Positions 1-64,000 of a DNA stretch of 64,000 nt are shown here, piece by piece. The stretch is from positions 56,307,268 through 56,371,267 of the forward strand of contig NC_062213.1 in NCBI RefSeq assembly GCF_902686445.1. Direction: 5' to 3'. Both the position numbers and the translations under genes were made by a program. Every line of letters begins with the position of its first letter. Positions within the stretch are counted from its first letter, which is position 1. This DNA comes from Sciurus carolinensis (Eukaryota > Chordata > Mammalia > Rodentia > Sciuridae). The notes beneath the pieces were generated by a model. The model made no database searches and had not been told where the DNA came from. It was given only the letters and a program-made list of their open reading frames with translations.

Positions 1-179
1 GTGTTGTCCAGGGCGGGGAACGTGAGAGGTGGTTGCTAAAACCAAGGATGCCATGTTTCCACCTTCTTACTCTCTCCCTCAGTAGGAGACCACGGATGGT
101 GTTGATATGCCTATGGGTACATTTCTTACTTTGCTTTCTCTTAAGTGTCGTGGAGGCTGGCAAAAAGCCCAAAGGTAGG

Positions 180-538
180 TGCTATGGTTTGAATCTGGAG
201 TGTCCCCCAAGTCCACATGTTAAAGGACTGCTTTCCAGCTTGTGCTATCAGGAGGTGGTGGAAACTTTAAGAGGTGGGGCCTAAAGAGAGGTCTGTGGGT
301 TATTGGGGGTGTGCCCTTGAAGGAGATTGTGGGACCTACTCCCTTCCTCTCTCTCTTGCTTCCTGGACATGAATTGAGAAGTGCTGCTCTGCCTTGTTGT
401 TTCTGTCATGGCGTTTTATCCCTAAAAAAGGGGCCAACTGACCATGGACTAGAACCTCCAAAACTGTGATCCAAAACAGACCTTTTTAAGTAAGTTGAGG
501 TCCCAGGTTATTGTTACAGTAGCAGCTGACTAACACAG
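180..538 (+). mobile_element. MaLR-type solitary LTR
   Basis: It starts TGCTATGGTTTGAAT, contains GAGGTGGGGCCT and CCTCCAAAACTGTGA, and ends GCAGCTGACTAACACA, the plan of MST/MLT-type ERVL-MaLR LTRs. It is non-coding and diverged, with no internal region seen beside it. Confidence 0.75.
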
Positions 539-1084
539 CAGGGCTCTCACCATTTGTCAATATTCAATTGTTCCATACATTTTGGGGGTGTAGAAGAGAT
601 ATGAGAGGTGGATGAATCATCAAATCAGTGTGATTTTTGTCAATTTTCACAGAACATTTTAAAGACATTTAGAGAAGCTAAACAAAGCACTGAGGAAACC
701 AAGATTCTTAAAAACATCTTTAAGTGGAACAGGCTATGTACTGGATAATTCACTAACTGATATCACCCCTGCAAAGAGCCTAAGTCATTTCTAAAAGGGT
801 TGGGAGCATCTTAGAACTTTTTAGGCCCTACTGAAAAGTGCTGTGTGAGACCCTGACCTCACCTGCTTCTCAGCCCTGCCCAGTCCCTAGCTGCATTATT
901 CCTTTCTTTTTTCAGTATCCTGCAAAATGTAGTTATTTTCTTTCTTTTTTAGATTTCTTCTACTTCCACTTTCTGAGTAAAGCTGAATGAGTCTCTGTTT
1001 ACACTGCCTGCCATGGAACATGCTCTGACTGAGCTCGGTACCCTCAGTGTGGCAGCCATGCAAGTCACACTCTGGATCAGTTTC

Positions 1085-1245
1085 ATTGTCCATAGCAAGT
1101 GAGCCGTTCTGGCATCATACTTTCAAGTTTTGGCAGAGACCTCAGGAATCAAAGATTCTGGAGATGGGGCCCAGTAATCTGCCTTTAATAAGCCCTCCAG
1201 ATGACCCTGAGACACACTCGAAGTTGAGGACGTCTGGTGTAGCAG
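1085..1245 (+). repeat. MER5A-like relic
   Basis: AGATTCTGGAGATGGGGCCC, AGTAATCTGCCTTTAATAAG and AGTTGAGGACGTCTGGTGT weakly match the right part of MER5A. Confidence 0.5.
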
Positions 1246-2409
1246 AGCTTCACAGACGTAAGTTGTCCTCACCAGAGAGCTGAGACTTGGGAGTGGTCTG
1301 CTGATGAACTATTAGCGAGGAGAGAAGTCATGAGAGGTGGTTGTTGCCTGGAGTTAATGACTTAGCTCTTTGGGTCTTTGTTTCTTCACTTAGAATTAGA
1401 TGGTGTAAAGTGATGGGAAGACTTGAGAGGAAGCAGCTGGACTGGTCAGTGATTGCAGTTCAAGGGCTCTCACAGTAGTATGAGAGGTACATCAGTTATT
1501 TTGAATATTTCAGAAAGCTTTATGGCAATGATCTGTTTTCCCTCATATGCTGCATGGACTGACCAACACAGCCCCATTTGCTACTTTTAGGCCAAAATAA
1601 GCTACTAGACCATCAGCTGATGTCCATTCCTGTTTATGTTCCCAGGTCTTTACACAGAATCTGGCCCAAGGAAAACCATCTGTTTTCAGAACTAATTTGT
1701 ATAAATCATTGTGAATGTAGAGCTCATTTCATGCTAAACAGAAGTGCTAATGTTCTAAAGCATTTGTCTCATTTGTTGCAGTGTTAGGTTCTGACAAATA
1801 TGAAAGGATATTTGAGATAGAGACCAGGTGGCCTCAGTGCTACCCTTGGCTTGTTAGTGGTCCTGGGGACTTTAACCCAATTTGCTTATTCATAAATCTG
1901 TGTGGTTTCAATTATTTATGACTTTCTGTTAAAACTGGATGTTGTTTCTTTGGTCCTGCAAGATCCATCTGGGCCAGTGACAGGACCCTGCTGTGTCCAT
2001 GTGTGCAATGTGCTTACTGGCAGTACAACATTCAGCAATATGGCAGAGAAATCACATTTTAACAGACGGCCCAGGCTGAGGGAGGTGTCCCTGTGGGTGA
2101 CATGCGAGGACTTGGGAAGGTGCCTGGATCCTCCCAGTGCCGAGGGGGCTCTCTTCCTCGGCCTTATCAGTCTGAGTTTTCGTTTCTCCTTCAGCCTCTG
2201 TGTAGTTAAAGGGGACGAGGTTGAACACTCTCTCACTGGTGGGCCTGTCCCAGGGAGGGGCAAAGAGGAGCGGCCTGCTGCTGCAGAAGGGAAGTGGTCA
2301 GCCATGCCCCAGCTTCCCTCCAGTGCAGAGCTGTCTCTTTGCTTGCGAGAGCATCCAATCCAATGGCCACCCTTTTAAAATTGGAACTCCAGGGTTAGAA
2401 TGTGAAGGG

Positions 2410-3739
2410 GCAAGAGAAGAGACCAAACCTTTATTAGTTCACAGAACTCCAATTCTTTATTAATCACAGCTTGCTCACAATGACATACAGGAAAATAGCA
2501 CTAATGAAGAGTATATATGCAGGCAGCAACCTTCAGGAGTTGGGAGGTGGGAGTTGGGGGAGAAACAACTTCAAAACTGCGATAGGTACTTATGGTGGGT
2601 ATCTGGTGATTCTCTTAGTTGGCACAAATGCCCTGCCTAGCCCCCTTTGACTGCATCAGCTTCACAGATGGAGTGATATTTTTTTTTTCTTTTTTCTTTG
2701 TTTAAATAGGCAGGAATGCCTCACACTGGGGAAGAAAGACCAGCTTGAGTGGAAGTCCGCAGTGCTTTTGATTTTGTTTGTGTTTGAATGCAACAACCAG
2801 CTCACAGTTTCCAAGTGGAAAAATATTCAGTAGCATCATGTACTTGTACTATAGGTAAAAGCTTAAAATGAACATCATCAATCATGGCATCCACAAATAA
2901 GCCACCTGACACATTAATTCATTCCATCAAAAGAACTTAAACTAGAGAAGTCAGCCCACTTTATGAAGAGTGATTTTTGCGGCTGCTTGAACCATTTGGA
3001 TGTGGATCTGTGTTCAGCACTTTAAAAGGTTCAACCTTTTGCTTCTACCCGGATTGATCTCAGATCTGTCTTCTCATCCATCCCTTTCTAAAGCCAAAGC
3101 ACATTTGCAGCACATAATCCAGGAGAAGCAGAAGTAAATGCTATGACTGGTGGTTTATCTTAGCCTGGTTTGTAGTTTCTAGGCAGTAAGTAGATTATGA
3201 GCAAACAAATGTGGAGGTTCATGTGGAGTCAATACCTGTGGTCTAGGTATGGTCTTGGTCAAGCTCAGAGACTACAAAGTCACCTAGGTCATTAGGCAAT
3301 GGTGGGTTTCTAGCACCATAGACTGTCTACTGACCTCATTTTTCTGTTAGGATGAAAAGGGCAGGGAATGGAGTTAGACATGGGGAGCTTCAAAAAGAAC
3401 AGACCTTGCAAATCCATTTGAGTGGAAAGACACAACATCAAAAGCCTGTTACAGGACATGTAAGATTATGAAATAACTTGCATAATGCAATACTTGTATT
3501 TTTTAACAAAAATGTAAGTATTTACAAAATAAGATCCAAGGTATTTTTTAAACATCAAGCAAAACATTCTGCAAAGAGACCGCATTGACTTTTTTTAAAT
3601 TTTTGATTCTGTTTTTTGTTTTTTATAATGAGTTCTTTTTAAACCATGTCATACATTTCCCATACTGATATCGCATGATCCATTATAATATAGGCAGGGG
3701 GATTTACTATCGGTGGGGCGTGCCATACCCTCCCTCGCT
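2410..3739 (-). other. STMN2: STMN2 3' untranslated region
   Basis: About 1.3 kb lies between the TGA and the tandem AATAAA signals at 2430-2462. No interrupting SINE is visible, unlike the flanks and introns. On the transcript strand it is A/U-rich, with A-rich runs at about 2683-2704. I saw no good AATAAA or ATTAAA nearer the stop, so the shorter mRNA reported for this gene in other rodents has no obvious signal here. The 3' end is estimated from the hexamers only. Confidence 0.75.
2430..2462 (-). terminator. STMN2 tandem poly(A) signals
   Basis: Two minus-strand AATAAA hexamers lie at 2457-2462 and 2430-2435, 22 bases apart. A U-rich run (GGTTTGGTCTCTTCTCTTG) follows the second on the transcript strand. 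These are the first canonical hexamers after the stop codon in this orientation, so cleavage probably falls near 2405-2420. Confidence 0.75.
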
Positions 3740-3799
3740 TCAGCCAGACAGTTCCACCTGGAGTTCCTTGTTCCTGCGCACCTCCGCAGCATGCCTCTC
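3740..3799 (-). CDS. STMN2: STMN2 exon 5, coding end
   Basis: Sixty bases encode [19 protein letters not shown] and a TGA stop at 3742-3740. The acceptor is TGTTTTCTAG at 3800-3809. The final residues are the classic stathmin-2 C-terminus, so the standard 179-residue isoform is complete here. I did not find the alternative longer C-terminal exon in intron 4 by reading it, but I could not search exhaustively. Confidence 0.97.
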   Translation of the reverse strand, partial: ERHAAEVRRNKELQVELSG

Positions 3800-6700
3800 C
3801 TAGAAAACACCAAAGGGAGAGAATGACACAGAGCCGTGCTGTGTGGTCCACACAGGGCAGGATGGCTTGCTCCATCCTCTGCATAATGAGCACATGGCTG
3901 GAAGTAACCCTGTTTGATGACTACCTTTACGAAATTTTCATTTCACAAGAAGGGCAAATATGAGCACAGAGAAATGTCACATTAGAGGATTTTACAAGAC
4001 TTACAGTGTCTTTAAAACTGTTTTTTTTTTTTTTTTTTTGGTTTAAACTATGATCAAAAAGTCATATGACTTGAGGATTTTGAATATAATGAATTCTGTA
4101 TAAATCAAGAGAGTAGCTATAAAATATCAAATTGTTGGTTTCCCTATCATTTTTTAAATAGTGTCTTTCCTCTTCCCGAATATTTTAAGGTCTTTATCAT
4201 AGTGGATCTAATTTTTCCAAAGATTAGATTCAAGAAGAAGACCTTTCATATTGTTTCCTAAACTCTTGATCTGTTCCCTTTATAACTTGTCTAATGACTT
4301 TTCCTGTCTTAGTGTCTGGTCTTTTCCTATACCTACATGATGTTTCTGTTTAATGGAATTGTATTTTCTTTAAAAAATATTTTTAACATATTTTTTAGTT
4401 GTAGATGGACACGATACCTTTTGTTTTATTTATTATTATGTGGTGCTGAGGATCAAACCCAGTGCCTCACACATTCCAGGCAAGCATTCTACTATGTGAG
4501 CCACATCTCCAGGCCCTGGATTTGTATTTTCATGCTTGAGATTCTTAGTCTTCCAGTGTAATCTTACTCTTTAAGCCCTGTGGCTGTTGTACCTTTCTCC
4601 AAGAAGATTTTCATGAGACCATAGGTTAAAGTAATTTCACCTTCTATGCAAATACCTGCATAAACAAATCTTTCCTTTTATGTGACATAAATAAACTTGA
4701 GAGCATTCCTGTCCTTGTCTCATCTGTTATATTGACTACAGGCTCACTGAGGGTCTGTCCTGTGTTTCTCATTTCTGTTCCACCTGCAAGTCTAATGGAG
4801 TGCTTTGCACATAGAACAGGACTGGTGGATGTTTATTAACATGAGGAAGGGAGGCACTAGTCCTGAACTGAACTTCTGAGAAAACTGATGGGGGAAAGAT
4901 GGATCCAGTATTTTTTTAATACAGGGTTCTACATTGAATGATTATAAGCATATTGTTTTGCATATAGTAGGTGCCAAAAGTATATTAAATTGAACTTGTA
5001 AATGTCAATTATTAGTACTATTATGTATTATTTTATTTAGTATATTGTTTATACAAAGTTCCAGAACTTTCTTGAGTTCTGTAGTTTCCTTTAGTTCAGG
5101 GGCAATAACATTGACCAGATTATCATTAAACTCAATTCACTTCAGGATTATATGCTTATAATAGATTATAAGTATTAGATTATAATACTGAGCATTTATT
5201 AGGCTATTAATATGTACCAGGCCGGTCTCAACACAGACTTTAATTAGTTTCTTTAATCCTCATGGCAATCCTATCAGACAGACTCTGTTATCATCCCCTT
5301 TTTACAGATGAAGAAACTGAGGTACCAAAAGTTACATTACTTGCTCAAGTTCACCTAAGTGGTAAACTGATATTCAAACCCAGAGAATCCACTTCTACAA
5401 TCCCTCTCTTAACTACTGCTGTACAATCTCAAGGTTAGTGTGAGGTGACAGTTGCATAGGAGTGAGGGAAAATGAGTCTTTTCAGGTGTAGGTTCTAGAG
5501 AAAAATGCATAGAGACTCTACACTTACTTCAGTGATACAGAATTGGAGGAATCAGGGACAGGTTCAGAGCACTTTTATCTAATTGGTTTAAATGAGCTTC
5601 AAAAACCATGACGAAAAGGGAGAAGAGGCATGTACAAAGAAATTAAGTCCTGTTTGGAAATGACTCTGGGAAAATTAGCATGGATGCAGCTGATTCTTTT
5701 TGTTCTGCTATTATAAGGAAAAGATGCAGCAAAATCTTTTTCTCATGCAAAAAGAAATGACAATTTTTGAGTGCTGAGTTCTTAGGAAAACTGAGAAAAG
5801 GTCTAGACCATAATTATGCTAGAAAAACACAAATCCTCAAGCTTAAAGATTCATATAAATGCATCTTCGTAAGAGGAAGCAATTTATAATTAGTATTACT
5901 AATCTCCTTTAGGATGTACTTATTATTATATTCAAAATTTGTTGCAAAGAAATGAGTTTTGCCATAGGGAAAAACAAATGTAATCTGTGAGCTTCAGATA
6001 ACATGAGAAAAAGGAAATTTAGATTCATTCTTTTGAGTTGCTACAACATCATTTTGAGGCATTTAATCTATTATTTGAAAACTTTACATTCCAGTTATTA
6101 AATATATATTCATGAAATGTTAATGCAACTTGTGGGAGAACCAAAAGCAGACATACAGGAGGCATGCAATTGTTAGCATTGCCTGCTTTTCTTATCAGTA
6201 AACTGTTATTATTAGAAAACCTGCAGTCCAGAGTTTCCTAAGGCAGTTGGGAGACTCTAAGAAGTTCATCCAGAATACTGTTCTTTGATAATATTCATTT
6301 CATTATTGGGCTCCTAAAATTGGCTGGGCAGTATCAGAACCCCTTGGCTAGACAGGCCCAAACATCTCAATTTACAAGGTTTTTGCAATTAACCTTCTTC
6401 CTCCCTTCAGTAAGAAGGAAGCATCATAAATAGTATTTTCGCATTGAATGTAACTATTTTTTTGATATGAAAAAAATGTCTTAAATGTGGTTTAGGAAAA
6501 CTTCTAGTCCTCTAAAAATGAAGTTTAGTAGATTTCTCCACTGGAAGGTAAGAACTACGAGGTCTTTTTTTTTCTTTGACTTTTAATGTCCCTTTAATTT
6601 CACTAGGTACCAAATGTAATCAAGGGGGCTTGAACTAGATGACTTAGGGTTTTAATTCTATCTGTGAAATTTTGTTTCTTGAATCTATTTAAATGCAAAA

Positions 6701-9700
6701 TAAAGTTGATGTCATCAGGAATCTTTCTTTTATATGAAAGAGGGGGCAGGGGTGAGTCACGAGAAGCCCAGAGAGCTCCCATTTTCAAACGTCAATATGG
6801 TGGCAGCATAGGGTTGTGGGTAGTAATGGAGTGCATCTGTCCGTCCTTCGCTGAGACTGCTTACAATGCAGTGTTTGATGACTAATAAATAGTAGTTGCT
6901 TTAGCTTAGTAAAGAAGTTTGGAGTCAAAGATAAGCAGTCTGGTCTAGACTCTGCAATCTACTTAGCTTTGTGGCCTTGCCAAATGGCTTAACCTTCCTA
7001 AGGACCAGGCTTCTTAGATGTGAAATGGTGATACTAACAGTATTTCCTTTGTTTGGATTAAATGTGACAGTAAATGCAAAGAATACCTGGCCTACGATGA
7101 GCAATCAATAAAGATTAGTTTTAATCCCTTTTCCCCTTTCATTATTCATTCATCACATGTTCCATAGTAAATGGCTACACCACCATTCACACATGCACTT
7201 GTGAATCAGAACGACAATAAAACAAAATACCAGCCGGATGAGAAGAATGTAAGGTTACAACAGATGCAAATTGAGAATGGTTGAAAATTATACCTAGAGA
7301 GTCCTATGTTATCAAAATCACTCAAAGGAAAAGAACCACAGCATTTCATTCCCCAAAGACAAATATATTTTTAAGCTACATCATATTATGTGATGCTGTT
7401 TTCACTAGAACAAAGGCTATAATGCTTTTGATTCACATTTGTTAGATTATTGGAGGTGAAATTACCAATTATACTGAGGCCACATCTTTTATTTTCTAAG
7501 CACTGTCCTTTGTGGTTGGATAGGGTAAACTAGTTGCCAAGCTTGTCTGGGTAATTTACTTCTCTTGCTTTGGAACACCCTGATATTGTTGGTATTTATT
7601 ATGATATTTTAAGTTGGAGAGGCAGGTGGGACAGGGGAGAATTTCCAGCAGGATGCTGTGAAGTACTTCAAGGGAGGAAGGATTCTGTTAGGGGAAGAAG
7701 AGAGTGTCTCTCTAATCATTCCTGCTGGTAGACAGGTGTTTTTCCTGGTGTGGCAGCCTTGATGTGGATTGGCTTTCACTGATATTCTTCAGTGCCTTGG
7801 TCTTTACTGACTGAATTGGATCACACTACACGTCTTGTTCTCTAATTGTGGATGCTATGCTATTTAGTGATGTATTTTGTCTGCATTGGGAAAGAGATGG
7901 TTGGTAAATACTTTTTGATGTTACACCCCCTTTCAGGTCCCTGAACATATAGTAGGGACTTCATAAATACTCGTTGAAGAATTAACTCATTAATAGCTGT
8001 TGTTTCTGAAGTAATCATCATTTGATGTGGCAGATTTCAGAAGCGCTTATGCTATATGGTCAGTTTTACACATTTTTCAGCATTATTATTGATCTTTTTA
8101 ATTTCTACTTTCATAAGAGTAATTTCATTTGAATAAAAGGCTAGATAGTGATCATAACAAAAACACTTAGTAGTTTTTCTATATACAAAAAACTACTTAG
8201 TAGTTTTAGTCTATACAAACATAGACATAATATATAACAATAATTTTGCACCAAATCTACAATCTATTTAAAACATATCAAATGGAAGTCATTCTGTTAC
8301 TTTCTCAGGAATATTTCTACTTTATTGAAGAGATAAAATATGTTGGCTGACAATGGTCAAAGATCCTAATAGATTTAAAAACTGTCTCTTTAGCTATGGA
8401 ATACCAGAAAAAAATGAGGTCCTAGAAATGATGCTGGCTATATTGTTTGACCATGGGATAGAATACTGGTGGCTGAGATTTCAAATCAGAGCTGGCTACA
8501 AACCATGAGTCCTCAAACCTGGCTGCATATTGGAATCACGTGGAGAGTTAAAAGATATCTATATCTATATCTATATCTATATCTATATCTATATCTATAT
8601 CCATAGATAATTGCCCCTGAAGAATCTGAAGCTTGTTGCCAGAAATCTAAGACCCTCCGTGGGTTTGTTATTTGCAGGAAAAGTTGTATATAGATAAATA
8701 CATATGTGTTTGAGGGGGACTCTGTTTGGGTGAGAGGTGGTGGAAAGAGTACAGAAAAGAGATGGGCAGGAGATGGTGATCATTTAAAAAGCATGGAGGA
8801 AAAAAATTGCCCATTTAAATCTAGTACTTCTGGAAATACTGGTTAAAATATCAAATTTGATGACCAATTTTATATTCAGATCAGGAAGGATATGCTCTAG
8901 TTTTGCAAAGGCATAATCTAAAAAAAAATAATGCTTCTAGACTGTCAATGATACAAATTTTGCATTGGATATTAAAGGTGTAATTGAGAATGCTGGAATA
9001 AGATCAGCTCAGCATATACCATATCAAGCAACTGCACTTGATTTTTATTAGGGCCTAGGATATGAAATGAAAGTGAGTCAGTCACAGGTATAGCACACAG
9101 TGACTTTCTGCTGTCCATGGTACCAGCATTGGCCAAGCAAGAATTTCCTCTGTTCTCTAGGAAAGGGTGAATCGAGGGTAACTGGAGGAAGACTGACTGT
9201 TCAAGGTCAGGGGAATATGTTTTAGCAAACAGAACTTTTCTCTTCTGTACCTCAGTAAAGCATTTGTTTTGACACTATACATGTAACCTGCTGAGAGCCC
9301 AATTCTGTTGTTTCCCACAAATCATTTGGGTAAAAACATGATGACATAGTTCTGAGAGTTTGGAGACGCTGGCATATAAATAAAAATTCCAATCTCAAGT
9401 TTCAGGTTGTGGCTGAAGCATCCAGTGGCTACTCTGGCTCCTGCTCATGTCCCTAGTAGCCTCAACGTCTTAAATCTGTGTCAGAGCCTACACACTGTTC
9501 CACGGCAAAACTTACAAAAATTTCTTAAAAGCACAGATGCCCATGAAAATCTTGAAATTACAGTTTTTAAAGAATTTTATGCCTAAAGTCCTTTCTCTTA
9601 GCCTGAATCTGTAGAGACGGGGAATGAAAACACAGAATCACCAGAACTTCCAAATAAGGCTGACTGGATCTTAAATGAGATGGGCCAACTCTAATAGAAA

Positions 9701-12490
9701 ACATGAAGCTTCCTAAAAAATACTCAAAAAACAGGAAGTGGATCTGTCTAAACTCCCAGCACTGGGATGACAGGACTGTCCTGTTTCTCTCTCTATCCTC
9801 AGAACCACACATCTAACAGTTTCTCAGTACTGGCCAGGAGGGTGACTGCTCAAAATGTTGGAGCATCTTGAAGTTCCTATTTTTTGAGCTTAACCCAATG
9901 TTTGGAATGGGAAAAAGCTAAATTACCATAGCTACGCTTCAAAGGAAAGGTTTTTTTTTGGGGGGGTTAGGTGGGGGATAGATAGCATAGAGCCTATAAA
10001 ATGAAAAGAGAAAAGATTTCTCAGTGGATCTACAGCACTGCTCATCCTGATTGATGGGTACGAGTACATGTGCAGAAAGGCGACAGAATGGCCTTTGATG
10101 AACCAAACATCCACTATTACCTTCCCTTTGTGGAGTTCCATGCAATGTTATTATATGTCAATTTTCCATGTAGATTTCCCAAAATGGAGAGAATGGGCTT
10201 ACCAGTGTACATAAATATCCTGGTCTTTCCTGACATATATATTTTACAATTTAATATTTCTATTAAATATATATTAATTAAATAAAATATTCCTCAGTTT
10301 ATTATATATTAATATAATATTACTATATTAAATGTGTAATATTCTCAATTTAATACTTTTCCAGTAGTTTATTTCTTAAGGTTTGAATAGCAAACATTTG
10401 AAAAGCATGAATTAGCCACATCGAACCCACTGACTACTGGAAAATGTAACGAAATTGCAGTGTTAATGTGGGCGTCCCAGTTTCTCTACCATGTTTTAGC
10501 TCTTAACTGAGCCAACACTACTCTGAGACCCTCCCCATGGGGTCAGTTGTTCTAGCACATGCAGCAAATTTGGACTAAGTGTTTGTGCTCACAATTGTGG
10601 GGTTCATTCAATTGTATTGCCCATGAAAGCCTCTATCTGCTCGGGCCTGTGTTGTGATTACCTTTTCCTGCAGACGTTCAATAATAGCAGCTAGATTAGC
10701 CTCACGGTTTTCCTTAATTTGTTCCATTTTCAGGATCAGCTTTTCCTCTGCCATCTTGCTGAAGTTGTTGTTCTCCTCCAAAGCCTTCTGAAGGACTTCC
10801 CGCTCATGCTCCCTCTTCTCTGCCAATTGTTTCAGCACCTGGGCCTCCTGAGACTGTGGAAGAAAAATACATCCATCTTATAATTACCTGAACACCAACC
10901 TGGCAGAATAATGGTCCATGGGTTCCAGGGAGTGTTCTTTTCAAATGAACAGCACTTCTAACATTTTCTATAGAAATGTGCTTGGTTAGTTGGGAAATAT
11001 GCTCTGTTCAATATTCCACTGTGGATTTTTTGGACAGACCATCTTAGAAGGAGAAGTATTTAAACCTTATCGAGGAGTGTTTTTTTTTTTTTTTAAATAA
11101 GTTGCTGTTAAGCATTTATGCAACAGGAAATGCTATAATTAATCACTGGATGGCCAAGTTCCCTCAATGCCTGAGGAAAATGGGTGAGGACTGAGGCTAG
11201 TTTTATTCCTTTTGCCTTTTTCCTGTTCCCCTTTTTTCTGATCAACTGTAGGTGTGGACCTATAATAAGATTTTCACCTTTCCTCAATCAAATCAACAAA
11301 TTACTTTCTGTTTTTATTACATGCCTATCCTTTCCTCTCTTTTTACCCATAAGCCAAATTCTCTTTGGAGACCTGAAAACAGTACAAATTTAATGTTCAC
11401 TTGGCCAGAGACAGCAGAAACTCCTTGTTATGATTCTTTCTTTAATGAGCATTCTGAGTGTTCATTAAAATCATGTGCTTGCTCAGTGATTTGAGCAGAA
11501 ACATCAAGCCACACGTGCCTCTGGCATCGCCCCTGTTACTCTGCACACTGTAATTCTCCTCTAGCTTCAGGAGGCTATATGGCTCTGGGGGATGTGTTAT
11601 TGCTGGGGTGTGGGATAAAAATGTAGGTGCCTGTTATCTACCTTTAGAGATTCTGATTTCAAGATTCTTTGGTGAGACCGTGGTATCTACATTTTTGATA
11701 AGCAGATCTACTGCAGGCAGGCAGGCCACAGTCTACTTTTTGAAAAATGCACTGGCATGGGCTTTATGGTCAGGCCTGTGTTTAAGCCTTAGTTCTGTTG
11801 GTGACTCCAGATGTGTTATTTACTCCTCCACACTATGTAACTGAGAGAAGTCTTACCCAATACTGAACTATCCAAGTTTAAGACCAAATTATTATTTACT
11901 CCTGGGCAGTTACTTAGGATTGACTGATGCTCTGAGGTGAGCCTTCACTGGAGTCTTGACAAATGTGAATATCTAAATAATTGTGGATTGAAAAATTCAG
12001 AAGTGGCCTGTTGAATACTGATTACAATTGAAAGCATTACTAGGAAAATCCTTAGTTGATGGTAGTGGTTGTGGGCATTTGCTGGAGAGAACTTGATGCA
12101 TAGGCAATGGTAAAATCAAACAGCTTTACAAGTCTTCGCTTCTGTGTTTATTTGGAAGTTCATCTGGAATAGATCTGTGGCTCACTGAAGGATAGACAGA
12201 AAATTCTGAGAACTAGCCTTACTTCTTGCTTTAATTTCATAAAGGTTTTACTGAACATTTACTGAATTCCTTACGTTCTTTATTTGATTTAGCTTTCAGG
12301 AAAGCTAATATGAAAAATGAGAAAATGGTAACACCAAATTATACATTTTTCTAGGTGGTTCATCTTCTTGCCTCTAGAGGGGGCTGTTGTTAAAGCAGCC
12401 TACAGAGATGATGCTCTTTACTTTTACAGGAGTGCAGGATTGCTGGGCTTGGGTGTGGGGAGGGAGGGATGGTGGGATGGAGTGGGGAGG

Positions 12491-12547
<57 letters not shown>

Positions 12548-15500
12548 TGTTTTTTACTGTTATAGGGGACATGCTTTAAAGTCTGTCTCTGAGAAAAGTC
12601 TTCATGAAATTAATTTTTCTGGTGTATGGATAAGGATAGTATCCCTCTCCTAGGGTTATTTGTCAGTATCAAATAATGTTTTCCTCCCATCTTCTGTAGA
12701 TCAGTGTTTCCAATACTGCCCTGACAGAATTCAGCTGTATGTTTTATGGCCATTTGTTTCAAGCAGTCTTTCTACAGGAGCTCCTGTGGCACCCTGAAAT
12801 TGGGTTCCAACATGGTATTCAGAAAACCTGTGTTTGCGTCCCGTTTTTTTGAGGGTGGGGCCCACCTTAGTGCTGTGAACACGGAGTCCCTGGCAACTGG
12901 AGTGCATCTGCTGGTCCTCAGGCTGGATCAACTGCTCACAGAGAAAGTCACTGGGGGTGAACAGTTAGCAGGAGGCCCCTACAAAGGCTGAACATTTCAT
13001 TTTCAGATGCTCAAATTAAATTGGCACTCAGCTCAGTTCTGTTTTAACTCAATGTGTATATTTACATTCTTAATTGCTTTGCAAAAGAGCCAGAGTCAGG
13101 AGGAGGCAGCAGGGGAGGAGGATTGAGAAGAGAAGACTTTAAAGAGTAATATAGCAACACGTACTTTTTTAAATTTCTGGCCTTGGTGGGACATATTTAG
13201 TCTGCATGAACACATCCACCCACAGTTCCCATTGTGAGTGATGGAGAATTCCCACTCTGGGAAGTGTCTATTGCATTTACTGGAGTGCAGCACTTGGCTC
13301 ACTTCGAAATGCTTGTTAATGGGTTAGTACTTTTGCAGCTGTTGGGGCTAAACAAGACACATGGCATAAGGATCAGGTGCATTTTTCTAAGCACAATTAA
13401 TAGTGTGAATCAGAAATAGAAAGCAATACAGAGTATCATCACATGAGCCTGAGGCTAGGCGACAAAGACCTAGGAAACTGGGCCAGGCCATCCTTTAGGG
13501 CTGCAAACTTCTAGGGTGCCCTTTTTATACACTGGAAGTGAATATAATACCCACCATTGCCTCAACTAATGCATTTTGAGTATCTAATAATTGTCCATGT
13601 ATCAAATATTTGAAATTCAATTCCATGAAGAAAATATAGGATGTGGAGTTCAATATAATGAAAAGCATTCTTCATTGGGAAAGTATCTCTGGCTTTTTAT
13701 TTTGGTCCCTACTCAAAAGTACTCAATTTTTAAACAAATTCTTCTGAGGAACTAGAAGCCATGGGGTCCTTTACCTTAGTTCCTAAGATCTCTGTTACTC
13801 CATTGTTACAGAAAGTTACAACTCTTTCTCTTTTTCACAGCCTAGTCTCCAGCTATTGCTGCCTATAAATTTTCTCACTGTATTCCTGGGAAGAAATTGA
13901 TTCCCACATGAATAAAATTTAATGTTCCAATTATACCCTCAGGGAAGAAAATTGGTTCTGATTCTTGTATGTGTATCATGAGCAAGTACGAAGTTAGAGA
14001 AAACAGCCTTAAAACACGACATGAAATGAGTATGCGGTTATAGAATAAAAATGTGATATACAAAAGTGGTAGCATATTCTTTCATTTTCAGTAGAAGTCA
14101 AGTTCTCATTACAGGTTCAGATAGGTCTTCTCATGTTATACTTTGGATGGGCAGATTAACAGAAAGGAATCTTGATCACGTGAATTGAGAGGTTGGAGAG
14201 GCATTTGCTGAAAGTGCTTAAAAATAAATTGTTCATGGAAAAGCCCTCTGGCCTTGGAGGAACATTTCTGAAGAATGTGTACCTTATGTAAAAGGTTGCT
14301 GATATACTGAAATGGAAAATTAGGGCAAGTTGATGATTGGGTGATATAAAGCAAATGTCAAGGCAAAGTATAAAGCTGAGATGTGTGAGGTGGCATCTGG
14401 GGAGACCAGGAAACCTTCTCCATGGTACTGTTGCGGAAACCAATGCACATTACTGGCGAACACCTTTTCCAGGCATAAACCTCCTCACGTGGAACTCAGA
14501 TGACGGGAATAATGACATGAGAGGTACGTGAAGGGAAAGTAATGAGACAGCTAAGAAGAGTTATTGTACATTCAGGAACACTTCAACGTTTTCCAAAGAG
14601 GTTAATTACCATTTCTTTTATTACCCAGTATAAGAGTTTAATTACCGCACAAATGAAATGGAAGATAAATTTGAGTTAACTGGTATATAAAACTCATTTT
14701 ACTTTATGTACACATAAGAGATTTAAGGCTACATTTTAGTTAGCACTAGTTTCCCATTATTTCTGAAGTAAACACATTTCTGTCCTTTATTTTCTGGCTT
14801 CTTTTCATCATTTGGGGGACTTATTACTTGCTTGCTATCCAGGACAAATGATCACATACTAAACTCCCAGTAGCACATTGCCTTTATGCTGATAGGTTAG
14901 GTGATGTGTCTGTAATAATTGGCATTACAGCTAACAATGAAGAAACATTATTAACCCAGTTAAAGTCACAAACAACATCTTGTTAAAATGACAGTTGAAT
15001 ACAATCCTGTTAAACCAAAGGGTGCGATATTCACTTTATGTTGAAGAGTCAGAAGCATACTAAGAAATTTAAAATGGTTAAAACCCAAAGCCCTTTGGAA
15101 TGAGTCCTTCCTATTCTAACACCTGTGATGGTTTTCACTCCTAGGAAAAGAAATTTGGGGTGCTCTTCATTGAGAGGATCTCACCAGAAGGATTCTGTGG
15201 CTTGTGTGTCAAACTGGCTTCCTGAATGCCAAACTACGAATAATCCAGCACTGAATTATGAAATCCAGTGCTGTAAAAACCACCCATCTTTCCCCAAATC
15301 CCATCTGAACTGTCACTTACCAAGAGAGATGTAAGCCTACCAGCTTTTGTAAATAATGATTCACTTTTATGTGATCTCATTGAGAGTAAGCAACACATCT
15401 TCTTTTTAGGGCTTCAGTGACTTTGGGGTTCATCATGCCAGCAATGTCAGTGTGTCAATTAAAATCTCACTGCACTGGTTTGAGTAGGGTGTATTTTAAT

Positions 15501-18500
15501 TTAATCTGTTTTGGTGTGAAGTTTTATCAATATCATTGAGATTCTTTTCATCATTTTTTATATTAATTTTTTCAAGCCACATTTAGTTGGACCATTATCT
15601 ATCAAACTGCCTATACTTTTATGTGATTTGATAAGGAATATTTTATTATATAAAAATATCTATAAAATGTATCTATGGTTAACATTTCACTGTGTTAATT
15701 AAAACCACTTTCCTTTATAAAATCAAGAGTTTGTTAGACCATAATCTCTGTGAGGTCAGAAACTCAATTTATCTTTACAAAATAATAGCTAACTCTTTCA
15801 CAGTGCTTGTTACATGTCTTCATGTACAGTAACCTTCTGTTCTCACAATCACTTCATGAAATGTGACCTATTACAAGTCTCATTTCATAGATGGGTAAAA
15901 GAAGTCAGAGAGATTAGGTGACAAAGTCAGTAAGTGGTGGGATAGAATATAATCATGGCCATTCTCTTAATCATATGTTCTTAGCTCCCATGGTTTTATT
16001 TATTTATTTATTTTGGAACTGGGGATGGAACTCAGAGGTGCTTTACCACTAAGTCACATCCTGGCTTTTAAAAATTTTTTTGTTTTTGTTTTTTCATTTG
16101 AGACAGGGTCTCACTAAGTTGCTTAGAGCCTTGCTAAATTGCAGAGACTGAACTTGAGTTTGCAATCCTCCTGGCTCAGTCTCCTGAGTTTCTGGGATTA
16201 CAGTTGTGTGCCACCATGTCCAGCAGCTACCATGGTTTTAAAGATGCTTTTAAACACTGCACTTTGCTGAATATGACTATCCTATCAATGATTACCCAAA
16301 CTAGAACACCCAAGAAAGGAAAATCATTAATAATGATATCGAAATGGGAGAAAGTTGTCCTAGATCAACTGGTAGCCGAGTCCTGCTACCTCTTGCTAGC
16401 TAAGTGTTAGTTGAATGGATGAATAAATGAATGGGTAGATGACTAATTATATTCGGTTGTAGTACAGAGACTGTTTTCAAGTGAGCTTCAAGCGGATTGC
16501 ATGAGATTAATACAGTCTCAGTGGAGGTGAACACTGACCCCCAAAGATAATTACAAAAGGGAAAAAAGCAGGAAAAAGATGTATTCTTTTTATCATAAGC
16601 TTCTACTAGCCAATCAATGGAACATTAATTCTGGTTCGAGGGAACCTGAGGGAGTATTGTCCACCTAGTAACCAGATGGTCACTGCTGCAATAGTGTCCA
16701 CAGATAGAGTGAGAGTTGGAGAAGCTGCCAAACATTTAACATAAAGTAGAATTGATCCCATGTGGAGACATCTCTATGGCAGCCTTCTGGCTGTGAATCC
16801 AGGAAGCCTGTGCCGCAGAGTCCAGGTCCCCAGTTTCCAGATAGGATCTCTGAACTCCCAGGTTTGGGCCTTAAAGATATCAATGGTGATGGCAGTGTGT
16901 GTGTGTTGCGGGGGGGTGGGTGGGGTGGGGTGGGTGGTGTGGAGCTCACAAGTTGTTTAGTGTTTAAAAAGTCCTAACAGAAATTATACTTCACATCTAT
17001 ATCCAAGTCTACCTTTATTGTATTTTCTTTGAGTTAGAATTACATCAATTTAGTGAGAATATGCTTATTACTATCTGAGGATGATCAGAAATATGAATTG
17101 GCAGGTACAGGTATCTTTGCTTATAACCTTGGCAAGAAAATTTACTAATACTTATTTAAATGGAGTATGAGTTCTAGGTAGGCTCTTTAAAAATCTCTGA
17201 CTCATGGGAAAGGAAATGAGTCCAGGGCAATGAAACTATTGCTGACTACTGGATCAGGGTGTGTGTGTGTGTGTGTGTATAGTTTTGGAAAGCCTTTCCT
17301 GACTCCTCATGTCTTGTGTAATGGAACTTGTACTCTAACCTAGCATTCAAGGCCCTCCCCAGTCTCACCTTCCAGCTATCTACTCCCTCCCCAAAGTGAC
17401 TCCTCCAAATTGGGTCACCCAGTGCCCTGAAAACACACTTTCGGCATTCTCAAACCTGCCCTTGGTTCTCTTAGTCTAGAACATTTTTCTGTTCTCTCTA
17501 TTTAATCTAACACTATTTATTTTTCTAGTTACTGCCCTCTTAAGAACAGATACATGTTTGAAATGATACTATGATTCACATCAAGTAGTGATATGGTTTT
17601 ATTTTCTCCCACGACCTCTATTGCACTTGAAGTCAAAGCCCTTCAAATACTAGTTTCTGACCTCAGATCCTGCTCGGTCTCCCCTTGCATTCTCTGCTTC
17701 AGCCTCACTGGCCTTTGTGTTGTGTCTTAAAAGAACCCAGTACACTCTTACCTCAGGGTCATTGTACTTGCTACTCTCAAATGTCCTGTCCCCAGAGAAG
17801 AGCTGCATGTTTTACCTCCCTCCCTGATTTCATGTTTCTTTTCAAATATTTTCTTCCTTAAGAGACCCTCCTGTACTGCACTATACAAATAGATCCTTCT
17901 ATCACTACACTCCTTATTCTTTTGCCTGCTTTATTTTGTACGCTCTGACGTATTTTATATTATGTTATTAGCTATTCCTCTCCATTGGAATGTAAGCTTG
18001 GTGGGGGTGTTCCTGGTGCCTGGAAAAGGGTCTAACCAAACAGTAGGTGCTTCATGGATATGGAGATAGGGTGACTTTCCCTAGATGAGGAATTTCTTGT
18101 ATTGTAGAGTTTACTTAATGCAATTTCAGATGTCATTTGGAAATTTATTGACTACAATTTGTTTCAGGATGGAAGGATGGAATAGAAAAGAATCAAAAGA
18201 AGTTACATATTGGCATTTTAACATTTAGCCTCAGTTTTATAATTTATTTATTCACTTAAAAGTATTTGTAGTGCTGGGTGCCTGTACTCCCAGCTTCTCA
18301 GGAGACTGAGGCAGTAGGATTTCAAATTCAAGGCCAGCTGGGCAACTTAGCAAGGCTCTGTGTCAAAATAAATATAAAAAGGGCTGGAGATAAAGCTCAG
18401 TGGTAGAGTACTCGTCTAGAATGCATGAGGCCTTGGATTCAATCCCCCCCACCACAAAGTATTTGCAGTACTAACTATTGTTAGGTACTATTAAACAAAA

Positions 18501-19594
18501 GACACATATTGCTACGTTTATGGAGTTTATATTCTAATGGGAGATAAAGGGTTAAATAAAACTATGCAGATAAACATACGCTTACCAATTATACTAAGTG
18601 CTACTACGGAAAAGCTGGGTACTATGAGAGAGAACAGAAGATGAGCCTGGGCTCAGAGAAGTCTCCTCTCCAGTCATGAATCGACATGCAACAGAAACCA
18701 CAGGGAGCCAAGGAAGAAAGTGTGAGATTCAGAGGGTCCCTGACTTTGTAATGCAAATATTGAAACCAGAGCACAGAAATTTCTTTTTAACTTTCTGAAT
18801 TTCTATATCAATATAGAAATATCTATATCTATATCTATATATATCTATATTGATATAGATATAGATATCTAGAAATATCTATTTTTAGGGAATAAATATC
18901 TATTTTTAGGGAATCAGTAGTTTTTAAAAGTTGAAATATCTATTTTTAGAGAATCAGTATTTTTTTAAAAGTTGAATCTGAATACTAGTCTGGTACCAAT
19001 ATGAACGAATTAGGCTGAAGGTTCCCTGTTGTTCAGTAGAAATTTTCCCCTCTCGTCTTCTGTGCTATCCAGTTCCATGGCTACTGGCCACGTATGGCTC
19101 AAAAAAGATCTTGAAATACGGTTGGTTTGAATTGAACTCCATTGTAAGTGTAAACTACAAACTGGATTTCAGAGATTTACTATGAACAAAATAATGGGAA
19201 ATATTAATAATTCCATATTGATTACATGTTGAAATAATGTTTTGGGTATGTTGGGCTCAAATATATTATTAAAAGTAATTTTGCACATTTCTTGTTCTTT
19301 TAAATATAGCTGCTAGAAAAGTTTTGATATATGTGTGGTTCGCATTACATTTTGAAAGAACAACGCTGTTCTTTGTAGTCACATAGATTGATTTTTTCCA
19401 CTCTGTTTATATGAAAACAAGCACATAGGGTGTGTGTGGGGCAAAAGAGAATTACAAGTCCTATAGTGTATTAGTGTATAAGCTAAATAGTTATTCTAAT
19501 TGTTATAGTAGCGCTAAATATTTGCAGATAAAAATGGAACACATCTGTAATTTTGCATGCTTAAGATCCATTTTCCCTGCTGATGAGAACACCT

Positions 19595-19637
<43 letters not shown>

Positions 19638-22600
19638 AGAACTAGCCCTCCACACTTCTCACCCCAGGGATCTTATCTACGTTTCCCTGCAGGTCAGGGG
19701 TGGGCATGTGAAGCAGGTTTGCAAACTGAACTACTGCATCCCCTTGGCTGTAATGACTGGTTTAGGATTGGGCATGTGATCCAAGAAAGGTCACTGAGAG
19801 TCCATTCTAGGACTTTTGTTAGAACTATTGGGAAAGAGAAACTTTACTTTTTGCTGGAGTTGCTATGTTGTGAGAAAAGTAATTTGGCATTGACTGAAAC
19901 TAAATTTTTTTGGTAGTGAAACCAATTTGATGCAAAGAGAAATGACAGATATCAAAAGAAAGTTTTCTGCCAAAACTGCTTGATCACCTGGATTCAGCCG
20001 TTCCTGAGGCATGGCCATTCCCTGACTTTTTAGTCATACATTCACTTTTCATTTCAGCTAGTTGAATTGGATTTGGGTTATTTGCATATCCTCACTAAGA
20101 TATCTGCAGAGATATGTGCACTTACAGAAGACTCTTTAAAGAGAATTAACAGTTCTTCAAATAAGTGCTAATTAAGTCAGTACAATCCAATAGAAGAAAA
20201 TCAATTGATGAATCGTTAAGCTGGTTCTTTCTGTTAATTAGTTACACTTTCTTCTAATTAAAAGTCTACCATTAGGACATAATCCACATAATGATTTTTG
20301 CATTGAAAAATTTTAATTATATGAGAAATGTAATAGAATACTGCTTTTTAAAGTGTTCTAAAAACATATATATTGCTGGCATCATAATGCTGAATGGTTA
20401 CATTTATGAATGTTGTTGAGCTGTGTGGTCAATTTCTAGTTCAGATAAATTGTTTAAATGTGTAATTGTTGATAATTTATTGCTGTCAGGATGCAGGAGT
20501 TTTACCAGAATCATTAATTAGTCACCAAAGGGAGTTTTATATGACTTATAAATTAACACCCAGGTAATTTTGATCATCTCTGTGTTTTTTTTTTTTCCCC
20601 GTCAATAATTTTCTCCACATTAAATACACCTAGCAATACCATTAATGTTCTAAACCATGGTGCTGAACTTTGGTTTCTAGTTTTAATTTCTGGTTAGTCA
20701 ATAACTTTGAATTCTGATCTCTACACATCAACTTACGGCTAGAACATACACCTGTGCCCATCTCTACACCTATTACCTGCAGGATGCCAGTGCTTGGGAG
20801 GGAACTTAAACTGTCTTGAGTGCAGCATGATCGCCACCGTTCCAGCTGGTAATATCTATTGGCAGCAAAGGGGCTGGGGAGATAGCTCAGTCGGTAGAGT
20901 GCTTGCCTTGCAAGCACAAGGCCCTGGGTTCGATCCCCAGCACCGCAAAAAAAAAAAAAAGAAAAAGTTCTATTGGCAGCAAAGTGTTGATGAACTGTAA
21001 CTGAATAATTTAGTCTAGCTTTACCATGAGAAGAAAGCTATCAAAATGATAATTATCTTTTTAAAAAAATGATAATCCCTGCACATATGCTTGGTTTAAT
21101 AGTTCAGTTTCTTCCTGTCTAAATCTGTATTCATAACATCAGTAATTGATAAAATTGTGGGGTGTGTGTGTGTGTGTGTGTGTTTGTGTGTCTTCCAATA
21201 CTTGGAGAGCCTCACTCAGGTGAAAATTAGAGTTGAGATTAATATGTTACATATCACGGGAAGATATTTTTAACCACAAAGTTCAACATTTTCTCATTCA
21301 GGAAATTTAACCTGAGAGCTTCTAATCTTTGGGCTTTTTATTTGATATCAAACCTATTTATGTATGGATGTGTAATATACATACACATGTAGGTACATAT
21401 ACACACATGTGCACACACATACACACATGTTTGCTATGTTTGCTCTGTGTTCCCTGTTGGAGAATTTAGTCTTTGGAAAAGGTTGCTTTTCATTCTTTTT
21501 GTAATTATCCAACACAGAAGTGTATAATGTGTTGGCTGGCTTTTTATAGAAAATGTGTTCATAAAATAAAAAAAATGTATTAAAAATGCAAAATTTCCTC
21601 TCTAAGACCTTATGTGGAGTGTATTTTTAGTGACTACATGAGTCTAAAAATCTATGTCAAGGCTTAGAAATGGGTAGAGGGAGACACCAGAGATCTCAGA
21701 AAAGGTCTTGATCTTGGAAGGACTAACTTCAAGGGCAGAGAGGGAGACTCTGAGCAGGAAGCCCTTAGACTGGGGGAAAACCACATCTGGGCTGGAAAGA
21801 TCTTGGGGAGAAGAACTGGTAATTAATAATTTCAAGGAAAATCATGCAGGACACTGGGGGTGTGATGCAGACCCTGAAAGGGAGCATTCGCCACCTCTGT
21901 GCCTCCACTCTGATCCCAGAAGTCGCCTAAGGCTGTGCTTTCTCTAGAGCATCCATACTGATGACTAGGAGGGAGGTTGTTATGGTAAGAGATCTAAGAA
22001 GAGGAGAGAGGACACTGAAGCTCTGTTAGCCTCTGAGAACTCTAATTTTGGCTAGCCTCAACTCAATGTTTGTTTAACCATAACTGAGGAAGTTTATATC
22101 CCAGCAAGCCTGACTCTGTCTACTGAAGACCTATGCATGTGGGATGGACAGGTTCAGGTGTTACTGTCCCCTGAAAACTTTGGTTGAAGTGTGTGTCCGT
22201 GTGTCTGTGTCTGTGTGTGTGTGTGTTGTGTGTGAGAGAGAGAGAGAGAGAGAGAAAGAAAGGGAGGAAGGGAGGAAGGTAGGAAAGGGAGAGAGAACTT
22301 AAAAACCTATGGAAAAATTACCTTTCTTCTTTCCTCTGCAGCCTCCAGTTTTTTCTGGATCTCCTCCAGGGACAGGTCTTTCTTCTTTGGAGAAGCTAAA
22401 GTTCGTGGGGCTTCTGAGATAGGAGATGGTGGCTTTAAGATCAGCTCAAAAGCCTGGCCAGAGGCACGTTTGTTGATTTGCTTCACTTCCATATCTAAGA
22501 AATGAACATTGAGGAATATTAAGCATGTGGAACTTGAAGCTTAGGTTTATTTTAATAATTCGGATTTCAGCAATTAAAAGTAGTATTCTTACTCTAGGAA

Positions 22601-22935
22601 ATAAAAATAAATTGCTGCATATGATAATTTGCTCTACATTAGTTTGAAGGTATAAGATCTCTCTAGTAGAACTATATATATGTTTTAACAGAATAAATAC
22701 TTGGTTTTGAGGAACTCAATAATGTTACAGGAGTTAAATAATGTTAGGCATACTTGGGAAAAATAGCCCGAGTTGATTTTAGACTAAGCTTTATTTTCCT
22801 TTTTTGAATAAAAATGAACTTTGTATAAAAATGAAGTAGCACATAATTATTTATTTTTGGAAATTACCATGATGGGAGGCACATTTTGGTTAGATGGATG
22901 AGGAAAAGAACACAGTTATCTAGTTCTCAGATATA

Positions 22936-22982
<47 letters not shown>

Positions 22983-25900
22983 ACATATTATTACAATATT
23001 ACCATTCCTGTGGCAGGAATTTACAAGAACTTTGCTAGAACCAAAATAACCTCCTTAGCAGTTAGAGTATTTGGCAAAGTCAGTGCTAATGTGAAAAACA
23101 TCCTGTTGGTTCCTGACTTGTCCTTCAGTATGTTTGCTGCTCCCAGTGATGAAATGTGGGGATCCTTATCTTCAAGGTGCTCACAGTCTAATGGGGACAA
23201 GGGACAGGAGCCCACTTTAATATCTTCATTCCTATTTTGTTGCTACTTGGAATATCCTCCTTGGGCACAACTCAGCTGCAGTTGGGAGTTAGGGAAAGAG
23301 TCAGTGAAGTGGTAGTGGTGTTTGGGGGGGACAGCCTCTCCTTACTAATATGTACACATACACGTGGAATAGCATTATGCCTTCAAAAAGCAAAAAACAA
23401 CAACAACAAAAAAGGAAATTCTGTCATTTGCACCAACATGGATGAACCCAGAGGACATTATATCAAGTGAAAAAAGCCAGGCACAGAAAGATAAATACCA
23501 CACGCTGTGCCATCTGAAAAAGTAGAATTCATAGAGACAGAGAGCAGAAATGGTGGTTACCAGAGGCTGGGGGGAGGGTGTGGAGACAGGGAGATGTTGG
23601 TTGGAGAGTAAGAAATTTCAATTAGGCAGGAAAAATACATTCATAAGATCTATCATACAACTTGGTGACGATATAGCAATGAACTGTATTCTTGAAAATT
23701 GCTGAGACAGTGGATTTTAAGCGTTCTCTCCAAAAACATGATAAATAAATGGTGTAATAATATGTTAGTTTAATTTAGCCATTCTGCAACATATGTATAT
23801 TTCAAAACATGTTGCACTTCATACTGATGTACAATTTTTAATTTGTCATTTAAAAAAGCCCCTGAAGAATGGCTAGTCAGTTTTTTCACCAGTGACTTAA
23901 AGATAAGCAGATTATCAGGCCTTCAGGTTTTACCCCCAAATAATATGATTTATAATATAAAATAACATAATTTACTGTACAAAAGAGTGATAGTATCTGC
24001 CAGGACATTTACAAGTACGTAACTCATAATAGTGAAATACAATGATTTTTTTAGAAAAAAGCTCTTTGTGTTCAGTCCCAGCATCTCTCTGAGGTCAGCT
24101 TTCTTGTCCTTGTTTGCAGCCTGAAACTTCCCTAGATTAGGTGGTTCTCTGTTGTGCATCACCAATTTTCAGGTACAGTTGTCTTTTGGGACCCTTGGGG
24201 GTTCGTTCCAAGGCCCCTTGAGGATACCAAAATTTGAAGATGCTCAAGCCCCTTACATAAAACGGTGGAGTGTGTGCACATAACCCACTCACATCCTCCA
24301 GAACAGTAACTGGTTTCAGATTACTTATACTATCAAATTCAAAAAAACGGTATGCATTTATTATTCTGTATTGTTCAGGGAATAATAGCAAGAAAAAAAG
24401 CTCATGTGTGTTTAGTACAAATGCAGTTTTTTCTCAATTATTTTTGATCTGAGGTTGGTTGAATCTGCTGATGCAAAACTCTGGATATGGAAGGCCCTCT
24501 GTATTTGAGACAGTTATGATGTCCCCTTTTGAGTCTTTTCCCTAGGCTAAACGCCCTCTGTCCCCTATAGTGAAAATGCCCCCTAAGCCTCTAATTTATT
24601 GATGTCCCTTTTAAGTTGTAGCAAAGACTGGGCCAGGTCTCCAGGTCAGCTCTGACTAGAGCACAGCAGAGAAGAAGCACCACTTCTAATGTGAAGATAA
24701 TGCTTCCGCTGACGTTCTTTTGACAAGCACGGTGCACAGTGGGGCTGCGGTATGGTTAACCCCAGACTGACAGGATTATCTTAGATCCCTAAATGCTAAC
24801 AAATAATCCAGTCACAGCTAGTTCAGAAAGTATATTGGAAATAATGCTTTTTTTAAGGTAAAAGTATGTTAAAATTTCCAGAAGGTATCCAAGATTATAT
24901 TTTAAATACAACCAACACAATTTATGTAAGCCTATGAAAAGGGCTATTAGGGAGCATGGGAAAATAGTTTATTTAATAAACTGATGGAATTTAGAATAGT
25001 TTAGGTTAGACTTTGGAATCAGAACTTCCTGAATTTGCATTGGTATAGGAAGTGCCTCTGATTACTCTATGCCATGGAAACACCAAGTCCTTTAAGTTTT
25101 CATTTCCTCATTAAAAGACAGGGAATAAGAGAGCACTTTCCTCATAAGTTTGTTGTGAAGACCAAAAGATAAAGAACACTGAATGTAAATCACAGACCGT
25201 GGCATTTCCTGTTTATAAAGGTAAACGATAAAAACAATTACTGTTAATTCCTGTTAGATTGGTTGTCTGCAGTAAATAATGCACATTAGTATCATGACAG
25301 AAATACAAGGCTGAGTTAAAGACTTCAGAAACTCGAAATTCCCCACCTACTTTCCTTGGGAAGCAGTGCATTCGTGATATGGGATTGGATACTAGACTTC
25401 TAAGAGCCAGTGGATATGGAGCTTCTGCTTTTCTTCAATCCCTTCAAACCATCATGGTCTCCTCCGTCCTATCCACTATGTTCCACTTCCTGATCGTTTG
25501 TATACTGGAAGGCTCTCTACTAAGCCCTGAGTCTCTTGAAGGTGAGGACCACTCCATATTAATCTTTGGACCCTCAGTGACAACATGGAGTTATTAGATT
25601 CCCATAGGAAACACTGCTGGATTCCCAGCTGCAGCTACGTCTGGAAGAAAGTAAAGATCGGTGTAGTTTATGTGTTGACCGAATGAACATGTTACAAAGT
25701 AGGCATGGGTTCTGCATTCCAGTGAAAATTATGGTTGGAAACTGAGATCCCTTCACAGGGAGGGCATTTCCTTCTGAGAAAGTTAATTAGCGCTTACAGT
25801 GCTGGCGCCAGGACAGAACAACTTTGGAGGGAAAATGCCTTTGAGTCCTCAAATAGGCTTTAAAGGCATACTAGGGGTGACCTGCTAAAAGGTCATTTCT

Positions 25901-28900
25901 CCTTGTCTTTAATGTCTTTCTTTACAAATGTGGAAAGGAAAAATAATTGTGAGCCATCAGGTAGCAAACTATGCCTCAGCTATACTTGGCATACCTACAA
26001 CATCATCAAACATTTTGATGACTGAATTAGATGAAGATAATTTTGTTGATAATGACAGTTACTATTGTCAAGTGCTTCAGGGGCCAGGCTTGGTGCTGAT
26101 GTCTGATTTGCATTAAGTCATTTAAACTTCATAGCATCCCTGGGAGGAGATGCTAGTGTTAAATGAGGCTGAGAGAATCTAAGAGTCGGCTTGCCGGAGG
26201 CCACATGGATAGTGGAAGAGCCAGAAAGGAAAACAAACTAAGCATAATCCATCAGGATAGATCAAACCTAGAAGGTTGTGCTTCAGTGAAGTTCTCATGC
26301 CAGCTATTTGAAATGGGGGGAGGGAGGGAGGAAGGGAGGGGTTGTCTTTTTAAATCCTCTTTGCCTCGAGCCTCAGTCATAAGTCAGTTTTGTTTTTTAA
26401 TTCAGTTACTGTTATTAACTTGTTGGTATACATATGCAAAATCTAGGAACTTCATAATGAAAAATAGTGATGGTTTTTGATTTTCTCTTGAGTGTTCTGA
26501 GTATAAAGCATTTTCTTACAAATTCTGATCTACTCTAATTGCAGCTTAGTATATATTACATTATTTGTTAAAGCCTTAGACATACTGTGGATGTTGATAT
26601 ATTGGATGTGGCTGCTAATAACAACTCAGCCATGCTTCTTAAGAGACATTAATGTGCTGTTATTAGCACCAAATTCAAACTGTTTTGAGCAATAGGCAAT
26701 CAATAAGACCTAATAGCTAGACACAGCAAGTCAATAGCAAGATCTACAAAAATATTGATTTAATTATACCAAGAGCTATGAGAAGGAAGCAAATATAAGC
26801 AAGCTTTTGCAAGTGATCTTGCTAGCAGGGCATTTCCATTTGGGCACTCACCATCATAAGTGTAGATGTTGATGTTGCGAGGTTCCGGGTAGAAGCAAGA
26901 GCAGATCAGTGACAGCATGGACAGCTCCTTCATTTTTTCCTTGTAGGCTGAGAAGAAAGACTCAAGTTAGGACCTTTTGTTTTTTGAATTTCTTCTTAAT
27001 GCTTCTCTAAATTTAAAATAATAATTATAGCATACTGCAGAATGAATACTGCCAGGTCCACTGCTTTGCTTTCTTTCACAATGAATAAACATGTCGAGGG
27101 CTGGGGTTGTGGCTCAGTGGTAGAGCTCTTGCCTAGCATGCATGAGGCATTAGGAATGATTCTCAGCACCGCATATAAATAAAAATAAATAAATAAAGGT
27201 CTGTTGACAACTAAATAAATATTTTTAAAAATGTCGACAAAGCCCTGAGAAGTATATTCCTTATTACAGAGGACATGAATTGCATAGTATAGCAAGTTAG
27301 TTAAGAAATGAAAGGGTGTTAGATGGAAAAGGGAAGGAATTAAGATCCAGTAGGATAGGAGGGAAAAATAGGAAAGATATAAGGGAAACAGATTCAATTA
27401 GCAGAGAGACAGAACTGTTCTAGAAAACATAAAAGCAAGTCTATTGTATGAAAGCAAGATTCAGGAAGGTTCAGCCTGAACCATCACATACTCATTTGGG
27501 GATGGTCAGAGAACTAAGGTACTAAGCAGAAACATCCTTTAGGGACATTTTCTTGCTGCTTTCTACCATCCTCAAGTACATTGTCTTACCTCTTCCTCTT
27601 CTCACAACTACTGGGTTGTGAGATGTGACAGGAACTCCTTTCCTGCCTCTGAAACCCAGTTGCCAAGCAGCTGCAGGACTGCAGAGTGTGCTGGCCCTCA
27701 CTCCCCGTCTCCATTACATTTTCTCCTTTCTTGTTGAGAAAGCCTCCTACTTCCTGGGTAAACTTGGCGAGCATCTCACTACTATTGGTTTTAAACAGTC
27801 AGAAGGGGATAAGAAAGCAGGACCCTTTCACCTTTGTTGATATCTAATTAGTGAAATCAATAAATGAAGGAAAGCGGAAGAAAAGAGGCATGAGAAAATA
27901 AGGCATGAACAGAGGGCATGACCTAGCACACTGCACTTAACAGGTAACGTTTGCATCTTGGCAGGGTCATTTCATCAGCACTGTAACCCAAGGGAAAGTG
28001 GGTACCTTAGGAAGGAAGGAATTCCTAGAAGATGGATTTGGACATTATTGGCAGGTGCATCTTCTTTTGGTCATTAAGATACTGATTCAATAATTAAATG
28101 TTTAGAGTCACAAAATGTTAGACTGAGAAGTTTCCATGAGAAAGTAGGAAACCAAGCCCCAAAGAGGCCCAAGTCACACATGGGCATGGATGAAGATGGG
28201 GTCTCTGGAAAACTGTAGTAAGTTAATCAATCTATCTCAAGATTACTGAGAGTTTTCTAGCTCTACCATTTAGGATGAGATCCAATAGGCCACAGTCAGG
28301 GCTGAGAATGTTGGCATATTGTTGAACCAGACACAAAGATCAAATATTTTCAGTCTTATATAATTCAATCTAACATGTCCAGAGGACCTGCTAAAAGAAC
28401 CTCTGCTGCTTATTTCCTTAAAATAAACCACACGATTTGCCATGTGCCTTAAAAGTCCTTGCCATAACCCATTCTGAGGAACTTTATTAAATGCCTTTGC
28501 AATTTTAGAGACTGAATCATACTTCTTTGTCTTATTTATTTAGTTAATGAAATTCCATCCCTTATAAAGACCTAAGCAGATCTTTACATGGATGTTCAAT
28601 GTAAATCACAATTTCTATCAGAGGATAGCACATTTGGTGGTTTAATACATTTAATTCCATGAGCTGACTGAAAATAATAACATCCAGGCTTTTTAGGCTA
28701 GTGGTAAGTTTTTTGTAAGAAAATGCAATATGGTATCCAACAAAACATTTTGCAAAATTAAATATACAGTTAGCCTTCTATATCTGTGGGTTCTACATTC
28801 ATGGATTCAACCAAAAAGTGATGGAAAATATTCAAAATAAAAATTGCTTCTGGGCTGAACACATATAGACCCTTTTCAGTAATCTATAGATGATTTAAAA

Positions 28901-31900
28901 TATGTGAGAGAATGTGTAGGTTTTATGCAAATACACCATTTTAAACGAGGCACATGAGCAACTGCAGATTTTGGTATTCACATAGGTCCTGGAACCACTC
29001 TCCAATGCATACTGAAGGATGAATGTATATTACAGGCATGTTTATAGATATCAACTTCATTAAGAAATAATTCAAACAAAAAACAGAAGATTTTACAACT
29101 CATAAAGTACTAAGTTTAAATTTGTAGAAGAATTTCTACTGAATTTAATGAATTTCTACCAAAGAGAATGCTCCTCAATAACTGTCCTTAGTTTCTTGGA
29201 ATTTAAATTCAGTGATTTTCAGTAAGACCATTGCCCCAACTGTGCTTGAGAAGCTAGCGAAGAGAGGGGAGTATAAAGACTGTCAGGGACCAACACATTT
29301 AGAGCCCTATGCATAATGAACAACCTTTGCTGTTTTTGGACTGAATGTTTGTATCTACCCCTTCACCCCATTCATATGTTCAAATTTGATACCCAACCTG
29401 AGGATATTTAAAAGTGAGGTCTTGCAAAGTAATTAGGTCATCCAGGTAAAGCCCTCAGAAATGACTCCCTTACAAAAGGTCAGAAAGTTAGCTCAATCTC
29501 TTACTGCCATGTGAGGATACAAGAAATTAGGAGCCAGGTGCGGTGGCACATGCCTGTAATCCTTTTCACTGCCCAAAGTGTCCGGGCTTAGCCATTCTGA
29601 TCATTTTAGCAACAGGGAGTGGTTGAACACTTTGAAAGGGGGAGAGATCTCACAAGAACCTTTTTGGAGAGATTTTTTTTTCTGACCTTTTTATGCAGGA
29701 AAGACCAGGAGGCATATTAAGAAACAAATGAATACGAGTCAGCAGGGAAGATGGCGTGGCTTGGGATGCAAAGGAGAAAGAAAAAAGATGCAAGAGACCT
29801 TAGGAAAGAAGTGCTGGTAGGAATGAATGATTGAATTTGGGGATAAGGATCTACAAGAGTGTGGAGGGAATAGGGTGAAAGATCCCCAGAAGTTTTCCAG
29901 AGAAAATGTCTCTAAGCTGAGGCTGGTCAGATGGTTTGATTTGAGGAATATAGGATGAGGGAGGGCTAGACAGAGAAATATAAATAATTTGGATATTAAA
30001 AAAAAGTTAGCTACGAAAGAATCCCCAGCAAATGCAAAGGACTATGAGAAACATGCTAATAAGATTTCACTATTGATATTTCATACTTTGAAAGGACAAT
30101 CGTTTCTTTAGATTAGTGTATGGAAAACAACATATATTGATCTTTTCACTACATTCCAATACCAAGCAGTGTTGAATGTGTTTGCAAAAATGTGGGAGGA
30201 GATAGGTAATTCCATACTCTCTTTTTAAATGGTTGGTTGCATTTGCTATTAAACTATTAATGTTTGCAAGTAAATGCATTTCTCTAGTGAATTCATTTAA
30301 AATTCATCCCACATGAAGTATAATGATTCTATAGCAATAGTCACTTAACCTAATGATGTGTAAACACTAATTGTATTATTCCATTCTTCCAAATGGCTAC
30401 AATGAACCATGAGTTATAGTAACAGAGACTATTTATTGAGCACAAAGAATGTACTAAGGCATTTGCATGCAAATCCTTTAATCATTTCCACAATGCTATG
30501 AGAAAGGTACTATAATTAGTGCAAATTGACAGATGGAAAAAAAGATTTAAGGGAGTTTGAACAACTTGCCTAAAGTCTGATGGATTTCAAAGTGTGATAT
30601 TTAGTTTGAATGTAGGTCTGTCTGACTCTATGTGCCTTGTTCTCAATACTCTTTAGTCCCCCAATAATTTGCTCAGATGTTTTAGCACCAACTTCACTGT
30701 CTACATATATTTTTTAACAATAATAACATTTTTTACTAATTTTTAAAGCAAAGTGTCATATTGATTGTTAAGGTAAAATGTCTAAGATTTTTTCTCTTTC
30801 CAATTTTATTTGGACTTTGCTCCTTAGTTCTCACATGTGAATCATTGACTACATGGCTATATGTAGGTACAATAGTCCATTGATATGCATGGGGGATTGT
30901 TCTAGGACCACCTCCCCCAGTGCCAAAATCTGAGGATGCTCAAGAGCCTTATACCAAATAGTGTATTCAGAAGTGAAACTGATCAAATTGTGACATATGT
31001 ATGTGCAAATATGCCACAAATGAAACTGGCTATTCTGTATTAACTACTATGCACCAATATGAATTAAATAATCAAAAATAAAATGGCATAGTATTTGACA
31101 ATAACCAAACACATTTTCCTGAATGCTTTAAATGATCTCTAGATTGTTTATAATACCTAAGCAAGGTCAATGTAAATGCTAATAAATATTTGTTATTCTG
31201 CATTTTTGGGGGGGACTAATGATAAGAAAAAAGTCCGTACAAGTTCAGTACAGATGAATTTTTTAAAAAAATTTCAATTCACAGTTGAATCTATGAATGC
31301 AAGACCTATGAATACAGAGGTTCACCTGTTACATGCTGTGTAAACTTTTCGATATGTGGATTATACTTGGGTAATACGTGTTGGTACAGAGATGACCAGA
31401 GACCTCAGGAATAGTTTCTCAAAATATGCAGATTCAGTAATCAGACTTGATTTTGGGATAAATTAAGACAGTAAAGAGAATTGTTTACTTGGTAAAATAA
31501 AATATACACACACATGTATTTCCCTGATTATTCTAAACGTGAACTCTGAGCTCTTTGCTCATTTTCAAATACATCTTAATTTTATAAATATCCTGTTTTA
31601 AGAAGAAAATAATATATATTAGTCATGACATTATGCTCCATTATTTTTTAAAGGCCTAAACAATTAGAAGGAAGTGTCTTAAAAATTTTCAATTTTCCAC
31701 TTCATTTGGCTTATGTGGGAAGAACCATTAATTTGAGTTCTCACACATATTGTTTTGTTGTTATTTAATTTGTAATTGGTGGTATCATTGACATTTCTTC
31801 TGTTTATTCATTTTGTACAAATGTTTGAGTCCTTAGCTTTGCCTTATGTTGAGTGTGTTCTGACTTTGTCCTGACACACTGGCATTCTTGGAGACCATAA

Positions 31901-34900
31901 GGATGCATTTGGAGGACTGGATGGCTGCCCTGTGGCCTGTTTTAGGTGGATGTCACTGAAGAACGCCTGGGGTCTGCTAACACATGCCTTTTCTCTTTTT
32001 CTTTTCTTTTGTTCCCTGGGATCATATTAGTCTAAGCAGGGAGGTTTTCTTCATAAGTCCCAAAAGAGTCACTTTGGATTCAACATAAATTTCTTTTGAA
32101 ACGTCTCTGGGGAGATAGCAAAGGATATGAAATGTAGGATGAAAGTCTCTTGCACTTGGTTTTACAGCAATTATCTTTGCATGCTTTTTGAAAGAAAGGA
32201 CAAAAGCCCTTTGCTTGAACTGTGATCAATTCATATGAACAATGACAAAACCATTTTTATTTTTTCAGGAAGAAAACTATCATTTCCAGGCAGAGGTGTC
32301 TTTAGTACCTGGCACTTGAGAAGAGCTATGGACCCTACTTGCTTGGCAGTCTTCAACTGGTGCCAAGGATTTAAAAGGACAACAGACAATGGGAGGAACA
32401 ACACTCTCTGCTAATTGGTTCTGAAAAGAACTAAGACTTACATCTGCATTGTGCCACACTGCTGCTCTCCTACTTCTGTCACTTCTCTCTTTTTTTCCAC
32501 TACCTAAGTCTTTAACATAGATAGGAATCAGCTACCTGTAGCTCTTTTAGATTCTTCTTTTCCCCATTTCATAAATTTAAGTTCCTGGTGCTTGTTTTAA
32601 CTGGGTTGTGACCACACTGTGTCTTTCTTGGGTAGTTTGCCTGATTTGGAGTCCTATAATTTAAGGTCAGATTATTATTATTGTTGTTATAATTATTACT
32701 ACTCTCATATGTCATCTCATTTAGAAATATTTTGGGGAGTTCCATCACTGTGATATTTTTCTTTAAAGGTGAAAGTGAATAACAATTTTATTTTAAATAC
32801 GTCTTACATACTATATTGGCTCAAATTTGGAGCATAAAAATATTTTGGTTGATGAATATGTAACTGAAGATGTGACATTTAGAAAGAAAAATAAATCACT
32901 CAGATTTTTAAAGACTTATTTTAACATCCCAGAAAATCACTGATATGAGGTAATGCTCTAGATATTTCTGCTGTGGTGATGTAATGCTAATTGGTTTAGC
33001 ATAAAATTAGATTCAATCTGCATTCATTCAACCCATCTCTCCCTTCAAGAATTATGGTCTCCCCAGCTAGGGAAGTTTTGAAAGATTCATATTTTGACCA
33101 ACCAAAGCATCCCAGTTTTTCTGTATATTATAGCTATCCAATCAAATAAAGGGACATTTAACAAGGTCAAAGCAGTACAACCCATCACTGGGTGTTACAG
33201 AAACATATGAGGCACTTAAATTTCAAAGGACTTTTAGCTTCAGTAAAATGGTGACAAGGAAAAGAAACTGGATGACATGAATCAGCTCCTGTGATCAACA
33301 GTATAATAGAAGCAGTAAATTGTCCCGACCTGGACCTTACCTTACTCCTGATCCCTTAAGCTCCTGCTGTGTTTAATGAGAGCTCCAATACATCATGCAG
33401 CGTCTTGTCTTTTTTTTTTTTTTTCCCTTCTCGATGAAAGAAATTATTATAGTCCTTGATGGAGACTAAACTGTGGCCAGAACTACACTGTAGTTTAAAG
33501 GAGCATTAGAAGTACTTAATCTGCTTCTGTGTCAAGATTTTATAGCCAAGCCTAATTCTGAGTACTGAGGGATCTCCCTCCTTCCTGATCCCCTAAATGC
33601 TACCAGGTAGTAGTAACAAGCCTTAAAGTGATAGCTAGGTTGGTTGGTACTTAAAATGAAGCAAAGCCTAGGTGATAAAACCAGTCTGTTCATCTGGACA
33701 TGGAGAGATGGCTCTAAGGATGACTTTGCTCTTCCTTCTGCGGTTCCCTGAGCCAGGAGGCTCCTGCTCAAGGCTGCTATTGCATTTTCTGGGTTGATTC
33801 TCCAAAATGGCTGAACATGGCTCACATAATAATTCAGCAAAACTCACACTTCTTATGCAGAATGATCATCACATTTCTGGAGCCAATATTCAGAGTGACG
33901 AATATTTTAGTCACCAATGATAAGAATGTTAGTTTCTGGCTCACTTTGTTATAATAGGTTTTCTCCAGAAAGTAAGCCCTGAATTCTACTTCACATGAAT
34001 TTTAGAATTTAGTGTGACTTCACGGAAGGCTATATATATGGCAGATTACCTATTATGTTCTCAGTGAAAGCAGGAACTTTCAGAGATGGAAAGTGCAAGA
34101 CTTTCATCACAGTGAAAGAAAAAATCGTAAAATCCCAGTGACTTTATCTCATTTCATGGGCCAGGTGACTTTTTCATTTGAATTAACCAGTGGTTTGAAT
34201 ACGGAAGATAATTCACTTACTGAATTCAAAGGAATCCTATTTATCATCACAGGATGGGGTTGACTATCTTCAGATAATGGAATATGTTAATTTATAAAGA
34301 ACACTGGGAAGAAACAGAGTCAAATTAAGCAGGAACCCTGCAGTAATTTCTGCAATAGGCCTTATTGCTTATATTCTGATTTAATTCTTCTATCAATCTG
34401 GAAATTCCCTGAACGTTCAAAGCACATTTCTTGAAGAGTTTGCATGTAAACCTCTACTTTCTTAAACTGGTACAAGTGGTTCACTGTATTACAAGAAGTC
34501 CATGTCATTGTTTTAGTTCTCAGTGTGTCATAGAAAACCCATGCTATGTACAAACCCATGCTATGTACAATAAATATCAATCATGAATAAAATACATATT
34601 TTAACTTAGTGTTATCACCAAATAATATTTATCATGTTTCTATAAAACAGAATTGTTATCTAGTACAAATTGTACTTATGGTAGTCTTCCTAAACGTTTT
34701 CCTAGGAAATGAATGGTAATTAAGTAATTAATAAAAGATAAGTATTTCAGATAAAGGTCACAACAGTCTCATGTAGGAGCCAGCAGTTTACTTGTCTACC
34801 CAAACATGAAGCTTTGTAAAATGCACAGTATGTAGCATTTACTCAATAGTGTCCTCAGTGCTGGGTTTTCAAAATCACATTGATTGTATTTTTAACTATT

Positions 34901-34986
34901 CATTGAAAAATTGATGATGCACCTGGTACAAAACTAAATAATTGGTTAAGATTTTCCACTGAATGAAAACAAGTTCTGTGACTTGT

Positions 34987-35026
<40 letters not shown>

Positions 35027-38000
35027 CACATATACATGCTTTTTAAAAATATGAAATATAAATACTGTCAAGGTTTATAATTATCTGATGTCAAAAAAGC
35101 AGAAGCAGTAATTTTGTTTTTGAGCAACAATTTTGTTTCTGGCAGTATGAGAGTGACAGAGCCTGAGATGAGTGTAGAGCATCTTACTATCGCTTCCATG
35201 ATGCAATTATCTTCAGCATCCATTTCAGAGACAGCTGAATCGGGTGAAGGACAATCTTCAGGTTAACCCAGATAAGCCACTGAGCAGTGCTTTTGCGTTT
35301 TGGAATTCCAATATTACTTCAAGCTTTGTCATGTGAGGACTCATTTTCTGAAATAGTTCCCATCAAATCATACTCTAGAATTTTAGTATAATTTTCTGCC
35401 AGGAACCTAAAGCAATATATAGAGCAAGTAAGTAATGCATCTGAAGCCTTTGCATTCTAGTTGGTTTGTGTCATCCAGTTTATGTTATAAACAGAATGAA
35501 AATGTGAAAGGCAACTTAGTCTAGGATAAATTTTCCAAATTTTATTAGTTTTTTTTTCTGGATTTTTTTTCCCTTTTTCTTTTTGGGTACTAGGGATTGA
35601 ACCTAGGTCCTTGAGCATGCTAGGCAAGTGCTTTACTACTGAGCTACACGCTTAGGTTTTTTTTTTTTTTGAGACAGGATCTCATTCAGTTGTCCAGGCT
35701 GGCCTCAAACTTATAATTCTCCTGCCTCAGCTTCCTGAGTAGCTGGGATTGCAGGCATATGGCAAGGTACCTAGTTTGTTTGGATGTTTGGAAATAAAAG
35801 CTTTAAGAAGTGACCATTTTCACATATCGTCAAAGAAACATTTGTCAAAGGAAGACATACAAAAATCCAAAAGGTAAATAAGCAAATGTGTTCAACATCA
35901 CTAAGCATCAAAAACCACAATGAGATATCTTCTCTCACCTGTTAGAGAGGCTATTATAAAAAAAAAAGACAAAAGATAACATGTGTTGGTAAGGATGTGG
36001 AGAAAAGGGAACCCTTGTACACTGTGGGTGTAATGCAATTAGTACAGCCATTACAGAAAACAGTATAGAGGTTCCTAAATTAAAAACAGTAGGATTCAGG
36101 AATCCTACTTATGGTTATGTATTAAAAAAATGAATCTGTATGTTGAAGAGACATCTGACTTTTAAGTTCATCGCAGCACTATTAACAAAAGCCAAGATAT
36201 GGTATCAACCTAAATGTCCATAATGTGTGCACCCACACACACTCACACACTGGTAAACTATTTAGTTTTAAAAAAAGGAAAACTCTGTCACTGAGGACAA
36301 ATGAATGAACCTGGAAGACAAATTTAGTGAAATAAGCCAGGCATAGAAAGATAAAAATTATATGTAAGTTGAACTTACAGAAGCAGATAGTAGAATTGGG
36401 TTACCAGGGCTTGGTATAGGGGTGGAGGAATAAGGAGAGGTTGTTCCAAGGGTACAAAGTCTCAAATGGCATGAACACATTCTGGAGATTCACTATACAA
36501 CATGGTGACCAGTTAGTAATAACGTATTTTTTTTTACCTGAAACTTGTTAAAAGAGTAGGTCTTAAAGTATAAATTTAATGAAGGAAAGAAATGGTCATT
36601 TCCGATGGCACAAAAGTTTTGCATGCTTGTGCTATGATAAATGAAGTTTTGTTATTATTCTAGGCTCAGTTATCACTTTGCCTTTAGCAAATGGTCACAG
36701 AGAAGATGAGGTCATTGAAAACTGGATTTGATTTACTTGAAACAAGCAACTACATAGCACAGAAAAGACAGAAAGATTTAAAAAGTAATTATATTCTTTT
36801 GCAGGTTAATTTCAAAAAATGCTTAAAATAAGGTTGTTAAAATAAAGGTAAAAATAAGAATTCCAGTGAGATCAGGAACATTTGTTCACACCTTGAAGAA
36901 ATATATTGTAAAGAGTGTTTTTTATTTTTTTTAACTATGGAATTTTAATCTTCCTTTTATATGATAACTGGTTTATTTGGTTTGGTTTAAATTATCTTTC
37001 CAAATAGTTACCTTGAGTTCATTAATAATAACTATTAATAACTTTGCATTTTATCTTGTGCAATTAGAATCACCAGTCATAGCATCTTGTACCTGGAAGG
37101 AACAGTAGAAATCCTCTAATGATATTCTGATTTTATAGACAAAGAAATCAGACCTAAAAACCTTTATTTCTGCAACGCTGCTCCTCGACCCTTCGGGGGT
37201 GGTTGGTGGTGGAGCAGTAGTAGTAGCAGGGACAGATCGGCCAACAAAGTGGGAAAGAGATGTGACTGGAATGATGGTAGGCTTTAAAAGAAAATCAGTA
37301 TTTTTATTTGATATTTGACTTTTTTCTCCTGTTTCTAAATCTGCTAGTACATTTTTAGTATCGGGCAATAAAAAACAAAACAAAACAAAACACAACTTCT
37401 TTTGCTTTGTGGGAGACCCCTCTAGTCTAAAATCTCTTCCCGAGCACTTGGAGCAGCCTTTCAAGGATGTCACATTTTTCAGTCCTTCTTGGGAAGGATA
37501 GTCTTCAGTCTGTGAAGACCATGCTTCAAATTTGGGTAATAATTTGGGGGCAAATCCAGAAGCGTGGCACTCTTTGCGACTTAGTCTAACCATTGCCATA
37601 TATGTGCAATTTTTAATGCTTTCAGAATTTCTCCAGTTAAAAAATTTTCATTAAAAACAATATTTCCCTTTGATTTTACAAAAACATGTTGCTTCTATCT
37701 TAGATACAAGCACAAGTCTGGATTAATCTCCTGCTATACAGAGGAAAATAAGCATCAAGTGGTGATTGACTTAAATAACCTTTAAGGACTTTGAGGACTT
37801 CAGATGCTTTATTCTGTGACTTATGTCAGTCACATCATGTCACTTAACTTCTCTGGACTCCTTTTTATCATTTATAATTAGTTCCTCAATGCTTTGGGAT
37901 TTGAATTCTACATATTTAGCAAACTTTGCTTTTTAAGTAATTTTCCCATTACATACACATTCATCTTTTTGTGTTTTCTTCAGTAAGAGCTTTCTTTACC

Positions 38001-41000
38001 TTACTTTAGACAAGTCATTTTATGATGCCTCATATTAAAGAAAAGGGAAACTTTATCTTCATATTTTTGCTTTGTAAATTATTTCTTCTTTCTGAATCTT
38101 AGTATTTCATAACCATTTACATGGTAGACATAAAATATTATATCTAATGTGACAAATGATTCATGAAGCAAAGCTTGTCTTGAATTTCAAATTATTAAAC
38201 TATCAGGGCAAATTATAATTTCCCCCATATTACATGAAAGGTCTATTTTTGGCTTCAAATATTCTTTTCTCACAGTGAGGTAGAGTAAGTGATGCATAAA
38301 ATATAAGCTTTTTGGATGCCATCTGGAACTCTCTTTGAATTTCTAAGAGTCATTCTTAAGAGAAGGATTACATGTTGGGGTAACTGGCTGAGAGAGACTG
38401 GAATAATTTATATACTTTATCTGTGGCAGCAAATACCATATTTATTGGCCCTAAAATTTTTCAACAAAAATGAAAGAAGAAATAAATCAAGTCTTTGACC
38501 TGCATAGGATTATGTGAATTAGAATTTGGCATTAAAAAAATCACAACTTGGAAATCCAAACTACCTAAGGGCACAATATTGGTTCCCCTTTATGTTCCAT
38601 TTTCTCTGGATTAAATATTATTCATAAAAAAATAACTTGTGGTTTGGAACATTGCTTACATCCTCAAAAATTTAACAGAGTTGTAATAGATAGAGTAGGA
38701 CAGATGTCATATGGACTTGGATGCAGGGATGACTTCTAAATCTCTCCAGTCATTGAGAATGCAGTTCAAAAGGCTGGGTTTGTATATCTCTAGAAACAGA
38801 ATCAAACTTAATGGTTTCTATTGCAAAAGCCTTGTGGTGACTGGTCTTCCAGGATAGTCTTCTTCCTGAATTGTTTCACATAGGTTAGCTTGCATTCCTC
38901 AATTGCTTTGTTTGCTGCTGGTCATTATTTCCTAACTCTATTTAAGTTTTTTGAGGGTGAGGGAAGATGTCTAAAAGCCTTTACTGTTTCTGTATTTCCC
39001 CTGAATGTGAGTTTACGCAACAGTTAGCAGGTGTTCTATAAATGCTTTTCCACTGTTGCTGACTGTTGTGGAGCAGGGAGGGAATCAGCAGCAAAAGAGC
39101 TGTTGATTCTCTGAGTGACCCATTTGACTTCCTCATAGAGACTAAGTTTAGGGTGGGGCTTAATATCCCAGATGTAGGAGCTGAGAGAGCTCAGATCTTT
39201 GTTCCATGAAATTCAGTAGCTTTGCATTATGCTGTGGACTCGTGTTTTTGTACTTTGAAGTTACCTTCTCTTACTTGGTCCTTGTTCCCTAGCTGTGGTT
39301 TGCTGATAAGTTGAAAAAGACACTAGTTAATGGTATGACAATTATTTGGTTTACAGGCAAGTCTTAAGAAAGTCCTCCCACTTCTATCATTAGAAGGCAG
39401 CTTTGCATCAGCAACCAATTCTCTGTGCTGGGAGGAAAAAGAGGCAGGTGAAGGAATGTTGCTCTTAATGACTAGAGGTAAGTAAATACTACCCTAAGGT
39501 AAGGGAGAGAAAATAGGTAGGAATTGAAGACTTGTACTCCAGTTTGGGATCTCTCTGGTTTTAGACACCATATTAAACCTTTTGAATAAGAGTTTACTCA
39601 CAAAGTGTTTGCAAGACATTATTTTAAGGAATGAGTCAGGTAATGTGTGGAAAAACTGAAGTGCTGTACTGATGTAAGATATCCTTAATAAAGATTAGTT
39701 TTCTCCAAATGGATCATGATTTTTTGAGAGTGACCTTTTGAAGTTTTAAAGGACTTGGCCAGAGAAAAGTGTGTGGGTTTTTATTTCTTATAATTCTGCT
39801 TCTTTCCCTTACTTATTTCACCCTTATCATGAAACCACTGGGCACAACTAGAGCTCTTCTTTATATTCAGGGAGACCATATATAGTGGTTAACTAAATGG
39901 GCTCTGAGGCCAAACTGATTTATTTAAAATCCTGGCACTTTCACTTGTTGCCTGCATGTGACTTTACCTTCCTCCTTTTCTTACCTGTAAAAATGTGGAT
40001 GACACACCTTGTAAGGTTCTTGGCATGGTTACTATACTTAACACAGTATCCAATACATTATCAGTCAACAGTGTCATTACTGAGAGCCCCATATGTGCTG
40101 TAGGGACGACAAAGTAAGTGAAACCTGTATCTGGGCTAAAAGGAGCCCTTGGTATAACTGGATATAAGAGAAAGAAATGTCTTTATTGAAACAAAAAGTA
40201 AAACTTGCTCAAGATGAGGAAGCCAGGATGCAGTGCAGAGAGTGATGGATTGGAAACCTGGCTCCTGAATTTGTGATCCAGAGCAAGTCACATAACTTCC
40301 CTTGCCTTGTGTTTGCTTTTCTTGTCAAATAGAGATAACAAAACTGATCTTAGAGCTGCCATGAAAATTAAATGGAAAAAAAGTGCATAGTGGCCTGCAA
40401 CTTGTAATTGACTCATGCATAGTAGGTGAAGAATAAACTACAGGGAAGACAATAGCAAAAACTCCTAACAAGATGCTGTTTGGCTAATTGTTAGACAATA
40501 AACTCCCAAGAATTCACAGCAAGGAAAGATTAAGAAAAGTTAAGACTCGAGGTTGACTTGGGAAGCCTGCTGCTGTTCTGTCTTGGAAAGTGTGCCCTGC
40601 CTCAGAAGCAACTCTGAGAAGTCCTTTTGATATTGTAGCCGATTATCCTTTCTGTATTACCAAAGTTCACTTGTAAAGTGTATTAAAAATGAAAGAACTC
40701 TCATGTATTCATAGTTCATGTTTAAAAAACTCCTCCAAAAATGATAAAATTTGTATTTTTTATTACCAACATCCCAGCCAGAGAGACTGCATAGAACCCC
40801 CTTGCCTGGATTTGGCTACTGGTCCACGTAAGTAATAGGCAAGTGATGGAAAAAGAAAAAATGAATTTTATGCAATTTGATCAAACTGAGGAGAAGCAGC
40901 TGGTCAGCCAGGATCCAGGGAGGCTCCCTGGCTTGGTTGCCAGTAACAGTTTTCTGGGAAGAGTAACTTCATAGCTGTTTGCCATTTGTCAGAAGCAGTA

Positions 41001-44000
41001 TTTAATCTTTGCAATTTGTTTAAGTGCACAGGTTTTTATTCTTTTCAGCTATGCAAGCTGGACACAAAGCCTAGTGTTGTTTCCTAAGTGACAAGCACAT
41101 ATATGTGTGTATGTATAATTTATGTAATATATATTTTATATTATACAATGTATATTTTGTATAATATATAAAACAATATATTTTGTGTTTCTTACCTTAG
41201 GCAAATTGTAATATAACTTGCCACAATTCACGAACATACTGCAACTGTGCAGTTTTTAATATTTCATTTTAAGAAAAATTTTAAAAAATGCAACCCAGTT
41301 TTTTTTGAAGCTGCTTAATTCAGTATTTCTTCAACTTGCTCCTTAACCTGGAAAGTATTCAAATAAAATTTCATTTTATTTGTTGTACTACTAGATTTAA
41401 AAAAATCAAGCATCATTAATAGAAGAGATGCAACTCCTTTTTGTCTTTGCATCTTTGTTTTTTTTTTTGCAGTACTGGGGATCGAACTCAGGGCCTTGTG
41501 CTTGTGAGGCTAGCACTCTACCAGCTGAGCTATCTCCCTAGCCCTCATCTTTGTGCTTTGATGTTACATTTTTTTTAAGGTGAGGAGAATGGATACACTC
41601 CTTGTGAGCATCTGAATTGTAGTGAGCCTTTCATATAAAGCTCTTTGTCATTTTCCCATGTCTATATGCTTATAAGAAAGTAGGTGTATATCTTACCATT
41701 CATATTTTATGGCTTATAAATGTGAAAAAATATTGGGCATTTTATATGCAGGTTATTATCATTAACAGTATCTAATTTGAAAAAGGAATATACTATACTT
41801 GTCAATATAAGCACATATTTCTCCAAATAGGTATGCAGTTATGTCATAAATATAATCTCTAGTTTATGTACCATACATTTATATAAATTGCTGTTTTAAA
41901 GGAAAAACAAAATGCCCAAGATGCCTTTTTATATCAGTAGTGAATTATCCTCCCTAAGTCTTCACAAAGTCAGATGCTAGATGAATACTAATTTTATTTT
42001 TCAAGATACCTTTGTTGCTCTAGTAATTATATTCTGCTAACTCCTTACAGATTAAAAAAACAGTAATAGATTATTGATTGGTATCTGAAAATGTATTACT
42101 TTCACATGCAACTGGGAGAATATGAAATCCTTTTCTCCAGCAATCATTTCAGGAATATTCTGTTGGTATTTTTTGGTTCTTGTGTCTTTATTATGCTCAT
42201 AGAGGAGTGGGTGAAGAGGAAGGCAAAGTAGACTCAGAAAAGAAGGTACCCTGAAAGAAAATACCTAGCTGAAGGAAGGGTGTCAAAAATGGAAGTAGGA
42301 GATAGGATGCCAAGTAGGGAGATGGACAGGTGGGGATGAGAAATTGTGCAGCAGTAGAGTGAGCTGGGATGAAACTAATGGGCTGGGAATATTTTAAGAT
42401 TGATTGCATGTGTGCCATGCACAAATGGTTTAATTCCCCTTTCTCCTACTCTTCAAAGTGATCTTAGTGTAGACTTTAATATTTTAATGCCTCTGGAGTC
42501 AATTTTTATTTATTCCTATTGAATATGACATCTCATGTTCGTAGGTAGCTACATTGGCAGCTGTGTCATAAAATACTATCAATTCTCCCTCTTAACACCA
42601 AGCATTAATAAGTAGTGATCAATTCCTCAATTCCAAGCAATTTTTAAATAACTTTTTCATTATATGTAGAAATTAACATAAAATTGAGATGTTTAACTTT
42701 TCATTATACTTACTTAGTATTTTCATCATTCATCTAGGGAGTTAGGGAAGGGGATCAATATTTTTATTATTAATTTCTTAATATTTGATTGTTTTCCTAA
42801 TCCTCCTAACAGCCATATGACTTAGGTATTATTTTCTCCACTTGGTAAGGGTGAGGTGCCAAAATGGTGCCACCAAAGGACAAACATGGGACCAGAAGCA
42901 AAGCAAATAAGAGAGCTGCCTCTGTCTGGTTAACCCTCTCAGATTTCCTGTGTCTACTTTGCACAGAGATTCTCTAAGATTGGCAGCTGCCATCTCAGGC
43001 CCCTACTTTCCACTGTTTCCTTAAAGAATCTTGGATTTGGGAAAAGTTGGATAAGAATGGAAATAAAACTTTGGGTGAGTTAGTTGCTTCTGAATCGATC
43101 TCTGGGAAGAAGATATTTAAGAAACAAGCTTAAATATCTATCTACATGAGAGCTAGAGGGTTCTAATCAGAAGTCTTTCAAAATGTCAAATGCTATTGTC
43201 TGAAAGATTCAAGCAACATTTTAGTTCACTTTTCAGCATTTAGGAAGTACTTTTCAAAGCCAAATGACTTTCTGACTCTGCTTCTTGTTCCCACTTTACG
43301 CATTCTAAATGCATGCCCAGTAGTATTTCCACCAAAAAAGTCCAGTTATTATATCTGATGACAAAGAATTCAGGTCTTTGCATTTATAAAGTACTTGAAA
43401 GATAATGATCACTTTCAAATTCTCTTCCTTGATTCTGACTATGACAGTCTGATATGGACAGGAAGTTATTATTCCTGTTTTATTGGTTGTTAAATTAGAG
43501 ATGCTGGAAAAGAAAATCCAGACCCAAGTTAGTGAGAGTCAAGATGAAAACTCAGGGCTTCATATCCTGCTCCTGGTCTCCTCCTTCAGCATAGCATTGG
43601 GATTGGTGGAGAGGAGCAGAACCACTGGGCTCTCTGTCCTTTACTATAGAGTAAGAGATCAAAATTCTCCCTCTGGAGGGCCACACTGTCCTGTATTCCC
43701 CACTGGTCATCACTGCTCAGATTGCTTCAAGTGACTCAGGGCCAGTTGCATCAACACCACCTGGGAGTTAGTTAGAAATGCAAATTCATGGGGCCCACTT
43801 CAGATCTGTGGAATCAGAACCTCTGGGAGTACAGCCCTAGTTCCCCAAGTGCTGCTGATGCTCAGGAAAATCCGAGAAGTGTTTTAATTAAATGATTCTC
43901 TGGCTGGATTGGCTGCCAGTTTAAATATTTTAATCCTGCAGCCTTTGGGTGGATCTTAGTACTTCCTGATTGAAGTCATTACACAATTTTTAAAATGGTA

Positions 44001-47000
44001 AACCTCTATAGTTAAGAGCTTCCGTTACTACTGCTTAAGTTTTTTGGTATGTACAGGATCTCATTTTATTCAAGACTAAATTCCCCAAGTGTGAAGATCA
44101 TGTTTATTTATATTCTTATAATACCTTACACAGGCTTCTGAACAGAGCTAGCATTCAAATCTATTTTTGTTTTACTGACATTAACTATTAATGACTTTGG
44201 ACTAGAGACAAATATGCCTAGTGTGTAGCTTTCTTCACTGTTTCTGCTTGATTATAGTACAGAGGATTAATGTTAAACTTCATTAGTTTCATATCAATGT
44301 CTTATCTATATTGAAGCCCACCTATATCCATTTTTACTAGAACTTTCTTCTAGTCATGGCTCCGAAGCTTACCATACGTGAACTTGATTGAGCAAATTCT
44401 TAGAACTTAAATTTACTCATCTCTAAATAGTGTAACTTGTATGCTATACTGGTCTCACAAGGATTATATGGAGAGTTAAAAAGATGGGACAAATAAAATG
44501 TTTTCTAGAAATAACAAGATCCCATATAGATAGATCATGCTATTTGATTTTTCTTTTGAACAATTTCCAATCTTCTAGGTGTATGTACTCTTTTCTTAAC
44601 TATAAAAGGAAAAAGTTGTTCAGAAGTAGAATGAAAGATAATTTTTAAAGTAACAGGAATGATCTGTCATAAAAAGATTTGAACTGGCTTGGGTAATTTT
44701 TCACGTGTTTGAATAATTACTAGGAGGAAGACGTTAACAGGCATCTTGCTGTAAACTCACATTACCGATAGATATTTGTGTTTGAAATTAACAAAAATGT
44801 TGCAGTAGTAAGACAATTGTGTCCTGAAGGCATGGTTCCCAGGGAGGCTGCAGTGAGTCAATAACAGTTAATAAACAATAAATTGGGGTTTTTTCATGTG
44901 AGTTAGATTCCTACTTACCAGGACACCAGAACTAGAAGACTGTTTTTACGTTTACTGTGAAGTTTTTTTCCAATGGAAATTAAACTTTAAGGATGCAGTT
45001 CATAGGAAAAAATATTCCAAAAGAAGGAGTTTGATCTCTTTTAAAAAATATCTATGGGCCTAGATTTAAATTTAATTCTCTTTACCCTGAAGACAACTAA
45101 AAGATTGACAGATTCTTATCATAGATGATCTTCTGTTATAATAAGTACTTGGATTCATGGAAAATGTACAAACTCCAGTATCTGAAGTATGATTATTGTA
45201 GAATAACTGCTACATGGGTCCTCTTATAGACACTGCTTTATGATTTTGTAAAAAGAATTCAGTCTTGGACAATATTCTTGTTCTATAAAAATAAATTATA
45301 TTGATATACCACATGAGGACTATAATCTTCTATTTCTTATCACAAAATCAAATTTGGAAGCAAAATTTCAGTGTTAAATATTGTAGTTTTGAAGTCAGAA
45401 ATATTGCAAGTGAGGAAAAAGTCTAAAATATTTTCATTATATTTTTATATTATTATTATTGTTGTTATTGCTATTATTATTATTATGCTTGGGATCAAAC
45501 TGAGGGCCTTGAACTTGCTATGCAAGTGCTCTACCACACTGAATAAATGAACGTTCCCAACCCTGCTGTGGTTTTAGAGTGGTTTTAAAGTATAACGTGT
45601 GGCTTCTCTTAAGTGCAAATCCTAGGAAAGCTATATTTCCAGATGACTAGCAAAATGAGTGCTGAAATGCATTAATTAACCTTTACATTCACATAAAAGT
45701 GTTTTGTGAGAACAAATGTACACAAAATGTTATCTTTAATCATGATTAATAAAAATGGGTTATTATAAACACAGGTTTTACTACTGCAAATGTCTCCTTG
45801 ACAAATGACAGGGCCTGATTCTTTTATTAAAGATAATTAAAAATGTTTCACAAGGGATTCTGAGCCTTCCCACAGATCTCGCCTGCCTGTCTGCTTCTGG
45901 GGTAATAAGAGAATCTTGAAGTAAGACCTAATAGATCTATTCAATGTGGATGCCTGTGCTATATATCTCTTTCACTTCTAAATTTATTTTATAAGAACGA
46001 TTATTAAAATCAAATGTCTAGAGGTTGTGGGAGGAGTTAGGATCCATTCTGAAACGTGCTAGCAAGCCTGAACCCGATGAGATCGAGCCAGCTTCTTTTC
46101 CACAAGGGATCATCCCAGTGTGTTCATATCAGAAGCTGCTGTTCTGCTTCTTTGAGCCTTGTGTCCATACATTACAAACCCCTCACAGCTCTCTTCACCC
46201 CAAAGCCTAATCCACAGCAATTAGTTTAATAAGCTCCAGTTAGCTATTAAAACTAGTCATCGGGTTGGGATGCATTTCCTCTTCAAAGTGACTTTGAGCT
46301 GGGAAAGGACAAGATTCTCTCAGGCTTGTTAACAAGAAGACAGTGTCACAGGTCTGACCCCTATGGTGGGACCACTTCTGACATGGAGTTGATATGAGAC
46401 TAGCAGGTATTAGGTTAAAGATACAGATTCCGGAAATAAAGGGCCTGGGCAAGTCACGGCATCTTTCCATGTCTGTTTCCTCAGCTGTAATAGGACCTCC
46501 TACTTAGGATTGTTAGATGATTAACACAGTTAATAAATGCAAACTGCTCAAAACAGTCCCTCACATGTTTTAGGTACTATGTAGGGGTTAAATTCAATAA
46601 ATACAAGCCACTTCTTGAGCTGGGCATGGTGGTGCATGCTTGTAACCTCAATGATTCAGAAGGCTGAGATAGGAGGATCGCAAGTTTGAAGCCAGCCTGG
46701 ATAACTTAGTGAGATCTGGTCTCGAAATAAATACAAAAGGCTGGGGATGAAGCTCAGGGATAGAGCACCCCTGGGTTTAATCCCCAGTACTGGAAAAAAA
46801 GTCACCACTTACAGAGATTCTGGTATTTATTATACCAAGAAATGGTTCTTAAAAGAAAGGAACATGGTAAGAAAATTGTTGATTAAACAACTAGTTAGGA
46901 AGATTTTTCTTCAAGGTCTTCAAGTTTAGATTTTTGACATCTCCAAATGAAATTTTACATATAGCTGTGACAGAGTGTGAGGATTAAGTGTTTAAAAAAC

Positions 47001-50000
47001 ACACTACTTTTGTAATGTGTATTAGCATGTCTTGAATTGCAACCCTTGGAAGTTTCTCAATTTCTGGGACCCTGGAACAAACTGTTAACAACAACAAACA
47101 AGAAGGAAGGAATGGATAACCTTGAGACTTCATCCGACTTTATGTTGAGTAACAGTATATCCTACTACCTCTGTGCCCAATTTTATTTGGGATCATGTTT
47201 TTAATGCATTATTTATTTGGGAAATGCTCTATTTCTAATTTGAGACATTTTATATACATTATCATTTTTGCAGGATAACATTTCCAGAAATGTGGTAATG
47301 TTTGTGTGGTCAGTCAACAACTGTGTGGAAGAAGTAAGATGTGATATTTTTGATGATATTCTTCGAAGAACCAAGTTTTTCCCCACTAGGTTGATTTTCT
47401 TGGAAAGGTAGTATTGAATAATGGAGGTCCTCTGTTGGATTAAGTAAGCAGAAGGAAAAAACCCACAATCTGTTTTTGAATATACAGCCATAATCAATAA
47501 ATTCTTAATAATTTTCTCATGTGGTACCCAGGAAGAAATACTGTTAGGATATTTTGATAAGTACTAAGTATGAAATAAAACCACAGATACATTTAGTGTG
47601 GTTTAATTCTCTTTTAAGTTCTTCATGATGTGGAGTATTTGTGGTGTAAAGTTTGAATTTGAGGTTACAAACTTTCACACATTTTCTCATATCCAAAAGG
47701 TTGAGGTTGAACTTTTGTTCTGCACATCATTTGCAAATAACAGTAAGCTAACATTATTATTTATCATACTTTCTCAATTGTGCCACAAACCACATTCATT
47801 TCTTAGGCAGGCAGGCAGGCAGGCAGATACACATACACACACCCACAGAGCCAGTTCCTTATTTTCCCCACATTTCTCTTGAAGGTCTTCTGTTGAATCC
47901 TGCAATATAAATATATCTAAAAAATCTAATTGAAAGAGAGTGATGACACAGAACATATAATCCTCAGAGGAATAAAATCCCTAAGTATGCACGAGTTTGG
48001 AAGTGAAATATTTTGTAAAGATTGCCATGAACTTAAACTTGTTAAGATGTAATATTAGGTTCTTATAAGGGGTACGTGCATATCATAATTCTTAAATTGA
48101 TGATTTGGTGGTCAGAATCAGAATCATCTGGGAGCTTGTTAGGAATGCAGAATGTCTGGCCTCATCCCAGGCATACTGAATCAAAATTTGTACTTTAATG
48201 AAAATCAGATAATTCATAGGCACATTAAGATATGAGGAATACAGCGATATGACACTATTAAATATTTTACAGGTGGATTACAGTTACATAAAATGTAAGA
48301 GAAAAATAATTTTCCTTCTAATGCAGACCTGAGAAAAATTCACTAGTGATGATCCTAGAAATTGTGCTGATCCTTTGCTGCTTTAAAATGAACATCAATT
48401 TTCTACTAAACTAATGAAACTATTATAAGGAGATGCTTGATAGTTGTTGAAAGCTAACAAAAATCGAATTGAAATCACATTATATTTGGTTTGAAAAGGC
48501 ATCTTTTAAATGGAAAAGAGAAATAGAAGACCAGAAAAAACAGGAACAGTTTTCAGGATCCCTCCTCAGTATCACACTATAGATACCTGCTTTACCAATA
48601 GAGCCTGCAGCTTCCCTGAAGGTGGAGACTCAAATATTAGGAGTGTCCAAAATGGGACACATTTTAAATAAAAAAATAGGTAAACAACAATTTTAATTTC
48701 TATATTTAAATATTAAAACATTCTGTTTCTAAATAATTTTGCTAATAATACTTACATTTTCTGACATTTCCTACTACTTATTCACTTACTTATTCAAACT
48801 CCAGAAGTAACATAAATGATATTATAATAACAACTTAATGAAACTAGAATTAACCAGGGACTAAGCTTACTTGCAGATTATGATCATTCATTTCATTTTA
48901 ACTCAGTCAAAAATGCCCAGACCCTTTTCATTCACTAGTGCAAAGAATAACATTAATTTATTGAACAAACGTTTGAAAGTTCCCAATAAAAGAAAATAAT
49001 TTACTAAACAGTTAATATTTAAAGCAAGATTTTAAATCATCTACTTCTTTAGAGAACTTGACTGCCCTCTAGTGGAGTAAAAGTTAACGCAGACGCCAAG
49101 GTTTTCCAATTGAGACAATCAAGGAGATTCTGGAAACAACTGGGTCACTAACTAATTCAGTATTTTCCTCTGCACTGGCATATTTATTTCGTTTTTCACA
49201 TAAGGACACTGATATTGTGACAACAGAATAATGTATGTTTTTCCACAACCAAAAGGAAATTGGTGTGAGCTGGGGTTAGCTATCAGCACTGTGGGGTTGA
49301 CCACACCCAGGTCCAGTGTGTGCGGTTGGTTAGCTTCCACTGCTCTGAGGCCAGCTTCATCCAGGTTTTCGTGAGCAAGGAGCTACTGCTCTGGCATGAA
49401 TATAGAGTCCATCTTATTCAGTTGAAATAAAAACCAACAGGGATTGATAAATCAGTAATTTTCCTAAACATGGCCTGGATTTATCAGTGACAAAATTTTC
49501 ACTTCAATATGTAATTAACTCATCTTTCATTTCATTTTTTGTTATTCAGATTTTACTTAAAAATTCTGCTTGATAGCCACTATTTGATATTCACAGAATT
49601 AATTAACTATTTTGATCCTAAATAATAAAGAGGAAAACTATTATTGCATGAATCAACTTTATGGCTCTCTGAGAGGGCATTTCTTGACTCTAAATATATG
49701 TAGTTTGCAGCATTTTATCACCAGAATGAGTGTTTTGATGATACTGTGTCAAATAATCACATGCTTATCTCATAATCTATTAGCAAATTAAAATAAAAAA
49801 CCAAAAGTAATTAAACTTTTTAATGCAACAAATAATATCTTGGTAAAATTTTGAAGGGCAGAGGCATTGTTCTGACAAAATACCCCTCTCCTTTAGAATA
49901 ATATACTACAAATATGTAAATCATATTGCAAAACCATTGTGAATATTGATTAAACAAAGTTCTAGATTTTAATATCTCAAATCATCCAATCAACTATTAT

Positions 50001-53000
50001 TAAAAATATACTTTCAGGGAATTTTAACATGCATAGACATCAGATCTATTATACTTTTATACTAGCAAGTGGCAGTGTGCTACACTGGGTCACACGGTGT
50101 TTATTGCAAGCTCAGCTTACTCATCTGGTATGAACTAGATATATGTGATTAATTGATGTTACTTTTCTTTCAGTTTTATCCTAAAATCTCAATCAAAATC
50201 TTTAGAGTTACTTATATATTTATGTAGAAGGGTAATATTATATTTACTTAATACAATCATGTTGAATACAATAATTGGTTAATGAATAAAGAAAAAAGCA
50301 CCCACTTTGGTGACTGATTATGCTTTGCAGTTGCGATTGGAATGACTGTAAAATCTATTATTTTAATATTGTAGAGGTCGTATTTCTTTGCATGATTTGC
50401 AAATGCAGCCTGATTATGGCAGAAACGATCTTTGCATTTGCTATCTTTGGGGTGAGATTTTTATTAGGTAGTGGCTACAATTTTTCCATTCGTGTTTCTG
50501 CATAGATATGAGACCAGGATCAAGAACAGCAGTTGGAAGACAGTTTTGGGGAAAAATAGTTAAAATGTTGTGCATAACCTATATTTATATGTTTACAGTT
50601 ATAACCTCATGCTGAAGATCATCAGTTATATAATATTCACCCATTGCAGCCACAAACAATTCTCTGGAGAAATTTTCCAGCGATCGCTAACACACAGACC
50701 CTGCCCTTTGCAAGCACCTGAATATATGTCCCAGTCACATGAACATACAAAATCCTAACAGAAAGTCAAAATATATTTGCTTTATAACTTAGAGGAGTAA
50801 CTGGAGACAAATTTTCTCTTTGGGGGGAGAGGGAAGGAAGAAGGGCGAGAGAAATATGGAGGAAGAAAAGTGAGTGCAAGGGTTAAACCTTCACCAAAAG
50901 CAATCAGTCCTTTACAAACAAATGAGAACAAATAAGGCTACTGAGTCATGGAATAATAATGCTGATTTGAAATAATAAAACTTATGATGATCAGTTTGTA
51001 GACACCTTCTGCAGCAGAAACCTCGCAGTAGGGGTGCAGAGCATGGAGCAAGATCGCCCCTACCCTCCATTCTCAGAACCTTTCCATGCGGGTGAAGTGC
51101 GAATTGTGGCAAGAGGGAGTAGCTCAGGACACTGCGCAGAAACCAGTCTACGGGGATGCTCCCGCGGGGGCGAACGCCCAGTTCCGGAGAGGGAGGGGTG
51201 CGCAGGGCGCGGCGGGAGGCTCTGCAGGGCTGGCAGAGCTCCACGCGCCCAGTCGCCACATGCGCCCCCACTCGGCCAGCGGCCGGCGGCTCCGGGCCCC
51301 AGCCGGGAGGGGTGGGGCTGAGCCGCGCCCCACTGGAGTACAGAGGGTCTCTGGAAGATACCCTCTACGGGGTCTCCAGCCTGGGAAATCCGAGAAGGGT
51401 GGGTTGTGGGCTTGGGTTGGGGGGAAATGTCACTGAACTCTAGGTGGGCTGTGGGTGGGCGAGAACCGAAAACCTTTCCGCACCCCAGGGGAGGGGTCAC
51501 CTCTGTGGGCTAGAGGCCTGGAGGGGTGGGGTTGCGCCTTTGTGTGGCCGGGTGGGGCTCAAACCAGCTTTTCTGCAGAGCCACCCAATTGACTGGGAGG
51601 GGCTCCGCGCCGGGACTGAGAGCCACGCCAGGTGTCTGCACATCCTCAGAGGAGCTCGGCTGATCTGGACTGCGGGGCTGGAAAGAGGGATCCCAGGACC
51701 GTCGACCTCTCAAGCGCCCCTCCCATATTCCCTTTCCCTTCCAGCCTCGCTTGAGGTCTTCCCTGCGCGGCGGGAAGGGTGGGGCAGGGCGGAGCCGTAC
51801 ACATCCAGCCCTCTCCGCAGCTTTTACCCTCTCCGCATCCCGCAACCGGGTCCTGGGGGAGGGGTGCTTCCAGACACCCCCAGATTTCAGGGCTCTCCCA
51901 GCCTGTCTACTGATCCCTCCCTGGATCACTGAGCGCCCGAATCTTGGGACATTGGAAGCGCAAGACGAGTTGGGAATTAAGGCCTTGGATCCGGAGTCTT
52001 GTGTCTCTCTGATATAGGTTAAACGTATGAAATTACCGGCAGTTGGCCCTGTCTTTCCCACAAAATAGAAATTTCACTCGTCCAACTTAAGACTTTGACC
52101 TCTTTTCTTTATATTACGTTTACATATCTTTATCCGTATATTTATTTACACATATCTCTAGGTTCCAGAAGCTCGTCCTCAAAACGATCAAAGGAGTTCA
52201 AAGAAACCTTTTGCTGTGATTTGAACAGCCTATTCAATGTGGTTCTGGAAAGAAAAAATGTTAATCCACTCTCTTCTTCCCTCCCCAACACAGACAATGA
52301 GGCTACGGTGGGGCGGGCGGGGTCAGTGGTCAAGTCTCTTTCGGGAGCCGAGGCCAAGAGCCAGGAGTGCGGAGTGCGGGGCGGGGCGTGGCGCCGCTGT
52401 CCCCGCAGGGTTGGGCTGGCGGGTGTCGCGCTGCGCTCCCCACTCGGCCTCTTCCACCGAAGGGGGTTGGGGGTGGGGGCCGGCCCGGTTCCGCACAGGG
52501 TGGGGCTGTCCGCATTGTGCGCCCAGAGCTGCAGGTGCCTCCCCCCTTGGGACCGTTGGTCGGCACACAAAGAAACCCCACCCCGGCGCCTTCCGAGCCC
52601 GGTCCCTCTACCCCTCCCCGCAGCGCGCTTCCCCGCCCCTGCAGCTGCCCACCCGCGGCCTCCACGCCCTTCCCGACTTCCTCTCTCTTTCCCCTCCTTT
52701 TCCCTAAAACAAAGGAAAGGTCCTACTCCCACCCTTCCCCCTGCTGCCTACCTCCCTGCACCGCGCCCCGGGACTAGCGGTTTTTCCAACGAGACAATAC
52801 CATAAAATGTGCCCCGCTCTCCTCCTCCCCCACCTCGTCTCCACCCATCTTTCAAACAGCCTAGATGGGACCGCTTTGACTTTGCATTTTTCTTTTTCCT
52901 TTCTCCCAACCTTCCCTCTATCCCTTTCCCTTCTCTTTTTCTTTTTTAACCACAGAAGAAATATAGGAGGTTACAAAGCACTTTCCAAAATGTCCCTTAA

Positions 53001-53343
53001 CCCCATTAAAGGCAAACAGTTAAGGTAGCCCGCTCCAATCGCAATTGAGCTTTAATTTTAAATATGGAAAAAGTAAATTCCCTATCCATGGGAGGGCAAC
53101 TTACCTGCTTCTATCTTCTTAAAGAAATCCTTCGCTTTGGATTTCCAAGGATTCCCTTTTTGCCCTCCCACCTCCCCTAGAGCTACCTCCGACCTTCCTG
53201 GCTCCTGTTACCATTAACGTCTTTTTCTTTATAAAATATCTCCGAATGCCTTCAAAGCTCTAAGCGAGCAGGTGAGAGGCGAACTCCCGGTCGAACAGAG
53301 GGAGAACGAGGCGCGATGCCTTACCCATTGCTGTTTTAGCCAT
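3740..53343 (-). CDS. STMN2: STMN2 (stathmin-2, SCG10), complete five-exon coding sequence
   Basis: Joined minus-strand exons 53343-53325, 26947-26852, 22494-22322, 10853-10662 and 3799-3740 give 540 nt, or 179 codons plus TGA, the usual length of stathmin-2. The protein is a neuronal, membrane-anchored stathmin. It binds alpha/beta-tubulin dimers and promotes microtubule dynamics in growth cones and regenerating axons. Visible parts are an N-terminal membrane-targeting region with Cys22 and Cys24 (palmitoylation sites in the family), a proline-rich linker with Ser62 and Ser73 in SP contexts (JNK sites), KRAS Ser50 and RRKS Ser97 (PKA-type sites), then a long charged helical stathmin-like domain to residue 179. 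The start ATG at 53341-53343 has a strong context (A at -3, G at +4). No residue differs from the human protein as I remember it. All introns are GT-AG. It is the only gene recognised here. Confidence 0.98.
4395..4518 (-). mobile_element. Sciurid ID-type SINE
   Basis: The reverse of an ID element is visible as GTGGTGCTGAGGATCAAACC (reversed B box) through GAGCCACATCTCCAGGCCC, preceded by TTAGTTGTAGATGGACACGA, the tail of squirrel ID copies. Confidence 0.8.
5190..5425 (+). repeat. MIR SINE
   Basis: GAGCATTTATTAGGC, CATGGCAATCCTATCAGACA, CCCCTTTTTACAGATGAAGA and AACTGAGG with a following CTTGCTCAAG follow the MIR consensus in plus orientation. Confidence 0.8.
6905..7120 (-). repeat. MIR SINE
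   Basis: TTTGTGGCCTTGCCAAATGG, CTTAACCTTCC, GTGAAATGGTGATACTAACA and ATGAGCAATCAATAAAG match the reverse-oriented MIR consensus. Confidence 0.75.
8500..8606 (+). repeat. MER5A fragment with (ATATCT)n microsatellite
   Basis: TCCTCAAACCTGGCTGCATA and TTGGAATCACGTGGAGAG are the left end of MER5A, a hAT-type DNA transposon relic. About eight ATATCT units follow from 8554 to 8602. Confidence 0.65.
10662..10853 (-). CDS. STMN2: STMN2 exon 4 (stathmin-like helix)
   Basis: The 192 bases make 64 complete codons, residues 97-160. They start [19 protein letters not shown], with Ser97 forming a PKA-type site with the RRK at the end of exon 3. They end [10 protein letters not shown]. The region is a continuous charged amphipathic helix with the stathmin tubulin-binding repeats. 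The acceptor is TCCACAG/TCT and the donor is AAAG/GTAATC at 10661-10660. Both junctions are phase 0. Confidence 0.98.
12489..12548. repeat. (GA)n microsatellite
   Basis: About 25 nearly perfect GA repeats, with a single GGGA interruption near the end. On the transcript strand it is a long CU tract inside intron 3. Confidence 0.95.
15780..15982 (+). repeat. MIR SINE
   Basis: CAGTGCTTGTTACATG, TCTCATTTCATAGATGGGTA and GATTAGGTGACAAAGTCAGT follow the MIR order. It is interrupted at its right end by the B1-dID insertion. Confidence 0.7.
15983..16240 (-). mobile_element. B1-dID dimeric SINE with target-site duplication
   Basis: The reverse of an ID half (TGGGGATGGAACTCAGAGGT onward) is followed by the reverse of a B1 half ending GGGATTACAGTTGTGTGCC. 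The flanking repeats AGCTCCCATGGTTTTA (15983-15998) and AGCTACCATGGTTTTA (16225-16240) match at 15 of 16 bases. The (TTTA)n at the left end is the reversed A-rich tail. Confidence 0.88.
17280..18065 (+). repeat. LINE-2 relic
   Basis: AAGGCCCTCCCCAGTCTCAC, a TTTTCTTCCTTAAGAGACCC block, TTGGAATGTAAGCTTGGTGG and ACAGTAGGTGCTTCATG match the L2 3' end in order. Ends are approximate. Confidence 0.7.
18259..18465 (+). mobile_element. B1-dID dimeric SINE with target-site duplication
   Basis: The B1 half starts GTGCTGGGTGCCTGTACTCC. The ID half starts GGGCTGGAGATAAAGCTCAG and has a B-box-like ATTCAATCCCC. AAAGTATTTG at 18259-18268 and 18456-18465 is the duplication. It sits within an older interspersed repeat, which resumes after it. 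Confidence 0.88.
18808..18978. repeat. Palindromic TA-rich microsatellite and tandem repeat
   Basis: TATCTATATC units run into their own reverse complement (TATTGATATAGATATAGATA). Three copies of AATATCTATTTTTAGRGAAT follow, two of them with CAGTA and TTTTTAAAAGTTGA. The first part could extrude as a hairpin. Confidence 0.8.
19599..19636. repeat. 38-base T run
   Basis: It is an uninterrupted T run. It resembles the A tail of a minus-strand retroelement, but no recognisable element body follows. Confidence 0.9.
20855..20984 (+). mobile_element. Young ID element with 16-base target-site duplication
   Basis: TCTATTGGCAGCAAAG is repeated exactly at 20855-20870 and 20969-20984. Between them is an intact ID body with A box (TAGCTCAGTCGG), B box (GGTTCGATCC), the CCCAGCACCGC end and an A tail. 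The perfect duplication marks a recent insertion. It is antisense to STMN2. Confidence 0.95.
21160..21430. repeat. (GT)n and (CA)-rich simple repeats
   Basis: A GT array lies at 21160-21190. A degenerate ACAC/ATAC stretch lies at about 21367-21430. The DNA between them is non-repetitive. Confidence 0.8.
22195..22285. repeat. Compound (TG)n(AG)n(GGAA)n microsatellite beside exon 3
   Basis: A TG array passes into an AG array and then GGAAGGGA units. On the transcript strand this gives a CCUUCC/CU/CA tract starting about 35 bases after the exon 3 donor, the kind of sequence bound by PTB and hnRNP L. Confidence 0.9.
22322..22494 (-). CDS. STMN2: STMN2 exon 3 (proline-rich linker and start of stathmin-like domain)
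   Basis: The exon has 173 bases, from the last two bases of codon 39 to Lys96. It holds [11 protein letters not shown] (Ser50), then [20 protein letters not shown] with Ser62 and Ser73 (JNK sites that control turnover in the family), and the first part of the tubulin-binding helix ending AAEERRK. The acceptor is TTCTTAG/AT and the donor is AAAG/GTAATT at 22321-22320. A long pyrimidine and CA-rich microsatellite lies only about 35 bases beyond the donor. Confidence 0.97.
22939..22977. repeat. (TG)n microsatellite
   Basis: About 19 TG units, about 450 bases upstream of the exon 3 acceptor; CA-rich on the transcript strand. Confidence 0.95.
23340..23790 (+). mobile_element. LINE-1 3'-end fragment
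   Basis: CACCAACATGGATGAACCCA, AAGCCAGGCACAGAAAGATA, GTGGTTACCAGAGGCTGGGG and ACATGATAAAT are the typical end of L1 ORF2 and its 3' UTR. It is heavily 5'-truncated and has no coding capacity. Confidence 0.85.
24175..24505 (+). mobile_element. MER2 (Tigger-type) DNA transposon relic
   Basis: GGATACCAAAATTTGAAGAT, GCTCAAGCCCCTTACATAAA, CAGGGAATAATAGCAAGAAA and GGTTGGTTGAATCTGCTGAT follow the MER2 consensus from end to end. It is non-autonomous and carries no transposase. Confidence 0.8.
26045..26245 (+). repeat. MIR SINE
   Basis: CAAGTGCTTCAGGGGCCAGG, CATTTAAACTTCATAGCATC and AAATGAGGCTGAGAGAATC match MIR in plus orientation. Confidence 0.7.
26852..26947 (-). CDS. STMN2: STMN2 exon 2 (membrane-targeting region)
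   Basis: Ninety-six bases complete codon 7 and run to the first base of codon 39. They encode [18 protein letters not shown] followed by [13 protein letters not shown]. The pair Cys22/Cys24 in ICSCF is the palmitoylated Golgi and vesicle anchor of SCG10-type stathmins. The acceptor is a pyrimidine-rich tract ending TCTTCTCAG just above 26947. The donor is ATG/GTGAGT at 26851-26850. Confidence 0.97.
27091..27237 (+). mobile_element. Sciurid ID-type SINE upstream of exon 2
   Basis: The body GGGCTGGGGTTGTGGCTCAG through TTCTCAGCACCGC is followed by an AAATAAAT-rich tail. Short flanking repeats ATGTCGA lie at 27091-27097 and 27231-27237. It lies about 150 bases from the exon 2 acceptor, antisense to the gene. 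Confidence 0.85.
28765..29030 (-). mobile_element. MER2 (Tigger-type) DNA transposon relic
   Basis: ACAGTTAGCCTTCTATATCT, GGATTCAACCAAAAAGTGAT and ACTGCAGATTTTGGTATTCA are MER2 ends in reverse orientation, with a shortened middle. Confidence 0.75.
29331..29532 (+). mobile_element. MaLR-type LTR, 3'-truncated
   Basis: GGACTGAATGTTTGTATC, CATATGTTCAAATTTGATACC, a GAGGTCTTG block and CTGCCATGTGAGGATACAAG follow the MaLR LTR order. It stops abruptly where a B1-like SINE head begins at about 29533. Confidence 0.6.
29533..29562 (+). mobile_element. Truncated B1/7SL-type SINE head
   Basis: GCCAGGTGCGGTGGCACATG followed by CCTGTAATCC is the start of a B1/Alu-like element. The sequence after this is unrelated. 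Confidence 0.7.
30425..30650 (+). repeat. MIR SINE
   Basis: TATTTATTGAGCACAAAGAA, TGCTATGAGAAAGGTACTAT and AACAACTTGCCTAAAGTCTG follow MIR order. Confidence 0.75.
30868..31330 (+). mobile_element. MER2 (Tigger-type) DNA transposon relic
   Basis: GTGCCAAAATCTGAGGATGC, AATGGCATAGTATTTGACAA, GATCTCTAGATTGTTTATAA and AGTCCGTACAAGTTCAGTAC match MER2. About 60-90 extra bases interrupt the left half. Confidence 0.8.
34535..34568. repeat. 17-base tandem duplication
   Basis: AAACCCATGCTATGTAC occurs twice head to tail, perfectly. Confidence 0.95.
34990..35022. repeat. (CA)n microsatellite
   Basis: About 16 CA units; GU-rich on the STMN2 transcript strand. It is therefore another possible TDP-43-binding stretch in intron 1. 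Confidence 0.95.
35550..35780 (-). mobile_element. B1-dID dimeric SINE
   Basis: A reversed ID half (TACTAGGGATTGAACCTAGG to GAGCTACACGCTTAGG) is joined to a reversed B1 half (GAGACAGGATCTCATTCAG to GCTGGGATTGCAGGC). Confidence 0.85.
35800..36590 (+). mobile_element. LINE-1 3'-end fragment
   Basis: CATCACTAAGCATCAAAAAC, GTTGGTAAGGATGTGGAGAA, CCTAAATGTCCATAATG and GTGAAATAAGCCAGGCATAG are the end of L1 ORF2 and the 3' UTR. It is broken by many stops and frame changes. Confidence 0.88.
37051..37599 (-). pseudogene. Unidentified 182-codon open frame in intron 1
   Basis: An open frame with ATG at 37599 also continues open for at least 20 codons upstream. It is unusually long for this AT-rich intron. 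The middle part, with [19 protein letters not shown], a Lys/Ser/Cys-rich stretch and [14 protein letters not shown], looks like real protein sequence. The last 30 or so codons overlap repeat-like DNA. An imperfect (TTTTG)n run interrupts it. A retrocopy fragment of an unknown gene is the likeliest reading. I could not name the parent and see no poly(A) tail or target-site duplication. Confidence 0.35.
39870..40440 (-). repeat. Two MIR SINEs
   Basis: Copies at about 39870-40085 and 40210-40440 both read in reverse MIR order. The first has GGGCTCTGAGGCC and CCTTGTAAGGTTCTTGGCAT. The second has CAAGTCACATAACTTCCC and AAATAGAGATAACAAAACTG. Confidence 0.75.
41450..41554 (-). mobile_element. Young ID element with target-site duplication
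   Basis: The reversed ID body runs from GCAGTACTGGGGATCGAACT to GCTATCTCCCTAGCCC, with a T run at the left. CATCTTTGT at 41450-41458 and 41546-41554 is the duplication. It is in the same orientation as STMN2. Confidence 0.9.
43380..43610 (+). repeat. MIR SINE
   Basis: ATTTATAAAGTACTTG, GACAGGAAGTTATTATTCC and AAATTAGAGATGCTGGAAAA weakly follow MIR order. Confidence 0.5.
43735..43880 (+). repeat. MER5A relic
   Basis: ACCACCTGGGAGTTAGTTAG, GGAATCAGAACCTCTGGGAG and CAAGTGCTGCTGATGCTCAG match MER5A, a non-autonomous hAT element. Confidence 0.75.
45480..45565 (-). mobile_element. ID-type SINE
   Basis: GCTTGGGATCAAACTGAGGG through CAAGTGCTCTACCACACTGA, followed by CCCAACCC, is a diverged reversed ID. 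A TTA-rich simple repeat precedes it. Confidence 0.65.
46618..46800 (+). mobile_element. B1-dID dimeric SINE
   Basis: The B1 half starts GAGCTGGGCATGGTGGTGCA. The ID half is GGCTGGGGATGAAGCTCAGG ending CCCCAGTACTGGAAAAAAA. Confidence 0.88.
47602..47607 (-). terminator. Nearest ATTAAA downstream of the cryptic exon
   Basis: ATTAAA on the minus strand is the first AATAAA/ATTAAA hexamer after the cryptic acceptor, about 290 bases into the exon. Weaker variants GATAAA (47765-47760) and AATAAT lie earlier. It could end a longer cryptic exon, but no usage evidence exists here. Confidence 0.3.
47806..47825. repeat. (GGCA)5 microsatellite inside the cryptic exon
   Basis: Five perfect GGCA units on the plus strand (TGCC on the transcript strand) directly follow the GU-rich tract. 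In human, as I remember it, this spot is a GAGA/GACA stretch with a single CTGCC unit, so the array looks like a lineage-specific expansion. Confidence 0.85.
47826..47850 (-). promoter_or_regulatory. GU-rich TDP-43-type binding tract in the cryptic exon
   Basis: The transcript strand reads GGGTGTGTGTATGTGTATC, a run of GU dinucleotides with two or three GUGUG-type sites. It occupies the same place as the GU-rich TDP-43 site in the human cryptic exon. In human this site is what keeps the exon silent. Function here is inferred from position and composition. Confidence 0.7.
48095..48225 (+). repeat. MER5A relic
   Basis: AATCATCTGGGAGCTTGTTA, TCATCCCAGGCATACTGAAT and AATTTGTACTTTAATG match the MER5A left and middle parts. 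It lies about 200 bases from the cryptic exon acceptor, on the intron-5' side. Confidence 0.65.
51100..52790. promoter_or_regulatory. GC-rich, CpG-dense block in STMN2 intron 1
   Basis: Two CpG-dense cores, about 51150-51330 and 52300-52680, are joined by GC-rich sequence with fewer CpGs. The block stands out sharply from the AT-rich surroundings. It begins about 0.5 kb downstream of exon 1 rather than over the start site. Many long overlapping open frames exist on both strands, but they are a by-product of GC content. The block may be a CpG island with enhancer or antisense-promoter activity; no exon structure can be shown. Confidence 0.7.
53099..53107 (-). other. Perfect-consensus 5' splice site inside intron 1
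   Basis: CAG/GTAAGT on the minus strand, with the cut at 53105/53104, lies 220 bases downstream of the normal exon 1 donor. It matches the donor consensus better than the annotated G/GTAAGG. Use of it would extend exon 1 and read through to a stop at the 20th-30th codon. Confidence 0.5.
53325..53343 (-). CDS. STMN2: STMN2 exon 1, coding part
   Basis: Nineteen coding bases encode MAKTAM plus the first base of codon 7. The donor follows directly as G/GTAAGG at 53324. Intron 1 therefore interrupts codon 7 after its first base, and exon 2 supplies CC to complete Ala7. The same phase lets the cryptic exon at 47899 be read in frame with a different residue 7 (Gly). The exon continues upstream as 5' UTR; its transcription start cannot be fixed from sequence alone. 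Confidence 0.96.
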
Positions 53344-53720
53344 TGTAAGGGATGTGCAGATGCTGAGCGGTGGCGAAGGCGAAGGGTCCAGCTACAGCAG
53401 CGGAGAGAGCGAGAGAGGAGACTGAATAAGGCACTGAGTCTGCAGAGTGGGACCGTGCTAGAGAAAGAGCAAGAGGCAGGAGCCCATGAATAATTATCAC
53501 TCAGAAGCTCAAGCAGATTGGCTCCCAAGGTCCCCTGACATGACTCCCGCAGAGTCAGAATCTCCAAGCATTGAATATTGATCGGCCAATGGTGCTGGAG
53601 TACAAAGTACCAGAATGCAGTTTGAAATGGAAATCAGTCCTTTCCTGGCAGTTCCCCCCATTTTGGGGCCCGGATAGTACAGTCCAAGTAGAGTGGAGCC
53701 TTAGCCTAGAATCCTCCTAG
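53344..53720 (-). promoter_or_regulatory. STMN2: STMN2 5' UTR and proximal promoter
   Basis: The sequence upstream of the ATG matches the human STMN2 5' region as I recall it, including the CT-rich leader with CTCTCTCGCTCTCTCC and the segment ATAATTATTCATGGGCTCC. Two CCAAT-type boxes are visible on the minus strand, GAGCCAATC near 53520 and an inverted ATTGGCCGATC near 53585. There is no canonical TATAAA. GC content is moderate here, and the CpG-rich block lies downstream in intron 1 instead. The start of transcription is uncertain, perhaps near 53.64 kb if exon 1 has a length like that of human. Confidence 0.7.
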
Positions 53721-54924
53721 GAGCTAAGAACTGGGCTGTGCCTACCTGTGCACCAAGAGGCTTGACTTGGTTTACATGTTTCATTGCACAAATAGACATA
53801 AAAAAGGGAAAGGAATTCACAGGCCTGAGAAGTCCTCACAGATATGCTGGCTGATGGAAAAATCCATGTTCTTAGTTTTTCATGTTTTCTTTTTCACCTT
53901 TGGCCCTGTCCTTGGAAGAGTCTGGTCCCCCAGGGCTAGCCCATGTCTGGCTGCAGTGGCAGTTGGAACAGACTTAAATTATTGACTTTTTTTTTTTTTT
54001 TTTTTTTTACCGTAGCACAACTGGATTCAGGTGTCTCTGAACTCAGGAGAGGGAGGCCTGGTGTTTTCTTCCCTTGGCACAGAGGAAGGGGCTGCTGGCT
54101 ATTTGGGAATAGGGACAGTAGTATGTATGGGATGCCTGGGGACCTGGTGGAAGAGAGTGATATAGTCTCCTGTGTCTGTATCCTGTCCATCTGGTAACAG
54201 GGTACTGGGGGAACCACCAGTGGATGACATGCTGTCCTGGGGGTGTAGGATTGCACGGATTGAAACCTTAGTGATCTTTCTAAGGCAATGTAAAAAAAAT
54301 CTTTATATTGAAAGCTCAGTAAAGACAAAAAGACAGAGTCTGGGGCATGATTTTTCTGCCATCCAGAGACTCCGTTGATCTAGGCCAAGGAAAGATGTGT
54401 TCAAGTTTCAGATTGAGCGATGTGGCATGTAAGGATCTTTGAGACCAGCTGTGAAAAATGATTTTTATTACAAATAAGACATTCATTAATTTATTTCTTT
54501 ACATTTAATGAATGTCAGTCTTTAATTCACTCATTCTCACTTAAATATTTATTGGACATTTATCATGTACACAGCATTGAGGAGATAACAGTGGGGAATA
54601 TTTTAGGACTTGTTCTCATGGAACTTTTAATCCCTGTTAATTTAACTTTTCTGTAACTGCATCGAATCAGTCTAAGCCCACACAGAAATTGTGACTTTGT
54701 TGTTAAAAAAATTGGTGAAGAATCACTAATTCCAACATATATGAAAGCTGAAAAAACTTGTAGTCATGAACATATATAAAATGCTGACAAGTTTTAATTT
54801 TATTCAAAATTAATTTTTTCATGAATGAAATTGGATTTTAGCAGCTTTCTATAAAACCACATTTCAAAATTTCTTTTCAGTATCATGAACAATATGCAAT
54901 TTCCAATGCATTTGAAAATAGCAG

Positions 54925-54945
54925 AGCACTCTCCTTGGTGCTGAA
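54925..54945 (-). promoter_or_regulatory. RE1/NRSE silencer (REST-binding site)
   Basis: The minus strand contains TCAGCACCAAGGAGAG, a full match to the REST core TYAGMRCCNNRGMSAG, inside a 21-base RE1. It is about 1.6 kb upstream of the STMN2 ATG. SCG10 is one of the two genes in which this silencer was first described, at a similar distance. Compared with the rat SCG10 element as I remember it, only two of 21 positions differ, one of them in the non-specific spacer. REST bound here would silence the gene outside neurons. Confidence 0.88.
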
Positions 54946-56330
54946 ATGAATTTCTTCACCTCTTCTTAAATTGCAAAGACATATTAACACATTTAACTTC
55001 TTGCTGAATGATAGGAAGATACTGGAACTTGGAGCAGTTTTTATCTGCTGAATCATGGGGAAACAAAAAATAAAGTGGTGATCAATAGAATTATTTCTTG
55101 AACAGGAAGATTAGAAATTATTGTTCCTGTCATTGTATAGGTCTGTGACTATGACACAGCAAGAGAGCAATATTGAAATTGGCAGTGTCTGGAAATACAT
55201 AACCCTTTTCTCTCTATAGTCATTTCCTAGTATAAATGTGAGAGTTATTTCCCTCTCAGTGGAGTAGTTACCAGTCACGAGATGAGGGATATTCAGTTTG
55301 TCTGTGTGACTAATATCTTTAAAGTATTTCCCTTCTCCCCACCACACTCTTTCCCCTTAGCTGTGTGTCTTCTCTATACTTTCTTCAGCTTCCATGGGGA
55401 AAAGGGCCATAAGTCATGGCATTAATGTCTTTAACACCTGCAATTGGCAGTTCAGTGAGATTTATTGCACTTTTGATCACTATAAGAAAAGCAAAACACT
55501 AATTCTAATGTCCAAATTTCTCATTCTCTGGTGAACATTACTTATTGATAGATGGGAATGTGAGAGGGAGGTAAACATATACAAGGGTAAACATCAGGTA
55601 CATGACTCTTTTCTATTTTGACTTTCTGGTTACTAGTCCCCTAACTTTGGTTTCATTGAATTTTCAAATAATGTCAAATAGGTTAATGATTTACAATAGA
55701 ATATAAAGATAGCAGGTTATTGTCAACTGACTAAGAGAAACTAAATTCAAACAGCTGGGTGATTTTCAATTATTGTTTTTATTGTAAGAGTAATGGCAGA
55801 TTAAGGGCAAAGTAGGAACAGATCAATTATTTTATAATCAGTAGTTTGTTCACTTATTCATTCCTTTCATTCCTTTCTTCAGCCGATTCATTCATTCATT
55901 CTTAATGAAGTTTCAGGCTTTTATATTATGAAGTCAGCTAAGCTTCTCCTTAATGTCTAAGAATATAAAATGAAGAAAAAAATGCCACCCCCACCCCTTT
56001 AAGAAAATGTCATTAACTTTGGAGAAAGACTGTCTTTCTGTTTACACTTTTAGTTGCAAATAATATAAACAAAACCAAAAACAACAGCCTCAACTGGCTC
56101 TGACAGTACAAAGGGATTTGTTGGCTCATCTCACTGTAAATATGGAGTGGGCTCAGTCTGCTTTCCCTGAAGCACTTGGTTTTAATGGATATTGGTGAAC
56201 ACCTGAGTTAAAGCATAGGTGCCGGATAAGTTCAGTGTATGATAAGAACAATAGTACCTATCTTGTAGAGATTTCAGTTGACTGAAATATTATCATATAA
56301 TAAATATCATTTATTATATTATCATATAAT

Positions 56331-56361
56331 AAAGGTGATATAAACTGCTTATATCACCTTT
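56331..56361. repeat. Perfect 13-base inverted repeat
   Basis: AAAGGTGATATAA and TTATATCACCTTT are exact complements separated by ACTGC. It lies in an AT-rich stretch with a duplicated ATTATCATATAATAAA. Confidence 0.9.
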
Positions 56362-56689
56362 CTTAATAAATTGTAGGTTCTATGACTATGTTTATGGCTT
56401 CTAATACATATAAACTTCTTCTCTTTTTTTGGGGGGGGATGGAATGGGGGGAAGCAGGTGAGTTTGGGGGCAGGCAGCCAGTATGAGCCTAGTGTATCTC
56501 ACATTTAAACTTTTTAAGAGCAAGGAATAAGCAATATATATTTTTACATCCTTCCTATGGCTTGACTTCATGATTTATATTGTTGATTGTCAATAAATGC
56601 TGATGAAATAATAAGTGATAATATACTTCAAAATGGTTAAAAATGATTGAACCCAATCAAGTCATATCCATGCTTCCAAACTTCCTTCC

Positions 56690-57395
56690 TGAAACTGAAA
56701 CCAGGGATGCTCTACCACTGAGTTATACCCCCAGCCCTATTTGTTTTTCTTTTTTGAGACTACAGAGTCTCACTGAATTGCCCAGGATGGCCTCAAACTT
56801 TGCAATCCTCTTTTTAGAGGGAATACTTTCAGTTTTTCTCCATTTAGAATGATGTTAATCTTGAGATGAATGGACAAAGAAAATGTGTTATATGTACACA
56901 ATGGATTAATACTCAGCCATTAAAAAGAATGACTTTATGACGTTTGCCAGTAGATCAGGAGACTATCACACTAAGTGAAATAAGCCAGTCCCCCAAAGTC
57001 AAAAATTGAATATTTTCACTGATATGTGGAAGCTAATCCTAAATAAGTGTGTGTGTGGGGGAGAATAGAAATTCAGTAGACTAAACAAAAGGAAATAGAG
57101 AGAGGGGATGGGGATAGGAATTGGAAAGACAGTGGAATGAGTCTGACATAATTTTCCTATGTACATATATGAATGTACCACAGTGAATCCCACCATTATG
57201 TGTATCCATGAGAATTAGGTCCTAATTAGAATAAAATAGATTCCATGTGTGTATAATTATAACAAAAAGGACTCCACTGTCATGTGTCACTAAAAAGAAC
57301 AAATTAAAAAAAAACCCAAACCTAAATTTACTATCCTCTTGCTTCAACTTTCCTAGTCACTGGGATTATAGGTGTGAGTCACCACACCTGGCCCA
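56690..57395 (-). mobile_element. B1-dID SINE split by a nested L1
   Basis: The reversed element runs from CCAGGGATGCTCTACCACTG to CTTTGCAATCCTC at 56810. It resumes as ATCCTCTTGCTTC at 57333 and ends ACCACACCTGGCCC. The 8-base ATCCTCTT at 56805-56812 and 57333-57340 is the target duplication of the L1. Confidence 0.85.
56813..57332 (+). mobile_element. 5'-truncated, 5'-inverted L1 insertion
   Basis: The body from about 56870 is a forward L1 3' end (CACAATGGATTAATACTCAG, AGTGAAATAAGCCAGTCCCC), ending in an A-rich tail. The first 45 or so bases (AGAGGGAATACTTTCAGTTT and on) are an ORF2 segment in reverse orientation, the mark of twin priming. Confidence 0.8.
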
Positions 57396-59379
57396 ACCAC
57401 CCTCGTTTGTTCAGCTTCTGCCAGGAGCAGGTATGAGACTATTTACTGTTTATTTTATATCCTGCTCCATTCCCCAATGGGTAGAAGTAGTTAGAGTTCA
57501 TGTTGGTAGAAGGCCCTTGTTAATTTTTGTTATCTTTAACAGCTGAAGTTGTGGAGATCAAAGACACTCTAACAGAGGTTTTAATTACAGTAGGTTATAG
57601 CCTATTGTGTATTATCTTTGCAAGGAGGCCTGTGTTGATTTCCTTCCAAGCTAGAGAGGAACAGTTTGCTTTGGAGGATTAGCTGATGTCATCTAATATA
57701 GTCATATGATTTTTTGCTATTAATAATCATGTCTGGGAAAGAATCCTCCAGTAATTATTAAAAGAAAGATATAAAAACTTTGCTAGAATTGAATTAATCC
57801 TTTTGATCTAACCTCAGTTGATTACAAAGAAAGTTTGAAGAATAAAAGCCACAGAAATTTTTAGGTGGTTAGAAATTTAGAAGTTAATATAGTTACAGTT
57901 GGAAATATCCAGGGATGCATCTAAAATAATTGCACAGAGAAAAAAATAGTTAATTGACTACCATTTGATTATTTTGCCATGCTTAAATCTTTACAGATTA
58001 ATGAAAATAAAAGGGATCTGAAGGCCTTTAATAGAATTGTCCAATATGGTTTATTCAAAGTCATTGCAAGGAGGGAGAGATGTTTTTCTTTATTAGTAAC
58101 ACAATCTATTTTGCTCAGGAATTTGCCAGTATGTTGGAGTTATTTTTGAAATGCAAGATGGACATTATTTCATCATTTTCCTCTTAAGTTAGTTATTTAC
58201 AACTGAAAAATGCTTCATTAATTATTATCTCTTTTTCTGTACCTAGGGTTTTCTTTATGTCTAAATGGAATTTGAACATATTAGTAATTAGTATAGTCCA
58301 TCCCTGGAAGCAAAAGGACTTATTAACATTAGTAAATCCTATTGATGGTTTTATAATTGATCTTTTCAAAAAATGGACTTGCTCTAATCATAAAAGGAGT
58401 TTGATATACATTTAATAAGCTTAATATTTATATTAAATTGGTAAGGATGAGAAATTATTTTCTGTCTTCACAACAATGAGTATTTCCCCCTCTCTGTCAG
58501 TTGATTTACGGTTTGAGTTCAGGGAGAATATTAGTTGGACATCATAGAAGCTGGGAGGTTGGTTCCCCTTGGGAAGCCATTCAGTGTCCTAGCTCACAGC
58601 CCATGAGTGGGAACACATGGTGACAATACTGAAATGCCTGGAAAAGAAATCTAAAAGTATGACTCACTTCTCTCACAGGTATTATTTAGTTTTGTTTTTT
58701 AAAGACAGAAGCCCTACTATATACATTGTAGTATACATGCAACTAACATCAGTTACCTAAGAACGTAGTTCTTCTAAACACAGGTAGAAAGGGGAGGAGG
58801 AGGATTTAGGGAAGAAAAGAGCAAAAGCATTTTATTATACTGCATTCCAGAGAGATTTTCCCATGAGCCATTTATTAACTTCTTCTTTGACCCCCTGAAC
58901 TTCCCCATCCCCATCCTACTGTATTATCAAATAGAATTGAAATAATACATGTAGGTAGTATTTTTTTTATAAAGCTATTTCATCAAAAATTCAATTTGAC
59001 ATACCATAGCCTCAAATTCAACTACAGAAAACAGAGTTTCATTCTATTTCTTCTTATCTCTTCAGGCCTTGAATGATTTTTTTTTCTTTTCCCGATTGCT
59101 CTCTGAATCATAGTCTAAGAACACACACCCAACTTTTTACGGAGTTCAGTTCAGCAAAAATAGAGCAATATGCAGTTATGCTTCTTATGGTAACAGAAAA
59201 CAAATTGTCCATAGATTAGCAGATGTGTTATTTGGTTTATTTGGAATGCATAGGAAACATCCTCTTTTGGAAAGAGGAGTCTACAAACTTGTGAATACAT
59301 AAGTCTTTTATCTAAAATATTTACATCAAAATATAAAATATTATACTTAAATTTTTGTCATGACTTATTTCAAATGGAC

Positions 59380-59970
59380 AAAAAAGAAGAAAGAGCAATA
59401 ATGAACTTGCATCAATCCAGTAAAAACTAAGATTTCATTGCCTTTGTTTCTTTTTCATTTTTGCTCCATTTGTTAAATGGAAATCTCAGACATTATTTAA
59501 ATTCACTCTTTCATGTCTAAGTAAGGTATCTCTAAAAAATAGGAAACTTTTCTGACACAAATACCATTCTATTATTTTTTGCAACTTAACAAGAATTCAT
59601 TGTATCACCTAATACATAGTCCATAATTACATTTTTGGAATTGTCTCAAGAGCCATTTTATATTTGTTTCATTTGAAATAGGATCCAAATGTGGTCCACA
59701 TGTTATGTTTGGTTTTATGTTTCTCAAATCTCTTTTAATCTGGAGCAGCCCTCCCTTCATTTTTCAAATTCCTGCCATCAATTTATTGTAGAAACTGGTT
59801 CAATTGTCCAAAGAACTTTCTAACATTTGGGGTGTGACTTCTGCTTCCAATGTGGTCACAACTTATTCTCATGTTTCCAGTAAGTGGAAGTCAACTTTAG
59901 AGCCTTGATTAGATTCAGGATCATCTTATCAAAGAATCACTCAGATGTATTCAGTTTAATTAAAAGCAAA
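59380..59970 (+). mobile_element. Ancient L1M-like 3'-end fragment
   Basis: TTAATCTGGAGCAGCCCTCC, TTGTAGAAACTGGTTCAATT and GATTAGATTCAGGATCATCT resemble old mammalian L1 3' UTRs. It is heavily diverged. Confidence 0.5.
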
Positions 59971-60370
59971 GTTGGTATTTATTCCCATGTGCTGAAGCTC
60001 AGCTGTGGAACCAAGGCAAGGAAGGGTTTATATAAGCAAAACCCACAGCAATATAGGGAACAATGAAGTAGTATTTCTTTTTTGTTCATGGGAAAGCTGA
60101 TTTTTCAAACTTATCAGGGGGCACATTTTCCCCATAGCAGTCTGGCATTTATCAAGGAATTTTTTGAGAAATCTTATAACTGTAAATGACAGAAAGTATT
60201 ATTTTATTTCTACATGTGCCTGCTGCTGACCACTCCTCTGGATCTCTGTTGAACTCTCCACCTGAATTAAGCTAACAGTGCATAATTTCTCTATTATAAT
60301 AACTTTGTTTCTTATTTGGTCAAACTCTGCTAAATGTCAGGATGGTTTCAACTTTTTGAAGCAGCATTGC

Positions 60371-60722
60371 AATTGAGTGACTGCTTTTGTCCCCCTAAAT
60401 TTAAAATGTTGAAATCCCAAGAAGATGTATTAGGAGTTAATGGTATTAGGAAATGGCTAGGTCATGAGGATGGATCCCTAGTGAATGGTATTAGTGCCTC
60501 ATAAAGGAGACCTCAGAGAGCTCCCTTGCCCCTTCCATGTGTCAGGACACATCTAGTAGGTGCCATCTGTGAAACAGAAAGCAAACACTTCCCAGACAGC
60601 AAGTCTGCTAGTGTCTTGGTCTTAGACTTTTCAGCCTCCAGAAATGTGAGGAATAAATTTCTGTTCTTTGTAAGTCACCCAGTGTATGGTATCTTTGTTA
60701 TAGCAGCTCAAATTGAATAAGA
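60371..60722 (+). mobile_element. MaLR-type LTR
   Basis: CTCCCTTGCCCCTTCCATGT, CAGCCTCCAGAAATGTGAGG, AATAAATTTCTGTTCTTTG and TTATAGCAGCTCAAATTGAA appear in the order typical of this LTR class. Ends are approximate. Confidence 0.7.
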
Positions 60723-60861
60723 CATAGCTAGCTGAGTATCAGCCTAGCATAAAAGCAGCGTAGTAATTTTAAAGCACCTGCATATCATTCTGCAGAAAAT
60801 ATAAGCGGCATGAAGACAATCATAAATGTTGACAAATATTTGGAATCCCAGTTTGTATCTA

Positions 60862-60955
60862 GTTTTTTATTGCTTCTTTTTAGTTATACATGACAGTAGA
60901 ATTCATTTTGACATAATTTTAAAAGCATGGAATGTATTCTTTTCTTGGAGCCAAC
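60862..60955 (-). mobile_element. Sciurid L1 3'-end fragment
   Basis: TTTAGTTATACATGACAGTA, GAATTCATTTTGACATAATT and GCATGGAATGTATTC match, in reverse, the 3' end seen on many squirrel L1 copies. Confidence 0.55.
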
Positions 60956-61314
60956 CAGAAAAATATGTCCCATGGACAGTCTGGACATCTTAAATAACTG
61001 TGTATCTTTTTCTCCTTTTAAATTAATGAGTCCACTTTTCCTGAAGTGTTTACCCAGGAGTTAGTTATTGTATTGACTCAATAGATGGTTGGTCTGTAAA
61101 TAGTCTGGGACAATTTTATTAGCTAGGACTATTGTAGCCAATAAATTTATGGTGATTAGATGAGCTTCTAAAACTTGGGCTGTTTTATTTAAGTTCCTTT
61201 GCCATCAGTTATAACCTGGGAATCACACATTTCAGCATAAATAGGTCCAAGTGATACCTGGTGTTTTGGGTCTTTTCTTGTAAATTACCATGTTGGGCTT
61301 CCCCCAAAATACAT

Positions 61315-62910
61315 GAAACAGAAAGATGTGTTTTCAATCCTTGGAAAGGCAGGATGATCTTGACAAAGTATAGGTCACATTTTGATGACAGTAGCCTGGG
61401 AGGCCCATCTAATTACACAGGAAAAATGGTCCCTTGGGTGCATGTTGAAGGAACATAAAGATAATTGGTATCACTTGTTACCTGAATGTATTTTGTCTAA
61501 TTACAAAGAACAAACATTCTAGGTAGATGTAAATAAATCATATGACAGTTCTGAATTAATTTATGGCAAACTAGTTGGATCATAACTTGCATTATTAGTC
61601 ACCTCTTCCTTCTGTCCATCACATTCCATGTGTGATTTTGAGGGTGTGGTGGGGTTAGAATTTAGTTGAGGCATGTGGATTTGATGTGTTTGGGTTATTA
61701 CTTTTAGAAGGGTCTGGGTCAAATAAGAAATCTGTTACTGACAATGTTGAAAGCTGTGACAATTGTCCATTTTAATTGTATGTTTATTTCTGTTAATTTC
61801 CTGCATCTGGAGGCCTTTTAGTAAGCTCAGACTTAGATCTTTAGTGGGTCCATAATATGTTTGCACATTGAGAAGTATAGATCTATGGGCCATATATTCT
61901 GGAGTTTAAGAGCAGCACTAGTAGTTAAAACACATGAAATGATCTTTTCAATATAGTTGTAAGACTGACTCTCACTTTCCCTACATAAACAGTTGACTGG
62001 TTGTATATCATGTGGGGTGTGTTCATTGGTTCCTCTTTAAGAAATGCAGGTAACATCTGTTGGGTATGGCTTTGTGTATGATGTTAGGTTTTGAAAACAT
62101 CCAATGAGATCAGAATGTAGCAAGGTAATTTTAGTCATCAAAGGAGTGAGAGTTTACAGGGATTTTGTGTATAGATATCACCATCATTAAGGCTAGGATA
62201 GAAGTTTAGTATAAGGGGATTGAATTTTTTTGTAAATAAGAGCTGTTCTCATTTCAATTATGATTGATTTGTAATTTTAAAATTCCTCTCTTTACAGATA
62301 AAAAAATCTGCAAAAAATCCTTAATACTTAATAATAATTTCTTGTTTGTATAGTATAGGGTAGAAATTCTGAAGTCATTTTGCATGTGTAGTAAGATGAA
62401 GAAAGTGACTGAATATGATCTCATTGTTGAGAACCAGGGTTCTCACTGTGGAATCAGAGAGAGAAAAATATATAATTGGGGATGGTATGGAAGAATCTAA
62501 TGGTAGACTAGAGCCAGAAATATATAAATCCATAGTATTTTATGCATACACACATACATTTCTTAACTCATGATTAAAATATGCCACATTTATAATCAAA
62601 GTCAGTATTTATTTCTTAAGAATAGACATTTGATGGGCTTAGAAGAAATCATACCTATAGCCTGGCAAACACCCAGATTCTGTTTTGAAATACCACAATA
62701 TCATTCTCCAATGAAAAGAACCAGAAAAGGAGGACTACTTGGAAGAATATTTGACCTAGTTAAAGTATAGGCCACATTTTCATGTGGATTGGCATGGGAA
62801 GACCATTCAATTACATAGGAAAAGTATACACCCTCTAATGGTATGTATTGAGGGAACATACATTTATTGATAAAACTGTGGAGAACAAACTCTGGGTAGC
62901 TTGTAAGAAG
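61315..62910. repeat. Diverged duplicate segments of an unclassified repeat
   Basis: The stretch around 61355-61530 and that around 62750-62900 share a series of blocks: AAAGTATAGG with a following CACATTTT, CATGGGAAGACC-like, AATTACA with AGGAAAA, and GAACAAAC. They are in the same orientation about 1.4 kb apart. The family is not recognised; a LINE or endogenous retroelement relic is possible. Confidence 0.45.
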
Positions 62911-62929
62911 CTAATAAGTTCTGAAGAGC

Positions 62930-64000
62930 TTAGAGACATGACTGATTCTAGGTCAGGGACACAGGAAGTTCAAGATGAGTCTGAAACATTTTATTGTTTC
63001 AAAAGGTAAGGAAGTTCTAAAAAGTAATGGAGACCATAAAAGGGACACTGGAGCTAGTTTGAAGGGACCCTGATGGCCAAAAACTGGACAATCTAATCAT
63101 CAATATAAATCTAATCATAATGGATGATAACTCATTAAATAAGAACCATGGGTTTCTACTGAAGCTAAAGAAATAAACTGGAGAAAAAAAAATCTCTTTA
63201 TTATCATAGAATGTTATATGATAAACATAGAGAAAAAGATATAGTTGGAAAAAAATCACTATTACATAACTATAATAGCAATAATTGACTCAGGCTCTAA
63301 TAGTTAATAAATGCTAAAACTACTAGATGAAAGTTTGATGGAGAACAGATAATTGCACCATTTCAGAGTATTTCCCCACAAATAACTTACCAGTTACAAA
63401 GAGAATGTTGTTGATTTTACATAAAGAAACCTAGTGGCAGCCATCTGAATTAAGTTATTGAAGTGAACACACTAGTAATGCGATCAACTGGCACCGTGCG
63501 CCTCTTGGTACTAAGATGCACTAAGGAGACAATATAAGTGGTGTGGTATTCCTGCCCAAGGTTCAAAACAAATTGTCACAAAACACACAAAAAGTTTATA
63601 TTAAAGGCAAAGCCATTAAAAAACTAATCTATACTCTTCAAAAATATCAATGTCATAAAATCAAAGAAAGCTGAGAAACTAATCCAAGTTAAAGGAAATT
63701 AAAAATACATAATAAGCAATTGCAATGGTGATCATGGACTAGATTATGGATCAAGAAAAACAAATAACATAAGGGTTGTTTTGGGTCAACTGGTGAAGTG
63801 GAATAAAAGCTGTATATAATAATGTTATAGCAATATTAGATTTTCTGAATTTGCTTACTGTCCTGTTAGTTGCGTAAGTGAGTATTCATATTCTTAGAGA
63901 TGACACACACACAAAAACACTTAGGAATAAAGGAACATAATCTGTGAAACCAACCTTCAAATGGTCCAGCATTAGTAATAATGAATGTGTGAAAAAATAT
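62930..64000 (+). mobile_element. Probable ancient L1M 3' UTR
   Basis: GAAACTAATCCAAGTTAAAG, GGTGATCATGGACTAGATTA, AACTGGTGAAGTGGAATAAA and TTATAGCAATATTAGATTTT follow the order of old L1M 3' UTRs. It runs to the window edge. Confidence 0.5.

Follow-up and report, generated by a model that had tools for sequence, protein, structure and literature searches.

TDP-43 disease is marked by loss of stathmin-2 through STMN2 exon 2a, the cryptic exon that silences this gene in human ALS neurons. In the human gene, as the work of Baughn et al. is summarised (PMC10336091), TDP-43 bound to a 24-base GU-rich motif in exon 2a sterically blocks the 3' splice site, and this splice site, rather than the poly(A) signal, causes the cryptic splicing. 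A cryptic exon of UNC13A is said to be conserved among most primates and not in mouse, and STMN2 to be similar (extract of PMC8891019). Depletion of TDP-43 also produces last exons with new 3' ends in ARHGAP32, RSF1, and SYNJ2 (extract of PMC12586162). TDP-43 cryptic exons as a class are said to be unconserved in mouse, mice, or rodents (extract of PMC10983882), and for STMN2 the extracts of PMC12697360 and PMC10336091 state that exon 2a is not conserved in mice, so that the human exon was knocked in. Among the matches listed in a literature search, which gave titles and the starts of abstracts, there was no report of exon 2a outside primates, squirrel included.

We analyzed a window of 64 kb, that is, the whole stretch of squirrel DNA presented here, in which the minus strand carries the five coding exons of STMN2 (Table 1). 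Intron 1 is 26.4 kb long, and an earlier note on this DNA had placed a counterpart of exon 2a 5.4 kb into it. That position proved right: exon 1 ends at 53325, the first putative base of the exon 2a counterpart is 47899 (minus strand), and 5,425 intronic nt separate the two. The minus-strand text across the start of the counterpart reads ...TTTATATTGCAG/GATTCAACAGAAGACCTTCAAGAGAAATG..., the slash marking the splice point. Acceptors, donors, and branch motifs were scored with matrices and not with a trained predictor; by the donor matrix, the donor of exon 1 scored 8.13, at the 98.65th percentile of same-strand GTs. A (GA)n microsatellite of 44 nt was also seen at 12493-12536 (plus strand), in the intron that separates STMN2 exon 3 from exon 4.

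Table 1. Coordinates of STMN2 exons and of features at the exon 2a counterpart (slash, splice point)
Feature	Position	Strand	Remarks
STMN2 exon 1, coding part ATGGCTAAAACAGCAATGG	53343-53325	-	ends ATGG/GTAAGG; donor GTAAGG from 53324
Acceptor region, ends TTGCAG	47900-47944	-	score 6.49; extra AGs end at 47926 and 47917
Exon 2a counterpart, 5' part	47829-47899	-	alignment to published human letters
In-frame stop TAA after exon 1-2a join	47859-47861	-	exon position 39-41; 19-residue peptide
GU-rich tract, candidate TDP-43 site, TGTGGGTGTGTGTATGTGTATCTG	47824-47847	-	15 GU/UG steps in 24 nt
(GCCT)5.5 microsatellite	47805-47826	-	aligned opposite human GAGAGAGAGACAGACAG run
TTGTGGCACAATTGAGAA	47771-47788	-	matches published human exon 2a primer site, 16/18 identical
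ATTAAA, nearest AATAAA/ATTAAA hexamer	47602-47607	-	exon position 293; TGTATCTGTGGTTTTATTTC within next 35 nt
STMN2 exon 2, normal splicing partner of exon 1	26947-26852	-	
STMN2 exon 3	22494-22322	-	
STMN2 exon 4	10853-10662	-	
STMN2 exon 5	from 3799	-	last codon ends 3743

For comparison with the squirrel sequence, letters of human exon 2a were taken from open-access papers. The 93-nt NanoString probe (printed in PMC9310392) and a forward primer (printed in PMC10441763) overlap and together cover the first 101 nt of the exon; further downstream lies a reverse primer of 20 nt (printed in PMC10838224). On either strand of the 64 kb, the best local match to the 101-nt query was at 47892-47829 (minus strand), with a score of 61, and 51 of 60 aligned columns were identical, with 4 gap columns. 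Shuffled queries scored 24.7 ± 2.0 with a maximum of 35, and none of 200 reached 61. The first 45 nt of the query, which precede the GU run, scored 44 against a shuffle maximum of 33 (0/200). The second-best place in the window, with a score of 50, was at 22210-22254 (plus strand), in a microsatellite of the form (TG)n(GA)n. The 20-nt primer piece was weak alone, as 3 of 200 shuffles reached its score; it stands in order, 112 nt into the exon. The data showed that the clear match to human exon 2a claimed earlier is beyond chance on the published letters, and that it is the best place in the window. The sequence blocks named with it, GATTCAACAGAAGACCTTC, CTGCCTAAGAAATGAATG, and TTGTGGCACA, were likewise present, the CTGCCTAAGAAATGAATG block being 3 nt shorter than in the human text. 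When human exon 2a was completed to a total of 227 nt, 154 of 194 aligned columns were identical, a figure that depends on human letters beyond the printed ones.

From the sequence comparison, the view that this stretch is the ortholog of the human STMN2 exon 2a sequence is well supported, and the proposed origin before the primate-rodent split could be upheld for the DNA alone. Slowly evolving intronic sequence can be expected to align between human and squirrel anyway; from orthology alone it does not follow that the common ancestor was able to splice this exon.

An acceptor, TTGCAG/GATTC, stands at the start of the exon 2a counterpart, with its AG at the same base as in human. Its score of 6.49 by the acceptor matrix is at the 94.4th percentile of same-strand AGs and falls between those of exon 3 and exon 5, the acceptors of STMN2 exons 2-5 scoring 10.80, 6.15, 10.76, and 7.68, respectively. 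Within intron 1 it ranked 94th of 1,726 AGs, 93 scoring higher. Pyrimidines occupy 9 of the 16 positions from -20 to -5, versus 12, 12, 12, and 13 at the four real STMN2 acceptors, and two extra AGs lie upstream, at -26 (score 4.41) and -17 (score 1.04). The best branch-like motif within 60 nt, ATCAC at -42, was moderate (3.04, 96.9th percentile). The good acceptor ATTTATATTGCAG/G of the earlier note is thus present and scores within the range of real STMN2 acceptors, but it is a middling one in view of its few pyrimidines and the two AGs upstream. These two AGs lie in 47927-47916 (minus strand); if splicing used the one at -17, the frame would shift and 53 residues would precede the first stop.

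In squirrel and human alike, the densest GU tract starts at exon position 53, with 15 steps in squirrel and 16 in human. Only three clusters as dense as the one at 47847-47824 occur in the 26.4-kb intron 1. The GU-rich tract was thus kept, as had been claimed, in register with human and as a candidate TDP-43 site. Beside it, (GCCT)n replaces part of the human GU/GA run, being aligned opposite the human GA/CAGACAG run. This (GCCT)n abuts the GU tract, and its length may vary among relatives, which would alter the context of the candidate TDP-43 site; another (GCCT)n microsatellite is at about 11726 (minus strand). At default settings, no inverted repeat was found in 47300-48300, where AGGC was the only repeat family. 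The second dense GU cluster of intron 1, at 36310-36249 (minus strand), has good acceptor-like AGs directly upstream, one scoring 8.51 (first exon base 36310) and one scoring 6.69 (first exon base 36290); in-frame stops come after 13 residues. There was no AATAAA or ATTAAA within 400 nt of this cluster, which may be regarded as another candidate TDP-43-blocked pseudo-exon on its sequence. The third dense cluster, at 35037-35004 (minus strand), contains a long (GT)n run, and no acceptor passing the filter given below lies within 100 nt upstream of it.

Next to be compared are the stop and the 3' end. In human, the published letters read MAKTAMGLGRRPSRER and then TAG at exon position 30-32, which ends a peptide of 16 residues. 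The human in-frame stop, claimed to be kept, is not: the squirrel TAA lies three codons further on, and the intervening sequence has substitutions and an insertion of 2 nt, although an early in-frame stop itself is present. Human exon 2a is 227 nt long, with an ATTAAA at position 204. In squirrel, the first 227 nt from 47899 contain no AATAAA or ATTAAA and only the weaker variants AAGAAA, AATGAA, and GATAAA. The human ATTAAA aligns to a partly deleted and substituted squirrel stretch, and a premature poly(A) signal at the human position is absent. The exon end at 47673 given in the earlier note was simply the human length of 227 nt, and it was not supported as the true 3' end, no AATAAA or ATTAAA lying inside. 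The ATTAAA at 47607-47602 is followed by a stretch in which 21 of 30 nucleotides are G or T.

We also examined how often these signals occur together. The filters were an acceptor score of 6.48, a GU tract as dense as the one described above within 100 nt, and an AATAAA or ATTAAA within 400 nt. Among 1,728 sense-strand AGs in intron 1, 96 passed the acceptor threshold, and 3 of these 96 also had the GU tract. Only one of the three, namely that at 47899, had a hexamer as well. On the antisense strand of intron 1, none of 1,756 AGs passed the acceptor and GU filters. In the whole window, 3 of 4,148 sense AGs and 3 of 4,369 antisense AGs passed both; since the thresholds were set at the observed values, all these counts are descriptive and carry no p-value.

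Repeats elsewhere in the window were recorded as well. ARAGORN called a tRNA-Ala(tgc) at 20875-20948 (plus strand), in an ID-like repeat, and Rfam gave tRNA matches at 20883-20940 and 27103-27171, both of them ID-like repeats that match an ID repeat at 76.7%. Neither the two Rfam matches nor the single ARAGORN call fell at the exon 2a locus. At 18260-18460 (plus strand), 16050-16235 (minus strand), and 35600-35790 (minus strand), an ID-like unit comes after a 7SL-type unit, and the pairs are apparently dimer SINEs. In two of these places the 7SL-type units matched B1 at 79-80% along 53-75 nt, and in each of the three they matched short parts of Alu at 80-93% along 35-55 nt, so B1 and Alu were not told apart. 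Dimers of 7SL and ID units mark squirrels and their kin. No paper on this dimer family was found in the literature search, and of seven short squirrel ID repeat patterns six were absent from the window and one was found once. With these mixed outcomes, the repeats make a rodent source likely and a squirrel plausible.

The explanation that we tentatively prefer, at a little under an even chance, is that the exon 2a counterpart is a poised, TDP-43-blocked pseudo-exon in squirrel. TDP-43 on the GU tract (47847-47824) would cover the acceptor at 47899, so that exon 1 would normally join exon 2. Upon loss of nuclear TDP-43, exon 1 would be spliced to 47899 and 19 residues would be translated before the TAA (47861-47859); the transcript would end past the ATTAAA (47607-47602), near 47590, giving an exon of about 305-320 nt as compared with 227 nt. 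Both governing parts, the 3' splice site and the GU tract, stand in register in squirrel, and it is by this analogy with human that hiding by TDP-43 is predicted. We infer in the same way the binding of TDP-43, the repression, and the use of the acceptor at 47899 and of the poly(A) site.

However, given the weak pyrimidine tract and the extra AGs, it is almost as likely that the acceptor is too poor for use. The intron would then be orthologous and the exon non-working, with slow divergence at the locus and an acceptor context and 3' end too weak even without TDP-43; either primates gained the competence of the exon or the squirrel lineage lost it. This is a serious possibility, somewhat below even. 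Besides the few pyrimidines and the two upstream AGs, it would account for the human stop not being kept, the human-length interval devoid of AATAAA and ATTAAA, and the microsatellite turnover in the tract, and the literature calls the exon, the binding site, or the regulation unconserved in mice or rodents (extracts of PMC8891019, PMC8876536, and PMC11948778). However, the AG, the G at +1, and the GU tract are in register, the acceptor scores within the range of real STMN2 acceptors, and of those three extracts only one speaks of rodents, the other two speaking of mouse or mice, and none names squirrel.

The counterpart might also be used on TDP-43 loss in another form, either within the transcript as a poison exon or by splicing to a different AG, and not as a terminal exon at 47899, which we regard as unlikely. 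The lack of AATAAA and ATTAAA in the first 227 nt would suit such use, as would donor-like GTs inside, the best being TGG/GTGTGT at 47842 (6.14) and AAT/GTGGGG at 47871 (5.69), and the score of the AG at -26. However, these inner donors score below that of exon 1 (8.13), the best one sits within the GU tract, and within 300 nt there is an ATTAAA followed by G/T-rich sequence. Chance resemblance to human exon 2a, which is extremely improbable, was rejected on the shuffles and the position: although the human exon is partly low-complexity, the score of the 20-nt piece is reached in 3 of 200 shuffles, and a score of 50 occurs elsewhere in a (TG)n(GA)n microsatellite, none of 200 shuffles reached 61 for the 101 nt (maximum 35) or 44 for the first 45 nt (maximum 33), and the match stands in the right intron and the right order.

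In a rodent that carries its own counterpart, the step from TDP-43 to stathmin-2 could be tested without engineering. The squirrel counterpart would also help to date the parts of the exon, the acceptor and the GU tract being common with human and the stop and the poly(A) site apparently free to change. A repressed exon needs no selection to stay functional, and the changes in the stop, the poly(A) signal, and the microsatellite would fit drift. It is possible, though on balance we doubt it, that squirrel STMN2 is naturally TDP-43-controlled, such that stathmin-2 would fall when nuclear TDP-43 is lost, by way of the squirrel's own exon 2a with a stop and a poly(A) site of its own; the switch would then be no primate peculiarity, with mouse as the exception. 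Where the exon is described as unconserved in rodents, mouse may be what is meant.

Compared with the known systems, the squirrel locus has in common with human STMN2 exon 2a the gene, the intron, the order of acceptor, early stop, and GU tract (position 53), and the downstream blocks. It differs from the human exon in its stop and peptide (19 versus 16 residues), in the two-nt insertion, in (GCCT)n opposite GA/CAGACAG, and in the next ATTAAA, which is at position 293 versus 204 in human. The UNC13A cryptic exon is, like human exon 2a, TDP-43-repressed and disease-linked, but it has both an acceptor and a donor and belongs to another gene outside the window. The cryptic alternative last exons of ARHGAP32, RSF1, and SYNJ2, which appear on TDP-43 loss, belong to other genes.
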